Positions 1 to 64,000 of a stretch of DNA of 64,000 nucleotides are shown in pieces. Location of the stretch: assembly GCF_022761035.1 (NCBI RefSeq), contig NZ_JAKWJP010000004.1, forward strand, positions 186,001-250,000. Direction: 5' to 3'. Each line of letters opens with the position of its first letter. The stretch's first letter is position 1. Made by a program: the position numbers and the translations under genes. The notes below the pieces were generated by a model. That model did no database searches, was not told where the DNA came from, and saw only the letters and a list, made by a program, of their open reading frames with translations. This DNA is from Microbacterium sp. SS28. GTDB lineage: Bacteria > Actinomycetota > Actinomycetes > Actinomycetales > Microbacteriaceae.

Positions 1-3000
1 ATCCACCGCACGTAGAAGGTGGGCAGGCCCGACGTGCTGCACGCGCCAGCCGCCGACGAGGCGTTCACGAGGATCGAGGTGCCGCCGCGCGGGTCGTAGA
101 CGACGCAGTCGCCGCTCACGAAGCCGTGGGCCGTCGCGAACGTGATGATCTCGGTGAGGGGATCGACCTGCGCGGCCGAGAAGAGCGATCCGAGGCGGAT
201 GGCTCCCGTCGTGCCCGTGTCGAGCACGGTGTACGTGCTGCCCTCGTGCAGACCCAGGATGCCGGTGCCCGACGCCTGATAGGTGACGGAGGCGCCCTCG
301 CCGATGCCGGGGTACGAGAAGGTCATGGTGTTCGCCGCGATGTCGATCGCCGTGATCCGGTCGGTCAGCGTCACGCTGGGCGCGTCCGAGAGGTCTGCCG
401 CGACGCGGATCGAGCCGCCCGCGTAGAGGCGCGTCGTGGACGCGGTGCCGGGGAGGCCGATGAAGGCGCCCACCGTGGGCGTGATCGTCGTCGTCGCCAG
501 CGGGATGCCGACCTGCACGCCGCCGCCGCCGTACGAGTCGCCCGTGGAGTCGGCTTCGGCCTTCGCGGTCGCCGAGACCGTGACCCCGCCGAGGATGGGC
601 ACCGGTGCCGAGGGGATCGTGAGGTCGCCGATCGTCACGCCGTTGCCGATGAACGCCGAGACGTCGGGGTCGGAGGTCGCGTAGGCCTGCGAGCCGCCGA
701 TCGACACGGCGCCGCCGGTGCCGACGACGACCTGCGTGTTCGCCGACGCCCCGAGCAGCTGCGCGCGGATGTCGACGCCGCCCGCGCGGACGATCGTCGT
801 GCGGCCGACGATGGTCGCCGAAGTGGCGCCCGTGATCGTCGCGTCCGCGATGAGCCACGTCACGGCGCCGATGCCGCCGGAGCCGCCCTGGACCTTGCCG
901 CGCGAGGACTGCGTCGCCGTCGCGAGGATCGAGATGGAGCCGCCCGTGTCGAGGGTCGTGATGCCGCCCGCGAGCGAGCCGATCTGCGCGACCGAGTCGA
1001 CGTCGACGTCGGCGTCGACGCGCGCGCCCGAGCCGCCGATCGCACCGATCGCGACGACGACGAGCAGCGCGTCGGCGACCGACGTGTTGTCGGCGGTCAC
1101 CGAGATCGACGCCGCACGGATGCTCACGGCATCCGCGATGCTCGCACGGGCGATGCCGTAGAGCGCGACCATGACGCCCATGCCGCCCACAGCGATGATG
1201 CCGCCCGCGGCATTGGCCGCCGTGACCCGGACGGTCGGCGTGTAGTGCGACGAGACCCGCACCTGCCCCGAGGCGTAGATGAGCGTGCCGCGGCGGACCT
1301 CGGCGGAGGCGGCCGCCACGCCGGACGTGCCGATCGTGACGTTGAGGACGCCGGCCGAAACGCCCAGGGGCCCGCCCGCGAGCCCGAGCAGCGTCACGGC
1401 GGCGTTGCCGAAGGAGCCCATCGAGACGGTGTTGGCCGCCTGGATCGTCACGTCGCCGACCGTTGCAGCCGGCGTCGTCGCGCCGATCTGTGAGCCGACG
1501 CCCGTGTAGGCGAGCGCCGAGCCCGTCGACTCGACGACCTCGACCGTCGCGGCGAGGGCTCCGAGGAAGAGGGCGCCCGCGACGGCGATCGCCGAGGCCG
1601 CGATGTGGACGATGCGGTCCGCCGAGATCAGCACGGAGTCGGCGCCGCTGATGAGGACTCCGAACGCCCCCGCGTCTTCGAGGTAGGCAGAGACAGTGCC
1701 GCGGTCGATGACGACGACGACGGATGCCGCGATCCCCACCATCTGGCCGAGGCCCGCCGTCACGGACAGCACGTCGAGCTTCGCGTTCAGGGCGGCCTGC
1801 AGTGCGACCGCGCCACCGGCCCGGACGATCGCGCCCTGCCCGACGAACGTCGTGACGTCGTCTTCGAAGACGAGGATCGCGATGCCGGCGCCGACACCCG
1901 CGAGGCCGCCCGCCAGGCCGCCGCCCGCCAAGACGATCGAGGCGTGTTCACGGGCGTCGAGCCGGACGTCGCCGCCCGCGTCGATGCGGGCGTTCCGGCC
2001 GATGAAGGCCGTCGTGCCGCCGGGGATCGTCTGCGTGCCGACTGTCGTCGCCGCCGCGGGCGCGCCCGTCGAAGCCGCGATCGCACCCGAGGGCGCCTTC
2101 GCCGCGAAGGCGTCGCCCGCCGACCCCGCGGTCGAGCGGATGTCGCCCGAGTTCTGCGTCGTGCCGGCGCCCGGCCCCGGATCCTCGAGATCGCCGAGCG
2201 CTCCGGTCGCGCCCGACCCCGTGATGAGTCCGTCGACCTTCGCGATCGTCGACGTCGATCCGTTGTCGTCCTCGCCGACGAGCGCGTCGGCCGAGCGGGT
2301 CGTCGGCTGGTCGCTCTGCGTCCGGTCGCCGTAGGCGTAGGTGCTCACGAGGTTGCTGCCGAGCGTCCAGACCGACACGGCCGCACCGAGTCCGACACCG
2401 GCGAGACCCGCCGCGACGGCGACGCTCGTGATCGAGCGATCCGAGAGGGCGCTCACGGTGATGTCGCTGCGCGCGCGCACGTCGGAGCCGGCGATGAAGG
2501 CGGTGGTGTCGTTGTGGATCACGCCGATGTCGACGCCGCCCGCGAGTCCGACGATGCCGACGCCCAGAGCCCCCGCGATCGCGAGGATCGTCACGTCGTT
2601 CACCGCGACGACCCGCACGTCCTGCGCGGCGGACGCGGCATCCTGATCCATCGTGTTGATGAGCGCGCCGCCGTCGATGTACGCGCGCGTATCGGAGTCG
2701 ACGACCTCGACCGTGACAGCTCCGGCGACTCCCGCGACCAGGCCGCCCGCGCCGGCGAGGGCGACGGACAGGATGTCCTCGTCGCTCGAGGCCACGACGA
2801 TCACACCGTGCACGTCGTCGGCGGCGTCCGTCGTCCCGAACGAGCCGTCGGCGCCGAGCGAACCGTCGTAGACGTCGACGCGCAGCGAGTTGCCGGCGGC
2901 GTCGACGGTCGCGCTGCCGATCCAGGCGCGCGTGTCCTTCGTCACGACACCCACGCCGATGCCCGCGCCGATGCCGGCTCCTTCGACGCCGATCCCGGCG

Positions 3001-6000
3001 CCGATCGCGATGAGGTCGATGTCGGTCGAGTCGGAGGCTGCGACGACGACGTTGCCCCCTGCGCGGACCGTGGCGCCTGCGCCGATCGACGCGAAGGTCT
3101 CGTCGTCGAGGACGACGACGGCGAAGGCGCCGCCCGCGCCGACGGTGTCGCCGCCGGCGATGGCGATCGCGATGACGAGGATGTCCTCTTCGGCCTGCGC
3201 CCGCACTTCGACGTCCCGACGGGCCTCGACGACGGCGGAGGCGCCGATCGTGGCCGAGACGTGCTGGACGACGACGCCCACCTGGACGCCGGGGGTCACG
3301 CCTACCTCGCCCGCGATGCCGGCGCCGCCGACGATGCCGAGCAGCTGGTAGTCCTGGGCCGCCGCGACGAGGACGCTCTGACCGCTTCCTTCGGCGCCCG
3401 CCGCCGCGTTGATGCGCGCGAGGTCGTCGATCGAGGCGGTCGTCGTCGAGACCATGACGTGCACCGCGCCGGAGATCTGCACGCCCACTTCTCCCGACAG
3501 GGCGGCGCCGATCGCGACCATTCCGATGTCGGTGCGGTCGAGGGCCGTCACGGCGACGCCCGTGAATCCGCTGCGGGTGGTCGGCGTCACGACGCGCTGC
3601 CCCGTGAGCTGCGGGTCGGTCAGCGGGTCCTGCGCGTCGGCCTGGTTCGGGTCGTACCCGACGTCAGAGTTCGAGATGGCGGGCGGCGCGACCTGGTCGG
3701 GGTCTGTGCTGTAAGACGGCGCGAAGCCTGCGGCGAGCCCATTCAGGATGTCGAGCCCCGGCCGGAGTCCGCGACCGTCGACCACCGCGCGGGCGCCGAT
3801 AGAGGCATCCGTCGTCTTCGTCACGACAGGAACGACGATGGCGCCGCCGAGACCCGCATCCCCGCCCCACGCGAGGTTGCCGGCGATGACGTCGACCTGC
3901 GTGTCGCCCGACGCGAAGACCTGAACGGTGCCTTCCGCCATGACCGTCGTGGCCGCGGCTCCCGCGAGGGTGCCACGGATCTGCGCCTTCGTCTGGATCA
4001 CCAGCACGTACACGTCGAAGGCTCCCGCGAGCCCCACGTCGCCGCCCGCCGCGACGCCTCCCGCGACAGAGACGATCGTCTCCTCCGAAAGGGCGAGCAC
4101 GCGGATGTCGCGCTGCGCCTGCACGCGGGCTCCGCTGCCGATCCAGGCCTCGGTGTCCTTCGTGAGCACGCCGACTTCGGCGCCCACGCCGATGCCCGCG
4201 GTGCCGCCGAGGGCCGCGGAACCCGCGACACCCACGTGGACCGTCTGGTCGGAGGCGATGACGAGGACGCTCTGGTCGGCATCCTCATTCGCCGTGCCCT
4301 GGTTGATCCGCGCGCCGTCGCCGATCCACGCGTGCACCGAGCGGACGATGACGGTGACCGAACCCGAGCCCGCCACGCCGAACTGGTCGCCGCCGCCGAG
4401 GCCGATCGCGATCGTGTGCACCGACTCGAACGACGTCGCGCTGACCGCGAGGCCCTTCACGAGGAACGACTCGGGAGCCCCCTGCGCGTTCTTCGTGCCG
4501 GTCCGGACCATGACCCCCGCGGTGTTACCCCGCGCATCGACCGTCGCTCCGTCGCCGATGTAGGCCTTGACGCTCGATGCATCGATCTGCAGCGGCACGG
4601 CGATGCCGGCCGCGTTCTGACCGACGGCTGCGCCTCCTGCGACCGCGATCGCCGTGAGGTCGTCGACTGCCTGAACCAGGATGCTGCCGCCCGCGTCGAC
4701 CGCGCGCGAGCCGGTGATCGCCGCGACGATGTCGTGCGCGATGACGTTGATCGCGATCGAGCCGCCGATCGCCAGCGAATCCGCGGCGGCCGCACCGATG
4801 GCGACCGCGACGATCGTGGCGGTCCACGCCGCGCCCGCCGAGGTGCTGGGGTCGCCCGGGATCTCTACCGTCACGGCGCCGACGGTCACGGCGCCGGGCA
4901 GCGCCGAGATCGACGGCGAGTACCCCGCCCTCACTTCGATGTCGCCGCCGGCCCGGACGCGCGCATTGCGGATCGTCGCGCTGATCTGGTCGGTCGCTTT
5001 GGTCGAGCGGTTGACGTGGTCGGGGTTGGCGGGGTCGAAGGCGCCGCCGATGAAGTTGTACGAGATCGCGGCGCCGAGCGCGCCGCCGTGCAGGGCGAGG
5101 CCGACGCCGCCGGCCACCGACACGAGCACGACCGACTCGGTCGCCGTCACGAGGATGTCGGCACCCGCGTGGATGTCGGGGCTGTCGGCGATGTGCGCGT
5201 CGATCGTGTTCGAGATCGAGTTGACGATGAGCGTTCCGCCGATGCCGAGATTGCCGCCGGCGAGGCCTGCGCCGAGGCCGATCGCGACGAGGATGGCCGC
5301 CGAGCTCGCGGTCACGGCGATGTCGGAACCCGTCCCGCGCGCGTCGAGCGAGACGTTCTCGATCGACGCCTCGATCTCGTTCGAGATCAGGTTGTAGCTG
5401 ACCGCCGCGCCGACGGCGAGTCCGCGATCGGACGCCGCGACCCCGCCCGTGATCGACACGACGAGCGAATTGTCCGTCGCCGCGACCGTGACGGGTCCGC
5501 CGACGCTGATGACCGACGAGCCGATCGGCGACAGCGGGACGCTGTCGCCGATGGTCGCCTTGACCGTGCCGTCGATGATGTTGATGAGGAGGGATGCCGC
5601 GCCCGCGAGGCTGCTTCCGTCGAGGAGCGTCACTCCGACGCCGACGGCCACGCCCGAGATCTCGCCGCTCGTGGTGGCGGTCACGACCAGCGCGCCGTCC
5701 GCGGTCAGATCGACGTCGTCGATCGTCGCGAGCACGTCAACGTCGATCTCGTTGTAGCCGAGGGCCGCGCCGATCCCGAGCGCGCCGAGCGTGAGCCCCG
5801 CGGCGCCCGTGATCGCGACGATGCCCGAGTCGTCGGTCGCCGCGACTGTCGTGTTCACCGCGCCGGGCGTGCCGGCCTTCTCGACGATGACGCTGCTCAC
5901 GATCTCCGCCTGCGTGACGCCGACGATGATGTTGATCGCGAGCATCGCGCCGATGCCGAGGTCGGAGTCCGGCCCGAGCGTCGCGCCGACGCCGGCGCCG

Positions 6001-9000
6001 AGGGCGACGATGCGCTGTCCCGATACGGGATTCACGTTCACGGCGGTCACGGCGAGGACCGTCCCGCCGATCGTGAGGCGCGAGCCCGCGATCGTCGCCC
6101 GGGTGATCGTGGGCTTGCCGTCCTCGCCCAGGAGGTTGAGGCCGACGCCGAGTCCGACGCCCATCGATCCCGTGCCGAAGGCGATGCCGCCGCCGATCGC
6201 GATGATGCGGGAACTGTCGGATGCCGAGACCCGCACATCGCGATCGATCGAACCGATCATGCCGCGGACGGTCGCCTCGGTCGTGTTGAGGACGATGTTC
6301 GCCGCGAACGAGCCAGCGACGGCGAGGCTCTGATTGCCGTTCGCGCCCGAGAGACCGGCCGAGACGGACGACAGGTCGCCGCTGCGGGTCGCGATGACGG
6401 CGAGCGAACCCGGCGTGACGAGGTCGGACGCCACGATGAAGGCGAGCGTCTGCACCTCGATGTCGTTGACGCTGAGAGCGCCCGCGATCGCGACGCTGCC
6501 CGACCGCGTGCCCGAGACGAAGGCGGCGCCGCCCGTCATCGCGAGCTGGAAGAAGTCGTCGAGCGCCGTGACCGTGACGCTTCCGGCGCGGAGGAGTCCG
6601 GCATCGCCGATCGAGGCCTGGACGACGTCGTGGACGATGTTGAGGGATGCCGCGCCCGCGACTCCGAGGCCGGTGGGCGGTGTCGTCGTGGTGGCGCCGA
6701 GCACCTGCAATGCCTTGGCCGGCGAACCGGCGGGCGGCGCCGGAACGGGCTCGCCCGGCTTCGAGACTGCGCCGGCCACGGAGAACGACCAGAGGTCTCC
6801 GTCGACCTTCGCGAGGACGTCGATCCTGCCCGAGACTGTGATGTTCTGCGTGCTTCGCGCGGCGGCGCCGTTCGTCGAGACGGCGGTGGGCGACCCGATG
6901 ACGGCCTTGGTGGAGCGGTCGAAGTCGTTGACGGCGCCCGAGATGCCGAGCCCCACACCCTCGCCGACCGTGACGGCGCCGACCCACGTGACCTGCGTCG
7001 TGAGGTCGCCCGCGTAGAGCCGCACGTCGCGGCCCGTGATGACGGCATCCGATCCCAGCTGCACGAGGGTGTCGCTGTCCTGGCCGACGTAGGCGATCGA
7101 GCCGGCGAAGGCGAACGTTCCGCCTGTCGAGCCGGATTGCACGAGGACGATGTGGAAGATCGCCTCCTCGGCCTTCATGTTGAAGCCGCCGTCGAACCCG
7201 CTGAAGATCCGGGCGCCGTCTTCGACGATCGCGTGCGTCGTGTTCTTCTGAACGAAGATGTACAGCGCCCCGCCCGCACCGCCCTTGTCGCCCGCCGTCC
7301 CCGCGGGGTTCAGCGTGATGCGGTCCCGGAACTTCGCGCCCTTCTCGTCGAGGTCGATGTCGGGGAGCGAGAAGATGCCCGCCATGTCGATGAGCTGCTG
7401 GTAGTTCGTCGCCTCGACCGAGACGGTCTGCTCGCCCGTGTCGTTCGCGTGGCCGGCGCCCCATTCCGGGGTCTGATTGATGCGCGCGGCATCCGTCACC
7501 AGCGCGACAGCACTGTTGGTCAGCGTGATGACCGTGACCGCTCCGGCGACTCCGATGTCGTCGCCGTTCGCCGTGGCCGCTGTCCAGGTGTTGAAGAAGG
7601 CCTCCTTGAGGCCGAGCGTCGAGGTCAGGTACTTCGTCACGGCCGCGGGACCCTCGTTGCGGATCGCGTCGACCCACTCGCCGTTCGAGAGCGGGATGTA
7701 CTGGTCGAACCGCGTCAGGAACGGGTACCAGACGTCGGCGATGACCCTGCTCGCGCGAAGCCCGTCGAGCTGCGCGCCGATGCGGTTGCCGTTGGCGTCC
7801 GTGCCGCTCTGCAGCACGGCGGTGGCGCTGTTGTCGACGACCCCGACCGAAACCCCGACGCTCACCATCGTCTGCGCGTGCCCGCTGTTGGTCTGGGGCG
7901 TGACGCCCACCTGCAGGTCGGCGTCCGCCTGCGCGCTCAGGATGAGCGTCTGCGCGATCGTCGCCTTGATCTCGAGGTCTTCGTTCGAGCGGATGACGCC
8001 GGTCGGGGCGATCGTCGTGACGACGTCGTGATCGGCGAACGTGAAGGCGAGGGCACCGGCGACCGAGAGCCCGCTGTTGGCGGCGACGCCCGTGAGAGCC
8101 CGGTTCTCGATGTAGCTCGCCGTGAGCTTGTCGAGCAGGAGCGACGGCAGGTTGGTGCCGACGACGTCCTTGAACTTCTTCCACAGGTTCGGGTTGAGCT
8201 CTTCGCTCTCGAGGCCCGCCGAAACCGACGACGCGTCCTTCGCCGTGAGCTGCGAGATGATCCCGATGCCCGTCGCGTAGCCCGCGTCGAGCACGTGCTT
8301 CGCGGCGAGCCAGAAGCCCGTCGCCGCGGCGGACACGCTTCCGATGTCGATGAGGACGCCCGCGCGCGCTTCGTTCTCGGTCTCGGCGAGACCGATGACC
8401 TGCGCGTCGGCGAAGCGTGTGTTGCCCTGCAGGTTCGTCTGGTTCGTGCTCGCCGCGACGTAGTAGGTCTTACCGTCCTCGAGCCCCGCGATCGGCGCGC
8501 CGCCCTGGTGGTAGACGACAGCCTGCCCGAGCTCGAACGTGTTGAAGACGCCGCCCGTCCAGTGGAGGGTGATCTTGTTCGCCGCGCCGTCGACGTCCGC
8601 CCCCGTGAAGGACCGATTGCTCGTCTCGGTCGCCGGGATGCCGCCGCCCTTCTTGAGGTCCACCACGAACTGGCCGATGCACGCGAGGTACAGGGCGTAG
8701 TCGGCGCTGTCGATGTCCGAGTCGCCGTCGAGGTCGGCCACGCCGCACGTCGCCGCCTTGATGGCGGACTGCTCGTTCGGCGCGAGCGCGATCCACTGCG
8801 ACTCGTTGGCGGTCGTCGTGGCGTCATCGGCGAGCCACACGACGAAGTACGCGCGTCCGTCGACGAGGTTGCCGATCGCCGTTCCGCGACGGACCGTATA
8901 GGTGACGACGTCCTCGGTCACCAGGCCGTGTCCGCCGACGTTGATCCGGTTGTTGTCGTAGTCCACGTAGCCCGGGTTCGCGGAGTTCGCCTCGAGCGGG

Positions 9001-12000
9001 TCGATCTCGATCTTGACGGTGTAGTCGGGATCGACGTGGGCGATGACCGTGCCCTCGATCGTCGTGCGGATGTCGGCATCCGAGAGCTCGATCGAGAAGG
9101 CGAGACCCGCCGTTCCGTCGGCGAACATGCCGGACTCCGCCTCGGATGCGGACTCGACCTTGCCGGTTGCGATGAGGTTGGCCGTCTTGCGCGCCTCGAC
9201 GACGGCCCCCTTGGCGACCGTCAGGTGCGAGATCGCGACGGCGTTCGTGATCGCGAGGGCGAGTCCCATCTGCGCGGACCCGGGATTCGGGATGCTGTCG
9301 AGCGACCGCGACGTCGAGGCGCTCATCGACGCGATGGCGTTGGCGGTGCTCGTGAAGACGATGGCCGCCGTGCTCGTGATGAGGGCGTCCGTCTGGACAT
9401 CGACGATCGACGTCGCGGACGCCTGGGCGTAGCCGATGCTGAAGATGCTCCCCGCGACGCTCCCCGTCGCGTCGGCGGTCGCCGTCGCGTACATGCCGAC
9501 TGTGTCGTCGCCGAGGAGCTGCGCGCGGGCGCCGATCGTGATCGTGGCGGTCGAAGACTTGTAGAGGACCTTGCCCGGGACCGCGACGAGCCCGTCGAGC
9601 AGGCTCGCGAGCGGGCTGAGGACGAAGTTCTCGACCTCCTTGCTGAGGCCGAAGTACTCCGCGAGGCTGCGGTCCTCGGCCTGCGCGAGGATGTAGATCC
9701 CGGTCGCCGCGAGGATCGCGTCGTGCTCGACGGTGACCGACGCGGCGCGGGTCGAGACGAACAGCGGCGAGCGGTTCTCGAGGAACGCCTTGCCGATCTG
9801 CCGCGCCCGGAGCGTGATCCACCCGGCTCCCGCATCGAGGCGGACGCCCGCCGCGACGGTGATGGCAGAGCCGTAGGCCTCGAGGATGCCGCCCTTCGTG
9901 TCGACGCTCCCCGTGAAGAGGATCGTGTCGACCGCCGAGTCGTCCACGAAGACGGGGATGTCGTCGGCCCGTCGGTTCCCGTAGACGAAGAGCGTGGCGC
10001 CCGAGCGCCAGCCGGTCGGGAGTCCCGCGATCGTGATGGTGTCGGCGCCTTCGCGGCCCTCGATGACGAGGGACTGCGTCGGGACGATGACGTCGAATCC
10101 CGATCGGGTCGTGCCGGTCGGCGCGTCGTACCAGACGACACCGTTGAACTCGATGTGCACCGTGGTGGCGTCGGCGCCCGCCGAGATCGTGATGCGATCC
10201 GAAGCGCCGGTTCCGCGGATGATGCGGACCTGGTCGTCACCGGCGACCACGGTGCGGCGGTCGAGGCCCGTGTAGTGGACCGACACTCCGGCGTAGATGG
10301 CCGTGCCGCTGCTGTCGGCGCCGGCGGGGTTGTACAGGGCTGCCTGCGTGGCGGTCGAGGCGATGATCAGTGCGTCGGCGCCGCCCGCGCCGCCCGCGAT
10401 CGTTCCCGAGAGGCTTCCGCCGAAGGCGATCGTGAAGATGTCCGAGTTGTTCGTCGCGCCGACCAGGTTCTCGAACGAGGTGAACGCGATCCCGGCGACG
10501 CTGCCGGCATCCACTCCGTCGATGGTCCACTCGACGACGTCGTCCGGAGGTCCGCGGATCGTGTCGGTCATGCCGCTGCCGTCGATCGCGTCGATGTCGA
10601 CGAAGTGGCCGACTCCCGTCGAACGGCTGGCGGGCGGGAGGTATGCGACCGAGATGGCATCGCCGTCCTGGAAGGGCGACGGCGAGCTCGCGTCGACGAC
10701 CGACACCGCGAGCTTGCGGTAGCTGGGCACCCCCACGGGAGGGTTGAGCACCTGGAAGAGGATCCACTTCGACGTGTCCTCGGGATCGAAGAGTCGGATC
10801 TGGCCGAACCCGGCGGATCCGTCGATGTGGTCGATCGCCGTGATGATCTGCGTCGCCGTCGTGTCGGCGGCGTCGAGGTAGATCACGGTCGCGGCGTTCT
10901 GCGTCGTGCTGTTGAGGCGCACCTGGCCGGGGCCCGGATCGGCATCGGCCGTCGCGGTGGAGAAGAGCATGTCGAACGAGAACATGCCGCCCGAGAGGAT
11001 CACGGTGACGGGCGCCCCGAACACCGTGTACACGATGCGGTCGACCGCTTCGGAGTCTTCGACGGCGGGACCGCCCTCGATCCATCCCGTGATCGAGCCG
11101 CCCGCCTGGAACGAGAACGTGTCGTCCGCGCTCCCGCCGATGAGGTTCTCGACATGCGAGAAGGGGAGGCCGTTGAGGTCGCCCGCTCCCGGTCCCACGA
11201 TCGTCCACTCGTTGGCGACGTTCGCTGCGACCACCGCATCGTCGCCTCCGCCACCGTCGATCGATCCGGAGAGCGTCGCCGCGGCAGGCGTGTCGGCGGG
11301 ACCGATCGTCGAGACGACGAAGACGTCTCCACCGGTGCCGCCCACGAGGTTCTCGATCGACGTGAACGTCGTCGTGTCGACGGATCCGGCATCCGTTCCC
11401 GTGAGGACCCAATCCGTGTCGGCATTCGATCCGCGCAGCGTGTCGTTGCCGGCGCCGCCGTCGATCGTGAGCGTCACGAGGGTGGACAGCGTGCCGAGCG
11501 TGAAGCGGTCGGCGCCCGCGCGGCCCTTGACGAGGAGGTTCAGCGCGGCCGCGAGCGAGAAGCTGTGCATCTCGCCTGTCCCGTTCGTGAACTCGACGGT
11601 GAGGTTCGTCGCGCCCGTGCTGTAGATCGAGATGTCGTGGTCGACGTCGTCGGACGCCGACAGCGTGCAGGTCGCCGTGCAGGCCGCGCTGATGTCGATG
11701 GGTTCGAGTCCCGCGTACCGGATGCTGCTGCCGTCGCGCGTGATGACGCCGGACTGCGGGCCGGTCACGGCCGACTCGATCGCCGCGAACGAGCCGGAGC
11801 CGAGCGAGAGCGTGTCGAAGCCGCCGGGTCCGCCGTCGACGAGGCCGATCGAGCCCGAGCCCTCGACGACGAACGTGTCGTCGTTGCCTGCGGCGCCGCT
11901 CAGTGTCTCGACCCCTGTGAAGGCGACGGCGAAGCCGCCGGACACCGCCGCACCCGCGCCCGAGCCCTGCACGATCCATCGGGTGTCGCTGGAGGGTCCG

Positions 12001-13157
12001 GCCAGGATGTCGTCCCCGCCCGCACCGTCGAATCGGATGTCGAGCCCTGCGAGCGCCGCGCGTGCGCTGTCGCCGATCACGAATACGTCGGCGCCGCTCG
12101 ACCCCACGATGAGGATCGACGTCACGGTGGCGAGTTCGCGCCGCTCGTCGCCCACGACGATCCAGCCGTCTTCGACGCGGATCTCGACGATGCCGCCCGT
12201 CAGGTGAATGGTCCACGGGCCGGGCTCGATCGTCGCGGCCGTCGGCTCGGCCGGGGCTTCCGACTCGGCCGGGGCTTCGAGTGCCGCCGCGGTCTCGGAC
12301 GCTGTGTCGAGCGCGACCGCGGCAGCGTCCGGCGTCGCGGCGGACTCGGCCTGCGGGACAGGAGCGGTCTCGGTCGCCGCGGCGCCGTCCGACGCGGTCG
12401 CCTCGGCCGGCGCGGGTTCCTCGACGGCTGCCGGCGGCTCGGCCGGCGTCTCGCTCGGGGGGCTCTCGACGACAGGCTCGGCCGGCGCTTCGGTGGCGGC
12501 CGCGGGGTCCTCCTCGGTCGCGACGCGCAGCGGCAGCGAACCGCCGTCTGCGAGATGCCGTGCGACGTCGGCTCGGCCGCCGTGGTCCGCGCCGATCGTG
12601 AGGTGGCGTTCGCCCGTCCCGAGACGCGCGCTCATGATCGAGCTGTCGTGCACGTCGGCGCGGCCGAGCAGGTGCCCGATCTCGTGCGCGAGCACGGTCC
12701 GCAGGTCCATGCGTCCGAAGGCGGGCGATCCGGATGCCGCCGACGCGACATCCCCCGACCGCACCGTGAACTCCGACGACAGCGAAGGTGTCGCGTCGAC
12801 GAACCAGCCGTAGCCCGCGGCGGTCGGATCGACGGTGATCGTGCGGCCGGACGTCGTGGCGAGCCGGTCGCCCGCGACGTCACCGACCACGATGCGGGAG
12901 CCGTCCGGCAGATCGTCGAGTCCCCACATGCCGAGCGCGCTGTCGAGGACGCGGGCGACGCCGTCGTCCGAGAGCCCGGCAGCGTTCGAGGAGGCCGCGA
13001 CCCCCGAGACCGCGCGGAGCGCCTGTGCCTGCGGAGCGTAGAGGGCCGCCGGGACGAGGACGGGCGCCGCCACGAGGCTCGCAGCGACGAGGGCGGCGAT
13101 GGCGCGGGCGCGGCGAGTCAGCCGCAACGCGATCGTCGACCCCGAATCGTCGTCCAA
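1..13157 (-). CDS. Giant secreted repeat protein with metallopeptidase-like N-terminus (partial, C-terminus beyond window)
   Basis: At least 4385 codons are open in one frame with no stop, and the gene continues past the left edge. I chose the TTG at 13157 because GGAGGAG lies six bases upstream; an in-frame ATG at 13208 has no such site. Residues 1-46 look like a signal peptide (Arg-rich start, hydrophobic core, AQA cleavage site). Residues 158-175 read HEIGHLLGRADVHDSSIM, a zinc-peptidase helix with a Met-turn-like SIM. A Pro/Glu/Ala-rich linker follows, then several GGAGND-type RTX-like loops (roughly residues 330-620). Near residue 1470 is a single dockerin-like loop, DLDGDSDIDSADYALY. 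The rest is a long series of Gly/Ala/Val-rich repeats of about 60-80 residues, with strings such as AWIGDGARI and VGVAGSGSV, suggesting stacked beta strands. Probably an extracellular adhesin or surface protease. Substrate and anchoring cannot be seen. It follows the methyltransferase gene by 184 bases. Confidence 0.85.
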   Translation of the reverse strand, partial: MDDDSGSTIALRLTRRARAIAALVAASLVAAPVLVPAALYAPQAQALRAVSGVAASSNAAGLSDDGVARVLDSALGMWGLDDLPDGSRIVVGDVAGDRLATTSGRTITVDPTAAGYGWFVDATPSLSSEFTVRSGDVASAASGSPAFGRMDLRTVLAHEIGHLLGRADVHDSSIMSARLGTGERHLTIGADHGGRADVARHLADGGSLPLRVATEEDPAAATEAPAEPVVESPPSETPAEPPAAVEEPAPAEATASDGAAATETAPVPQAESAATPDAAAVALDTASETAAALEAPAESEAPAEPTAATIEPGPWTIHLTGGIVEIRVEDGWIVVGDERRELATVTSILIVGSSGADVFVIGDSARAALAGLDIRFDGAGGDDILAGPSSDTRWIVQGSGAGAAVSGGFAVAFTGVETLSGAAGNDDTFVVEGSGSIGLVDGGPGGFDTLSLGSGSFAAIESAVTGPQSGVITRDGSSIRYAGLEPIDISAACTATCTLSASDDVDHDISIYSTGATNLTVEFTNGTGEMHSFSLAAALNLLVKGRAGADRFTLGTLSTLVTLTIDGGAGNDTLRGSNADTDWVLTGTDAGSVDTTTFTSIENLVGGTGGDVFVVSTIGPADTPAAATLSGSIDGGGGDDAVVAANVANEWTIVGPGAGDLNGLPFSHVENLIGGSADDTFSFQAGGSITGWIEGGPAVEDSEAVDRIVYTVFGAPVTVILSGGMFSFDMLFSTATADADPGPGQVRLNSTTQNAATVIYLDAADTTATQIITAIDHIDGSAGFGQIRLFDPEDTSKWILFQVLNPPVGVPSYRKLAVSVVDASSPSPFQDGDAISVAYLPPASRSTGVGHFVDIDAIDGSGMTDTIRGPPDDVVEWTIDGVDAGSVAGIAFTSFENLVGATNNSDIFTIAFGGSLSGTIAGGAGGADALIIASTATQAALYNPAGADSSGTAIYAGVSVHYTGLDRRTVVAGDDQVRIIRGTGASDRITISAGADATTVHIEFNGVVWYDAPTGTTRSGFDVIVPTQSLVIEGREGADTITIAGLPTGWRSGATLFVYGNRRADDIPVFVDDSAVDTILFTGSVDTKGGILEAYGSAITVAAGVRLDAGAGWITLRARQIGKAFLENRSPLFVSTRAASVTVEHDAILAATGIYILAQAEDRSLAEYFGLSKEVENFVLSPLASLLDGLVAVPGKVLYKSSTATITIGARAQLLGDDTVGMYATATADATGSVAGSIFSIGYAQASATSIVDVQTDALITSTAAIVFTSTANAIASMSASTSRSLDSIPNPGSAQMGLALAITNAVAISHLTVAKGAVVEARKTANLIATGKVESASEAESGMFADGTAGLAFSIELSDADIRTTIEGTVIAHVDPDYTVKIEIDPLEANSANPGYVDYDNNRINVGGHGLVTEDVVTYTVRRGTAIGNLVDGRAYFVVWLADDATTTANESQWIALAPNEQSAIKAATCGVADLDGDSDIDSADYALYLACIGQFVVDLKKGGGIPATETSNRSFTGADVDGAANKITLHWTGGVFNTFELGQAVVYHQGGAPIAGLEDGKTYYVAASTNQTNLQGNTRFADAQVIGLAETENEARAGVLIDIGSVSAAATGFWLAAKHVLDAGYATGIGIISQLTAKDASSVSAGLESEELNPNLWKKFKDVVGTNLPSLLLDKLTASYIENRALTGVAANSGLSVAGALAFTFADHDVVTTIAPTGVIRSNEDLEIKATIAQTLILSAQADADLQVGVTPQTNSGHAQTMVSVGVSVGVVDNSATAVLQSGTDANGNRIGAQLDGLRASRVIADVWYPFLTRFDQYIPLSNGEWVDAIRNEGPAAVTKYLTSTLGLKEAFFNTWTAATANGDDIGVAGAVTVITLTNSAVALVTDAARINQTPEWGAGHANDTGEQTVSVEATNYQQLIDMAGIFSLPDIDLDEKGAKFRDRITLNPAGTAGDKGGAGGALYIFVQKNTTHAIVEDGARIFSGFDGGFNMKAEEAIFHIVLVQSGSTGGTFAFAGSIAYVGQDSDTLVQLGSDAVITGRDVRLYAGDLTTQVTWVGAVTVGEGVGLGISGAVNDFDRSTKAVIGSPTAVSTNGAAARSTQNITVSGRIDVLAKVDGDLWSFSVAGAVSKPGEPVPAPPAGSPAKALQVLGATTTTPPTGLGVAGAASLNIVHDVVQASIGDAGLLRAGSVTVTALDDFFQLAMTGGAAFVSGTRSGSVAIAGALSVNDIEVQTLAFIVASDLVTPGSLAVIATRSGDLSSVSAGLSGANGNQSLAVAGSFAANIVLNTTEATVRGMIGSIDRDVRVSASDSSRIIAIGGGIAFGTGSMGVGLGVGLNLLGEDGKPTITRATIAGSRLTIGGTVLAVTAVNVNPVSGQRIVALGAGVGATLGPDSDLGIGAMLAINIIVGVTQAEIVSSVIVEKAGTPGAVNTTVAATDDSGIVAITGAAGLTLGALGIGAALGYNEIDVDVLATIDDVDLTADGALVVTATTSGEISGVAVGVGVTLLDGSSLAGAASLLINIIDGTVKATIGDSVPLSPIGSSVISVGGPVTVAATDNSLVVSITGGVAASDRGLAVGAAVSYNLISNEIEASIENVSLDARGTGSDIAVTASSAAILVAIGLGAGLAGGNLGIGGTLIVNSISNTIDAHIADSPDIHAGADILVTATESVVLVSVAGGVGLALHGGALGAAISYNFIGGAFDPANPDHVNRSTKATDQISATIRNARVRAGGDIEVRAGYSPSISALPGAVTVGAVTVEIPGDPSTSAGAAWTATIVAVAIGAAAADSLAIGGSIAINVIAHDIVAAITGSRAVDAGGSILVQAVDDLTAIAVAGGAAVGQNAAGIAVPLQIDASSVKAYIGDGATVDARGNTAGVMVRTGTKNAQGAPESFLVKGLAVSATSFESVHTIAIGLGGGDQFGVAGSGSVTVIVRSVHAWIGDGARINQGTANEDADQSVLVIASDQTVHVGVAGSAALGGTAGIGVGAEVGVLTKDTEAWIGSGARVQAQRDIRVLALSEETIVSVAGGVAAGGDVGLAGAFDVYVLVIQTKAQIRGTLAGAAATTVMAEGTVQVFASGDTQVDVIAGNLAWGGDAGLGGAIVVPVVTKTTDASIGARAVVDGRGLRPGLDILNGLAAGFAPSYSTDPDQVAPPAISNSDVGYDPNQADAQDPLTDPQLTGQRVVTPTTRSGFTGVAVTALDRTDIGMVAIGAALSGEVGVQISGAVHVMVSTTTASIDDLARINAAAGAEGSGQSVLVAAAQDYQLLGIVGGAGIAGEVGVTPGVQVGVVVQHVSATIGASAVVEARRDVEVRAQAEEDILVIAIAIAGGDTVGAGGAFAVVVLDDETFASIGAGATVRAGGNVVVAASDSTDIDLIAIGAGIGVEGAGIGAGIGVGVVTKDTRAWIGSATVDAAGNSLRVDVYDGSLGADGSFGTTDAADDVHGVIVVASSDEDILSVALAGAGGLVAGVAGAVTVEVVDSDTRAYIDGGALINTMDQDAASAAQDVRVVAVNDVTILAIAGALGVGIVGLAGGVDIGVIHNDTTAFIAGSDVRARSDITVSALSDRSITSVAVAAGLAGVGLGAAVSVWTLGSNLVSTYAYGDRTQSDQPTTRSADALVGEDDNGSTSTIAKVDGLITGSGATGALGDLEDPGPGAGTTQNSGDIRSTAGSAGDAFAAKAPSGAIAASTGAPAAATTVGTQTIPGGTTAFIGRNARIDAGGDVRLDAREHASIVLAGGGLAGGLAGVGAGIAILVFEDDVTTFVGQGAIVRAGGAVALQAALNAKLDVLSVTAGLGQMVGIAASVVVVIDRGTVSAYLEDAGAFGVLISGADSVLISADRIVHIAASAIAVAGALFLGALAATVEVVESTGSALAYTGVGSQIGATTPAATVGDVTIQAANTVSMGSFGNAAVTLLGLAGGPLGVSAGVLNVTIGTSGVAAASAEVRRGTLIYASGQVRVSSHYTPTVRVTAANAAGGIIAVGGMGVMVALYGIARASIADAVSIRAASISVTADNTSVADALLVVVAIGAIGGSGARVDADVDVDSVAQIGSLAGGITTLDTGGSISILATATQSSRGKVQGGSGGIGAVTWLIADATITGATSATIVGRTTIVRAGGVDIRAQLLGASANTQVVVGTGGAVSIGGSQAYATSDPDVSAFIGNGVTIGDLTIPSAPVPILGGVTVSATAKAEADSTGDSYGGGGVQVGIPLATTTITPTVGAFIGLPGTASTTRLYAGGSIRVAADLSDAPSVTLTDRITAIDIAANTMTFSYPGIGEGASVTYQASGTGILGLHEGSTYTVLDTGTTGAIRLGSLFSAAQVDPLTEIITFATAHGFVSGDCVVYDPRGGTSILVNASSAAGACSTSGLPTFYVRW

Positions 13158-13163
13158 GAGCTG

Positions 13164-13170
13164 CTCCTCC
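13164..13170 (-). promoter_or_regulatory. Strong ribosome binding site deciding the TTG start of the giant protein
   Basis: GGAGGAG on the minus strand with six bases before the TTG at 13157. It is nearly a perfect anti-16S match and is the reason for preferring TTG over the upstream in-frame ATG at 13208. Confidence 0.7.
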
Positions 13171-13270
13171 GCGCGAAGGCGGTAAGAGGGCGAGCGCCGT
13201 TGCCCCATTGCCTGCAGAAGATGCAGGCCGCGCCCCGCCGGCATCCATGCCGGCAGCCCCAGTGTCTCGA

Positions 13271-13299
13271 ATGCTGGCGTGCGCTCGACTGCTTGTCAA
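13271..13299 (-). promoter_or_regulatory. Candidate promoter of the giant protein gene
   Basis: TTGACA (13294-13299) is followed after 17 bases by CAGCAT (13271-13276) on the minus strand. The -35 box is perfect and the -10 box is weak (3 of 6). It would give a leader of roughly 110 bases. It lies in the gap after the methyltransferase gene, so the giant gene may have its own transcript. Confidence 0.35.
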
Positions 13300-13341
13300 C
13301 AGTCCCGCGCAACCGCTCCCATTGTTGGACTCGGTCGCTTT

Positions 13342-14886
13342 TCAGTCGGTGAGTGCGAGGAACCCCGTGAAGACGAGCTCGCGCACCTTCGGCAGCAGGT
13401 CCGCGCGCAGCTCACCGGCGTCGACCTCGAGCAGGTCGGCGATCGCGTCGACGAGCACGCCCACGGCGAGGTCGCCGTCGCACGCGCCCACGAGCGCCGC
13501 GAGCGCGGGGTCCGCCGCGATCGTGCGTCCGAGTCCGCCGCCCTGGCGCAGCTCGATGACGCGCGGCGCCTCTTCGCCCGGCATGTGGTGGCGGGCCTCC
13601 GTCACGTGGGCCGACACCTGGAGGACGGATGCCGCGAGCCCGTCATCGTCGAGCGGCGCGAGCGCGTCGTGGGCCCCGAGCGCCTCGGCGAGATGCCGGC
13701 CGAGACCCGCCCCCGTGCGGGCTTCACCGACCCGCTCGTAGCGCGCGAGCGTCGGCTCACCCGTGACCGGACGGCGCAGCAGGACGTAGCCGAAGCCGAT
13801 CGCCGAGACCTCGCGCTCCGCGAAGTCGTCGAGCCAGGCCTGCGCGAGGCGCGCGAACTCGGGGTCGCCAGGGACCGTCCCGCCGTCCCGGATCCACAGC
13901 TCGGCGTAGGCGAGGGGATCGAGGCTCTCGCGCTCGATGACCCACGCGTCCAGCGGCACGGGCGACGCCGCGACCCAGCCGCGCACGCGGTCCATTCCGT
14001 CGACGTCGGCGCGCGTCTCCCAGTTGCCGAGCAGCTGCGCGACGCCACCGGGAGCGAGGTGTGCGCCGACTCCCCGCACGAACTCGGCGATGAGGTCGTC
14101 GCCCAGCATCCCGCCGTCCCGGTACTCATAGGCGGGCACGCCTTTCACACGGGGCGTGATGACGAACGGGGGATTCGACGCGATGCGATCGAACTCCTCA
14201 CCCGCAACCGGCGCGAACAGGCTGCCCTCGCGCAGCTCGATCGCCTCGACGCCGTTGAGCAGCGCGTTGAGCCCGGCGAATCGCAGAGCGCGCACAGAGA
14301 TGTCGGTCGCGACGACCTCTGCGAGGTTCCGGCGCGCGCGCAGCGCCTGGATGCCGCATCCCGTTCCGACATCGAGCCCCCGCTGTGCGGGGGTCGGCAG
14401 CTGCAGGGCGGCGAGCGTCGTCGAAGCGCCGCCCACTCCGAGCACGTGGTCCTCGGGCAGCGGGCCGCCGAGCGCCGCCTCATCGAGATCGCTCGCGATC
14501 CACCACTCGCCGTCGCCCGCCTCGTCGGCGAAGGACTGGGGGCGCACGAGAGCGAGGGGACGGATGCCGTCGCCCTCCGCCTGCGCGATGCCGAGGCCGA
14601 TCAGCCCGTCGACGCCCGTGCGCGGCAGGGCCGAGGCGACGTGCGCGGCGGTCTGCGGCATCCCCAGCACGAAAAGGCGGGCGAGGACGGCGAGGGGATC
14701 CGTGCGACCCTCGAGGGCGCGGACGGCGGGGAAGCGCAGTCCGCGTGCGATGGCGTCGTCGGCAACGTCGCCCCAGGCCGCACGGATCGCTGCGGCGCGG
14801 TAGCCCGCACCGCGCAGGTCGTCGGCGAGCGCGTCGCACAGAGCGGAGTCGGGCACGGGGAGCGGGAGTGGCGGCACGATCTCCAT
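13342..14886 (-). CDS. Class I SAM-dependent methyltransferase (HemK/RsmC-like, DUF7059-type)
   Basis: 514 residues. The SAM-binding motif I, LDVGTGCGIQAL, is near residue 168 and the N6/N5-methyltransferase motif SNPPF is near residue 236. This combination is typical of enzymes that methylate an amide or exocyclic amino nitrogen (HemK/PrmC and RsmC relatives). The N-terminal ~150 residues form an all-alpha-looking domain found in actinobacterial relatives, and a C-terminal ~120-residue segment extends beyond the Rossmann fold. The true substrate (protein, rRNA or DNA) cannot be read from the sequence. The gene is divergent from the DUF6049-murJ pair. Confidence 0.8.
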   Translation of the reverse strand: MEIVPPLPLPVPDSALCDALADDLRGAGYRAAAIRAAWGDVADDAIARGLRFPAVRALEGRTDPLAVLARLFVLGMPQTAAHVASALPRTGVDGLIGLGIAQAEGDGIRPLALVRPQSFADEAGDGEWWIASDLDEAALGGPLPEDHVLGVGGASTTLAALQLPTPAQRGLDVGTGCGIQALRARRNLAEVVATDISVRALRFAGLNALLNGVEAIELREGSLFAPVAGEEFDRIASNPPFVITPRVKGVPAYEYRDGGMLGDDLIAEFVRGVGAHLAPGGVAQLLGNWETRADVDGMDRVRGWVAASPVPLDAWVIERESLDPLAYAELWIRDGGTVPGDPEFARLAQAWLDDFAEREVSAIGFGYVLLRRPVTGEPTLARYERVGEARTGAGLGRHLAEALGAHDALAPLDDDGLAASVLQVSAHVTEARHHMPGEEAPRVIELRQGGGLGRTIAADPALAALVGACDGDLAVGVLVDAIADLLEVDAGELRADLLPKVRELVFTGFLALTD

Positions 14887-14943
14887 TCAACCCTCGTGCG
14901 GCAGTTGCCGGTGGGTGGTCGGGGTGCTCGAAGGGCGCGCACG

Positions 14944-14949
14944 TAGAAT
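14944..14949 (+). promoter_or_regulatory. Candidate -10 box for the DUF6049-murJ operon
   Basis: TAGAAT lies 45 bases before the ATG of the DUF6049 gene in the divergent spacer. No convincing -35 box is seen at the usual distance, so this is only a candidate. Confidence 0.25.
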
Positions 14950-14994
14950 CTGACTCGATCGTGCGGTCCCCATCGCACAGGAGCGAAGCCCAGC

Positions 14995-17238
14995 ATGATT
15001 GAGTCCCCACCGCGCCCCGCGCTGTCCGCGCGCGCCCTCCGCGCGCGCGTCGGGGTGGTGGCGGGCCTGGCGGCTCTGCTCGTCGGACTGTGCGCGGGGC
15101 CCGCGACGGCGGTCTCGACGGTTTCGACGCCCAGTCCCACGCCGTCGCCGACGGCCGATGCGGGCGGCGTGGTCGAGCCGGGCGCGGCGGCGTTCACGCT
15201 CTCCCCCATCTCGGGCGGCGTTCTGCACGCGGGCGCTCCGCTCACGGTGTCGGTCACGATGACGAACGGGCGGGTCACCCCGACGACGGCCGGCAGCGTG
15301 ACGCTCGGGTTCGGACCCACGGCTCTGGCAGATCGCGACGAGCTCGCGGAGTGGCTCGCGGGCGACGGGGAAGCCGACACCGTCGACGTCGCCTCGGTCG
15401 CGTTCCCCGAAGTCGAGCCGGACTCCGATCTGACGCGCGGCGTGATGGTGGAGGAGGCGGGCCCGGTGCTCGCGAGCCTCGCGCCCGGTGTCTATCCCGT
15501 CGTGGCGACGCTCACGACGGCGGACGAGTCCTTCACGTCGACGAGTGCGGTCGTCGTGCCCGACGAGGCCGCCCCCGCGGGGGGCGTCGGGGTCGTCGTG
15601 CCGGTGACGGCGGATGCCACGGGCGAGGCGCTGCTGACGGCGGACGAGCTCGTCGAGCTCATGGGTCCCGAGGGATCGCTCACGAACATCCTGGATGCCG
15701 TCGAGGGGACGGATGCGATCCTCGCGATCGATCCCGCCATCCCCGCCGCGATCCGCGTGCTCGGCACCGCCGTGCCAGAGACCGTCGCGCTGTGGCTGCT
15801 GCGGCTCGAGGAGCTTGCCAACACCCGTTTCGCGCTGCAGTTCGGCGACGCGGACGTCTCGGCGCAGGTGCAGGCCGGCATCGTCCCGCCACTGGGGCCC
15901 ACGTCGCTGCAGTCGTTCATGACGCCGGACGCGTTCGTCCCCGTGCCCGCCCCCACCCCGACGCCGTCCGCGAGTCCCACCGCAGACCCCACTCTGCCGG
16001 TCTACCCCGACCTCGCGACGCTCCTCGGCGTGGGAACCGCGCGCGCCGCGACCTTCTGGCCCGCGACGGGCACCGCGGGAGCCGACGTCGTGTCGGCGCT
16101 CGGCGGCATCACGGTCGACGAGGTCCAGGGGCTCACGCTCATCCCGTCCACGACGACGGCAGCGGGCGCCGACGGCTCGACCGTGACGGCCCGCGGCGAC
16201 GCCGACGGATCGCCCGTCCTCGTGTACGACGGGGTGGTATCGCAGGAGCTCCAGGCCGCGTCGGAGATGGATGCCGCTCCCCTCCGCGGCGCCCACCTCG
16301 CGGCCGCGACGTCCTACCTCGCGTTCGCCCTCGATGACGCGCGCGGCGCGCCCCTCCTCGTGACGGTCGACCGCGGCGAGGACCGCTCGCGGGTCGCGCT
16401 GCGCACGAGCATCACGACGGCGCTCGCGACGCCCTCCGCCGTCCCGGAGTCGCTCGACACACTCGTCGCGGCGCCCGGTCAGCAGGTCGAGGTGCTCGAC
16501 ATCGCCGCCGACGAGGTGCGTGCCGGCGCGGCATCCGCTCTGCTCGCCGACGAGGACTCCCTCGGACAGTTCGCGACGATCCTCGACGACCCGGGGCTCA
16601 TCACGCAGCCCGAGCGCGCCGAGATCCTCCAGCTGCTCGGCAACGCGTGGCGCCCCGAGCCCGCGCTGTGGGCGGCGGCCCTGGCCGAGCACCGCGCCGA
16701 CTCGGCAGCGACGCTCGACTCCGTCGGCATCCTGCGCGCGAGCCCCATCCAGCTCATCACGTCCGGCGCCGTCATCCCGGTGTGGGTCCGCAACGACCTG
16801 CCGTACCCCGCCAACGTGACTCTCTTCGCGACCCCCGACGACCTGCGCCTGCGCGTGCAGCAGACCACGACCGTCGTCGCCCAGCCGCAGAGCAACACGC
16901 GCGTCGAGGTGCCCGTGCAGGCCCAGCTCGGCAGCGGCGACGTCATGATCGCGCTCGAGCTGCGCAGCCCGACGGGCGTCCCGATCGGCGCTCCGCAGAC
17001 GCGCGAAGTGCATGTGCGCGCCGAGTGGGAGGGTATCGGCCTGATCGTCATCGGCATCTTCGGCGTCGGCTTCCTGCTCCTCGGCGTCATCCGCATGGTG
17101 CTGCGCCGCCGCCGGCGCGGGGCGGATGACGCGGGTGCCGACGGAGATCGCGGGAGTGCGGCGACCGACGACGTGGCCCTCGGGACGGCCGACGACGCCC
17201 TGAACGGCGGGACTCCCGCAACGAAGGACGACGCATGA
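14995..17238 (+). CDS. DUF6049 family secreted/membrane-anchored protein
   Basis: 747 residues. There is an N-terminal signal segment (GVVAGLAALLVGLCAGPATA, about residues 20-40), a long extracytoplasmic body with Thr/Ser/Pro-rich stretches (for example PVPAPTPTPSASPTADP), and one C-terminal transmembrane helix (GLIVIGIFGVGFLLLGVI) followed by an Arg cluster, giving a type I topology. Members of this family sit directly upstream of murJ in actinobacteria; the stop overlaps the murJ start by four bases (ATGA), so the two are translationally coupled. That suggests a role in cell-envelope assembly, but no catalytic motif is visible. AGGAGCGA precedes the ATG. Confidence 0.75.
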   Translation: MIESPPRPALSARALRARVGVVAGLAALLVGLCAGPATAVSTVSTPSPTPSPTADAGGVVEPGAAAFTLSPISGGVLHAGAPLTVSVTMTNGRVTPTTAGSVTLGFGPTALADRDELAEWLAGDGEADTVDVASVAFPEVEPDSDLTRGVMVEEAGPVLASLAPGVYPVVATLTTADESFTSTSAVVVPDEAAPAGGVGVVVPVTADATGEALLTADELVELMGPEGSLTNILDAVEGTDAILAIDPAIPAAIRVLGTAVPETVALWLLRLEELANTRFALQFGDADVSAQVQAGIVPPLGPTSLQSFMTPDAFVPVPAPTPTPSASPTADPTLPVYPDLATLLGVGTARAATFWPATGTAGADVVSALGGITVDEVQGLTLIPSTTTAAGADGSTVTARGDADGSPVLVYDGVVSQELQAASEMDAAPLRGAHLAAATSYLAFALDDARGAPLLVTVDRGEDRSRVALRTSITTALATPSAVPESLDTLVAAPGQQVEVLDIAADEVRAGAASALLADEDSLGQFATILDDPGLITQPERAEILQLLGNAWRPEPALWAAALAEHRADSAATLDSVGILRASPIQLITSGAVIPVWVRNDLPYPANVTLFATPDDLRLRVQQTTTVVAQPQSNTRVEVPVQAQLGSGDVMIALELRSPTGVPIGAPQTREVHVRAEWEGIGLIVIGIFGVGFLLLGVIRMVLRRRRRGADDAGADGDRGSAATDDVALGTADDALNGGTPATKDDA

Positions 17239-18833
17239 GCGGCATCGCGCGCGCGAGCGCCCTCATCGGCGCCGGGACGCTCGTTTCGCGCCTGACGGGC
17301 CTGTTGCGCACGATCGTGCTGGTCGCGGCGATCGGCTCGGTCGGCAGCCGCGCGGGCGACGCCTTCGCCGTCGCGAATCAACTCCCCAACAACATCTACG
17401 CGATCATCTCGACAGGCCTGCTGACCGCCGTCATCGTGCCGCAGATCGTCAAGGCCGCTGCGCACGCCGACGGGGGTCAGGCCTTCACGTCGAAGCTCCT
17501 CACCCTCGGCGCTGTCGTGCTGCTGGCCACGACGGCGGTGGCGATGGCTGTGGCCCCGTGGCTTGTCAGCCTCTACGCGCCGGAGTACCCGCCCGACCAG
17601 CTCGCCCTCGCGACAGCCTTCGCTTACTGGTGCCTGCCGCAGATCTTCTTCTACGGCCTGTTCGCCCTCCTCGGCGAGATCCTCAATGCGCGACGCGTCT
17701 TCGGCCCGTACACGTGGGCGCCGATCGTCAACAACCTCGTCTCGATCGCGGGCTTCGCGGTCTTCATCGTCCTCTTCGGCACCGAGCAGACGATCGTCGC
17801 CGAGTGGACGGACGGCATGATCGCGCTGCTGGCGGGCACGGCGACGGCCGGCATCATCCTGCAGACGCTCCTGCTGCTGTTCTTCTGGCGTCGCGCCGGA
17901 TTGCACCTGCGCCCCGACTTCCGCTGGCGCGGGGTGGGTCTCAATCAGCTCGGTCGGCTCGCGGGCTGGACGTTCCTCATGGTGGTCGCCGGTCAGCTCG
18001 CGGGGCTCATCCAGTCGCGCGTCCTGTCGGCGGCGTCCGGCGACGGCGCATCCGTCTTCGCGTCGCAGAACGCGTGGCTCATCTTCATGCTTCCGTACTC
18101 GATCATCGTGCTGTCGATCGGAACGCCGTACTTCACTCAGCTCAGCGAGCACGCCCACGCGGGACGCGACGACGACGTCCGCGCCGACATCGGCACCAGC
18201 ATCCGCACCCTCGGGCTGTTCACGATGCTCGCGACCGCGGCCCTCGCCGTCGCGTCGGTGCCGGCATCCCGCATCTTCACCAACTCGCCGGCGCAGGCGC
18301 AGCAGGCCGCGCTCGTCCTGGTGTGCTTCCTCGTGTCCCTTGTGCCTCTGGCCGTCCTTTTCGTCGTGCAGCGCACGTTCTACGCCTACGACGACACCCG
18401 CACGCCGTTCTTCTTCACTCTCCTGCAGACGGCGCTCGTCATCGGGACCGCTCTCGTCGCACAGGCCACGCTGTCCGTCGGGTACCTCGCGGCGGGCGTC
18501 GCGCTCGGGCAGTCGATCTCGAGCACGATCCAGGTCATCGTCGCCACGTGGCTGCTCAACAGGCGCCTCGGCGGCATCGGCGTCGGGGGATGGATGCTGT
18601 CGCTCGGCCGCTTCGCGATCGCCGCGGTGCCGGCGGCCGCGGCCGGCTGGGGCACGTTCCTGCTGCTCGGGGGCGTCGACGGCTGGACGGTGTCGGACCG
18701 CCTGCTCGGTGCGATCGGCACGGCCGTGATCGGGAGCGTCGCGGCCGTCGTCTACCTCGGAACGCTCGCGCTGCTGCGCGCCCCCGAGCTCGCGGCCGTC
18801 AAACCGCTGCTGCAGCGCCTGCGCCGACGCTGA
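17235..18833 (+). CDS. murJ: Lipid II flippase MurJ (MviN)
   Basis: 532 residues, nearly all membrane helices (about 14 expected), in the MOP exporter superfamily. The N-terminus ASALIGAGTLVSRLTGLLRT is the conserved MviN signature, followed by a conserved NQLPNNIY segment. It flips lipid II across the membrane for peptidoglycan synthesis. The C-terminus stops after the last helix and lacks the pseudokinase extension of the mycobacterial protein. It overlaps the preceding DUF6049 gene by four bases and works in the same pathway as the SEDS/PBP pair later in the window. Confidence 0.92.
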   Translation: MSGIARASALIGAGTLVSRLTGLLRTIVLVAAIGSVGSRAGDAFAVANQLPNNIYAIISTGLLTAVIVPQIVKAAAHADGGQAFTSKLLTLGAVVLLATTAVAMAVAPWLVSLYAPEYPPDQLALATAFAYWCLPQIFFYGLFALLGEILNARRVFGPYTWAPIVNNLVSIAGFAVFIVLFGTEQTIVAEWTDGMIALLAGTATAGIILQTLLLLFFWRRAGLHLRPDFRWRGVGLNQLGRLAGWTFLMVVAGQLAGLIQSRVLSAASGDGASVFASQNAWLIFMLPYSIIVLSIGTPYFTQLSEHAHAGRDDDVRADIGTSIRTLGLFTMLATAALAVASVPASRIFTNSPAQAQQAALVLVCFLVSLVPLAVLFVVQRTFYAYDDTRTPFFFTLLQTALVIGTALVAQATLSVGYLAAGVALGQSISSTIQVIVATWLLNRRLGGIGVGGWMLSLGRFAIAAVPAAAAGWGTFLLLGGVDGWTVSDRLLGAIGTAVIGSVAAVVYLGTLALLRAPELAAVKPLLQRLRRR

Positions 18834-18889
18834 GCGGCGTGCGAGTTCGCCCCACAGGTTCTGTGAACCGCGTCACACGCGCGGGCCAC

Positions 18890-18915
18890 GGAATAGCCCG
18901 CGTCTAGCATTGGTT
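18890..18915 (+). promoter_or_regulatory. SigR/SigH-type promoter of trxB-trxA
   Basis: GGAAT (18890-18894), 18 bases, then GTT (18913-18915). This is exactly the consensus GGAAT-N18-GTT of the thiol-oxidative-stress sigma factor SigR (Streptomyces) or SigH (mycobacteria), whose known targets include trxBA. It lies 33 bases before the GTG start of trxB and argues against an upstream TTG start at 18910, which it overlaps. Confidence 0.75.
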
Positions 18916-18948
18916 GAGTCATCCGGAACTCACAGAGGGGGGTTTGAC

Positions 18949-19935
18949 GTGCGTCACGTCATCATCATCGGATCCGGTCCTGCCGGCTACACCGCGGCCA
19001 TCTACGCCGCGCGAGCCAACCTCGAGCCGCTCGTCATCGCGAGCTCGGTCGAAGCCGGCGGTGAGCTGATGAACACGACCGACGTCGAGAACTTCCCGGG
19101 CTTCCCCGAGGGAATCCAGGGCCCCGACCTCATGACGAAGATGCAGGAGCAGGCCGAGCGCTTCGGCGCCGAGGTGCTCTACGACGACGTCGTCGACCTC
19201 GACATCTCGGGCCCCGTCAAGCGCGTCACGCTCGGCAGCGGCACCGTCCACGAGGCCACGACCCTCATCTACGCGACGGGCTCCGCTCATCGCAAGATCG
19301 GCATCGAGGGCGAAGAGCGCCTCTCCGGCCGCGGCGTCTCGTACTGCGCGACGTGCGACGGCTTCTTCTTCCGCGAGCGCACGATCGCCGTCGTCGGCGG
19401 CGGCGACTCCGCGATGGAGGAGGCGACGTTCCTCACGAAGTTCGCGTCGAAGGTCTACGTCATCCACCGCCGCGACGAGCTGCGCGCGTCCAAGATCATG
19501 CAGGAGCGCGCCTTCGCGAACCCCAAGATCGAGTTCATCTGGAACAGCGCCGTCGTCGACATCGTCGGCGAGGACGTCGTCTCCGGACTCGTCGTGCGCT
19601 CGACGGTCGACGGCTCGGAGCGTGAGATCGCCCTCGACGGCGTCTTCGTCGCCATCGGCAACGACCCCCGCACGCACCTCGTCCACGACAAGCTCGAGCT
19701 GACCTCGGCCGGCACGATCTGGGTCGACGGCCGTTCCTCGCGCACGTCGCTTCCCGGCGTCTTCGCCGCCGGCGACGTCATCGACCCGACCTACCGCCAG
19801 GCGGTCACGGCGGCGGGCACCGGCACGGTCGCGGCCCTGGATGTCGAGCACTTCCTCGCCGCCGTCGGCGAGGCGGGAGCGCCCGACGTCGACGCCGACC
19901 AGATCGAGGGCCTCGCCGAGGTCGACGCCGCCTGA
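18949..19935 (+). CDS. trxB: Thioredoxin reductase
   Basis: 328 residues from the GTG at 18949, which has AGAGGGGGG just upstream. The N-terminal FAD-binding motif GSGPAGYTAAIYAARA, the redox-active CATC pair (SYCATCDGFF) and the NADPH motif GGGDSAMEEA are all present in the usual order, with the C-terminal FAD motif GVFAAGDV. It uses NADPH to reduce thioredoxin. trxA follows 64 bases downstream, and both are likely induced by disulfide stress through the SigR-type promoter. Confidence 0.95.
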   Translation: MRHVIIIGSGPAGYTAAIYAARANLEPLVIASSVEAGGELMNTTDVENFPGFPEGIQGPDLMTKMQEQAERFGAEVLYDDVVDLDISGPVKRVTLGSGTVHEATTLIYATGSAHRKIGIEGEERLSGRGVSYCATCDGFFFRERTIAVVGGGDSAMEEATFLTKFASKVYVIHRRDELRASKIMQERAFANPKIEFIWNSAVVDIVGEDVVSGLVVRSTVDGSEREIALDGVFVAIGNDPRTHLVHDKLELTSAGTIWVDGRSSRTSLPGVFAAGDVIDPTYRQAVTAAGTGTVAALDVEHFLAAVGEAGAPDVDADQIEGLAEVDAA

Positions 19936-19999
19936 CCCCGGGAACAACCGCGCCCCGGCGTGCGTTCCCGCCAGTAGGACTTTCATCTAAGGAGAAACC

Positions 20000-20323
20000 A
20001 TGACCGCCAAGTCCACCAGCTCCAGCACGTGGAACGAGGACGTCCTCCAGGCCGAGGGCCCCGTCCTCGTCGACTTCTGGGCGGAGTGGTGCGGCCCGTG
20101 CCGCATGGTCTCCCCCATCCTCGACGAGATCCAGTCGGACAACCCCGACAAGATCACGATCCTCAAGCTCAACGTCGATGAGAACCCCGACCTGGCCATG
20201 AAGTACCAGATCACGTCGATCCCGGCGATGAAGGTCTTCAACAAGGGCCAGGTCGAGACGACCATCATCGGCGCCAAGCCGAAGTTCGCGCTCGAGCAGG
20301 ACCTCGCGACGTACCTCGCGTAA
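20000..20323 (+). CDS. trxA: Thioredoxin
   Basis: 107 residues with the active site WAEWCGPCRM near residue 30 and the cis-proline segment SIPAM. AAGGAG lies five bases before the ATG. It is the cytosolic dithiol reductant recycled by the upstream reductase, and the gene is followed by a strong hairpin that ends the operon. Confidence 0.96.
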   Translation: MTAKSTSSSTWNEDVLQAEGPVLVDFWAEWCGPCRMVSPILDEIQSDNPDKITILKLNVDENPDLAMKYQITSIPAMKVFNKGQVETTIIGAKPKFALEQDLATYLA

Positions 20324-20337
20324 GCGTTCACGGCCTT

Positions 20338-20385
20338 CGAAACCCCGGTTTCGCGCGGATTTCTCCGCGGGGAACCGGGGTTTCG
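20338..20385. terminator. Hairpin terminator after trxA
   Basis: A perfect 13-base inverted repeat (CGAAACCCCGGTT and its complement, 20338-20350 and 20373-20385) encloses a second 6-base stem (CGCGGA/TCCGCG). There is no long T-run, as is common in high-GC actinobacteria. It lies 14 bases after the trxA stop. Confidence 0.75.
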
Positions 20386-20448
20386 GCGTCTCCTGCGAGT
20401 TCATGCCCGTTAAGGCATCCTCGATTCTCCGGAGAGTTTCGCGCAGGA

Positions 20449-20475
20449 TGTCGATATCGGCGTCGCTCGTTCGAC
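20449..20475 (+). promoter_or_regulatory. Putative ECF42-type promoter of the DGPF gene
   Basis: TGTCGA (20449-20454), 17 bases, then CGAC (20472-20475). TGTCGA at -35 with CGA(C/T) at -10 is the motif I recall for ECF42 sigma factors of Streptomyces. It lies 66 bases before the ATG of the YCII/DGPF gene, and an ECF42-like sigma gene is found two genes downstream. Confidence 0.5.
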
Positions 20476-20541
20476 GCACGGTGTGAGGGGCCGGAAGCGC
20501 CGCCTCCGGGCTCGATGCCCGACGATGAGAAGGAGCACGAA

Positions 20542-20970
20542 ATGCGCTGGATGCTGATCATGCAGGTCGACCCCCAGACCGCCCCTCCGATGGAGAGCCT
20601 CGACCTCGGCGAGGTCATCAAGGTCATGGGGGCGTACAACGAGGAGCTTCAGAAGGCCGGGGTGTTCCTCACGGCCGAAGGGCTCTCCGACGCGAGCGAG
20701 GGCTTCCGCGTGGACTTCTCCTCCGAGCCGCCGGTCCTGACCGACGGTCCGTTCGCGGAGTCCCGCGAGGTGTTCACGGGGTTCTGGATCCTCGAGGTCG
20801 CGACCCGCGAAGAGGCCGAGCACTGGGCGCGCAAGTGCCCACTGGGACCGGGCACAACCCTCGAGGTGCGCCGCGTCAACGAGTTCGCGGACTTCGACCC
20901 GACGCTGGCCGACGGCGCCGTGGGCGAGTGGGCCACGAAGGCGCAGGAGTGGCGGGCGGCGAACGCCTGA
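20542..20970 (+). CDS. YCII-related DGPF-motif protein
   Basis: 142 residues from the ATG at 20542, preceded by AAGGAG. The family motif LTDGPFAESRE gives the 'DGPF' name, and the fold is ferredoxin-like (YCII). The substrate is unknown. DGPF proteins are the typical neighbours and regulatory targets of ECF42 sigma factors, and such a sigma gene lies 414 bases downstream. It is separated from that gene by a small convergent/divergent gene, which is unusual because the two are often adjacent. Confidence 0.8.
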   Translation: MRWMLIMQVDPQTAPPMESLDLGEVIKVMGAYNEELQKAGVFLTAEGLSDASEGFRVDFSSEPPVLTDGPFAESREVFTGFWILEVATREEAEHWARKCPLGPGTTLEVRRVNEFADFDPTLADGAVGEWATKAQEWRAANA

Positions 20971-20983
20971 CCGCATGCAGCTG

Positions 20984-21331
20984 CTACGAAGCGTCGGCGC
21001 GCACCACCGCATCCCAGCGGCGGTGCGTGTTGGCGTCTCCGAGCAGTCGCCACACGGCGCGCGTGAGCGCCGGGTAGTCGAGCGCGATCTGCCTCAGGAC
21101 GCGGTAGTGGCGGGCGGCGCTGGGTCGCATCCCGCCGTCGGCGGCGATGTTCTCGGCGCGCAGGGTGAACACGACAAGCTCGTCGACGCTCGGCAGGTCC
21201 TCCATGAAGTCCCATGGATCCTCGCCGGCACGCAGCCGTTCATGCACGAGGACCGCCAGCTCATCGGCGGCCTCTGCTCGCAGCACCTCGACACTCGCCC
21301 TGCGGCGGGGGTTCTCGTCGCGCGTCGCCAT
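20984..21331 (-). CDS. Conserved hypothetical protein, 115 residues
   Basis: A Leu/Ala/Glu/Arg-rich, apparently all-alpha soluble protein with no signal peptide or membrane segment. Codons are strongly GC at third position, which supports real coding. GGAGG is very close to the ATG. It ends 13 bases from the DGPF gene stop (convergent) and is divergent from the sigma gene. I do not recognise a family. A link to the ECF42 system is possible from position only. Confidence 0.6.
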   Translation of the reverse strand: MATRDENPRRRASVEVLRAEAADELAVLVHERLRAGEDPWDFMEDLPSVDELVVFTLRAENIAADGGMRPSAARHYRVLRQIALDYPALTRAVWRLLGDANTHRRWDAVVRADAS

Positions 21332-21384
21332 TCCTCCACCCTACGTGCCGCCACGGACCTCGAGTCCCGCCGGGGAGGTGGCCT

Positions 21385-22695
21385 GTGACCCCCGATGACA
21401 CACACGCCCGGCGTGCCGTCGAGGCCGTGTGGCGTGCGGAGTCCGCCCGCATCGTCGCGGCGCTGACCCGCCGCACGGGCGACTTCGCGTGGGGCGAGGA
21501 CCTCGCTCAGGAGGCGCTGCTCGAAGCGCTCTCAGCCTGGCCGGCCTCCGGCATCCCCGACAATCCGGGCGCCTGGCTCCTGTCCGTCGCGAAACGGCGG
21601 GCGATCGACGGGTGGCGACGGCGCGAGCGGCTCGAGCAGCGGATCGGGATGCTGGGACACGACGCCCTCCTGGCGGAGCACGACGACGCCGTCTCCGTGG
21701 CCGGCGACCCGGACCGGATCGACGACGACGTCCTGCGGCTCGTCTTCGTGGCCTGCCACCCCGTGCTCCCGCCCGCCGCACGCCTCGCCCTCACGCTGCG
21801 GACGGTCGCGGGCCTCACGACGGAGCAGATCGCACGCGTGATGCTGCTGACCGTACCGGCGGTGCAGCAGCGGATCGTCCGCGCCAAGCGCGCGCTCGCC
21901 GATGCGCACGTGGCGTACGAGATCCCCGACCGTGCCGAGCGCCCGGCCCGCCTCGCGAGCGTCCTGCAGGTCGTGTACCTGCTCTTCACCGAGGGCTACG
22001 CTCCGACCGACGGCACGCACCCCGTGCGCATCGACGTCGCGCGCGAAGCAGTGCGGCTCGCGCGGCAGCTCACCGCTCTCGTGCCGAACGAGCCCGAGGT
22101 CTACGCGCTCACGGCGCTCATGGAGTTCCAGTCCTCGCGGTTCACGGCGCGGACGGATGCCGAGGGCCTGCCCCTCACGCTCGCCGAGCAGGACCGCTCA
22201 CGATGGGACCGCTCCGCGATCGCCCGTGGGCGCGCGGCCCTCGCGACTGCCATGGACTTCGAGCGCGGGCTCGGGTACTACGGCCTGCAGGCGGCGGTCG
22301 GCGAGTGCCACGCGATCGCCCCCACCGCCGACGCCACAGACTGGCCACGGATCGTCGCGCTCTACGACGGTCTGCTCGAACTCGCGCCGTCGCCCGTCGT
22401 TCGACTCAATCGCGCCGTCGCGGTGTCGATGGTCGACGGCCCGGCGGTCGCGCTCGTCCAAGTGGACGCGCTCGAGCCCGAGCTCGCCGGCTTCCGGCCG
22501 TTCCACGGAGTGCGGGCTGAGCTGCTCGAGCGGACGGGGCGGACGGATGCCGCGGCTGCCGCGTTCCTCGCAGCCGCTGCCCTTCCCGGCAACGCGGCCG
22601 AGACCGAAGTCCTGCGGCGGCGAGCCGCGGCACTTACCTCCGGCGAGCTCTCCCCGTCGCGCTCGGCGCCCGAGGCGGACGCGGGATCCGCCTAG
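21385..22695 (+). CDS. ECF42-type sigma factor with DUF6596/TPR-like C-terminal domain
   Basis: 436 residues from the GTG at 21385 (GGGGAGG upstream). Residues ~1-95 carry the sigma region 2 (DFAWGEDLAQEALLEAL), ~110-180 the region 4 helix-turn-helix (LTTEQIARVMLLTVPAVQQR). The remaining ~250 residues are an alpha-helical C-terminal domain with YLLFTEGY and a conserved LNRAVAV segment, the DUF6596/TPR extension that defines this group. No anti-sigma gene is nearby, as usual for ECF42, where the C-terminal domain is thought to control activity. Its stop overlaps the parB stop tail to tail (CTAG). Confidence 0.85.
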   Translation: MTPDDTHARRAVEAVWRAESARIVAALTRRTGDFAWGEDLAQEALLEALSAWPASGIPDNPGAWLLSVAKRRAIDGWRRRERLEQRIGMLGHDALLAEHDDAVSVAGDPDRIDDDVLRLVFVACHPVLPPAARLALTLRTVAGLTTEQIARVMLLTVPAVQQRIVRAKRALADAHVAYEIPDRAERPARLASVLQVVYLLFTEGYAPTDGTHPVRIDVAREAVRLARQLTALVPNEPEVYALTALMEFQSSRFTARTDAEGLPLTLAEQDRSRWDRSAIARGRAALATAMDFERGLGYYGLQAAVGECHAIAPTADATDWPRIVALYDGLLELAPSPVVRLNRAVAVSMVDGPAVALVQVDALEPELAGFRPFHGVRAELLERTGRTDAAAAAFLAAAALPGNAAETEVLRRRAAALTSGELSPSRSAPEADAGSA

Positions 22696-23693
22696 CGGGT
22701 GCCGTACTCGGTCTCGCCGAGCTCTTCGAGGATCCGGTTGAGATCCTGGATACTGGCGAAATCGATGTTGATCTGGCCTTTTCTCGCAGTCAGGCCGATC
22801 CGCACGCGCGTGTTCAGACGGTCACCCAGGCGCTCGGCTACCTCGTCGAGATGTGCACGGCGCGCACCGGGCTGCGGCTTCGGGGGACGCACGGAGCCGG
22901 CATCCGGTGCCTTCGCTGCCGCTTCTGCGGCACGCACCGAAAGGTCCTCGTTGACGATCTTGTCGGAGAGTCGCTGCATCGCGTCGGCGTCATCGAGCGA
23001 CAGGATCGCCCGTGCGTGACCGGCCGACAGCACGCCCGCTGCGACGCGCTGCTGCACAGGCACGGGGAGCTTGAGCAGTCGGATCGTGTTGCTGATCTGG
23101 GGGCGAGAACGTCCGATGCGCGTCGCAAGGGCTTCCTGCGTGATGCCGAAGTCCTCGAGGAGCTGCTGGTAGGCCGACGCCTCTTCGAGCGGGTTGAGCT
23201 CGCTGCGGTGGAGGTTCTCGAGCAGCGCGTCGCGTAGCAGGTGCTCGTCGGCGGTGTCGCGGATGACGGCGGGGATGGAGTCGAGACCCGCCTCGCGTGC
23301 GGCGCGCGTGCGGCGCTCGCCCATGATGAGCTCGTAGGTGCCCTCGCCCGTGTCACGCACGACGACGGGCTGGAGCACGCCGAACTCCCGCACACTGTGG
23401 ACGAGCTCTGCGAGATCGTCGGCGTCGAAGTGGGTGCGCGGCTGGCGCGGGTTGGGCACGATCGAGTGCGGGTCGATGTGGACGAGGCGTGCGCCCGGCA
23501 CCGCGACGAGCTCGGGGTCACGCGCGAGCTCTTCCCGGCGCTCTTCACCGTCGGAATCCGGCTCGAGCACGGCCGTCGCGGTCGCCGGAGCGGCGCCGCG
23601 GGGGAAGAGCACGTCTACGGGGCGGGTGTCGGTGGGCTCGCTCGTCGGGATGAGCGCGCCGATCCCTCGGCCCAGTCCGGTTCGCTTGGCCAT
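22692..23693 (-). CDS. parB: Chromosome partitioning protein ParB
   Basis: 333 residues. An N-terminal KRTGLGRGIGALIP segment (the usual ParA-interacting end) precedes the CTPase/ParB domain with NPRQPR and GERRTRAAREAG (about residues 95-165), then a helix-turn-helix (ITQEALATRIGRSRPQISN) that reads parS, and a C-terminal dimerisation region. It binds parS, loads as a CTP-dependent clamp and spreads. Its ATG overlaps the parA stop by one base (TGATG), and AGAGGAG inside parA serves as ribosome site. At least nine sites with an intact parS core lie within the next 3.5 kb. Confidence 0.95.
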   Translation of the reverse strand: MAKRTGLGRGIGALIPTSEPTDTRPVDVLFPRGAAPATATAVLEPDSDGEERREELARDPELVAVPGARLVHIDPHSIVPNPRQPRTHFDADDLAELVHSVREFGVLQPVVVRDTGEGTYELIMGERRTRAAREAGLDSIPAVIRDTADEHLLRDALLENLHRSELNPLEEASAYQQLLEDFGITQEALATRIGRSRPQISNTIRLLKLPVPVQQRVAAGVLSAGHARAILSLDDADAMQRLSDKIVNEDLSVRAAEAAAKAPDAGSVRPPKPQPGARRAHLDEVAERLGDRLNTRVRIGLTARKGQINIDFASIQDLNRILEELGETEYGTR

Positions 23694-24628
23694 CAGGAGG
23701 ACTCCTCTGTGTTCGGAACGGCGCGGTCGCGGTGAATGAGCTCCACGGCCGCTTCGCGGTAGGCGACCGCGCCGGCCGACTGCCCATCGTAGGCGATGAC
23801 GGTCTGGCCGAAGCTCGGCGCTTCTGAGACACGGACGGATCGCGGGATCACGGTCTCGAGCACCTCCTTCGCGAAGTGGGTGCGCACCTCTTCGGCGACC
23901 TGCTGCGCGAGACGCGTCCGCGCGTCGTACATCGTCAGGAGGATCGTCGAGAGGAAGAGCCGCGGATTGAGGTGCTTCTGGATCATGCGCACCGTTCCGA
24001 GCAGCTGGCTGAGCCCCTCGAGCGCGTAATACTCGCACTGGATAGGGATGAGCAGCTCCTGCGCCGCGGCGAAGGCGTTGATCGTGAGCAGGCCGAGCGA
24101 CGGCGGGCAGTCGATGAGCACGAAGTCGAGACGCTCGTCGAGACCACCGAGGTAGTCGTCGAGCGCCGTCCGCAGCCGGTGCTCGCGCGCAACCTGCGAA
24201 ACGAGCTCGATTTCGGCGCCGGCCAGGTGGATCGTGCTCGGCGCACAGAGCAGATTCGGCGACTCCGGGCTCGTCTGGATGATGTCGGCCAGCGGGAACT
24301 CGTCGATCAACACGTCGTAGACCGACGGAATATCGGCGGTATGCGGCACCCCGAGCGCTGTGGAGGCGTTCCCCTGCGGGTCGAGATCGATGACGAGCAC
24401 GCGCGCACCCACCGAGGCGAGGGCTGCGGCGATATTGACCGTGGTCGTCGTCTTTCCGACGCCACCCTTCTGGTTCGAGACAGTCAGGACGCGGGTTCGG
24501 CCCGAGAGGGCGATCTGCGTGTCGTCGAGAGCACGGCGACGGGCTGTGAGATCCGCCAGTTCACGTGCGAGAGGGGTGTCGTCGAACGAGAAGGATGTCG
24601 CGGCCTCCGCGTTCTCGGGTTGTTTCAC
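23693..24628 (-). CDS. parA: Chromosome partitioning ATPase ParA
   Basis: 311 residues from GTG 24628. The deviant Walker A motif KGGVGKTTTTVN is near residue 50, Walker B is DFVLIDCPPSLG, and the A' motif VIDLDPQGNAS is intact. It drives segregation of ParB-parS complexes. I preferred GTG at 24628 because AGGTGGAG lies eight bases upstream; another GTG at 24637 overlaps that site. Longer in-frame extensions upstream only read through REP repeats. The chosen start codon is inside a perfect parS site. Confidence 0.93.
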   Translation of the reverse strand: MKQPENAEAATSFSFDDTPLARELADLTARRRALDDTQIALSGRTRVLTVSNQKGGVGKTTTTVNIAAALASVGARVLVIDLDPQGNASTALGVPHTADIPSVYDVLIDEFPLADIIQTSPESPNLLCAPSTIHLAGAEIELVSQVAREHRLRTALDDYLGGLDERLDFVLIDCPPSLGLLTINAFAAAQELLIPIQCEYYALEGLSQLLGTVRMIQKHLNPRLFLSTILLTMYDARTRLAQQVAEEVRTHFAKEVLETVIPRSVRVSEAPSFGQTVIAYDGQSAGAVAYREAAVELIHRDRAVPNTEESS

Positions 24629-24636
24629 GTGAAACA
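24621..24636. promoter_or_regulatory. parS site 1 (perfect), over the parA start codon
   Basis: TGTTTCACGTGAAACA, an exact match to the bacterial parS consensus. It contains the likely GTG start of parA and abuts its ribosome binding site, so ParB binding here should repress parAB. Confidence 0.92.
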
Positions 24637-24637
24637 C

Positions 24638-25395
24638 TCCACCTTTCGGGTGCCGTCCAGAGCTCTCTTCCACTCTAGCCGCGCCCACCCCCACGACCCC
24701 CTTCGACTCCCCCTCCGCGCCTTTCGCCCCGCCCACCGGTGGCCGACCGCCCTCCCAGCGCCGCATCCGCGCACATTCGCAGGCCGAGTAGGCGCGCCAG
24801 CCCCGTATCGAACGCCTCGGCCTCGCCGCCCGGTGGTTGAGTAGGCGCGCCAGCGCCGTATCGATCACCTCGGCTCGCCGCCCGGTGGTTGAGTAGGCGC
24901 GCCAGCGCCGTATCGATCACCTCGGCTCGCCCCCCGGTGGTTGAGTAGGCGCGCCAGCGCCGTATCGAAACCAGCGCGCAGGTACTTCCCCGTACCCTCC
25001 GCCCCCGCAACCCCGGTGGTTGAGTAGGCGCGCCAGCGCCGTATCGAAACCAGCGCGCAGGTACTTCCCCGTACCCTCCGCCCCCGCAACCCCGGTGGTT
25101 GAGTAGGCGCGCCAGCGCCGTATCGAAACCAGCGCGCAGGTCCTTCCCTGTACCCTCCGCCCCCGCAACCCCGGTGGTTGAGTAGGCGCGCCAGCGCCGT
25201 ATCGAAACCAGCGCGCAGGTCCTTCCCTGTACCCTCCGCCCCCGCAAACCCCGGTGGTTGAGTAGGCGCGCCAGCGCCGTATCGAAACTAGCGCACCGTG
25301 AAGAAGGTCTCACGGCGTGCGCACGCTTCGACCGACGCTGCTCTATCGCCTGCTTGCTCGACTATCAGGCGCCCACCCACGACAGTGGCCTCCGC
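24638..25395. other. Gene-free spacer between parA and the GIY-YIG gene
   Basis: 758 bases without a credible gene. About 24782-25289 is a tandem array of REP-like repeats, described separately. The open frames here on the minus strand only repeat the translation of that element. 24645-24781 is a C-rich stretch, and 25290-25395 is unique sequence in which I see nothing. Confidence 0.7.
24782..25289 (+). repeat. Tandem REP array: 52-base and 79-base units
   Basis: The ~37-base element GGTGGTTGAGTAGG…CGTATCGAAACC occurs at 24832, 24884 and 24936 (52-base spacing), then at 25015, 25094, 25173 and 25253 (79-80-base spacing). A degraded first copy is at 24782. The ends GGTTGAGTA and TATCGAAACC are partly complementary, and the 52- and 79-base units include their spacers, so whole units were duplicated. 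No spacer diversity of CRISPR type is present. Confidence 0.9.
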
Positions 25396-25725
25396 TCACG
25401 GTTCATCGATCCCCGATGTTTCACGTGAAACACTCCCCCTCCTTCGTACCCACACCTTCTTACTCAGCGGCGCGAGCTTCTCCGGTGTCTCCTTGACCAG
25501 CGCCAGCCGCTTGGATCGGCTCCACCCCTGCACCTGCTTCTCGCGGCGGAACGCATCCTCCACACGTTCGAAGTCCTCGCAGTACAGCAGCTTCACCGGT
25601 AACCGGCACCGCGTATACGCAGATCCCATTCCTGCGTTGTGTTCCCAGAGCCGCTTCTCCAAGTCTCGGGTGCTCCCCACGTAGAGGCTGCGGTCACTGC
25701 ATTCGAGGATGTACATGTGTGGCAT
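25396..25725 (-). CDS. GIY-YIG nuclease family protein embedded in the parS array
   Basis: 109 residues. The GIY-YIG equivalents are [16 protein letters not shown] at the N-terminus, followed by the conserved Arg/Glu helix ([10 protein letters not shown]) and [13 protein letters not shown], as in small YhbQ/URI-type proteins of about 85-110 residues. Its role is unknown; relatives are structure-specific nucleases. The last ~11 codons ([12 protein letters not shown]) are read through parS site 2, so the C-terminus is partly repeat-encoded. ATG at 25725 or 25716 are both possible starts. It is the only gene between parA and rsmG. Confidence 0.75.
25417..25432. promoter_or_regulatory. parS site 2 (perfect), inside the 3' end of the GIY-YIG gene
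   Basis: TGTTTCACGTGAAACA, exact consensus, located within the coding sequence of the GIY-YIG gene near its stop. Confidence 0.9.
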
Positions 25726-25829
25726 TCCGCGATCATGGAGGAGTGGCGCCGTTGCGCCTCCTCCAAGCCCGCCGGTTGTGAGTGGCCGCCGGAGCGAGGC
25801 GTCTGTGTAGGACCGGTGTCGTCGGGTGA

Positions 25830-25845
25830 TGTTTCACGTGAAACA
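25830..25845. promoter_or_regulatory. parS site 3 (perfect)
   Basis: TGTTTCACGTGAAACA, exact consensus, followed 15 bases later by an inverted REP element (25861-25900). Confidence 0.9.
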
Positions 25846-25937
25846 CTCACCCGTGGCGCTGATCTCGATACGCGGGCTTCGCTCGCTACTCGATCACCAG
25901 TAAGTCACCGCCGTATAGAGACCATCCACAACGACGA

Positions 25938-25952
25938 TGTTTCACGTGAACA
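25938..25952. promoter_or_regulatory. parS-like site 4 (one base deleted)
   Basis: TGTTTCACGTGAACA lacks one A of the right arm, so the dyad is shifted. Probably weak or inactive. Confidence 0.5.
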
Positions 25953-26044
25953 CTCGCGCATGGCACTGATCTCGATATCCGGGCTTCGCTCGCTACTCGA
26001 TCACCGGTAAGGCAGCGCCATGTCGAACCCATCGGCAACCGCCA

Positions 26045-26060
26045 TGTTTCACGTGAAACG
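26045..26060. promoter_or_regulatory. parS site 5 (intact 14-base core)
   Basis: TGTTTCACGTGAAACG; the GTTTCACGTGAAAC core is perfect and only the outermost base differs from consensus. Confidence 0.88.
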
Positions 26061-26193
26061 CTCACGCGTGGCGCTGATCTCGATACGCGGGCTTCGCTCG
26101 CTACTCGATCACCGGTAGGGGTAAGGGTGTTGAGCGACCCCGGTGGTTGAGTAGGCGCGCCAGCGCCGTATCGAAACCATCGACGACCACCAA

Positions 26194-26209
26194 CGTTTCA
26201 CGTGAAACG
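26194..26209. promoter_or_regulatory. parS site 6 (intact core)
   Basis: CGTTTCACGTGAAACG, a perfect 16-base palindrome with both outer bases changed from the usual T/A. It lies between a forward REP (26142-26178) and an inverted REP (26225-26264). Confidence 0.85.
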
Positions 26210-26346
26210 CTCTCGCATGGCGCTGATCTCGATACGCGGGCTTCGCTCGCTACTCGATCACCGGTACGGGAATGGTGTCGGGCGACCCCACCCCCGGTGG
26301 TTGAGTAGGCGCGCCAGCGCCGTATCGAAACCACCGACAACCACCA

Positions 26347-26362
26347 CGTTTCACGTGAAACG
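26347..26362. promoter_or_regulatory. parS site 7 (intact core)
   Basis: CGTTTCACGTGAAACG in the first copy of the 152-base unit. Confidence 0.85.
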
Positions 26363-26498
26363 CTCGCGCATGGCACTGATCGCGATACCCGGGCTTCGCT
26401 CGCTACTCGATCACCGGTACGGGAATGGTGTCGAGTGACCCACCCTCGGTGGTTGAGTAGGCGCGCCAGCGCCGTATCGAAACCACCGACAACCACCA

Positions 26499-26514
26499 CG
26501 TTTCACGTGAAACG
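26499..26514. promoter_or_regulatory. parS site 8 (intact core)
   Basis: CGTTTCACGTGAAACG in the second copy of the 152-base unit, exactly 152 bases after site 7. Confidence 0.85.
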
Positions 26515-26650
26515 CTCGCGCATGGCACTGATCGCGATACCCGGGCTTCGCTCGCTACTCGATCACCGGTACGGGAATGGTGTCGAGTGACCCACCCTCG
26601 GTGGTTGAGTAGGCGCGCCAGCGCCGTATCGAAACCACCGACAACCACCA

Positions 26651-26666
26651 CGTTTCACGTGACACT
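26651..26666. promoter_or_regulatory. parS-like site 9 (right arm changed)
   Basis: CGTTTCACGTGACACT keeps the left half-site; one core base of the right arm is changed. It marks the point where the third 152-base copy diverges. Confidence 0.5.
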
Positions 26667-26756
26667 CAAGTCTGGGTTTGATCTCGATACGCGGGCTTCG
26701 CTCGCTACTCGATCACCGGTAAGGCAGCGCCGTGTCGAACCCATCGGCAACCGCCA

Positions 26757-26772
26757 TGCTTCACGTGAATCG
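26757..26772. promoter_or_regulatory. parS-like site 10 (central core only)
   Basis: TGCTTCACGTGAATCG keeps TTCACGTGAA but has symmetric-looking losses in both outer arms. Confidence 0.45.
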
Positions 26773-26907
26773 CTCACGCGTTGCGCTGATCTCGATACGC
26801 GGGCTTCGCTCGCTACTCGATCACCGGTAGGGAATGGTGCCGAGCGACCCCACTCCGGTGGTTGAGTAGGCGCGCCAGCACCGTATCGAAACCATCGACA
26901 ACCACCA

Positions 26908-26923
26908 CGTTTCACGTGAAACG
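26908..26923. promoter_or_regulatory. parS site 11 (intact core)
   Basis: CGTTTCACGTGAAACG between a forward REP (26857-26893) and an inverted REP (26939-26978). Confidence 0.85.
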
Positions 26924-27054
26924 CGCACGCGTCGCACTGATCTCGATACTCGGGCTTCGCTCGCTACTCGATCACCGGTAGGGGAATGGTGTTGAGCGAC
27001 CCCGGTGGTTGAGTAGACGCGCCAGCGCCGTATCGAAACCTCGACAACCACCAA

Positions 27055-27070
27055 CGTTTCACGTGAAACG
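27055..27070. promoter_or_regulatory. parS site 12 (intact core)
   Basis: CGTTTCACGTGAAACG between a forward REP (27004-27040) and an inverted REP (27086-27125). Confidence 0.85.
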
Positions 27071-27350
27071 CTCACGCGTGGCGCTGATCTCGATACGCGG
27101 GCTTCGCTCGTTACTCGATCACCGGTAAGGGGGCTTCAACTACGCCACGCGGTGGTTGAGTAGGCGCGCCAGCGCCTTATCGAAACCATCGCACCCGGAA
27201 CAGAGGCAAAGCTGCGGGGGATCGCGACGCGCACGCTTGACGCAACGCGGGATTACAGATCCGCGGCAGCGGCCCACCACGCTCGGGCTCTGGCGCCCGT
27301 TCACTGCGAGTCAGCTCTACGCATCCGACTACATCCTTCACATTCCGCCA

Positions 27351-27366
27351 TGTATCACGTGAGACG
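27351..27366. promoter_or_regulatory. parS-like site 13 (degenerate)
   Basis: TGTATCACGTGAGACG has one change in each arm, which together are symmetric in position. It is followed by a degraded inverted REP. Confidence 0.4.
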
Positions 27367-27568
27367 CTGGCGTCCTGGATTGGTCTCGTTACGCGGGCTT
27401 CGCTCGCTACTCGATCACTAACGCCGGGAGCAACACGAGGCAGCCCATGCGCCCACCCACCGAGGCTCCACGCTCGCTGCTCAATCACCGGACGCGCGGT
27501 CTCGAGTGGGTCACTGCCGGTGGTTGAGTAGGCGCGCCAGCGCTGTATCGAACCATCGACAACCACCA

Positions 27569-27584
27569 CGTTTCACGTAAAACC
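27569..27584. promoter_or_regulatory. parS-like site 14 (degenerate)
   Basis: CGTTTCACGTAAAACC has a changed base in the central CACGTG and another at the outer end. It is flanked by a forward REP (27519-27554) and a shortened inverted REP (27600-27637). Confidence 0.45.
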
Positions 27585-27680
27585 CTCACGCGTGACGCTG
27601 ATCTCGATACGGGCTTCGCTCGCTACTCGATCACCAGCAGAGGCCGACCACTCGAGCATCCGCAACCCGCAGGACTGGGG

Positions 27681-27869
27681 GAGCTCGATACGCTCGCTGT
27701 GCTCGCTGCTCGATCACCGCAACCGCGCGGTGCTCTCGTAGCCCGGTCGGTGATCGACGGGACAAGCCGCTCCCGCAGACGATGGATCTCTGTTCGCACG
27801 ATTGCCGGAACAAAGCGAGTCCCTCGCGGCCCGGTGGTTGCGCAGGCGCGCCAGCGCCGTATCGAAATC
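27681..27869. repeat. Last, isolated REP copies before rsmG
   Basis: A diverged inverted element at 27681-27720 and a forward element at 27833-27869 (with TTGCGCAGG instead of TTGAGTAGG), without parS between them. They are the degraded rsmG-side end of the array. Confidence 0.7.
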
Positions 27870-27906
27870 AGTCCACCCGACCCCCGACAACCGGCAAAAC
27901 CGCAGG

Positions 27907-28539
27907 TCAGCGCCGAATCGTGCCCCGAACAACGCGTGTCGGCTCGGCGAGAAGCGCCTCACCGACGACCTCGACGCGGGCATCCGCGATGCCGTACTTG
28001 CGCAGCGGCTTGACCGCGGCGTCGATCTCGGCGCCGGCGTTGGCGCCCTTCAGAAGGATGAGCTCGCCGCCATCCTTCACGAGCGGTGCGGTCAGCGGAA
28101 CGAGCGTGCGCAGGGCGCTCACGGCCCGGGCTGTGACCGCGTCCAGAATCGGTCCGCGCTTCCAGTCCTCGGCGCGGGCGCGCAGCACCTCGACATTGTC
28201 GAGCCCGAGAGAGTCCACCTGTTCGTTGAGCCAGGCGACCCGGCGCTCCATCGGCTCGATCAGGATCCACTCGACATCCGGGCGTGCGATCGCGAGCACG
28301 AGGCCCGGCAGGCCCGCACCTGAACCGATGTCCGCGACCCGACCCGAGAACAGGGGTGCGACGACAGCGCTGTTCAGGACGTGACGCGACCACAGTCGTG
28401 GCGGCTCAAGCGGCCCGATCAGGCCGCGCTCCTCGCCTTCGTCGGCCAGCGCCTGCGTGAAGCGGCGGGCAACGTCGATCCGGTCGCCGAAGATCTCAGC
28501 GGCAACCGCCGGCTCGACCTCTACCTGTGTCTCGCTCAT
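27907..28539 (-). CDS. rsmG: 16S rRNA (guanine-N7)-methyltransferase RsmG (GidB)
   Basis: 210 residues. RLWSRHVLNSAVV and the SAM motif VADIGSGAGLPGLVLAIARP are the family signatures. It methylates G527 (E. coli numbering) in the 530 loop of 16S rRNA; loss gives low-level streptomycin resistance in other bacteria. The ATG at 28539 follows the jag stop by 19 bases, which contain a parS-like site. In most bacteria parA follows directly; here 3.3 kb intervene. Confidence 0.93.
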   Translation of the reverse strand: MSETQVEVEPAVAAEIFGDRIDVARRFTQALADEGEERGLIGPLEPPRLWSRHVLNSAVVAPLFSGRVADIGSGAGLPGLVLAIARPDVEWILIEPMERRVAWLNEQVDSLGLDNVEVLRARAEDWKRGPILDAVTARAVSALRTLVPLTAPLVKDGGELILLKGANAGAEIDAAVKPLRKYGIADARVEVVGEALLAEPTRVVRGTIRR

Positions 28540-28542
28540 CGC

Positions 28543-28558
28543 CGTTTCACGTGGAACG
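28543..28558. promoter_or_regulatory. parS-like site 15, between jag and rsmG
   Basis: CGTTTCACGTGGAACG has one changed core base. It occupies nearly the whole jag-rsmG spacer just before the rsmG start and has no REP partners. Confidence 0.55.
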
Positions 28559-29071
28559 TCAGTGGCGACGGATGACGGTGTGGCGCTCGGCGCCTTCGCC
28601 GTACGACTCCGAGATGAAGCCACGCTCGGCGACGAGGTCGTGCACGAGCTTGCGCTCGTAGCTCGACATCGAGGGGAGCGAAGCCTGCGTCGCACCATCG
28701 TCGAGGCGCGCGATCGCACGATCGACGAGCACCGAAAGCTGCTTCTCACGCGTGTCGCGCGATCCGCCGATGTCGAGGATCAGGCGCGAGAATCGACCGG
28801 TACGGCTCTGCACCGCGATGCGCGTCAGCTCCTGCAGCGCCTGCACGGTGTCGGGAGCCGAGAGAGGCGAGAGTGCGCCCTCGTCTTCGGCCTCGATGGA
28901 GACATAGGCGCGCCCCGCCCGGACGTCGAGGGCCAGGTCGCCGTCGATGTCGGCGATGTCGAGCAGCTCCTCGATGTAGTCGGCGGCGATGTCGCCTTCC
29001 TGCTCGAGCTGCTCCACTGTGGGAGCCACGCGCTCGGCGGTGGCGGTGTCGACGGATTCGGTCGTGGTCAT
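28559..29071 (-). CDS. jag: Jag/KhpB-like RNA-binding protein (KH + R3H)
   Basis: 170 residues from the ATG at 29071, chosen because GAGGA lies just upstream; in-frame GTG at 29116 and ATG at 29086 have no ribosome site. The C-terminal R3H motif (SMSSYERKLVHDLVAERG…SYGEGAERHTVIRR) and the preceding KH-like beta-alpha region are clear. The N-terminal Jag_N domain of firmicute proteins is replaced by a short acidic segment. It likely binds RNA and lies in the conserved yidC-jag-rsmG order. Confidence 0.88.
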   Translation of the reverse strand: MTTTESVDTATAERVAPTVEQLEQEGDIAADYIEELLDIADIDGDLALDVRAGRAYVSIEAEDEGALSPLSAPDTVQALQELTRIAVQSRTGRFSRLILDIGGSRDTREKQLSVLVDRAIARLDDGATQASLPSMSSYERKLVHDLVAERGFISESYGEGAERHTVIRRH

Positions 29072-29128
29072 GGCGTCCTCGCTCATCGGGTCGGGCGTGT
29101 CAGTCGGGAGTGTCACCGGTGCGGCCGC

Positions 29129-30277
29129 TCAGCTGTCCGCTGATCCGGCCGAACCTGCGTCACTCGGGCGGGTCGAGCCGGGATTCGTCGAACCCGGGTT
29201 CGACGAGCCGCCCTTCTGGCCCTGCTTCTTGGCGCGCTGCTTGCTCACGGGCTGCTGACGCTTGGGCGTCGCTGCGCGGGCACGCTCGGCCTCTTCGAAA
29301 AGGCGCTGCTGCTCCGCCTGGTACTTCTCCATCGGCACGACCTTGCCCGACGAGTCGAGCGCCTTCCCCTTGCGGGCCAGCCGCTCCTCGCGCTGCTTGG
29401 CAGCCTCCGAGCCGGGAGTCGGCATCTCGCGGATGACGAGGAACTGCTGAGCCATCGTCCAGAGGTTGGAGATGAACCAGTAGATGACGACGCCGAGGGG
29501 AAAGAAGACACCCGAGAAGACGAAGCCGAGGGGGAGGATCCAGAGCATGATCTTCTGCATCTGGTACGCCTGGCCGGTCTTGGCCTCGGGCGACAGGTTC
29601 TTCGAGATGATCTGAAGCTGCGTGAAGAACTGCGACGCGATCATGAGCACGACGAGCGTCACCAGAATGACGATCGAGGTCGTGTTGTTCGAGTTGATCG
29701 CGTCGATCAGCGTTTCGTGGAGCGAGGCGACGCCGAACAGCTTCGCGTTGTAGAACTCGAGGGTGAGCTCGGGTGTGAGCGGTCCCACACCGCCGTTGCC
29801 GTCCTCGGCATTGAGCTTGATCGAGCTGAGCACCGAGTACAGTGAGAAGAACACGGGCATCTGCACGAGCAGCGGAAGGCAGCTCGACACAGGCGTCGTG
29901 CCGTGCTTCTTATACAGCGCCATCGTCTCGCGGCTCATCGCCTCGCGAGACAACTGGTCCTTCTTGCCTTTGTACTTCTCCTGAACTTTCCGCAGTTCAG
30001 GAGCGATTTCCATCATCTTGCGCTGGCTCTTGATCTGCCGCACGAAGAGGGGAATGAGGGCGGCACGGACGACCACGACGAGGCCGATGATCGCGAGCAC
30101 CCACGTGATGCCGGCAGCCGCCGGAAGGCCCATAGCCGTGAAGAGGGCGTGCCACCCGACCAGGACGAGCTCGACCAGCCACTTGAGCGGCCACAGGATG
30201 GTGCCGAGGAGGTCGAAGCCCCCCGACGCGGCAGCCGGTGCCGGCGTGCTCGTGGCGAGGTACAGCAGATCCGTCAC
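29129..30277 (-). CDS. yidC: Membrane protein insertase YidC
   Basis: 382 residues from GTG 30277 (AAAGGA upstream). It is the Oxa1-like short form: five membrane helices, the conserved Arg in the first core helix region (VVVVRAALIPLFVRQIKSQRKM) that forms the hydrophilic groove, and the QMPVFFSLYSVLS segment. The C-terminal tail is basic with NPGSTNPGST repeats and probably binds ribosomes. It inserts and folds membrane proteins with or without SecYEG. Confidence 0.94.
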   Translation of the reverse strand: MTDLLYLATSTPAPAAASGGFDLLGTILWPLKWLVELVLVGWHALFTAMGLPAAAGITWVLAIIGLVVVVRAALIPLFVRQIKSQRKMMEIAPELRKVQEKYKGKKDQLSREAMSRETMALYKKHGTTPVSSCLPLLVQMPVFFSLYSVLSSIKLNAEDGNGGVGPLTPELTLEFYNAKLFGVASLHETLIDAINSNNTTSIVILVTLVVLMIASQFFTQLQIISKNLSPEAKTGQAYQMQKIMLWILPLGFVFSGVFFPLGVVIYWFISNLWTMAQQFLVIREMPTPGSEAAKQREERLARKGKALDSSGKVVPMEKYQAEQQRLFEEAERARAATPKRQQPVSKQRAKKQGQKGGSSNPGSTNPGSTRPSDAGSAGSADS

Positions 30278-30280
30278 GGA

Positions 30281-30631
30281 TCAGTCCTTTCTCAGGGGCA
30301 CGACGTAACCGTGCGAGGTCAGGTCGTAGCGGAACCGCCGATGAGGCGGGACGTCATCGATGCCGCCGCGCGCCCAGGGGTGGCAGCGGCCGAGGCGCAC
30401 GGCTGTCAAGCCGACGCCTTTCACCAGGCCGTGCTGCTGAACCGCACCGACGGCATAGGCAGAGCACGAGGGGTAGTACTTGCACACGTCGCCATAGGTG
30501 TGCGAAATCGTCGCGCGGTATCCGTGCAGGAGGGCGAGCCCGAGGTTGCGAGGCAGCAGGGGAACGGCACGCAGAGAATCGGATGCCTCGAGCCGCGCAT
30601 CTCCGAGGGCGTAAGCGGGAAGCACGCTCAT
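30281..30631 (-). CDS. yidD: Membrane protein insertion efficiency factor YidD
   Basis: 116 residues from ATG 30631. The signature CKYYPSCSAYAVGAVQQHGLVKG and RLGRCHPW is complete. It is a small membrane-associated protein that helps YidC-dependent insertion. It overlaps rnpA by four bases and stops three bases before yidC starts. An N-terminal stretch before YPSCS is a little longer than usual. Confidence 0.93.
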   Translation of the reverse strand: MSVLPAYALGDARLEASDSLRAVPLLPRNLGLALLHGYRATISHTYGDVCKYYPSCSAYAVGAVQQHGLVKGVGLTAVRLGRCHPWARGGIDDVPPHRRFRYDLTSHGYVVPLRKD

Positions 30632-30966
30632 GCTGCGGCCCTTCGGGCGAGGCAGCGCTCGACTTCGTCGCGGAGTTCTCCGAAGTCGGCGGTCGCAGCG
30701 GAAGGCAGCGCGCGGATGACGACATCCGATCCGTGCCGGACGCCTACGAGGGCCTCGGAGCACACGGCTTTCAGTCGGCGGCGGACGGTGTTTCTCACGA
30801 CCGCCGATCCGACCTGCTTGCTGACGATGAAGCCGAAACGCGCGGGGCGTTCGTCATCGGAGGTGACGACGTAGGTCACGGTGTGCGCAGACGCACACCG
30901 ACCGCCCCTACGGACGACGGCCTTGTACTCCGCTCCGCGGGTGAGTCGGTTCGGCCTCGCCAGCAC
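30628..30966 (-). CDS. rnpA: Ribonuclease P protein component
   Basis: 112 residues. The RNR motif region VGSAVVRNTVRRRLKAV is intact. It binds RNase P RNA and supports tRNA 5' processing. The start is GTG 30966, nine bases after the rpmH stop, which is the classic rpmH-rnpA arrangement. Confidence 0.94.
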   Translation of the reverse strand: MLARPNRLTRGAEYKAVVRRGGRCASAHTVTYVVTSDDERPARFGFIVSKQVGSAVVRNTVRRRLKAVCSEALVGVRHGSDVVIRALPSAATADFGELRDEVERCLARRAAA

Positions 30967-30975
30967 CGCTCGATG

Positions 30976-31113
30976 TCAGGCCGAGAGCTCGGTGCGGCCC
31001 TTGCCACGACGAGCCGAGAGGATGGCGCGGCCGGCACGCGTGCGCATGCGGGCGCGGAAGCCGTGCTTCTTGGCGCGACGACGGTTGTTGGGCTGGAAAG
31101 TGCGCTTGCTCAT
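30976..31113 (-). CDS. rpmH: 50S ribosomal protein L34
   Basis: 45 residues, beginning [19 protein letters not shown] and almost entirely basic, as expected for L34. GGAAG lies seven bases before the ATG. It is divergent from dnaA across the 310-base spacer, as in most bacteria. Confidence 0.96.
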
Positions 31114-31256
31114 GGAATCACTTCCGGATCAGGTGTCACCGGGACGCTCAGACCGGAGACTGCTTGGTTACAGGAATCTGCCGCGAGGGCATAAGTCAAC
31201 CGATTAAGGCTACGTCTCCTGGGCCGATAACTCAAACTGAGCCATGCCGGCGGGCA

Positions 31257-31265
31257 TTATCCACA
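31257..31265 (+). promoter_or_regulatory. DnaA box
   Basis: TTATCCACA, perfect consensus, upstream of dnaA. Confidence 0.85.
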
Positions 31266-31356
31266 ATCGGTGTCGCTGACCCTGGCACCGACACGCGCCC
31301 GGTTCTACAGTGGAGTTTGCTCGTGAGTCGCCCGCTGACTAGCGTTGCTCCGGCAG

Positions 31357-31365
31357 TTATCCACA
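31357..31365 (+). promoter_or_regulatory. DnaA box
   Basis: TTATCCACA, perfect consensus, 58 bases before the dnaA start. Confidence 0.85.
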
Positions 31366-31423
31366 GGCACCGGGGTGTTCCCATCCTCTGATCCTGAGGT
31401 GCAGTTTCGACCCCGGGGGGGCC

Positions 31424-32863
31424 ATGTCGCAGCACGAGATTCCAGATGTTCCTGTCTGGACGGCGGTGCTCGACGAACTCACCGTCGACGACCGCGTCAC
31501 CCCGCAGCTGCACGGATTCCTCAATCTGGCGGTCCCACAGGGCGTCATGAGCGGGACGCTCTATCTCGACGTCCCCAACGACCTCACGGCCGCGCAGATC
31601 AACAAGCGCATGCGGGCGCCGATCATGGAGGCGCTCGCGCGCATCCCGCAGGATCCGCCCGTCGCGTCGACCTTCCGCGTCGTGGTCAATCCGGATCTCG
31701 TCGACCAGCACATGACTGTTCCCATCCAGGTCCAGTCCGCCGCCGCCGCAGCCGCCGAGCCTGTCGCTGCCTCCGCGCCCACCGCTCTTCGCCAGCGCTT
31801 CGAGGAGCCGGTCGAGACGCCGTCGCGCAACGACTCGCGCCTCAACCCGAAGTACACGTTCGACAACTTCGTCATCGGGCAGTCCAACCGCTTCGCCCAC
31901 GCCGCGGCGGTCGCGGTCGCCGAGGCACCGGCGAAGGCGTACAACCCGCTCTTCATCTACGGCGACTCGGGACTCGGAAAAACCCACCTCCTGCACGCGA
32001 TCGGCGACTACGCGATCAGCCTCTATGCCGGCATCCGCGTCCGGTACGTCTCGAGTGAAGAGTTCACGAACGACTTCATCAACTCGATCGCCAACAACCG
32101 CGGATCGGCTTTCCAGGCGCGGTATCGGGATGTCGACATCCTGCTCATCGACGACATCCAGTTCCTGCAGGGTCGCGCCGAGACGCAGGAAGCCTTCTTC
32201 CACACCTTCAACACGCTCCACGACCACGACAAGCAGGTCGTGATCACGAGCGATGTCCCGCCGAAGCACCTGACCGGCTTCGAGGACCGCATGCGCAGCC
32301 GGTTCGAGTGGGGTCTCATCACGGACGTCCAGGCGCCCGACCTCGAGACCCGCATCGCGATCCTGCGCAAGAAGGCCCAGTCCGAGCGGCTGCACATCCC
32401 TGACGAGGTGCTCGAGTACATTGCGACGGTCGTCTCGTCCAACATCCGCGAGCTCGAGGGCGCGCTCATCCGCGTCTCGGCTTTCGCGAGCCTCAACCGA
32501 TCGACGCTCGACATGTCGCTCGCACAGACGGTCCTGCGCGACATCGTCGATCAGGACGACGCCAACGTCATCTCGCCGACCGACATCATCACCGCGACAG
32601 CGGCCTACTTCAAGCTGACGGTCGACGATCTCTACGGGTCGAGCCGCTCCCAGTCCGTCGCGACGGCGCGTCAGATCGCCATGTACCTGTGCCGCGAGCG
32701 CACGAGCCTCTCACTGCCCAAGATCGGGCAGCTCTTCGGCAACCGCGACCACACGACGGTCATGTACGCCTACAAGAAGATCAGCGACCTCATGAAGGAG
32801 CGGCGCTCGATCTACAACCAGGTGTCCGAGATCACGGCACAGCTCGGCCGCAACGGCCGCTGA
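31424..32863 (+). CDS. dnaA: Chromosomal replication initiator DnaA
   Basis: 479 residues. Domain I (1-~90) is followed by an Ala-rich linker, the AAA+ domain with Walker [10 protein letters not shown] near residue 181, Walker [10 protein letters not shown] and the Arg-containing sensor II region. Domain IV carries the DNA-reading signature [16 protein letters not shown] near residue 437. It binds TTATCCACA boxes on both sides of its gene and melts the origin. The linker between domains I and III is short compared with Streptomyces. Confidence 0.97.
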
Positions 32864-33075
32864 CCCCTCGTTCTCCTCGCGCCGGCCTCGGCGCGCCCTT
32901 CGCCGACCCCACGGGCCGCCGGAGGGCTCTTCGGCGCTCACATGCCGATGAGGCGATCGGATGCCGCCTCCCGCCTTCGTCGGCCGGCGGCCATGTGCCG
33001 TCATATGCCGCGGTCAGCGCTTGACACTGCCTGTGCACGGGGCCAAAATGCCCGTTCTTCACAGTGTGGAAAACC

Positions 33076-33084
33076 TGTGGATAA
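33076..33084 (-). promoter_or_regulatory. DnaA box in oriC
   Basis: TGTGGATAA, the reverse complement of TTATCCACA. A TTTTCCACA-like partner (33065-33073) lies immediately beside it. Confidence 0.85.
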
Positions 33085-33243
33085 CTCGAATCTCCTGCGG
33101 AGAAGTGTTGGCCGTCGGGCCATGACCTGTGGAGGAGCGATGTGGAACTTGTCATTCGGTGCAGCCGCGACATCCCGCTCATCCGCAGGCATTCCACAAC
33201 TCACAAACGTGTAGTTCCCATGCGTCGACAGTGATCGGCCGAC

Positions 33244-33252
33244 TTATCCACA
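33244..33252 (+). promoter_or_regulatory. DnaA box in oriC
   Basis: TTATCCACA followed at once by GTTTCCACA, a tandem pair that abuts the AT-rich stretch. Confidence 0.85.
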
Positions 33253-33400
33253 GTTTCCACAGCGGTTAACAACATGACAGAGAACTTCTGATTAACACCC
33301 CGTCCGATCACCTCGACGCCGAAACGGGCCCTCTTGGGGTCGGGGCAGAACAGGGCACTAGCATGGGTAACCCAAGCCCCAGGACGACAAGGGAGCGCCA

Positions 33401-34552
33401 GTGAGGTTCCACGTCAATCGCGATGTCTTCAGCGAGGCGGTTTCGTTCGTCGTCAAACTGCTGCCCCAGCGCAACCCGCAGCCGATTCTCGCCGGCGTGC
33501 TGATCGAGGCCAGCGCGGCCGGACTGTCGCTCGCGGCATTCGACTACGAAGCCTCGGCCCGCACGACGATCGAAGCGACCGTCGACGAGCCCGGCACGAT
33601 CCTCGTGCACGGCCGCCTCCTCTCGGACATCGCGAGCCGGCTGCCGAACGCGCCGATCCAGATCGAGGTCGACGACGACGGCGGCATCGTGCTGACCTGC
33701 GGCTCCGCGCGCTTCACGCTCGCCTCGATGCCGGTGCAGGAGTACCCGGCGATCCCCGAGGTCACGGGCGACTCCGGGCTCGTCCCGGCCGAGGACTTCG
33801 CCACCGCCATCGCGCAGGTCGCCTTCGCGGCATCGCGCGACGACGTCACCCCCGTGCTCACGGGCGTGCAGCTCGAGGTCTCGGGCACGCAGCTGAGCCT
33901 CGTCGCCACCGACCGCTACCGCGTTGCGCTGCGCGAGATCCCGTGGGACGGCGGCACGACAGCCTCCGACGAGCCGACGACGGCGCTCGTGCCGGCGCGC
34001 ACGCTCACAGAGGTCGGCAAGACCTTCGCGCACAGCGGGCAGATCTCGATCACGTTCTCGGGCTCGGGCGATCGCGAGATCATCGCGTTCACGGCGGGCA
34101 ACAAGACGGTCACGTCGCTGCTCATCAAGGGCAACTTCCCTCCGGTGCGTCGGCTGTTCCCCGCGCAGACCGAGCACCAGGCGGTCCTGAACACGGCCGA
34201 CCTGTCCGAGGCGGTGCGTCGCGTCTCGCTCGTACTGGACCGCTCCGCCCCGCTGCGGTTCACCTTCACGCCCGAGGGCGTGTCGATGGATGCGTCGGGC
34301 ACTGAACAGGCGCGCGCCTCCGAGTCTGTGGATGCGACGCTCGTCGGCGACGACGTCACGCTGGGCCTCAACCCGCAGTACCTCCTCGAGGCGCTGTCGG
34401 CGGTCCGCAGCGAGTTCGCCCGTGTCACGTTCACCTCGAGCGACAACGCGAACAAGCTCAGCCCCGTCCTCATCACGCCGCAGACCTCGGTCGAGAAGGG
34501 CGGCGAGCAGAGCTTCAAGTACCTGCTCCAGCCCAACCTCCTCCTGCGCTGA
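33401..34552 (+). CDS. dnaN: DNA polymerase III sliding clamp (beta subunit)
   Basis: 383 residues from GTG 33401 (GGGAG upstream). Three repeated clamp domains of ~120 residues each are recognisable. It forms the ring dimer that tethers polymerase and other partners; NucS at the other end of the window ends in a possible clamp-binding motif. The position directly after oriC is standard. Confidence 0.96.
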   Translation: MRFHVNRDVFSEAVSFVVKLLPQRNPQPILAGVLIEASAAGLSLAAFDYEASARTTIEATVDEPGTILVHGRLLSDIASRLPNAPIQIEVDDDGGIVLTCGSARFTLASMPVQEYPAIPEVTGDSGLVPAEDFATAIAQVAFAASRDDVTPVLTGVQLEVSGTQLSLVATDRYRVALREIPWDGGTTASDEPTTALVPARTLTEVGKTFAHSGQISITFSGSGDREIIAFTAGNKTVTSLLIKGNFPPVRRLFPAQTEHQAVLNTADLSEAVRRVSLVLDRSAPLRFTFTPEGVSMDASGTEQARASESVDATLVGDDVTLGLNPQYLLEALSAVRSEFARVTFTSSDNANKLSPVLITPQTSVEKGGEQSFKYLLQPNLLLR

Positions 34553-34613
34553 GCGGCACCGCGGCGCTGACCGCCCCGGCCGAAACGTCGGGGCTGCGAA
34601 CTAGGTTTGATTC

Positions 34614-35789
34614 GTGATCGTGGAGCAGCTGAGTCTCGTCGACTTCCGCAACTACGCGGTCGCCGAGGTCGCGCTGGGTCCCGGTCCGAACGTCTTCATC
34701 GGACGGAACGGTCAGGGCAAGACGAACCTCGCCGAGGCGATCGCCTTCTTCGCGACGCTCGGCTCGCATCGCGTCTCGTCGGACGCCCCGATGGTGCGCG
34801 ACGGTGCCGAAGCCGCCATCCTGCGGGCGCGGCTCGCGCACGGCGAGCGGCGGGTGCTGCTCGAGGCGCAGGTCAATCGTCAGGGGTCGAACAAAGCCCG
34901 GGTCAACGGCTCGGCCGTCAAGATGAGCGAGCTGCCGCGCTACGCGCAGGTCGTGCTCTTCGCTCCGGAAGACCTGCAGATCGTCCGTGGCGATCCGTCC
35001 GCGCGTCGCCGCTTCGCGGATCAGCTTCTCGTGCAGCGCTCACCGCGCATGAGCGCCGTGCTGGGCGACTACGACCGGGTCGTCAGGCAGCGCACGGCGC
35101 TGCTCAAGTCGGCGCGCGCGCGGGGAATCCGCGGAGACGCGCTCTCGACGCTCGACGTGTGGGACGAGAAGCTCGTCGCACTCGGCACGCAGGTGATCGA
35201 GGCGCGTCTCGCCCTTGCCGACGAGCTCTCCACGCCGCTCGCCGACGCGTACGCGGCCATCGCCGGCGCCGACCACCAGCCCGAACTGGCGTGGGCCCTC
35301 TCGGTGACGGGCGGCGATCCCGAAGAGGGGGCTGCGCTGCGGCAGGCGAAGGATTCCGAGACGGATGCCGCGTCCCCCGTGCGCATCGACGATCTCTTCC
35401 GCGCGGCACTCGCCGACCGGCGCGCCGCCGAGCTCGATCGCGGACTCACGCTCGTGGGTCCCCATCGCGACGATCTCGTCCTGCGCGTGCGCGGGCTTCC
35501 CGTCAAGGGGTATGCGTCGCACGGCGAGTCGTGGTCGGTCGCCCTCGCGTTACGGATCGCCTCCGCCGAGCTGCTCCGCGCCGACTCCCGCCTCGGGGAT
35601 CCGGTCGTCATCCTCGACGACGTCTTCGCCGAGCTCGACACCGATCGCCGCACGCGGCTCGCCGACCTCGTCGCGGGCTACGAGCAGGTCGTCGTGACGG
35701 CCGCCGTCGAGCAGGATGTCCCTCCAGGCCTGCGTGCGCGCGTCGTGCGCGTCGAGGCGGGCCGGATCGTGGAGGCGACGGATGCCTGA
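34614..35789 (+). CDS. recF: DNA replication and repair protein RecF
   Basis: 391 residues. Walker A GRNGQGKTNLAEA is near residue 30, an ABC/SMC-like signature precedes Walker B (VVILDDVFAELD), and the N-terminus IVEQLSLVDFRNY is typical. It loads RecA at gaps. The GTG start has only a weak ribosome site. Its 3' end overlaps the next gene by eight bases. Confidence 0.95.
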   Translation: MIVEQLSLVDFRNYAVAEVALGPGPNVFIGRNGQGKTNLAEAIAFFATLGSHRVSSDAPMVRDGAEAAILRARLAHGERRVLLEAQVNRQGSNKARVNGSAVKMSELPRYAQVVLFAPEDLQIVRGDPSARRRFADQLLVQRSPRMSAVLGDYDRVVRQRTALLKSARARGIRGDALSTLDVWDEKLVALGTQVIEARLALADELSTPLADAYAAIAGADHQPELAWALSVTGGDPEEGAALRQAKDSETDAASPVRIDDLFRAALADRRAAELDRGLTLVGPHRDDLVLRVRGLPVKGYASHGESWSVALALRIASAELLRADSRLGDPVVILDDVFAELDTDRRTRLADLVAGYEQVVVTAAVEQDVPPGLRARVVRVEAGRIVEATDA

Positions 35790-36327
35790 CCCGGCCGACC
35801 CGCGGGACGCGGCATCCGTCATCCGCTCGACGTTCACAGGAGACTCCGGCGATCTCCCCGAGACGATCGCGACGTATCTCAGGCTGCGGGGTCTCGAGCC
35901 TTCGGCACGGTCGTTCCGCAAGCGCCGCCGCCGGCCGAGCGACGACGACGAGCACGCGCCGTTCATGCCGGGGCGCGACCCGCACGGACTCGGCGACGTG
36001 CTCTCCGCCCTCACGCGGGACGCGGGCTGGAATCCCCAGCTCGCCCGCGAGGACGTCGTGCGCAGCTGGAACGAGGTGGCGGGCGCAGACACCGCAGGCC
36101 ACACGAAGCCGGTCGCTTTCGCCGACGGCATCCTCACGGTGCAGGCCGACTCCACGGCATGGGCGAAGCAGCTCCAGCTCATGCGCGTGCAGATCCTCTC
36201 CGAGATCGTCCGCAGGTTCCCCGAAGCAGGTGTCGAGGCCATCCGCTTCATCGGGCCGGACGTCCCCTCGTGGAAATGGGGTCCCAGAGCCATTCCAGGG
36301 CGCGGTCCGCGCGATACCTACGGGTAA
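35782..36327 (+). CDS. DUF721 domain protein (DciA-like helicase loader family)
   Basis: 181 residues from ATG 35782, with GGAGG six bases upstream inside recF. The C-terminal DUF721 domain (GWNPQLAREDVVRSWNEVAG…LTVQADSTAWAKQLQLMRVQIL) is preceded by a basic low-complexity region (RSFRKRRRRPSDDDE). DUF721 proteins include DciA, which loads the replicative helicase DnaB in bacteria lacking DnaC. The location between recF and gyrB is conserved in actinobacteria. Confidence 0.85.
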   Translation: MPDPADPRDAASVIRSTFTGDSGDLPETIATYLRLRGLEPSARSFRKRRRRPSDDDEHAPFMPGRDPHGLGDVLSALTRDAGWNPQLAREDVVRSWNEVAGADTAGHTKPVAFADGILTVQADSTAWAKQLQLMRVQILSEIVRRFPEAGVEAIRFIGPDVPSWKWGPRAIPGRGPRDTYG

Positions 36328-36404
36328 CCCACCTCCGGGACTGTCCGCGCTCATTTCAGCGCGCCACAGGGCCGTTCAGGCGTCGTTACGAGGCCTCGTC
36401 TTGG

Positions 36405-38489
<2,085 letters not shown>

Positions 38490-38506
38490 TGGCTTCGCGC
38501 GCGCTC

Positions 38507-38525
38507 GCGACCGGCATCCGGTCGC
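38507..38525. repeat. Short hairpin in the gyrB-gyrA spacer
   Basis: GCGACCGG-CAT-CCGGTCGC, an 8-base perfect stem with a 3-base loop 17 bases after the gyrB stop. It could attenuate or process the gyrBA transcript; it is not followed by a T-run. Confidence 0.5.
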
Positions 38526-38570
38526 TGAGCGGGCGAAGCGAGACGAACCGGACCAACGGAAGAGAAACGC

Positions 38571-41128
<2,558 letters not shown>

Positions 41129-41132
<4 letters not shown>

Positions 41133-41533
41133 GCACCGTAGCCGACAAGCTCGCCAAGAAGTCGAGCCACAAGAGCAGCGCCAAGCAGGTCCGCCTGCGT
41201 CTGGTCTACATCGACTTCTGGTCGGCGGTGAAACTGTCGTTCCTCGCGGCAGTCGCGATCGCCATCGTCACGGTCGTGTCCTTCTTCATGATCTTCATGG
41301 TCGTGCAGGCGACGGGCCTCATCTCGCGCGTCGACGAGTTCTTCCAGAGCTTCTCGGACGGCGGCGTCACCCTGAGCCAGTTCGTAGGCCTCCCGCAGGT
41401 CATGGCGGTCGGTGCGATCGTCGCGATCCTCAACCTCGTCGTCGTCACGGTGCTCGGCGCGGTCATCGCGGGCATCTACAACCTCGCGGTCAAGATCACG
41501 GGCGGACTGCTCGTCGGGTTCACGAGCAACTGA
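41129..41533 (+). CDS. DUF3566 family membrane protein
   Basis: 134 residues, with a four-base overlap with gyrA (ATGA). A basic N-terminus ([19 protein letters not shown]) precedes two membrane helices ([23 protein letters not shown] and [27 protein letters not shown]). Proteins of this family sit just after gyrA across actinobacteria. The function is unknown; co-translation with gyrase is the only functional hint. Confidence 0.85.
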
Positions 41534-41627
41534 CGCGGACGGATGCCGCGCGCCGGCCTCGATTCGAGAATTCGGCGTGCGTCAGGTAAAGTCTTCAAGG
41601 TTGCCGACGCGAAAGCGTCGCACAATC

Positions 41628-41701
41628 GGGGGTATAGCTCAGGCGGTTAGAGCGCTTCACTGATAATGAAGAGGTCCCAGGTTCAAGTCCTGGTACCCCC
41701 A
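41628..41701 (+). tRNA. tRNA-Ile (GAT)
   Basis: 74 bases with a perfect acceptor stem (GGGGGTA/TACCCCC) and anticodon stem CTTCA/TGAAG around CTGATAA, anticodon GAT. The T-loop GTTCAAGTCC is typical. CCA is not encoded. It lies 15 bases before tRNA-Ala. Confidence 0.97.
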
Positions 41702-41716
41702 CTCACCACCCATTCA

Positions 41717-41789
41717 GGGGCCTTAGCTCAGTTGGTAGAGCGCCTGCTTTGCAAGCAGGATGTCAGGAGTTCGAATCTCCTAGGCTCCA
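41717..41789 (+). tRNA. tRNA-Ala (TGC)
   Basis: 73 bases. Acceptor stem GGGGCCT/AGGCTCC, anticodon loop TTTGCAA with anticodon TGC and T-arm GGAGTTCGAATCTCC. The next bases are CCA, so CCA is encoded. The pair Ile-Ala downstream of gyrA is conserved in actinobacteria. Confidence 0.97.
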
Positions 41790-41791
41790 CC

Positions 41792-41833
41792 ATCGGAAGA
41801 AGCCGGTCCCGCTAGGGGCCGGCTTCTTCCGAT
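41792..41833. terminator. Terminator after the tRNA-Ile/tRNA-Ala pair
   Basis: A perfect 15-base stem (ATCGGAAGAAGCCGG and complement) with a 12-base loop starting two bases after tRNA-Ala. Confidence 0.8.
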
Positions 41834-41936
41834 TATCGGGCACTGCGATTCGAACTGGCGGCGAAGCCGTCGTTCGGCGGGCCCACGGCTCAGAGGCTCC
41901 GCGCGACGCGAAGCGGCGCGTGGAGGGAGCCGGGGA

Positions 41937-41952
41937 CTCCTAGGCTCCACCA
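41937..41952 (+). repeat. Second copy of the tRNA-Ala 3' end
   Basis: CTCCTAGGCTCCACCA is identical to 41777-41792, the last part of tRNA-Ala with CCA, displaced by 160 bases. It is followed by a hairpin of the same GAAGAAGCCGG type as the real terminator. This resembles an attachment-site duplication or a partial tandem copy; it cannot form a tRNA. Confidence 0.85.
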
Positions 41953-41956
41953 GGAT

Positions 41957-41991
41957 GAAGAAGCCGGTTCCCTCAGGGAGCCGGCTTCTTC
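41957..41991. terminator. Second, related hairpin
   Basis: GAAGAAGCCGGTTCCC and GGGAGCCGGCTTCTTC form a 16-pair stem with one G-T wobble and a 3-base loop, then CGTTCTTC. Its outer arms match the terminator at 41792. Confidence 0.75.
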
Positions 41992-42028
41992 GTTCTTCGG
42001 TCTGTGCCCGCCCGGTTTAGGGTGAAGC

Positions 42029-42454
42029 ATGGATCTGCGCGTCGCTGCGTACGCCGTCGTGGTCGATGACGACCGGCGGGTGCTGCTCGCCCACTGGAAC
42101 GAAGGCCGCAAGGCCGCCTGGACGATGCCCGGCGGCGGTCTCGAAGCGGGGGAGGACCCCGAATACGCGGCGCGCCGCGAAGTCTTCGAGGAGACGGGCT
42201 ATCGGGTCGAGATCGGCGAGCTCCTCGGCATCCATTCGCGCGTCATCCCGCCCGCCCATCGCATCCCCGACGGGTCGACGAGTCCCCTGCACACGCTGCG
42301 GATCGTCTACCGCGCGACCGTCAAGGGCGGTCGGCTTCGGCACGAGGTCGGTGGCACGACGGATCGCGCTGACTGGTTTCCGCTGCCCGCGATCGACGAC
42401 CTGCATCGCGTCAAGCTCGTCGACATCGCGCTGTCGATGGCGGGGCTGCGCTGA
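42029..42454 (+). CDS. NUDIX hydrolase
   Basis: 141 residues with a complete NUDIX box, GLEAGEDPEYAARREVFEETGY, near residues 37-59 (G-x5-E-x7-REVFEETG). The rest of the fold is short, typical of enzymes that hydrolyse nucleoside diphosphate derivatives; the substrate cannot be told. It starts 37 bases after the second tRNA-terminator-like hairpin. Confidence 0.88.
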   Translation: MDLRVAAYAVVVDDDRRVLLAHWNEGRKAAWTMPGGGLEAGEDPEYAARREVFEETGYRVEIGELLGIHSRVIPPAHRIPDGSTSPLHTLRIVYRATVKGGRLRHEVGGTTDRADWFPLPAIDDLHRVKLVDIALSMAGLR

Positions 42455-42481
42455 CGGGGACGGGATGCCTCGCCCGGCGGG

Positions 42482-42958
42482 CTACTCGATCGGCTGCGAG
42501 ATGTCGGCGACCGTCGCGCCGAACGAGGCGATGAGGTCGTCGGCCTGCACGAACAGGCTGTACCCGTGCGCGCCGGCACCCATCGCGATGCGCTCGCCGA
42601 CGATGCGCTCGTCCGCGAAGACGGGCCACTCGGTCGCGCTGCCGATCGGCACGATCGTGCCGCGCTCGTAGCCGGTCGCGGCCAGCGCGCGCTCGGGATC
42701 CGGCAGCTGCAGCTTGTTGACGCCGACGACAGCGCGCAGCTTCGGCCACGAGATCGCCCGGTCGCCCGGGACGAGCGCGAACAGATACGTGTCGTCGCTG
42801 CGCTTGACCACGAGCGTCTTGACGATGCCCGCGGGGGCGATGCCGAGCAGCTCCGCTGCTTCGGGCAGACTCTTCGCGGCGGGCCGCTCGCGGATCTCGA
42901 CGTTCAGATCGCGAGCGGATGCCGCCTCTCTGACGCGCGCTGTCGGATCGTCCGTCAC
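42482..42958 (-). CDS. ybaK: YbaK/EbsC-type aminoacyl-tRNA deacylase
   Basis: 158 residues from GTG 42958. Conserved segments GIVKTLVVK, LFALVPGDR and GYERGTIVPIG belong to the YbaK/ProX-like editing domain that clears mischarged tRNAs such as Cys-tRNA(Pro). The GTG overlaps the upstream gene's stop by four bases, so the two genes are coupled. Which tRNA it edits cannot be told. Confidence 0.85.
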   Translation of the reverse strand: MTDDPTARVREAASARDLNVEIRERPAAKSLPEAAELLGIAPAGIVKTLVVKRSDDTYLFALVPGDRAISWPKLRAVVGVNKLQLPDPERALAATGYERGTIVPIGSATEWPVFADERIVGERIAMGAGAHGYSLFVQADDLIASFGATVADISQPIE

Positions 42959-43464
42959 GCGTCGGGTGCGCGGAGCGGGTCGTCCGCGACCCAGAGCTCG
43001 TCGTCGGCGCGCAGCGTCTGCCATGCGGCGTACGCGACGCCGAGGGCCGCGGCCACACCGAAGATGATCGCGATGATGCCGCCTGCGCCGATTCCGCGCT
43101 TGGGCGGCTCGATGATCGCGGGCAGCGGGATGCGGCCGCCCGAGAGCTTCGCGCGCGTCTCGTTGGCGGCATCCCACACCGAGAGCGCGGAGCCGACGAC
43201 GGCACCCGCAGCGGGAACGACCTTGTCGTTCACGACGTGCTTGGAGACGGCCACGCCGCGGTCGACGTACGGCGCGGCGTACTTCCCGTACGTGTCGCGC
43301 GCCTGGGGCACGATCTGCTCACGGCCGTAGTTGCCGGCCTGCCGACGCGCTTCGCGCGCGATGTCGGCGGCGTCGCTCACGAGGACCTGCTGGGCCTCCC
43401 ACAGGCGCGACGCCTGGTCCTGAAGCTTGTGGAGTTCCTTCTTGCGCTTGCGGCTGAGGCTCAC
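42955..43464 (-). CDS. Hypothetical protein with one membrane helix
   Basis: 169 residues from GTG 43464 with GGGAGGG upstream. The N-terminal part (SRKRKKELHKLQDQASRLWEAQQ) is basic and helical, a coiled-coil-like middle follows, and a single helix (GIIAIIFGVAAALGVAYAAW) lies near residue 140 with an acidic tail. No family recognised. It is translationally coupled to the ybaK-like gene. Confidence 0.7.
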   Translation of the reverse strand: MSLSRKRKKELHKLQDQASRLWEAQQVLVSDAADIAREARRQAGNYGREQIVPQARDTYGKYAAPYVDRGVAVSKHVVNDKVVPAAGAVVGSALSVWDAANETRAKLSGGRIPLPAIIEPPKRGIGAGGIIAIIFGVAAALGVAYAAWQTLRADDELWVADDPLRAPDA

Positions 43465-43561
43465 GGGGCCCTCCCTGTCGATGGGGGATGTGGTGTTGAC
43501 CATATTGCCAGACGGGGCCTCACACGAGAGGGGTTGCAAGGAACTCTGCGAGAATGTACAC

Positions 43562-44119
43562 ATGCCCACCCCTACCGCGGTCGCGACCCTGCACACCAAC
43601 CACGGCGACATCGTCGTCAACCTCTTCGGGGACCACGCGCCCCGCACGGTCGGTAACTTCACCGGCCTCGCCGACGGCACCGGTGAGTGGAAGAACCCGG
43701 CGACGGGTCAGGCCGGCGAGGGCCCGCTCTACAAGGACGTCGTCTTCCACCGCATCATCCCCAACTTCATGATCCAGGGCGGCGACCCGCTCGGTCAGGG
43801 CACGGGCGGACCGGGGTACACGTTCAACGACGAGATCCACCCCGAGCTCGACTTCCAGAAGCCGTACATCCTCGCGATGGCCAACGCCGGCCTGCGTCGC
43901 AACGCCATCACGGGCAAGCCCGAGGGCACGAACGGCTCGCAGTTCTTCATCACGACCGACCCGACCCCGTGGCTCCAAGGCAAGCACACGATCTTCGGCG
44001 AGGTTGCGGATGCCGCCTCCCGCGCTGTCGTCGACGCGATCGCCCAGGTGCCGACGGGTGCCGGAGACCGTCCGATCGAGCCTGTCGTCCTCGAGTCGAT
44101 CGACATCGTCGCGGCCTGA
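43562..44119 (+). CDS. Peptidyl-prolyl cis-trans isomerase, cyclophilin type
   Basis: 185 residues. Catalytic residues are in VFHRIIPNFMIQGGDPLGQGTGGPGY and MANAGLRRNA…NGSQFFITT. No signal peptide, so cytosolic; it accelerates proline isomerisation during folding. A GAGAAT box six bases before the ATG (43550-43555) suggests a leaderless transcript. Confidence 0.93.
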   Translation: MPTPTAVATLHTNHGDIVVNLFGDHAPRTVGNFTGLADGTGEWKNPATGQAGEGPLYKDVVFHRIIPNFMIQGGDPLGQGTGGPGYTFNDEIHPELDFQKPYILAMANAGLRRNAITGKPEGTNGSQFFITTDPTPWLQGKHTIFGEVADAASRAVVDAIAQVPTGAGDRPIEPVVLESIDIVAA

Positions 44120-44142
44120 CGCGGGCACCCTCTCCCTCGCCC

Positions 44143-45069
44143 GTGACCACCGACGCGTTCCGCCGCAACAGCGACAACTTCTGCTACCGGCATCCCGATC
44201 GCGTGAGCTTCGTGCTCTGCCAGCGATGCCTGCGCACGATCTGCCCCGAATGCCAGACGCAGGGCGCCGTCGGCGTCATCTGCCCTGAGTGCATCAAGGA
44301 CCAGCAGAAAGCGCAGACGGAAGTCCAGCGCAAGGCCGAGCGTCGGTGGTCCCGGTCGCAGCCGATGGCGTTCGCGACCGATTCCCGGCCGCTCGTCACG
44401 TACGGCATCATCCTCGTGACGGCCGTCGTCTACGTCCTGCAGCTCATTCCGGGCTTCGGCACGATCGTCGAGAACTGGCTCGCCTTCAACAGCTACTTCG
44501 TGTGGCCGGGCGGTCCCGTGCCGATGCAGCCGTGGCGGCTCATCACCGTGCTCTTCGTGCACGGAAGCTTCTTCCACATGGCGCTGAACATGCTCGCGGT
44601 GTTCTACATCGGACGCAGCCTCGAGCCGCTCCTCGGCCACTGGCGATACCTCGTGCTCTACTTCCTCGCCGGGCTCGGCGGCTCCGTCGCCGTCGCGCTC
44701 CTCGCCCCGGGCGTGTGGGTCGTCGGCGCCTCCGGCGCGATCTTCGGCCTCTTCGGGGCCCTGCTCGTGATCGGCCGGCACATCGGCGCCAACATCCGCA
44801 TGATCGCGATCGTCATCGGCATCAACTTCCTGTGGCCGTTCGCCGTCGCGCTCATCTCGAGCATCGGGCGCGGCTCGTTCGCCGATGCGCTCGACGCAAT
44901 CGCCGTCTCGTGGCAGGCGCATCTCGGCGGACTGCTCGTCGGCGGACTCGTCGGATTCATCTACGCCCGCACGCGCCAGCGCTCCCAGCGCGCGCTGCAG
45001 ATCTGGCTGCTCGTCGGCGTGGCGGTCGGCTGCATCGCCCTGCTCGCGATCCCGCCGCTCCTGTACTGA
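44143..45069 (+). CDS. Rhomboid family intramembrane serine protease with N-terminal zinc-binding B-box
   Basis: 308 residues from GTG 44143. Residues ~12-50 are a cysteine-rich zinc-finger (CYRHPDRVSFVLCQRCLRTICPEC…CPEC). The rest is a six-helix rhomboid fold with the HGSFFHMALNM loop, the catalytic serine in GASGAIFGL and the His in the last helix (WQAHLGGLLVGG). It cleaves membrane proteins. It follows the cyclophilin gene by 23 bases and has no clear ribosome site. Confidence 0.9.
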   Translation: MTTDAFRRNSDNFCYRHPDRVSFVLCQRCLRTICPECQTQGAVGVICPECIKDQQKAQTEVQRKAERRWSRSQPMAFATDSRPLVTYGIILVTAVVYVLQLIPGFGTIVENWLAFNSYFVWPGGPVPMQPWRLITVLFVHGSFFHMALNMLAVFYIGRSLEPLLGHWRYLVLYFLAGLGGSVAVALLAPGVWVVGASGAIFGLFGALLVIGRHIGANIRMIAIVIGINFLWPFAVALISSIGRGSFADALDAIAVSWQAHLGGLLVGGLVGFIYARTRQRSQRALQIWLLVGVAVGCIALLAIPPLLY

Positions 45070-45100
45070 CGGTCCGTGCGAAGCACGTTCTATCGAAACC

Positions 45101-45135
45101 GGTCGTCGAGTAGGCGCGCAGCGCCGTATCGAGAC
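45101..45135 (+). repeat. Isolated REP element
   Basis: GGTCGTCGAGTAGG…CGTATCGAGAC has the same ends as the array elements near 24.8-27.9 kb but lies alone; a possible remnant of another copy immediately precedes it (TATCGAAACC). Confidence 0.7.
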
Positions 45136-45137
45136 GG

Positions 45138-45181
45138 ATAACTTCCCGCGTAGCGGGAAGTTATCCACAGGTTCATCCACA
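45138..45181. promoter_or_regulatory. Hairpin fused to tandem DnaA-like boxes
   Basis: Perfect stem ATAACTTCCCGC/GCGGGAAGTTAT (45138-45164) with a 3-base loop. The last four bases start TTATCCACA (45161-45169), a perfect DnaA box, and TCATCCACA (45173-45181) follows. A perfect box this far from oriC (about 12 kb) is worth noting. Confidence 0.55.
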
Positions 45182-45286
45182 GGTGGGGATGAATCACACG
45201 CGTGTAATTAGTGTCACACCCGCCAAAGAAAGCGGCCGAGACGCAACATGTGCGTCTCGGCCGGAAGTCGGAGGTGGTGCTGCGGG

Positions 45287-45523
45287 TCAGCGCCACCTTG
45301 TCGTCATGAGGAAGCCGATGAAGGCGATGCCGAAGCCGATCACGAGGTTCCAAGCACCGATGCCCGGAATCGGATATGCCATGCCGCTCAGGTAGAACAC
45401 GAGCACCCACACCAGACCGACCAGCATGAGCCCGATCATCACGGGCTTGAACCAGACGGGGTTGGGGGCCGCTTCGCCCTCGCTGCGTTCGACGAGATCC
45501 TCGTCTTTGCCAGAACGTGCCAT
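45287..45523 (-). CDS. crgA: Cell division protein CrgA
   Basis: 78 residues with two membrane helices (VMIGLMLVGLVWVLVFYLSGM and IGFGIAFIGFLMTTRWR) and a hydrophilic N-terminus (ARSGKDEDLVERSEGEAAPNPVWF). CrgA coordinates FtsZ and penicillin-binding proteins at the septum in actinobacteria. It lies divergent from the sortase and near the pknAB operon, as in mycobacteria. Confidence 0.93.
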   Translation of the reverse strand: MARSGKDEDLVERSEGEAAPNPVWFKPVMIGLMLVGLVWVLVFYLSGMAYPIPGIGAWNLVIGFGIAFIGFLMTTRWR

Positions 45524-45564
45524 AGCGCCCAGTCTACCGTCAGCCTCGTGCCCAGCCCCTGACC

Positions 45565-45570
45565 TAGAAT
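45565..45570 (+). promoter_or_regulatory. Candidate -10 box for a leaderless sortase transcript
   Basis: TAGAAT, six bases before the GTG start of the sortase gene, the spacing expected for a leaderless mRNA. No ribosome site precedes the GTG. Confidence 0.4.
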
Positions 45571-45576
45571 CCCTCT

Positions 45577-46392
45577 GTGGATGACGCGGCGCAATCGGCG
45601 CAGCCGGCCGGCGAGGCGGATGCTTCGCGAGCCCGCACACGTCGGCGCGCACAGCACGCGCGACGCCCTTCCGTCGTCGGCGTCCTCGGCGAGATCCTCA
45701 TCACGCTGGGCGTCGTCACGCTCCTCTTCGTGGCGTGGCAGCTGTGGATCGGCGACGTCATCTACGGCGCCGAGCGCACGCAGCAGGCCGACGCCCAGAG
45801 TGATGAGTGGCAGCGCGAGTACGAAGAGCAGATCGCCGCCTCGCCCGAGGTGACCGAGACCCCCGCGCCCGCCGACACGACGGCGGAGCCGATCATCCTG
45901 CCGCAGCCCGACGACGCCCAGACGTTCGCGACGATGCACATCCCGCGCTTCGGGCCTGAGTACAACATCAATGTCGCGGGCGGCGTGACACGCGCCAACA
46001 CCCTCGACCCCATCGGCATCGGCCATTACCCCGGCACCCAGATGCCGGGCGAAGAGGGCAACTTCGCCGTCGCGGCGCACCGTACGACGTGGGGCAAGCC
46101 CTTCAACCGGATCGCCGAGCTCCGAGTGGGGGACGCCATCGTCGTCGAGACGCCTGACGGGTGGTACACCTACCGCTTCCGCACGCTCGAGTACGTCGAG
46201 CCGAGCGCCGTCGAGGTGATCCTCCCTGTTCCGCAGGAGACGGGCGTCGCCGCGAACGACCGGTATCTCACGATGACGAGCTGCAGTCCCATGTACTCCA
46301 TGGCCGAGCGCATCGTCGCCTACAGCGTCTTCGAGAACTTCACGCCCCGCTCGGCGGGGGCGCCCGCTTCACTGACGGGAGGGGTCGCCTGA
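45577..46392 (+). CDS. Class E sortase
   Basis: 271 residues. One N-terminal membrane helix (GEILITLGVVTLLFVAWQLWIG) follows a basic start. The catalytic trio is His in AVAAHRTT, Cys in YLTMTSCSPMY and Arg in AERIVAY. Class E sortases of high-GC actinobacteria attach secreted proteins with LAXTG-type motifs to peptidoglycan. No substrate is visible in the window; the C-terminus of the giant secreted protein is off-window. Overlaps the next gene by one base. Confidence 0.92.
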   Translation: MDDAAQSAQPAGEADASRARTRRRAQHARRPSVVGVLGEILITLGVVTLLFVAWQLWIGDVIYGAERTQQADAQSDEWQREYEEQIAASPEVTETPAPADTTAEPIILPQPDDAQTFATMHIPRFGPEYNINVAGGVTRANTLDPIGIGHYPGTQMPGEEGNFAVAAHRTTWGKPFNRIAELRVGDAIVVETPDGWYTYRFRTLEYVEPSAVEVILPVPQETGVAANDRYLTMTSCSPMYSMAERIVAYSVFENFTPRSAGAPASLTGGVA

Positions 46393-46547
46393 TGTACGCG
46401 GCACTCTGGCGCATCATCCCCGGTCCCTGGTGGCTGCGCGTCATCATCCTAGCGATCCTCGCGGCCGCCGTGCTGTACGGGCTCTTCGTCTACGTCTTCC
46501 CCTGGGTCGGCAGCTTCGTCGTGCCCCAGGAAGTGACGGTCGAATGA
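46392..46547 (+). CDS. 51-residue single-helix membrane protein
   Basis: A short aromatic start (MYAALWRIIPGPWWLRVI) and one membrane helix (ILAILAAAVLYGLFVYVFPWVG) make up nearly the whole protein. It begins one base into the sortase stop (TGATG) and its own stop overlaps the glutamine amidotransferase start (ATGA), so it is embedded in a coupled operon. No function can be assigned. Confidence 0.8.
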   Translation: MYAALWRIIPGPWWLRVIILAILAAAVLYGLFVYVFPWVGSFVVPQEVTVE

Positions 46548-47179
46548 CCGACGGCGCTGTCCTGGTCGTCGACAACCACGACAGCTTCGTCCACACCCTG
46601 GTCGGCTACCTGCACGAGCTCGGCGCTCGCACGCGGCTCGTGGAGGCAGATGCGATCGCACCGGGCGACGTCCCGCGCCTCCTGGCAGGCTGCAAAAGCG
46701 TGCTGCTGTCTCCGGGTCCCGGAACGCCCGAGAACGCGGGAGCGTCGATCCCCGTCGTCCACGCGGCGGCGGAGCGCGGCATCCCGCTGCTCGGCGTGTG
46801 CCTCGGACACCAGGCGATCGCCGTCGCCTTCGGCGCGACGGTGGATCATGCGTCCGAGCTCATGCACGGCATGACGTCGTCGGTGCACCACGGCGGCGAT
46901 CCGCTCTATGCCGGGCTCCCCGACCCTTTCACCGCGACGCGGTACCACTCGCTGGCCGTCGTGCCCGCGTCGGTGCCCGCGGCGCTCACCGTGACGAGCT
47001 GGACCGACAGCGGCGTCATCATGGGACTGCGGCATCGCTCGCTGCCCATCGAGGGTGTGCAGTTCCACCCTGAAGCGGTGCTGACGCAGGGCGGGCACCG
47101 ACTGCTCGGCAATTGGCTCGAGAGCACGGGGATGACGGATGCCGCTGCCCGCGGCGCCGCGCTGACTCCTCACCGGTAG
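46544..47179 (+). CDS. Glutamine amidotransferase, PabA/TrpG type
   Basis: 211 residues. Class I amidotransferase with DNHDSFV, the catalytic Cys in GVCLGHQAI and the His-Glu pair in VQFHPEAV. It supplies ammonia for aminodeoxychorismate or anthranilate synthesis. Its synthase partner (PabB/TrpE) is not in the window, so which of the two it serves is unresolved. Confidence 0.88.
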   Translation: MTDGAVLVVDNHDSFVHTLVGYLHELGARTRLVEADAIAPGDVPRLLAGCKSVLLSPGPGTPENAGASIPVVHAAAERGIPLLGVCLGHQAIAVAFGATVDHASELMHGMTSSVHHGGDPLYAGLPDPFTATRYHSLAVVPASVPAALTVTSWTDSGVIMGLRHRSLPIEGVQFHPEAVLTQGGHRLLGNWLESTGMTDAAARGAALTPHR

Positions 47180-47223
47180 CTCGGCTTCGACGCTTCGGCG
47201 AGCTCAGCGACCGTGGTCGGGCG

Positions 47224-48924
47224 TCAGGTGCCGGAGCAGAAGGTCAGCGTGATCGTCGAGTGGACGGGCACGTCGCCCGGCGGCAGCGACTGCTGTTTGA
47301 CCGTCTGCGGGTCGGTCGCGGGACACGTCGTGTCTTCCGCCGTGACGACTTCGAGGCCGATCGACGGATCCGACAGCTCGCGCTGCGCGGCTTCGACGGT
47401 GTAGCCCGCGTAATCCACGATCGTGACCATGCCCGTCGCGACAACGAGGTTCACGACAGTCCCGACCGCGACCTCCGTGCCGGCGGCGGGTGTCGACGAC
47501 AGGACAGTGCCGGCCGCGAGGCCGGGATCGTTGCGCGGCGTCACCGAGCCCGCGGCCAGCTTCGCCGTCTCGAGCGCCGAGCGCGCGGCATCCTCACCCA
47601 ATCCCTGCAGAGTGGGGACGACGACCATCTCCTGTCCCTCCGAGACGTAGACCCGCACCTGCTGTCCCGGCGCCACCGAGGTGCCCGCTTCGGGATCCGT
47701 GCGGATGACGTTGCCTTCCGCGATCTCGCTGCTCGGCTCGTCGACGCGGTACGCGAGCAGGTCCTCCTCTTCGAGTATCGAATTCGCGCGGTCGTAGCCC
47801 ATGTCGGTGACGTCCGGCACGATCCGCGCGTTGCTCGGCACCTGCGTGCCGGGACGGATCGTCGTGACCCAGAAGAAGACTGAGATGAGCAGCACCGCGA
47901 GCACCGCGACGCCCGCCCAGATCCACGCGACCGGAGGGCCGGCCTGCGTGCGCTTCATCGTCGTGTCGGTGCTGAGCTGACGCAGCGACCGTGCCGTCTC
48001 TGCCGCCTGGCGCGGATTCGGTCCGTAGAGCTCGCTCGTGAGGGCGCCCACCTGCCGCTTCGACGGGGACTTCCCGTCGATCGTCGCGTCGAGCGCCTCG
48101 CGGAAGGACGCGGCATCCTGATAGCGCTGGAAGGGGTCCTTGGCGAGGGCGCGCAACGCGATCGCGTCGAGGGCGCGCGGAACCGACGCGTTGATCTCGG
48201 ACGGCGCCACCGGCGTCTCGCTCACGTGCTGGTAGGCGACGGCGACGGGCGACTCGCCGCGGAACGGCTGACGGCCGGACAGCAGCTCGTAGAGCACGAC
48301 ACCGGCCGAGTAGAGGTCGGCGCGCGCGTCGACAGGCTCGCCCTTGGCCTGCTCGGGAGAGAAGTAGGCGGCCGTACCGAGGATCTGCGTCGTCTCGGCG
48401 ACGGTCGAGGAGGAGTCGGAGACGGCGCGGGCGATGCCGAAGTCCATGACCTTGATCTGCCCTGCGGGGGTGACCATGACGTTGCCGGGTTTGATGTCGC
48501 GGTGCACGACGCCGGCGCGGTGGGAGTACTCGAGCGCCTCGAGGATGCCGTCGACGTAGCGGATCGCGTCCGCGACGGGGACCGGACCCTCGGAGATCAC
48601 GTCCTTGAGGAGCGACCCCTGGACGAGCTCCATGACGATGAACGGCACGGGGCTGACGGTGCCGTCCGGCGCCATCTCGCTGTCTTCGCCGGCGTCGTAG
48701 ACGCGCACGATCGTGGGGTGCGACATGCGCGACGCGGCCTGTGCCTCGAGGCGGAACCGTGTGCGGAACGTGTTGTCGTTCGCGAGGTCGCGCTTGAGCA
48801 CCTTGATCGCCACGACCCGGCCGAGCGTCAGGTCGTAGCCCTTGTAGACGCTCGCCATGCCACCACGGCCGATCGGCTCGTCGACGCGGTAGCGCCCAGA
48901 AAGAACGCGCGGCTCAGCTGTCAA
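47224..48924 (-). CDS. pknB: Ser/Thr protein kinase PknB with PASTA domains
   Basis: 566 residues from TTG 48924 (GGGAG six bases upstream). Kinase with GRGGMASVYKG near residue 19, HRDIKPGN near residue 140 and DFGIARAV, then a membrane helix (WIWAGVAVLAVLLISVFFWV, ~332-352) and three PASTA repeats outside. PASTA domains bind muropeptides or lipid II, so it senses cell-wall precursors and phosphorylates growth regulators. It is the last gene of the operon. Confidence 0.94.
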   Translation of the reverse strand: MTAEPRVLSGRYRVDEPIGRGGMASVYKGYDLTLGRVVAIKVLKRDLANDNTFRTRFRLEAQAASRMSHPTIVRVYDAGEDSEMAPDGTVSPVPFIVMELVQGSLLKDVISEGPVPVADAIRYVDGILEALEYSHRAGVVHRDIKPGNVMVTPAGQIKVMDFGIARAVSDSSSTVAETTQILGTAAYFSPEQAKGEPVDARADLYSAGVVLYELLSGRQPFRGESPVAVAYQHVSETPVAPSEINASVPRALDAIALRALAKDPFQRYQDAASFREALDATIDGKSPSKRQVGALTSELYGPNPRQAAETARSLRQLSTDTTMKRTQAGPPVAWIWAGVAVLAVLLISVFFWVTTIRPGTQVPSNARIVPDVTDMGYDRANSILEEEDLLAYRVDEPSSEIAEGNVIRTDPEAGTSVAPGQQVRVYVSEGQEMVVVPTLQGLGEDAARSALETAKLAAGSVTPRNDPGLAAGTVLSSTPAAGTEVAVGTVVNLVVATGMVTIVDYAGYTVEAAQRELSDPSIGLEVVTAEDTTCPATDPQTVKQQSLPPGDVPVHSTITLTFCSGT

Positions 48925-48977
48925 CGATCACTCCCTGGGTGTGGCAGAGCCAGCCTAGCCGACCCCGCCGCGACCCC

Positions 48978-50690
48978 TCAGTCGCTGCCGGTGGTCGTGG
49001 CCTCCGGTGCGGGGGTGGCCGCTCCGGCGATCTGGGCGTTCGCCTCGGGCGATGCCGGCGACGTGCGCTTCTCGTTGTTGCCTGTGCAGTCCACCGTGTA
49101 CGTGACGATGACCGTCTCGCCTTCGGCGCCCGTGACGGTGAGCGGCGCCGACCGCGCGTCTCCGGGGAACGAGCTCGTCGACTGGCCGTTGGCGAACTGG
49201 CCCCGCGTCGCGGTGAAGTTGTAGGAACTCGGCGAACCGGCTCCCGACGGGCACGAGTACCCGTCCCATGCGACCGTGACGCTCGAGCCCACCGTGACGG
49301 GCGACGAGAGCCGCGGCGCGCCGGGCGCGCTCAGCGGGGTCTGGTCGGAGTAGAAGGTCAGCGTCAGCAGCTGCGTCGGCTCGATGCTCCCGGTCGGGGC
49401 GATGCGGTAGACGAGGCCGGCCTGGTCGGCCGAAGGGGCGGCGTCGCCGGGCGTGCAGGTGACGGACTCGACGCCCGCGGCCTTGGCCTTCGTGCTCGCC
49501 TCGTCGCAGTTCATGCCGTCGAGCGCGAGCGCGTCGATGTCGATGCGCGTCGCCGACGGCGTCGGCGTCGCCGAGGTGCGCGACTCCGACGGGGTCGAAG
49601 ACGAGGACGGCTCGGGATCGTCCTCGTTGTTCGCGAAGATCGCCCACAGCGTTCCGCCGAGCACGAGCAGGAGGAGCACGATGAGCGCGATGAGAGGCCA
49701 CGTCCACGGGCTGCGCTTGCGCTTCTCGCCCTCTTCGACGCCGCCCGGCACAGCCTCTGGCAGCAGACGCGTGGCGGTCGACGTGTCGGTCGCGCCGAGA
49801 AGCTGCGTCACGTCGTCGACGGGTGCAGCTCCCGTCGCGATCGCGGGCACAGCGGCGGCGGCGGCCGCGACATCCCCTCTGCGAAGCGCCGTCGCGGCGC
49901 GCGCGACGGCCGATGCCGTTCCGGGACGCTCCTCGGGCTTCTTGGCGATCATCGCCATGACGAGGTTCTGCACGGGGGACGCGACGGTCGGCGGCAGCGG
50001 CGGCGGCTGCTCATTGATCTGGGCCATCGCGATCGCGACCTGCGACTCGCCCGTGAAGGGGCGCTTGCCGGCGAGGGACTCGTAGGCGACGATGCCGAGC
50101 GAGTACGTGTCGGTCGCGGGCGAGGCCGGGTGGCCGGACGCCTGCTCGGGCGACAGGTACTGCACCGTTCCCATGACCTGGCCGGTCGCCGTGAGCGGCA
50201 CCTGGTCGGCGATGCGCGCGATGCCGAAGTCGGTGATCTTGACGCGGCCGTCGGGCGTGATGAGCAGGTTGCCCGGCTTGATGTCGCGGTGCACGAGGCC
50301 CGCGGAGTGGGCGGCCTGGAGCGCCGCAGAGGTCTGGGCGACGATATCGAGGGTCTTGTCGGTCGACAGCTGCCCGTCGCGCTCGAGGATCGTGGAGAGG
50401 GCTTCGCCCGGCACGAGCTCCATCACGAGGAAGGCGGAGCCGTTCTCCTCGCCGTAGTCGAAGACGCTCGCGATGCCCTCGTGGTTGACGAGTGCCGCGT
50501 GGCGGGCCTCGGCGCGGAAGCGCTCGAGGAACCCGGGGTCGCCCATGTACTCGTCTTTGAGGATCTTGATCGCGACCGTCCGGCCGATGACGTGGTCGGT
50601 GGCCTCCCAGACCTCGCCCATGCCGCCGATGGCGATCCGGGAATCCAGTTCGTAGCGTCCGCCGAAAGTCGCACCCTGCGTCGGTCTCAT
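48978..50690 (-). CDS. pknA: Ser/Thr protein kinase (PknA position)
   Basis: 570 residues from ATG 50690, overlapping pbpA by four bases. Kinase with GGMGEVW near residue 24, HRDIKPGN near residue 133 and DFGIARIAD. An Ala/Gly-rich juxtamembrane region follows, then a helix (~330-355) and an outside part of ~215 residues. That part has one PASTA-like repeat with two Cys (NCDEASTKAKAAGVESVTC) and an Ig/FnIII-like stretch. PknA of mycobacteria has only a short outside tail, so this extension is notable. Confidence 0.9.
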   Translation of the reverse strand: MRPTQGATFGGRYELDSRIAIGGMGEVWEATDHVIGRTVAIKILKDEYMGDPGFLERFRAEARHAALVNHEGIASVFDYGEENGSAFLVMELVPGEALSTILERDGQLSTDKTLDIVAQTSAALQAAHSAGLVHRDIKPGNLLITPDGRVKITDFGIARIADQVPLTATGQVMGTVQYLSPEQASGHPASPATDTYSLGIVAYESLAGKRPFTGESQVAIAMAQINEQPPPLPPTVASPVQNLVMAMIAKKPEERPGTASAVARAATALRRGDVAAAAAAVPAIATGAAPVDDVTQLLGATDTSTATRLLPEAVPGGVEEGEKRKRSPWTWPLIALIVLLLLVLGGTLWAIFANNEDDPEPSSSSTPSESRTSATPTPSATRIDIDALALDGMNCDEASTKAKAAGVESVTCTPGDAAPSADQAGLVYRIAPTGSIEPTQLLTLTFYSDQTPLSAPGAPRLSSPVTVGSSVTVAWDGYSCPSGAGSPSSYNFTATRGQFANGQSTSSFPGDARSAPLTVTGAEGETVIVTYTVDCTGNNEKRTSPASPEANAQIAGAATPAPEATTTGSD

Positions 50691-52144
50691 CGTCCCAGCA
50701 CCGCCTCCATGACCTTCTTCGCAATCGGCGCCGCGATCGTGTTGCCGCTGCCCGTCTGACCCTGTCCGCCGCCGTTCTCGACGACGACCGCAACCGCGAC
50801 GTCCGGGTTCTCCGCCGGAGCGAAGCCTGTGAACCACAACGTGAACGGCTGACTGTCGCCGTTCTCGGCGGTCCCGGTCTTACCGGCCACCTCGACGCCG
50901 TCTATTCTTGCACCCGATGCGGCGCCGTCACTGACATTCGCGACCATCATCGCGACCATCTCGGCGGCCAGATCCGCGTCGAGCGCTCGCCTGAACTCGG
51001 TGCTCTCGAACGTCTGCTGAACCGAGAGATCCGGTGCCAGGACGCTGTCGACCATTCGTGGGTTCATGACCACTCCTCCGTTGGCGATGCCCGCCGAGAC
51101 CATCGCCATCTGCAGCGGCGTGGCGGTGACCTGGCCCTGGCCGAATCCCGTCAGCGCCGTCTGCGGGTCGTCGAGTGCGCGCGGGTAGCTCGAGGGCGTC
51201 GAGACGAGCGGCAGCTCGAACGACTGGTTGAAGCCGTACTTCTCGGCCTCGTCGCGGATCGCGGCATCGCCCAGTTGGACGGCGAGCTCTGCGAACGGGA
51301 TGTTGCAGCTGAACCGCAGCGCGTCGGCGATCGTGACCGTCTCGCCGGGGCCGCACGCGCCACCCGTCGAGTTGAAGACGACGTTGCTCGACTGCGGCAG
51401 CGTGTACGAGGCGGGGTTGGGCAGAGCCGATTGGGGCGTGTAGTCGCCGGAGGCGAGGGCCGCCGAGGCGACGACGAGCTTGAACGTCGATCCCGGCGGG
51501 TTGAGGTCTCCGCCGATCGTGCGGTTGAAGAGCGGATGCGACGGGTCGGCGTCGAGACCGTCGTAGTAGGCGTTCGCCTCGCGTGCGCTGTGCGACGCGA
51601 GCAGGTTGGTGTCGAACGTCGGGCTCGAGACCATCGCGAGGACACGGCCCGTGGACGGCTCGATCGCGATGACGGCGCCCTGCAGGTCGCCGAGCGCCTC
51701 GAACGCGGCGCGCTGCGTCGCGGCATCCAGCGACAGGACGACGTTGGATCCGCGCTGGGGCTGACCCGTCACGATCTGCTCGATGCGCGCGAGGAACTGC
51801 GAACCCGCGGTGCCGCTGAGCTCCTGGTTCATGTCGAGCTCGATGCCCCGCGCCGAGCCGAGCGCGGGGTTGATCCAGCCCGTCACCTGGCTCCACATCG
51901 GTGCGTCGGTGTAGGTGCGCTGCCACGAGTACACGTCGTCCGAGGGGACGGATGTCGCGATCGCGGCGCCGCTCGCGATGATCGAGCCGCGCTGCACCTG
52001 GTACGAGTCGTACAGGGCGCGGGTGTTGCGCGGATTCTCGGCGAGCGTCTCGGCCTGGACGACCTGGATCCAGCTCGTCGAGACGAACAGCGCGAGGAAC
52101 ATCGCGAGCATCACGATGCTGAGGCGGCGGAGCTCTTTCGTCAC
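50687..52144 (-). CDS. pbpA: Class B penicillin-binding protein PbpA
   Basis: 485 residues from GTG 52144 (GAGGTG six bases upstream), giving the usual TKELRRLSIVM start; a GTG at 52153 lies over that site. One N-terminal helix, then the transpeptidase domain with PPGSTFK (active Ser), FSCN and KTGTAEN motifs in order. It cross-links peptidoglycan together with the SEDS glycosyltransferase encoded just upstream. Confidence 0.94.
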   Translation of the reverse strand: MTKELRRLSIVMLAMFLALFVSTSWIQVVQAETLAENPRNTRALYDSYQVQRGSIIASGAAIATSVPSDDVYSWQRTYTDAPMWSQVTGWINPALGSARGIELDMNQELSGTAGSQFLARIEQIVTGQPQRGSNVVLSLDAATQRAAFEALGDLQGAVIAIEPSTGRVLAMVSSPTFDTNLLASHSAREANAYYDGLDADPSHPLFNRTIGGDLNPPGSTFKLVVASAALASGDYTPQSALPNPASYTLPQSSNVVFNSTGGACGPGETVTIADALRFSCNIPFAELAVQLGDAAIRDEAEKYGFNQSFELPLVSTPSSYPRALDDPQTALTGFGQGQVTATPLQMAMVSAGIANGGVVMNPRMVDSVLAPDLSVQQTFESTEFRRALDADLAAEMVAMMVANVSDGAASGARIDGVEVAGKTGTAENGDSQPFTLWFTGFAPAENPDVAVAVVVENGGGQGQTGSGNTIAAPIAKKVMEAVLGR

Positions 52145-52220
52145 AGGCTGCACCTCGTCGGAGTGAGGAACGAACCGGTTCCTGAGCAGGCCGGGAAGCG
52201 GCCGTATCGAAGGGCTTTCG

Positions 52221-53630
52221 TCACCCGATCACCACCCGCGGTCGGCTGCGCACGGCGTCCGAGATGCGCAGGAGCAGCGCGACGATGATCCAGTTCGCGA
52301 CGAGCGACGATCCGCCGGCTGCGAGGAACGGGGTCGTGAGTCCCGTGAGCGGGATGACGCGGGTGACGCCTCCGACCATGATGAACACCTGCAGCGCGAT
52401 CGTGAACGAGAGACCCGTCGCGAGGAGCTTGCCGAAGTCGTCCTGTCCCGCGAGGCCGATGCGGATGCCGCGGCTCGCGAACACCATGTACAGGCACAGG
52501 ATCGCGAAGACCCCGATGAGGCCCAGCTCTTCGCCGAGGCTCGGCAGGATGTAGTCGCTCTGGGAGAGCGGCGTGATGTAGGGGCGGCCCTGGCCGAGGC
52601 CCGTGCCGACGAGCCCGCCCTGCGCGAGGCCGAAGATGCCCTGCACGAGCTGATAGCTGCCGCCCGTCGCCTCGATGACGTCGGGGTTGAAGGCGTCGAG
52701 CCAGTTCTGGAACCGGCCCTGCACGTACGGCAGCACGCGCGACGCGAGGAAGGCGCCCACGAAAGCGAGGCCGACGCCGATGACGACCCAGCTCGTCTTG
52801 CCGGTCGCGACGTAGAGCATCGCGACGAACATGCCGAAGATGAGCAGGCCCGTGCCCAGGTCGCGCTGCAGGACGATGATCGCGAGCGAGACGAGCCAGA
52901 TGACCAGGAGCGGCCCCAGCTCACGCGCGCGCGGCCACGTCATACCGAGGAAGCGCGTGCCGACCGAGCTGAGCGACTCACGCGTGCGCACGAGGTAGCC
53001 GGCGAAGAAGATGCCGAGGGCGATCTTCGCGAGCTCACCGGGCTGGAACGAGAAGATGCCGAGGTCGACCCACACGTCGGCGTTGGCGTCCGCGCCGAGC
53101 CCCGGAATGATCGGCAGCAGCAGCAGCAGGATGCCGACGAGGCCCGCGATGTAGGTGTAGCGGAAGAGCACGCGGTAATTGCGCAGGAAGACCACGACGA
53201 GCACGGCGCCGACGACCGCGATGGCCGTCCACGCCAGCTGGCGCGTCGAGGCGGCGTCCCACCCGTGCAGCTCGACCGCGATGTCGATGCGGTAGATCAT
53301 CGCGATGCCGAGGCCCGTCAACAGCGTCGCGATCGGCACGACGAAGGGATCGGCATCCCTCGCCCGCAGGCGCAGCACGATGTGCAGGGCGAGAACGAGC
53401 GCCGTGAGCCCGCCGCAGTACACGAGGAAGAGCCAGTCGATCGCGTCCGTCGCACCGAGCTGGACGAGGGCGACCGCGCCGGCGTTGATCGTGAACGCGA
53501 AGATCAGCAGCGCGAGCTCGCGGTTGCGCTGCGTCTGCGGAACCCGGATGCGCCCGAGCGCGCGGACGACGCTCGTGTCGGCGTTGACCGCGTTCACGGG
53601 GCTCGTGGCGTTCGAATCGGCAGGCGTCAT
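52221..53630 (-). CDS. rodA: SEDS peptidoglycan glycosyltransferase RodA/FtsW
   Basis: 469 residues with about ten membrane helices. The SEDS signature WVDLGIFSFQPGELAKIALGI and the catalytic-region DLGTGLLIFG are present, with PYITPLSQSDYILPSLGEELG. It polymerises lipid II with PbpA. The ATG overlaps the pstP stop by four bases. In the family the Asp in the large loop is the catalytic residue. Confidence 0.94.
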   Translation of the reverse strand: MTPADSNATSPVNAVNADTSVVRALGRIRVPQTQRNRELALLIFAFTINAGAVALVQLGATDAIDWLFLVYCGGLTALVLALHIVLRLRARDADPFVVPIATLLTGLGIAMIYRIDIAVELHGWDAASTRQLAWTAIAVVGAVLVVVFLRNYRVLFRYTYIAGLVGILLLLLPIIPGLGADANADVWVDLGIFSFQPGELAKIALGIFFAGYLVRTRESLSSVGTRFLGMTWPRARELGPLLVIWLVSLAIIVLQRDLGTGLLIFGMFVAMLYVATGKTSWVVIGVGLAFVGAFLASRVLPYVQGRFQNWLDAFNPDVIEATGGSYQLVQGIFGLAQGGLVGTGLGQGRPYITPLSQSDYILPSLGEELGLIGVFAILCLYMVFASRGIRIGLAGQDDFGKLLATGLSFTIALQVFIMVGGVTRVIPLTGLTTPFLAAGGSSLVANWIIVALLLRISDAVRSRPRVVIG

Positions 53631-54865
53631 CCGCTCGTCCCCGTCGAATCGGCGAGACTCGCGACGATCCGCTGCGCGTGCTGCAGCGACGACGCGGGGA
53701 TCGTCTGCTCCACCGTCGCCCGTGCGAACTCCGAGAGGTCGTCGAGCGGGATGCCGGTGTCCTGGTAGGGCGTCGAGAGAGAGATCGGCCCGAGATCCTG
53801 CTGGATGCCCTGGTAGATCACGACGGTGTCCTCGTCAGAGCCCACGAAGTAGCGGGTCTGCGTCCACTGGTAGGCGAGTCCGATCGCGGCCGAGAGCAGC
53901 AGGAGGGCGAGCGCGACGCCGACGATCCAGCCGATCCGGCGACGGCGGCTGCGCCGTCGGTCCTCTTCGATGAGCTCCTCGAGGAACTCGGCGGCCGGCT
54001 CGAAGTGCGACGGCTCGTTCGCGGCCTGCCGCACGGGGTGCAGCCAATTGCCGCGGCCGGAGCGGGCCGCCGGCACCTCGATGCCGAGCGGATTCGAGGC
54101 GGACCCCACGATCGTGGGGGTTCCCGAGAAGAGCGGATGCTGCCCCCCGACATCCACGAGGACGATCGTGACGTTGTCGGGCGCCCCGCCGTCGAGCGCC
54201 TGCCGCAGCAGATTGTCGGCCGTGCGGCCCGGCGGGAGCCCCTGCGCGAGCGCCTTCTGCATGTGCGGCTCGTCGACGACGCCGGAGAGGCCGTCGGAGC
54301 ACAGCAGCCACCGGTCACCCGGCTGCGTCGGCATGATGAACGTGTCGACCTCGGGATCGGTGTCCATGTCGCCGAGCACGCGCATCAGGACGGACCGCCG
54401 CGGGTGGTAGCGCGCCTCTTCCGGAGTGATGCGTCCCGAGTCGACGAGGCGCTGCACGAAGGTGTGGTCGGTCGTGATCTGGGTCAGCGTCTCGTCGCGG
54501 TAGAGGTAGATCCGCGAGTCGCCGATGTGGGCGATGACGGCGTACTGGTCGACCATCACGAGCGCGCTGACCGTCGTGCCCATGCCCGCGAGCTCGGGCC
54601 GGATGCGGACCGTGTCGCTCAGCTCGCCGGCGGCATCCGAGATGGCCTCGCGCAGCGCCCGCTCGGCCTGCGACGTCGCGTCGTATGGCTGGTCGAGCAG
54701 CTGCAGGCGTGCGATCGCGAGGCTCGAGGCGACGTCGCCGCCCGCGTGCCCTCCCATGCCGTCGGCGACGGCGAACAGGTTCGATCCGGCATAGCCGGAG
54801 TCCTGATTGTTGGAGCGCACCTTGCCGGTGTGCGAGATCGCGACGCTCGAGCCCTGGAAGACCAT
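53627..54865 (-). CDS. pstP: PP2C-type Ser/Thr phosphatase PstP
   Basis: 412 residues from ATG 54865. PP2C motifs RSNNQDSGYAG, VADGMGGHAGG, IGDSRIYLYR, LCSDGLSGVV and DNVTIVLVD coordinate the two metals. A membrane helix (IGWIVGVALALLLLSAAIGLAY) separates the cytosolic catalytic domain from an outside domain of ~80 residues. It reverses PknA/PknB phosphorylation. Only an indirect ribosome site precedes the ATG. Confidence 0.94.
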   Translation of the reverse strand: MVFQGSSVAISHTGKVRSNNQDSGYAGSNLFAVADGMGGHAGGDVASSLAIARLQLLDQPYDATSQAERALREAISDAAGELSDTVRIRPELAGMGTTVSALVMVDQYAVIAHIGDSRIYLYRDETLTQITTDHTFVQRLVDSGRITPEEARYHPRRSVLMRVLGDMDTDPEVDTFIMPTQPGDRWLLCSDGLSGVVDEPHMQKALAQGLPPGRTADNLLRQALDGGAPDNVTIVLVDVGGQHPLFSGTPTIVGSASNPLGIEVPAARSGRGNWLHPVRQAANEPSHFEPAAEFLEELIEEDRRRSRRRRIGWIVGVALALLLLSAAIGLAYQWTQTRYFVGSDEDTVVIYQGIQQDLGPISLSTPYQDTGIPLDDLSEFARATVEQTIPASSLQHAQRIVASLADSTGTSG

Positions 54866-54882
54866 ATGCCGGTGGACCGCCG

Positions 54883-55404
54883 CTACTTCCGCATTTCGAA
54901 GGTCGTGGCGCCCACCTTGATGGGTGCGCCGACGACGATCGGGACGGGAGTCGTGACGCGGACACCGTCGTGCCACGTGCCGTTGGTCGAGTCGAGGTCC
55001 TGCAGCATCCACTGGTCGCCCCACAGCAGCAGGCGCGCGTGGTGGCTCGAGGTGTAGTCGTCGCGGATCACGAGACCCGACTCGCTCGAGCGGCCGATCG
55101 TGAGGGGCTCGGTGCCGAGCGGCAGCTCGAGGCCCGCCTTGGGTCCGCTCGTGATGACGATGCGCGACGCGGTCGCGGTGGTCGCCTTGCCGCCCTTCAC
55201 GGGCGCCGCGGGAGCAGGAGCGGGGCCGGATGCCGTCGCCCGGGCCGGTGCAGGAGCGGGCGTCGCCGCAGCCTGCGGCTCGGGCATGCGCCGCACCTTG
55301 ACCCCGAAGAGGTCGGCCCGCAGCGAATAGACGACCGCGAACACGAAGGCCCACAGCAGCACGAGGAAGCCGATGCGCAGGAGGAGGAGCGTCAGCTCGC
55401 TCAC
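54883..55404 (-). CDS. fhaB: FhaB (FipA-partner) FHA-domain protein
   Basis: 173 residues from GTG 55404, overlapping fhaA by four bases. One N-terminal helix (LTLLLLRIGFLVLLWAFVFAVVY), an Ala/Pro linker, then an FHA domain (IGRSSESGLVIRDDYTSSHHARLL…NGTWHDG). FHA domains bind phosphothreonine, so it links kinase signalling to wall synthesis. Confidence 0.92.
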   Translation of the reverse strand: MSELTLLLLRIGFLVLLWAFVFAVVYSLRADLFGVKVRRMPEPQAAATPAPAPARATASGPAPAPAAPVKGGKATTATASRIVITSGPKAGLELPLGTEPLTIGRSSESGLVIRDDYTSSHHARLLLWGDQWMLQDLDSTNGTWHDGVRVTTPVPIVVGAPIKVGATTFEMRK

Positions 55405-56147
55405 GGCAGGGGCCCTCCTTCGCGGATGTCGAACGCGCGCGTGACATCGGACGGCAGTGGCGGCTTGGGAGGCAGCGACGGCGCGGCCTGTGCGATGACG
55501 TGGAAGACGATGTCTGTGCGGCCGATCGTGACGGTCGAGTCGGGCGCGAGCGCCGCCTCGCTCACCTTGCGCCCATCGAGAAGTGTGCCGTTGGTCGAGT
55601 TCATGTCGCGCACCATCGCGCGCGAGCCGTCCCACAGTATCTCGACGTGCCGCCTGCTGGTGCCCGCGTCGGCGATCGTGATGTCGGCGTCGCTTCCGCG
55701 GCCGATGACGGTGCGCGCTTTGACGAGTGGATGCCGCGTCCCCGCGATGTCGACGACGCCGCGCCACGACACGCGGCCCTCCGCCGACGCGGAGTCGACG
55801 CGGAGCGTTCCCGTCGAGAGCTGGTCGTCGCGCTCGAGCGAGATCGTCACGGGGCCCGCGAACGAGTACCCCTGCGCCTTCGCGTGCTTCTGCACGAGCG
55901 TGTCGAGCTCGTGGCCCAACGCCGAGCCGAGCGACGCCATCTTGTCGTCGTCGGCGGGCGAGAGGCGCACCGTGAACGAGTTGGGCGCCAGAATGCGGTC
56001 GCGGCTGACGACAGCGGCCTTCTTGTCGAGCTCGCTCCGAAGGGCGGAAGCGATCTCGACAGGTTGAATGCCGCTGCGGAAGGTCTTCGCGAACGCGCTG
56101 TTCACTGCGCGCTCGAGACCCTTCTCGAAGCTGTCAAGTAGTCCCAC
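55401..56147 (-). CDS. fhaA: FhaA, DUF3662 + FHA-domain protein
   Basis: 248 residues from GTG 56147 with GAGGAG four bases upstream. N-terminal DUF3662 domain (LDSFEKGLERAVNSAFAKTF…), then a C-terminal FHA domain (IGRGSDADITIADAGTSRRHVEI…NGTLLDGRKV). It is much shorter than the ~530-residue M. tuberculosis protein because the long central linker is missing. It binds phosphorylated MurJ (MviN) in mycobacteria. First gene of the operon. Confidence 0.92.
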   Translation of the reverse strand: MGLLDSFEKGLERAVNSAFAKTFRSGIQPVEIASALRSELDKKAAVVSRDRILAPNSFTVRLSPADDDKMASLGSALGHELDTLVQKHAKAQGYSFAGPVTISLERDDQLSTGTLRVDSASAEGRVSWRGVVDIAGTRHPLVKARTVIGRGSDADITIADAGTSRRHVEILWDGSRAMVRDMNSTNGTLLDGRKVSEAALAPDSTVTIGRTDIVFHVIAQAAPSLPPKPPLPSDVTRAFDIREGGPLP

Positions 56148-56267
56148 AAGACTCCTCAGGCAGGCGGGCCGGTGCGTACATGCTAGTCAACGTGGCTGGG
56201 ATGCCCGTGGACGGCTGTCGTTCGATTCGGGTGGTCCGTGTCTCCGTGATATCCTCGGGAGGTTGAT

Positions 56268-56291
56268 CCGCGGCGGCTTCGGAAGCCGCGG
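56268..56291. other. Bulged hairpin before tRNA-Leu
   Basis: CCGCGGC and GCCGCGG pair around an inner CGGCTT/AAGCCG stem; the two stems compete. It lies four bases before the tRNA 5' end and may influence 5' processing. A TATCCT at 56250-56255 could be the tRNA promoter -10. Confidence 0.4.
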
Positions 56292-56294
56292 TTC

Positions 56295-56378
56295 GCGCGA
56301 GTGGCGGAATAGGCAGACGCGCTGGCTTCAGGTGCCAGTGCCCGAAAGGGCGTGGGGGTTCAACTCCCCCCTCGCGCA
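56295..56378 (+). tRNA. tRNA-Leu (CAG)
   Basis: 84 bases with a long variable arm. Acceptor GCGCGAG/CTCGCGC, anticodon stem CTGGC/GCCAG around TTCAGGT, anticodon CAG, T-arm GGGGGTTCAACTCCCCC. CCA is not encoded. Confidence 0.96.
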
Positions 56379-56381
56379 CGA

Positions 56382-56421
56382 AATGGAGATGGCCCCCGGT
56401 TCACCGGGGGCCATCTCCATT
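56382..56421. terminator. Terminator after tRNA-Leu
   Basis: A perfect 18-base stem (AATGGAGATGGCCCCCGG and complement) with a 4-base loop, starting four bases after the tRNA. Confidence 0.85.
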
Positions 56422-56464
56422 CCTGCGCATGGTGCTGCTGTGAACTCCACTGGGCGGGCCCGAC

Positions 56465-56495
56465 TTGACTCTGCACCCGGGTGCAGGCTCCACGA
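56465..56495 (+). promoter_or_regulatory. MerR-type operator-promoter before the DUF-like membrane gene
   Basis: TTGACT (56465-56470) is followed directly by the perfect 16-base palindrome CTGCACCCGGGTGCAG (56471-56486); a weak -10 (CACGAT) starts after about 20 bases. A long spacer holding a dyad is the hallmark of MerR-activated promoters. The start of transcription would fall close to the ATG at 56504. Confidence 0.6.
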
Positions 56496-56503
56496 TCGGT
56501 GGC

Positions 56504-56944
56504 ATGACCCACGCACAGCTCATCAGGATCGTCCGGGCATCCGCCGTCTACGACCTCGTCGTGACGTCCCTCTTCGCGCTCCCGTTCACGGCCCGGTGGC
56601 TCTTCGATGCGCTCGCGGCGCTGCACGATCAGCTCGGATTGCCGGGCACGACGCCCGATTCGGGCGATGTCTACGCCGTCATGTTCGCGAATCTGATGGG
56701 CGGGCTCGTCGTCGTCTGGTCGATCCTCCGCCTCGTCCGTCCGTCGTTCGCCGCGGGGACCGCCGACATCGGCGCCCGCGTCTTCTTCTCGATCGGCATG
56801 CTGAGCGCGCTCGCCGCGGGGGCCTCGCCCCTCGTCGCCGTCATGCTCGTCCTCGAGCTCGCGTGGGCCCTCGTCCAGGGTGCAGCCGTCGCCGTGCGCG
56901 CGAGGCAGCGCCGGGCGGGCGCGCTCGCCGGGGTAGCGGCCTAG
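56504..56944 (+). CDS. Small integral membrane protein under MerR-type control
   Basis: 146 residues with four likely membrane helices (YDLVVTSLFALPFTARWLF, VMFANLMGGLVVVWSILRLV, ARVFFSIGMLSALAAG and LVAVMLVLELAWALVQGA). No family recognised. It is nine bases from the MerR gene and preceded by a MerR-like operator, so it is probably the regulator's target. Confidence 0.7.
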   Translation: MTHAQLIRIVRASAVYDLVVTSLFALPFTARWLFDALAALHDQLGLPGTTPDSGDVYAVMFANLMGGLVVVWSILRLVRPSFAAGTADIGARVFFSIGMLSALAAGASPLVAVMLVLELAWALVQGAAVAVRARQRRAGALAGVAA

Positions 56945-56953
56945 GTTGGGACG

Positions 56954-57382
56954 ATGCGGATCGCAGAGCTCTCCCGTCGCGCCGGAGTCAAGGTGTCGAC
57001 CATCCGCTATTACGAGCGCTGCAGCGTGCTCCCCGAGCCCGACCGCACGGGGACCGGCTATCGCGACTACGACGAGGAGTCGCTGCGCTACGTGAGGTTC
57101 CTGCGTCGCGGGCAGGAGCTCGGCTTCACCCTCGCCGAGCTCGCCGAGTTCGCGGGCTACTCGGCGCAGGCGCGACGCGGCACCGTGAGTCGAGCGGATG
57201 TCGCCGCGGTCGCCGAGGCGAAGCTGAGAGATCTCGACAGTCGCATCGACGACCTGCGCCGCACGCGCGCCGCCGTCCAGAGTCTGCTCGCGGTCGAGTG
57301 CATCGACCCGGACGCGCCGTGCCCCGTCGTCTCGGCACTCGCCGACGCGCCCTCGTCCGCGCGGGCGAACCGGAGCGCGTGA
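56954..57382 (+). CDS. MerR family transcriptional regulator
   Basis: 142 residues. The N-terminal winged helix-turn-helix (RIAELSRRAGVKVSTIRYYERCSVLPEPDRTGTGYRDY) is characteristic. A dimerisation helix follows. The C-terminal CIDPDAPCP carries two Cys six residues apart, reminiscent of the metal loop of ZntR/CueR, so a metal or thiol signal is possible. It should act on the palindrome at 56471-56486. Confidence 0.88.
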   Translation: MRIAELSRRAGVKVSTIRYYERCSVLPEPDRTGTGYRDYDEESLRYVRFLRRGQELGFTLAELAEFAGYSAQARRGTVSRADVAAVAEAKLRDLDSRIDDLRRTRAAVQSLLAVECIDPDAPCPVVSALADAPSSARANRSA

Positions 57383-57394
57383 AGCAAGGAGCGC

Positions 57395-57886
57395 TCAGGC
57401 CCCGTCGAGAGCCGGCACGAGCGTCAGGAGCGCTTCCTCCACGTCGCGGCCGACGCCCGGCGCATACGAGAGCGTCCGCGACACCTCGGTGAAGCCGCAG
57501 TGCTCGAGCACCGCGAGGGACCGGGCGTTGTGCACCGCGGTGCGGGCGAAGAGCGGCCGGATCGGCTCGCGCGCGATCAGCAGGCGCAGCGCCGCGGTCG
57601 CGACGCCGCGGCCCCACGCGTGCCGCGCGATCCAGAACGTCACCTCGCGGTCGCCGTCCACGGTGAACACCCCCGCGGTTCCTGCGAACCCGCCGCGCTC
57701 GGTGACGACGAGCAGCGCGACATCCGTCGACGCGCGCTCGCGCGCGATCCACGCGTCGAAGGCAGCCCGGTCGTCGGGGTCGGATGCCGTGAACGCGGCC
57801 ATCTCGACGGCCTCGGCGTCGCGCATCATCTCGAAGATCGCGTCGAGGTCGTCGTCGTCCAGCTCGCGCAGCTCTATGTGGGCCAC
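57395..57886 (-). CDS. GNAT family N-acetyltransferase
   Basis: 163 residues from GTG 57886. The acetyl-CoA loop is ARHAWGRGVATAALRLLI, with the preceding beta strand FTVDGDREVTFWI and the C-terminal VHNARSLAVLEHCGF. RimJ/RimL-like subfamily by arrangement; the target is unknown. Convergent with the MerR gene. Confidence 0.85.
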   Translation of the reverse strand: MAHIELRELDDDDLDAIFEMMRDAEAVEMAAFTASDPDDRAAFDAWIARERASTDVALLVVTERGGFAGTAGVFTVDGDREVTFWIARHAWGRGVATAALRLLIAREPIRPLFARTAVHNARSLAVLEHCGFTEVSRTLSYAPGVGRDVEEALLTLVPALDGA

Positions 57887-57924
57887 GCGCCCACCGTAGC
57901 GAGCCCTCTCGCTCACGTGAACCC

Positions 57925-58566
57925 TCAGGCCAGGCCGTGCACGGCGCGCAGCGCCCGCTCGGCGGCATCGCCGTCGCGTGCGGCCACGGCGCTGCGGAAG
58001 GCGAGGTAGGCGTCCGTGCGCGCGATGGGACACTCCAGAAGCGGATTCCAGCCGCGCAGATTGCGACGGATCGCGATCTCGGCCTCGTCCATGAGCCGAC
58101 GGAACGCCCGATTGTCGGTCGCGAGGGTCATTGCCTCGAACAGGTCGGCGCTCGCGTCGATGACGGCCGCGTGATCGTCGACGCGGGATGCCGCGATGAT
58201 CGTGTCGATGTCGGCGAGCGCCTCGGCGAGCACTTCGTCGGAGCAGCGGCTCAGTGCGATGTGGACGACGTTGCCGAGGGCGAAGACCGCGAACTCGTGC
58301 GTCTCTGCGATGAGCTTCGCGTCAGGGATCGACACGCGCGTGTAGCGGTTGGGCGCCACTTCGACGAGGCCCGTGCGCTCGAGACGCTGCAACGCCTCGC
58401 GGACGGGCGTGCGGGACACGCCGAGCCATCCTGCGAGCTCGTGGTCGCGAAGGTGGGCGCCCGGTTGGAGGCGACCGTCGAGGATCGCCTCGCCGATGGC
58501 GCTGTGCACCTCGTCGCCGAGGACCTTCCCGTGCGGATTCACGGGCCTGAGCGGAGCGATGGTCAT
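57925..58566 (-). CDS. GntR/FadR family transcriptional regulator
   Basis: 213 residues. The N-terminal helix-turn-helix (DHELAGWLGVSRTPVREALQRLERTGLVEV) and the C-terminal FCD-type all-helical ligand domain are clear. It probably binds a small carboxylic acid. No metabolic gene is adjacent, so its target is unknown. A palindrome lies 44 bases upstream. Confidence 0.88.
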   Translation of the reverse strand: MTIAPLRPVNPHGKVLGDEVHSAIGEAILDGRLQPGAHLRDHELAGWLGVSRTPVREALQRLERTGLVEVAPNRYTRVSIPDAKLIAETHEFAVFALGNVVHIALSRCSDEVLAEALADIDTIIAASRVDDHAAVIDASADLFEAMTLATDNRAFRRLMDEAEIAIRRNLRGWNPLLECPIARTDAYLAFRSAVAARDGDAAERALRAVHGLA

Positions 58567-58609
58567 GGCGTGGACAAGTGTACGTCGGCGGGGAGACTCC
58601 TCCTGATCG

Positions 58610-58623
58610 ACCGATATATCGGT
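58610..58623. promoter_or_regulatory. Perfect palindrome, candidate GntR operator
   Basis: ACCGATATATCGGT, 14 bases, 44 bases upstream of the GntR start, AT-rich in the centre unlike the surroundings. Autoregulation by the adjacent regulator is the simplest reading. Confidence 0.6.
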
Positions 58624-58673
58624 AGAGTGTCGGTGTCGCGCTTCGGCGTGGCCTATCCGGGGGGATCCGTCGG

Positions 58674-58708
58674 CGCCCGGGCCTTTTGAGCTCTGCTCGG
58701 CCCGGGCG
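58674..58708. terminator. Inverted repeat, possible terminator
   Basis: CGCCCGGGCC and GGCCCGGGCG form a 10-base perfect stem with a 15-base loop that starts TTTT. It may separate the GntR region from cspA. Confidence 0.4.
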
Positions 58709-58798
58709 TTCGATGGTCGTGCCCACGATTCACCCGGTCGCAGGCGGAATTCAGCCTCGGTGACCGCTGCAACGTTTGTGTCACCTTCGGAAACCGGA

Positions 58799-58827
58799 TT
58801 GGCGCGTTTTCGTCTGGCTTCGATAAC
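58799..58827 (+). promoter_or_regulatory. Candidate cspA promoter
   Basis: TTGGCG and GATAAC with 17 bases between them, giving a leader of about 50 bases. Both boxes match 4 of 6. Confidence 0.4.
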
Positions 58828-58883
58828 GTGGTAAGGGTCGGCATCAAATCTTTGCCGGCGTAAAGAGCGAAGAACGGCATTTC

Positions 58884-59090
58884 ATGAGCACGCAGGGCAC
58901 CGTCAAGTGGTTCAACTCCGAGAAGGGCTTCGGCTTCATCGCGCCGGATGAGGGTGGCGCAGACGTCTTCGCGCACTACACCGCCATCCAGGCCGGCGGC
59001 TACCGCGCGCTGGAGGAGAACCAGCGCGTGGAGTTCGAGATCGCCCAGGGCCCCAAGGGCCTTCAGGCGGAGAACATCCGCCCCCTCTGA
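58884..59090 (+). CDS. cspA: Cold-shock domain protein
   Basis: 68 residues. RNP1 KGFGFIAP and RNP2 DVFAHYTAI motifs in a full cold-shock fold (begins [17 protein letters not shown]). It binds single-stranded RNA/DNA. A single-gene transcript ending in a hairpin. Confidence 0.95.
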
Positions 59091-59101
59091 GCAGCGCACC
59101 C

Positions 59102-59135
59102 AAGCCGCCGGACCGCATCTGCGGAACGGCGGCTT
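59102..59135. terminator. Terminator after cspA
   Basis: AAGCCGCC/GGCGGCTT with an inner CCGC/GCGG stem, followed by T-rich TCGTGTTT. Confidence 0.8.
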
Positions 59136-59159
59136 TCGTGTTTCCCGGGTGGCGCCTCG

Positions 59160-61196
59160 TCAGTCCTTGTCGCCGCGGACGAGTTCGAGTCCCGCGCCCG
59201 CGAACTGCCGCAGTGTCGCATCCGGCAGGAATGCTCGGGTCAGCGCGGCGCCGATGCGCGTGAGGTCGCTCTCGTCGCGATAGAGGAGGTACATCGTCTC
59301 GTACCGAGGGTGGAACTTCTCTTTGAAGCGGTGCAGCGACTGGAAGCCGTACACCGGCTCGAGGATGCCGGCGAGCTTGTCGGTGAGGTCTGCGATGGGA
59401 CCGGCATCCGGCGGGTGCTCGTGTGTCAGGGGTGCACCCGAGAGTGAGAGCACCTCGGCGCCCGCTTCGGAGAAGTGCTGCGCGGACGAGCCGATCAGGA
59501 ACTCCATGACGGGTCCGAAGCCGCCTTCGCGGCGCCGCATGAGATCGAGCGTCCAGCCGCGCACGCCCCCGTCGGCGCCGTAGACAGGCAGCCACGACAG
59601 GAAGCCGTCGACGTCGCCGCGAGGCGAGATCGCGAGGGCGAGGCACACCTCCGGGTCCATGGCCTCGTCGAGCGTGCCGAGCGTGAAGCCCATCTCGGGC
59701 AGGCCCTTGTCGCCGACCCACATCTCGGAGATCGCCCGCAGCTGCTGCTGTACGCCCCACGGCTCGTCGGCGAGCCGCGTCATCCGGAACGTCATCTCCT
59801 CGCGCCCCGCGCGATTGATCGCGGTGCGCACCGAGTTCCACTTCTTGCCCGTGAACTGCAGACCGGGAAGATCGACGATCGTGTCGTCCGCGACCACGAG
59901 GCTGCGCCATCCGGCCGGCACCGCGTCCTTCGTCGCCCCGCCGGCGCTGAAGAAGCAGGGGACGAGTCCCGCGCGCTCGCTCGCATCGATGAACTCCCGG
60001 ACGGACGCGGCGCGGGATGCCTCGGGCCCGAGCGGGTCCGCGAGTGCCAGGGCGACGCCGGACCGGCGCTGGAACGCCACGATCCCGTTCGTCGTGCGGG
60101 CGTAGCTGTTGCCGTCCCACGTCGTCATCCACGACAGGGTTCCGCCGCCCGTGCGCCGCAACTCGGCCTTGACGTCGGCGATCGAGGGAGCGGGCGGGAT
60201 GCCGAGCGCGCCGCGGCGCCGCGCGCGGAAGGCGCGGCGGACCCAGACGAGGTACACGAAGAAGAGGAGCCACAGTGCCGAGGTCGCGAGCGTCACACTC
60301 GTGTCGCCGACGGAGTCGCGGAGATCGTCGGCGAAGGGGCTCACGAGGATCCCGACGATGAGGATCGCGGTCGCGATGTTGAGGAGCGCGTACGCGAGCG
60401 TCCACCCCCACGCCCAGCGGCGGCCGCGTCGCAGGCCGTCGGCGAAGAAGAGCACCACCACGACATCGATCGCGACATCGATCCAGGGCCCGCCGACGGC
60501 ATCCGTGTGCCCGAACATCCCGTCCGTCGGCACCAGCACCGTGATGAGCTCGACCGCGCCCAGGGTCAGCGCGACGACGAACGCGATGAGGCGCTGCTCG
60601 CGGATCGTCGTGCGCTGGATGCGCAGCGAGCGGTCGACGAAGAGCACGAGGAGCACCGCGAGGGCGTGCTCGAGGTCGGCGAGGGCGCCCCAGAAGAAGA
60701 GCGCGACGAACACCGCGCCCAGCAGCACGAGCCACGCGCGCACGCGCCACGGCTGGCGCAGCAGCCCGACCGCGGCGGCGATGCACGCCAGCGTCCCGCC
60801 GGAAGGGCCCACATCGAGCGCGAGCGCCTGCTCCTGCGCCCACACCCACGGCAGCGGTGAGAGGACGAGCAGGAGCAGGGCGGAGGCGAGGACCGCGAAG
60901 AGCTGGCCGACGGCGAAGTACGCGAGCGCGACTCGCGTCCCGCGGCGCAGCTCGAGGTAGGCCATTCCCCCGAAGCTCGCGAGCGTGAACACGTAGACCC
61001 ACGGCTGATCGACGAAGAACGTGCCCGTCACGGGCGTCCACCAGCGGCCCGCCGTGAACGCCGGCAGTCCGTACGCGACGGCGTCGAAGACGGTGCTCTC
61101 TTCGAACGGGCGCCACAGGCCCTGCCACACGACGCCGGCGACCAGGAGCAGGCCGACGAGGGTCAGGGTTCCCGGCAGACGTGCGACGACGCGCAT
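59160..61196 (-). CDS. Rhomboid-like membrane domain fused to DUF2156 (MprF-like) transferase
   Basis: 678 residues from ATG 61196. The first ~200 residues are a rhomboid-like bundle with WWTPVTGTFF and a GPSGGT helix. A second membrane part with several helices follows. From about residue 340 a cytosolic DUF2156 domain has FQRRSGVALALADPLGP, KKWNSVRTAINRA and KEKFHPRYETMYLLY. DUF2156 enzymes transfer amino acids from tRNA to phosphatidylglycerol. The His of a working rhomboid protease is not evident. The stop of the coiled-coil gene overlaps its ATG by one base. Confidence 0.8.
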   Translation of the reverse strand: MRVVARLPGTLTLVGLLLVAGVVWQGLWRPFEESTVFDAVAYGLPAFTAGRWWTPVTGTFFVDQPWVYVFTLASFGGMAYLELRRGTRVALAYFAVGQLFAVLASALLLLVLSPLPWVWAQEQALALDVGPSGGTLACIAAAVGLLRQPWRVRAWLVLLGAVFVALFFWGALADLEHALAVLLVLFVDRSLRIQRTTIREQRLIAFVVALTLGAVELITVLVPTDGMFGHTDAVGGPWIDVAIDVVVVLFFADGLRRGRRWAWGWTLAYALLNIATAILIVGILVSPFADDLRDSVGDTSVTLATSALWLLFFVYLVWVRRAFRARRRGALGIPPAPSIADVKAELRRTGGGTLSWMTTWDGNSYARTTNGIVAFQRRSGVALALADPLGPEASRAASVREFIDASERAGLVPCFFSAGGATKDAVPAGWRSLVVADDTIVDLPGLQFTGKKWNSVRTAINRAGREEMTFRMTRLADEPWGVQQQLRAISEMWVGDKGLPEMGFTLGTLDEAMDPEVCLALAISPRGDVDGFLSWLPVYGADGGVRGWTLDLMRRREGGFGPVMEFLIGSSAQHFSEAGAEVLSLSGAPLTHEHPPDAGPIADLTDKLAGILEPVYGFQSLHRFKEKFHPRYETMYLLYRDESDLTRIGAALTRAFLPDATLRQFAGAGLELVRGDKD

Positions 61197-62458
61197 CAGC
61201 GAGCCCCGGCGCGGTCGTAATCGGCCAGTGCCTTGGCGTCTTCGGCCTCGCGCATCGCGCGGCGGGCCGCGTCGAGCGCCGAGACGGGATCCTGCGCCTG
61301 GCGCGCGTCGGCGAGATCCCGCTGCGCCGACAGCAGCCGCAGTCGCGCCGATGCGGAGTGGGCATGGACGACGGATGCCTCGGCCTGCGCGATCGCGGCC
61401 CGCGCTGCCGCGAGGGTACCGGGCAGCGCGGTGCGTGCGCCGCGGAGTCGCTGCTGGGCCGTGCGGGCATCGCCCAGCGCGAGATCGAGCCGATCGCGCA
61501 GGCGTGCGATGCGGTCGATCGTCCGCGTCGGAGTGCGGGCCGCGTCGGTCTGGAGGGCGTCGAGCTGTTCCGTGATCGCTCGCACCTCGGTCTGCAGGCG
61601 GGCGGCGTCGCCGGGCTCGAGATGCTCCGCGATCGTGATCGCCTGGCGCAGCGCCGCGCGCGCCGCGTCGAACTCTCCGGGGATGGCCTGCGAGGCCTGC
61701 GTCACGAGCCGGTGCGTCTCCTCGAGCGTGCGCGCGTCGACCTCGGCGAGACGCAGGGAGCGCTCTGCCGCCGCGAGGTCGGCAAGGGCGGTGCGCGAGG
61801 GATCGCTCGCCTCTTCGGCCGCGCGGGTGAGTATGCGTTCGGCGGCATCCGCCTCGGACATCGCCGATTCTGCCGCGCGCGCGGCATCCCGCCACTCGTC
61901 CTCGGCGTAGCGGGACTCGAGCTCTGCGACGAGCCGGCGGGGATCGCCCATCGACGCGCGCAGCGCGGTCAGGCGCTGCTGCTCCCTGACGAGCTGCTGC
62001 GCCGCCGACACGTTCGCCTGCATCCAGGCCGCGTGCTCGGCGCGCGCCCGCTGGATCGTGCCGAGCGACTCGGCCACCGTCCGCTCGATGCGGGACGCCG
62101 TCTTGCGGACGAGGTCCGGCGCGACGCCGGGTGTCCCGGTCGCGCGATAGTCCTCGAACGCGCGGTCGCGCGCGTGCTGCGCCGTGAGCCGCGCGCGGCG
62201 CAGCGACGTGGGGGCTTCGCCGCCGTAGAGCGCCCCCGAGAGCCCAACCTCGAGCTCGAGCTCGGCCACGGCATCGTCGAGGCGCACGAGCGAGGCGCCG
62301 GCGCGCTCGCGGTCCGCGAGCGCCGCGGCCCGGGCGCGCGGCGACCGGCGCGCGCGGCGGACGAGCCAGGTCGTCACGACGACGAGGAGCGCCGTGACGC
62401 CGAACACCACGAGCGCGGGGATGATCCACCCCAGCGCGCTCGCGATGAGTTCAGGCAT
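61196..62458 (-). CDS. Membrane-anchored coiled-coil protein
   Basis: 420 residues. One N-terminal helix (IIPALVVFGVTALLVVVTTWLV) then almost 380 residues of Ala/Arg/Glu-rich alpha helix (many AAL-, RLR- and AEDE-type heptads). No signature motif. It lies between the MprF-like and HAD genes with overlaps of one and eight bases, so it is part of one operon and may scaffold that membrane enzyme. Confidence 0.8.
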   Translation of the reverse strand: MPELIASALGWIIPALVVFGVTALLVVVTTWLVRRARRSPRARAAALADRERAGASLVRLDDAVAELELEVGLSGALYGGEAPTSLRRARLTAQHARDRAFEDYRATGTPGVAPDLVRKTASRIERTVAESLGTIQRARAEHAAWMQANVSAAQQLVREQQRLTALRASMGDPRRLVAELESRYAEDEWRDAARAAESAMSEADAAERILTRAAEEASDPSRTALADLAAAERSLRLAEVDARTLEETHRLVTQASQAIPGEFDAARAALRQAITIAEHLEPGDAARLQTEVRAITEQLDALQTDAARTPTRTIDRIARLRDRLDLALGDARTAQQRLRGARTALPGTLAAARAAIAQAEASVVHAHSASARLRLLSAQRDLADARQAQDPVSALDAARRAMREAEDAKALADYDRAGAR

Positions 62459-63134
62459 TCGTGTCGTCTACCAGCAGGAGGGCTCGGAGCTCGGTGGCGT
62501 CGTCGACGGCGGCCTGCGCACCGTCCGACTCGTGCGGCCAGCTGAATCCCCAGCGGACGAAGATGACGGGGACGCCGTGGACGGCGCCGCCCTCGACATC
62601 GTGGTGGCGGTCGCCCACGAGGACGGGTCGGCTGATGTCGGCGCCGGATGCCTCGAGCCTGCGCAGCGCCTCGGCGACGATGTCGGACTTGGCGCTGAGT
62701 GTGCGCTCATCGAGGGTCGCCCCGACGATCGCAGCGAGGTGCGGCGCGAGCCCGAAGTGGTCCATGAGGGCGTCGACCTGGATCTCGGGCTTCGAGCTGG
62801 CGGTCGCCTGCGGAACGCCGCACGCGCCGAGCTCGGCGATGAGCTCGCCGACGCCGGGGAAGAGCTTCGCGCCCGTCGTGTAGCCGTCGGCCCTGCCGAG
62901 GGTGCGGTAGAACGAGACGGCCTCTGTGGACTCGGCGGGCGTCATGCCGACGTTGACCTGGAAGGAGTCGTACATCGGCGGCCCGATCCAGTGCACGAGC
63001 TCGGCGCGCGTGGGCGGCTTCTTGCCGAAGTGCTCGAGTGTGATCTTCAGGCGGCGCAGGATTCCGTCCGAGGCATCCACGATGGTTCCGTCGACATCCC
63101 ACAGGACACAGGTCCACGGCGATCGCATCGGCAT
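62451..63134 (-). CDS. HAD-superfamily phosphatase (phosphoglycolate phosphatase-like)
   Basis: 227 residues. Motif I is WDVDGTIVDASDG, motif II is ATASSKPE and motif III/IV is GDRHHDVEGGAVHGVPV. The four-helix cap fits the Gph/PgmB group. The substrate is not known. It overlaps the coiled-coil gene by eight bases. Confidence 0.88.
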   Translation of the reverse strand: MPMRSPWTCVLWDVDGTIVDASDGILRRLKITLEHFGKKPPTRAELVHWIGPPMYDSFQVNVGMTPAESTEAVSFYRTLGRADGYTTGAKLFPGVGELIAELGACGVPQATASSKPEIQVDALMDHFGLAPHLAAIVGATLDERTLSAKSDIVAEALRRLEASGADISRPVLVGDRHHDVEGGAVHGVPVIFVRWGFSWPHESDGAQAAVDDATELRALLLVDDTNA

Positions 63135-63182
63135 GCGTTCAGCCTAGAGGGACGGGCCGCAGGGCTTTGAGGCCGGTGAGCG

Positions 63183-63899
63183 TCAGAAGAGGGTCGGGGT
63201 TCCGCTCTGGACGCCCTTCATGGCGTCGTAGTCGAGCAGGACCGTGTCGATGCCGCGATCGCCCGCGAGCGTCTTGGCCTGCGGGGCGATGCTCTGGGCG
63301 GCAAGCACACCGCGGACGGGTGCGAGGTGCGGATCGCGGTTGAGCAGCTCGAGGTAGCGCGTCAGCTGCTCGACGGCGTCGATGCCGGCCTTGCGCTTGA
63401 CCTCGACGGCGACGTGGCGCACGGCGCCGGCCGCGAACTCGATCTCGACGCTGCGCAGCATGAGGTCGACGGGCCCGATCGCGGTCGGGAACTCCCGCCG
63501 AACGAGTGCGAGGTCGTCGCCGATGACCTCGACCTGCTCGGCGAGGAGGCGCTGCAGATCCGCCTCGACGCCGTCCTTGATGAGTCCCGGATCCACCCCG
63601 AGCTCGTGGGAGGTGTCGTGGATGACCTCGTGGATGCGCACGAGCAGGGCGTCGCCCGTCTTGGCGTGCGTGACACGCCACAGCTCGACGATCCCCTCGT
63701 CGGCGGCCTCGGCATCCGGAGCCTCGACCGTCAGCGTGCACGGCGGGCTCATCCAGTTCAGCGGCTTGTACGAGCCGCCGTCGGAGTGCACGAGCAGGCT
63801 GCCGTCGCCCTTGTGCACGAGCAGCCGGGTCGCGAGCGGAAGGTGCGCGTTGAGGCGACCCGAGTAATCGACGGAGCAGCGGGCGATGACCAGGCGCAT
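63183..63899 (-). CDS. nucS: Endonuclease NucS (EndoMS)
   Basis: 238 residues. N-terminal DNA-binding domain ([18 protein letters not shown]…) and C-terminal nuclease with [11 protein letters not shown] and [19 protein letters not shown]. It makes the noncanonical mismatch repair system of actinobacteria, which lack MutS/MutL. The last residues GTPTLF resemble a sliding-clamp binding motif. Confidence 0.94.
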
Positions 63900-63934
63900 C
63901 CGAAGAGCCTAGCCGCGCCGGTCCGCGGCGAGGG

Positions 63935-64000
63935 TCAGTGCGCCGACGGATGCCCCGCGCCGACCTTGGAGCCGGCGATGGGCTTGGCAGCGCCGGACGC
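63935..64000 (-). CDS. C-terminal end of a gene running off the right edge
   Basis: 21 codons and a TGA stop remain, ending SKVGAGHPSAH. Too short to identify. It would be just upstream of nucS on the same strand. Confidence 0.45.
   Translation of the reverse strand, partial: ASGAAKPIAGSKVGAGHPSAH

Follow-up and report, generated by a model that had tools for sequence, protein, structure and literature searches.

What is a small nuclease gene doing among the centromere sites of a bacterial chromosome? In the present study, this question was raised by a stretch of 64,000 nucleotides from Microbacterium sp. SS28 (contig NZ_JAKWJP010000004.1, positions 186,001 to 250,000; hereafter the window), in which a GIY-YIG gene has parA on one side and rsmG on the other, with 15 parS-like sites and two repeat arrays around it. 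A preliminary description of the window had placed the gene inside a parS array and had considered that its product could act on cruciforms, help to amplify the array or be a simple passenger. Repetitive extragenic palindromic sequences (REPs) are common bacterial repeats, and the sole enzyme tied to them in the papers cited here is the HUH-type RAYT. The comparisons reported below suggest that mobile repeat systems include a kind not recognised before, which would be driven by a GIY-YIG enzyme.

The nuclease gene and its protein

The gene is real, as had been described: its 109-residue reading frame matches PF01541 (GIY-YIG) with 60.9 bits (cut-off 22.6), and this was its only match in Pfam, with none among the NCBIfam models. 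The family-library search between parA and rsmG covered this frame alone, and the other frames there, mostly read-through of repeats, were taken as mechanical. In all 46 rows of an alignment, residues Y15, G17, R25, H29 and E62 are the same, and Y5 is kept in at least 90%; the two tyrosines, the arginine and the glutamate, which we take to be the catalytic-type residues of the motif, are kept in the window protein. By domain score and residues the protein is a member of the GIY-YIG (PF01541) family, with predicted nuclease activity. Among proteins of solved structure, 1zg2 and 1ywl of UPF0213 are its neighbours in sequence, and the predicted model (mean pLDDT 73.9, about 85 over residues 1-70, low in the tail) resembles their fold and, more weakly, Slx1 structures. 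An EKQVQGWS-like stretch, RE[KR]Q[VIL]Q[GN]W, is matched by 97 of 109 relatives, and the remaining 12 carry near variants. Single stops at positions 94-99 in seven family matches are natural ends, and gene decay is not claimed.

A parS site does lie in the coding end for the C-terminus, as first noted, and it is an exact one (Table 1). Since the match stops near residue 90 in most of 80 relatives, and only two of the 17 relatives inspected (L006 and L045) run into an exact parS site, this overlap looks incidental.

Repeats and parS sites in the window

The array around the gene is made mainly of REP-like hairpins of two types in both orientations, and parS-like sites are interleaved with them on the rsmG side only. 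The hairpins follow the plan [4-bp outer stem]-GAG-[inner part]-NCGA-[4-bp stem'], in which YCGA is usual and ACGA occurs in one class; the full form of the plus-strand REP in the window is GGTT-GAGTAG-[hairpin]-GTATCGA-AACC. The exact pattern TTGAGTAGN{5,30}GTATCGA was found 29 times in the genome, 14 times in the window array and 15 times elsewhere. On the 3' side of the gene, eight A-type REPs stand at tandem spacings of 52-53 and then 79-80 nt with no parS between them (24769-25294), in contrast to the parS-bearing array across the gene, in which successive units of about 150 nt are mostly 147-154 nt apart. Compared with shuffles, folding as single-stranded DNA gave z -3.55 for the GGTT-type REP, -1.56 for the GATC-type and -3.91 to -0.54 for four copies from other loci. 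In Rfam, neither the window repeats nor those at eight loci matched a family.

Table 1. Features of the window around the GIY-YIG gene
Feature	Position	Strand	Remarks
parB	22692-24038	-	ORF limits
parA	23693-24868	-	ORF limits, true start probably further inside; AAA_31 and other ParA-type matches
parS-like site	24623-24634		over 5' part of parA ORF
Eight A-type REPs, GGTT-GAGTAG-hairpin-CGTATCGA-AACC and variants	24782-25289	+	3' side of gene; starts 24782, 24835, 24887, 24939, 25018, 25097, 25176, 25256
GIY-YIG nuclease gene	25396-25725	-	109 aa; domain at residues 2-72; last residues are a tail translated across the parS site
Exact parS-like site TTTCACGTGAAA	25419-25430	+	within 3' end of nuclease gene
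Twelve more parS-like sites (at most 2 mismatches)	25832-27582	+	interleaved with REPs
Composite array (parS and REPs of both strands)	25861-27632	both	5' side of gene
REPs of composite array, GATC-GAGTAG..CGTATCGA-GATC and variants	25861, 26076, 26225, 26680, 26788, 26939, 27600	-	further diverged copies
REPs of composite array	26145, 26299, 26451, 26603, 26860, 27007, 27522	+	diverged copies near 27141 and 27823
rsmG	27907-28749	-	ORF limits
One-mismatch parS-like site	28545-28556		inside rsmG ORF limits
Isolated dispersed A-type REP, CGTC-GAGTAG..CGTATCGA-GACG	45104-45136	+

The 15 parS-like sites of the window (at most 2 mismatches) compare with 0.45 expected from shuffling; parS copies lie near parAB, as in ParABS systems, and parS is also found in relatives without the gene. 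Within the genus, an exact parS was present within 1.5 kb of rsmG at all 29 usable loci, gene present or absent, 21 of them having no gene nearby (L269 of genome G201 was excluded, its contig ending 51 nt past rsmG). A-type REPs were found at rsmG in none of these 21 loci and in six of the eight with the gene, which adjoins rsmG in 25 of 62 gene-bearing genus genomes. At least two exact parS sites occur within 2 kb at 13 of the 80 loci treated below and within 1.5 kb at one of 29 family loci. The nuclease gene was rejected as a part of the parS array because parS is found without it in relatives; the nearness of parS stands, and what embeds the gene is an array mainly of REP hairpins. The repeating unit of about 150 nt holds one parS and two REPs, so growth of the array multiplied parS too, and the window case would show how a mobile unit of this kind can become established in a centromere region, where parS multiplies together with the repeats.

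Association of the gene with hairpins across phyla

The best 80 of at least 544 relatives, near-copies included, were searched with the pattern N_k-GAG-X(4-45)-YCGA-rc(N_k) at stem lengths k=4 and k=5. By record titles these loci come from at least ten phyla (Actinomycetota, Chloroflexota, Cyanobacteriota, Thermodesulfobacteriota, Pseudomonadota, Bacteroidota, Ignavibacteriota, Calditrichota, Fibrobacterota, Armatimonadota and Myxococcota), many of them as metagenome bins. At k=4 every one of the 80 had a hairpin within 300 nt of the gene (350 copies), with a density of 7.45/kb there against 0.264/kb more than 1.5 kb away; at k=5 the figures were 63 of 80, 4.64/kb and 0.103/kb, and eleven control cores gave 0-5 of 80. 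Pseudo-genes placed at random in the same loci (k=4) reached a mean of 9.2 and a maximum of 17 of 79, against 79 observed; their spots fell anywhere in the flanks, presumably mostly in coding sequence, a point that the control cores address. The REPs are close to the gene (median 59 nt before and 49 nt after), with the motif on both sides within 400 nt at 60 loci and on one side only at 20, and in the two-sided loci the nearest flanking pair is inverted in 44 cases, while 16 have both REPs in one orientation. Of the 80 relatives, the one closest to the window gene (L004) carries Microbacterium-type REPs and parS in a record named Planococcus sp., which is probably misnamed or contaminated.

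In a second sample of 29 family loci, which are best-scoring matches, the motif was found at 26 with k=4 and 17 with k=5, and eight control cores gave 0-6 of 29 at k=4; the motif is lacking nearby at L088, L102 and L113. Among 26 UvrC-type or other GIY-YIG loci there were six at k=4 and one at k=5, and among ten distant relatives, of which E. coli yhbQ and B. subtilis yazA are two, there were two and none. The two with matches, from Sphingomonas (L182) and Methylobacterium (L180), had been meant as controls; they carry a GWSRAKK stretch, and the stem-4 GAG..YCGA palindromes nearby look like real REPs. From them, the REP-linked family probably extends further into Alphaproteobacteria. The motif was absent nearby at L229 and L248, and the second GIY-YIG gene of G132 (L311, C1:235001-255000) lies in 20 kb that are free of A-type REPs and lacks a convincing motif in its vicinity; the other copy in that genome, unlike this one, does have REPs alongside. 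Overall, the association of the gene with hairpin repeats is well supported, being strong and not absolute.

Covariation and repeat classes

Copies were picked by the core alone within 500 nt of the gene, giving 191 copies from 48 loci for class A, 84 from 26 for class C and 104 from 24 for class D. In these classes the first four outer-stem pairs are Watson-Crick in 91-100% of copies, against a shuffled expectation of 38-91%, the high end of which belongs to columns that barely vary. Each of these positions uses two to four pair types, with G-T at 0-4%, and the class A inner stem is paired in 77-96% against 38-46% after shuffling. The repeat is thus a hairpin whose pairing is constrained, the constraint probably acting on DNA. 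At four loci (L099, L101, L107 and L110) GAGTAG..CGTATCGA is swapped for GAGGAG..CGTCTCGA, consistent with replacement of a T-A pair by G-C within the core.

Mapped on a protein tree of 110 rows, repeat class required 14 changes among the 101 rows that carry a label; counting the unlabelled ones as a further class gave 21, against a shuffled mean of 55.5, and none of 200 shuffles was as low, on a tree that has few columns and many open forks and in which near-copies favour clustering. Most Chloroflexota rows fall in two clades, one of class A (9 rows) and another of class C (7 rows), the latter including a KSB1 and an Armatimonadota row, while L021 lies on its own; a class D clade unites the Cyanobacteria with Geobacter-like rows. 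The second GIY-YIG gene of the Microbacterium genome itself (L002, G000 C14:513794-517009) was rejected as a REP-free locus, REPs appearing once ACGA was allowed: there are six matches, of which at least five are the F-type REP CGTT-GAG-..-ACGA-AACG. This relaxation was chosen after viewing the sequence, with a reach of 350 instead of 300 nt, and the count is descriptive.

Co-occurrence of gene and repeats in genomes

The whole-genome counts detect the A-type repeat only. With the gene called at E <=1e-10, it was present in 48 of 199 family genomes, and at least five A-type repeats were found in 35 of these 48 against 20 of the 151 gene-negative ones (Fisher p 1.5e-14); the other 13 gene-bearing genomes hold fewer than five. 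In 17 of the 23 mixed genera the gene-bearing genomes hold the larger number of repeats, in 4 the smaller, and in 2 the numbers are equal (sign test p 0.007). In the genus the gene occurs in 62 of 149 genomes. Where the gene is present, there are one to three matches per genome. At least three A-type repeats were seen in 17 of the 25 genomes with the gene beside rsmG (both within 3 kb on one contig), in none of 37 with the gene only elsewhere and in one of 87 without it, and the comparison of 17/25 with 1/124 gives p 1.9e-15. The loci with the gene elsewhere have repeat classes of their own, in 11 of 15 by the first rule and in 14 of 15 with ACGA allowed.

The preliminary description had proposed this very comparison among relatives, naming as adverse the gene at this place without repeats or the repeats without the gene. 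The correlation is strong, and exceptions of both kinds occur: 8 of the 25 genus genomes with the gene at rsmG have fewer than three A-type copies, and repeats stand without the gene in 20 family genomes and one genus genome, which carries 26 copies (of the 87 genus genomes without the gene, the other 86 carry two at most). When the 20 family genomes were rechecked with PF01541, 18 matched, the best matches lying in frames of 544-950 codons, which from their length are read as UvrC; the other two, 82% and 88% complete, had no PF01541 match. Our reading of such genomes is that the gene may have been lost and the repeats left behind. The highest number noted, 1,194 A-type REPs by pattern count, belongs to a gene-negative genome (G045, L288-L307), in which neither a single-domain GIY-YIG nor a RAYT match was found; its REPs are either an orphaned population or those of an unseen enzyme. 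RAYT was rejected as the mover of the REPs in 33 genomes, the repeat-rich ones included, with no match to PF01797 (Y1_Tnp); the control rings in 5 of 14.

Possible signs of movement

Two congeners were compared, one with 95 repeats and three gene matches (G180) and one with neither (G058). Over 800 kb, the former has 49 pattern matches in 27 clusters and the latter none. Flanks collinear with G058 were seen for 14 clusters, which occupy 13 distinct spacers, and the spacer is shorter in G058 at 11 (such as 492 vs 8 nt, 632 vs 28 and 255 vs 15) and longer at 2; two further clusters lie inside an alignment block and 11 were not comparable. Six junction pairs were read by eye: no target duplication was seen, and the flanks, about 71-85% identical, are too diverged to place the ends. 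One of the spacers is the parA-rsmG interval, as tblastn with the window proteins confirmed: in G180 (1,528 nt) it holds the gene, REP arrays and two exact parS, and in G058 (856 nt) three exact parS and neither gene nor REPs. Judged from these alignments, the presence and absence of gene and REPs appear insertion-like.

In addition, with a slightly wider pattern, inverted pairs of two REP variants are frequent and recur at set spacing. In 400 kb of G045, 17 such pairs are 57-58 nt apart and 7 are 26-27 nt apart; in 800 kb of G180 the corresponding numbers are 18 at 70-72 nt and 9 at 29-32. In three genomes (G129, G171 and G116), repeats beside the gene have identical copies elsewhere in their 20-kb stretch, at a distance of over 1.5 kb.

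Discussion

We consider that the gene and its cognate hairpins are probably two halves of one mobile system of the REP type, like RAYT/REP with an unrelated enzyme. From the results above we infer that the nuclease binds, cuts and mobilises the hairpins. It would recognise its cognate hairpin through the conserved GAG and NCGA strands inside the variable 4-bp outer stem, and in class A the variable inner stem would also be inside the recognised element. Recognition may take place once the hairpin has been extruded as a cruciform, or has folded in single-stranded DNA during replication, and cutting would follow; the Slx1-like fold of the predicted model would be consistent with a branched-DNA substrate. 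Repair or re-insertion of the cut element could then copy single REPs or inverted pairs to new intergenic sites, and local arrays would expand in the same way. The REP-bordered gene would be the autonomous unit, and the dispersed REPs, usually paired, its non-autonomous copies. In the window, such a unit may have landed in the parA-rsmG interval, the array being amplified together with the neighbouring parS sites. The early idea of a nuclease acting on cruciforms and amplifying its array fits these findings; the partner is the REP and not the centromere. A broader claim, toward which we lean somewhat, is that this would be a second, independent class of REP mobilisation, in which GIY-YIG nucleases, which are not known to be transposases, copy their own hairpins singly or as inverted pairs and enzyme and hairpin type are co-inherited in at least ten phyla.

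The main rival would have the nuclease cut REP cruciforms and repair from other REPs expand the arrays, with no true transposition and with dispersed copies arising from rare illegitimate capture. The tandem arrays at the gene, the Slx1-like fold and the six junction pairs would all suit it. We nevertheless hold it to be unlikely, since the hundreds of dispersed copies in some genomes and the recurring spacing of inverted pairs point to a copied unit.

It is improbable that the REPs are host elements, such as terminators or sites for supercoiling or segregation, whose cruciforms the nuclease resolves to keep them in check, with selection holding the gene beside them. Such a housekeeping role would agree with the one to three matches of gene-bearing genomes and with the many genus genes beside parS, but the gene is patchy in both family and genus, nearly all gene-negative genus genomes have at most two A-type REPs, and REPs are tolerated without the gene.

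Two further readings have very little probability. If the nuclease bound or processed REP hairpins in transcripts, for example in regulating its own mRNA, their closeness to the gene would be expected, but the rarity of G-T pairs in the outer stems, the occurrence of both orientations and dispersed copies, and the lack of an Rfam match for the window and the eight loci argue against RNA. The simple passenger of the preliminary description, a gene carried by REPs that another enzyme moves, would account for REP-rich genomes without the gene and is disfavoured by the recurrence, over at least ten phyla, of one nuclease subfamily beside one hairpin plan, the match of repeat type to protein clade and the lack of RAYT in the 33 genomes.

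If the preferred reading of one mobile system is true, enzyme-less repeats would gain an enzyme, and GIY-YIG would be added to the enzymes credited with moving DNA. On the broader claim, such systems could be the source of a large share of the GAG..TCGA palindromes in genomes of environmental bacteria. The preferred reading would also provide a testable pairing of nuclease and hairpin, with some 90 conserved residues, of which core classes A to F are the natural variants in specificity.

Comparison with known systems

Homing endonuclease genes belong to an intron, an intein or a conserved host gene, and their products cut the empty allele; the gene here is intergenic. The single-domain GIY-YIG proteins UPF0213/YhbQ/YazA (1zg2, 1ywl) share family and fold with the window protein; E. 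coli yhbQ and B. subtilis yazA differ in having no such REP within 300 nt and no EKQVQGWS-like stretch. Slx1 is a eukaryotic protein with a zinc finger and the partner Slx4, and is not known to have associated repeats. Its fold match is the weaker one (Foldseek probability 1.00, E 0.015, TM 0.52 on query), and according to a PDB title its substrate is branched DNA.

Short tagged palindromes, the GTAG- and CGTC-tagged REPs, have been described in several phyla, the CGTC ones apparently without a dedicated transposase, in sections of PMC3733652, the main text of which has no TTGAG, GGAG, Actinobacteria or GIY-YIG terms. Multicopy sequences of palindromic form are known from genome papers on Geobacter (PMC2996986, PMC2700814), and GIY-YIG is absent from their main text. 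In the open-access literature no text was found with both 'GIY-YIG' and 'repetitive extragenic palindromic', none of the matches listed in wider searches ties GIY-YIG to bacterial REPs by title, term counts or abstract, and exact searches for four strings from classes C and D, each 14-15 letters long, had no match in the open-access texts searched. We therefore rate the pairing of GIY-YIG and REP as new within the open-access literature, an earlier description of the repeats or even of the pairing being possible, with a working mode that resembles RAYT/REP.

REPINs/BIMEs, as outlined in parts of PMC3116915, are alike in that two REP variants form inverted pairs whose spacing recurs, and differ in repeat sequence and in the RAYT, for which the genomes tested here gave no match. 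The closest likeness is with the RAYT/TnpA-REP 'REPtron' as presented in excerpts of PMC2817692 and PMC8266576: a small nuclease gene is bordered by short palindromes, which are dispersed, form inverted pairs, are of a type matched to the enzyme and are commoner with the gene. A GT(A/G)G head is reported for RAYT REPs in an excerpt of PMC2817692. The core of the GIY-YIG repeats is GAG..NCGA between the outer stem strands; class A carries the letters GTAG as in one form of that head, by coincidence or convergence, the GGAG of class B does not fit it, and classes C and D do not have GTAG. As in the REPtron, the presence of the gene correlates with the abundance of cognate REPs, with exceptions, and enzyme and REP appear to have coevolved, the classes being clustered on the protein tree. 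The REPtron is, however, defined by its HUH/Y1 tyrosine enzyme (Y1_Tnp, PF01797), and in the system proposed here that place is taken by a GIY-YIG enzyme (PF01541).
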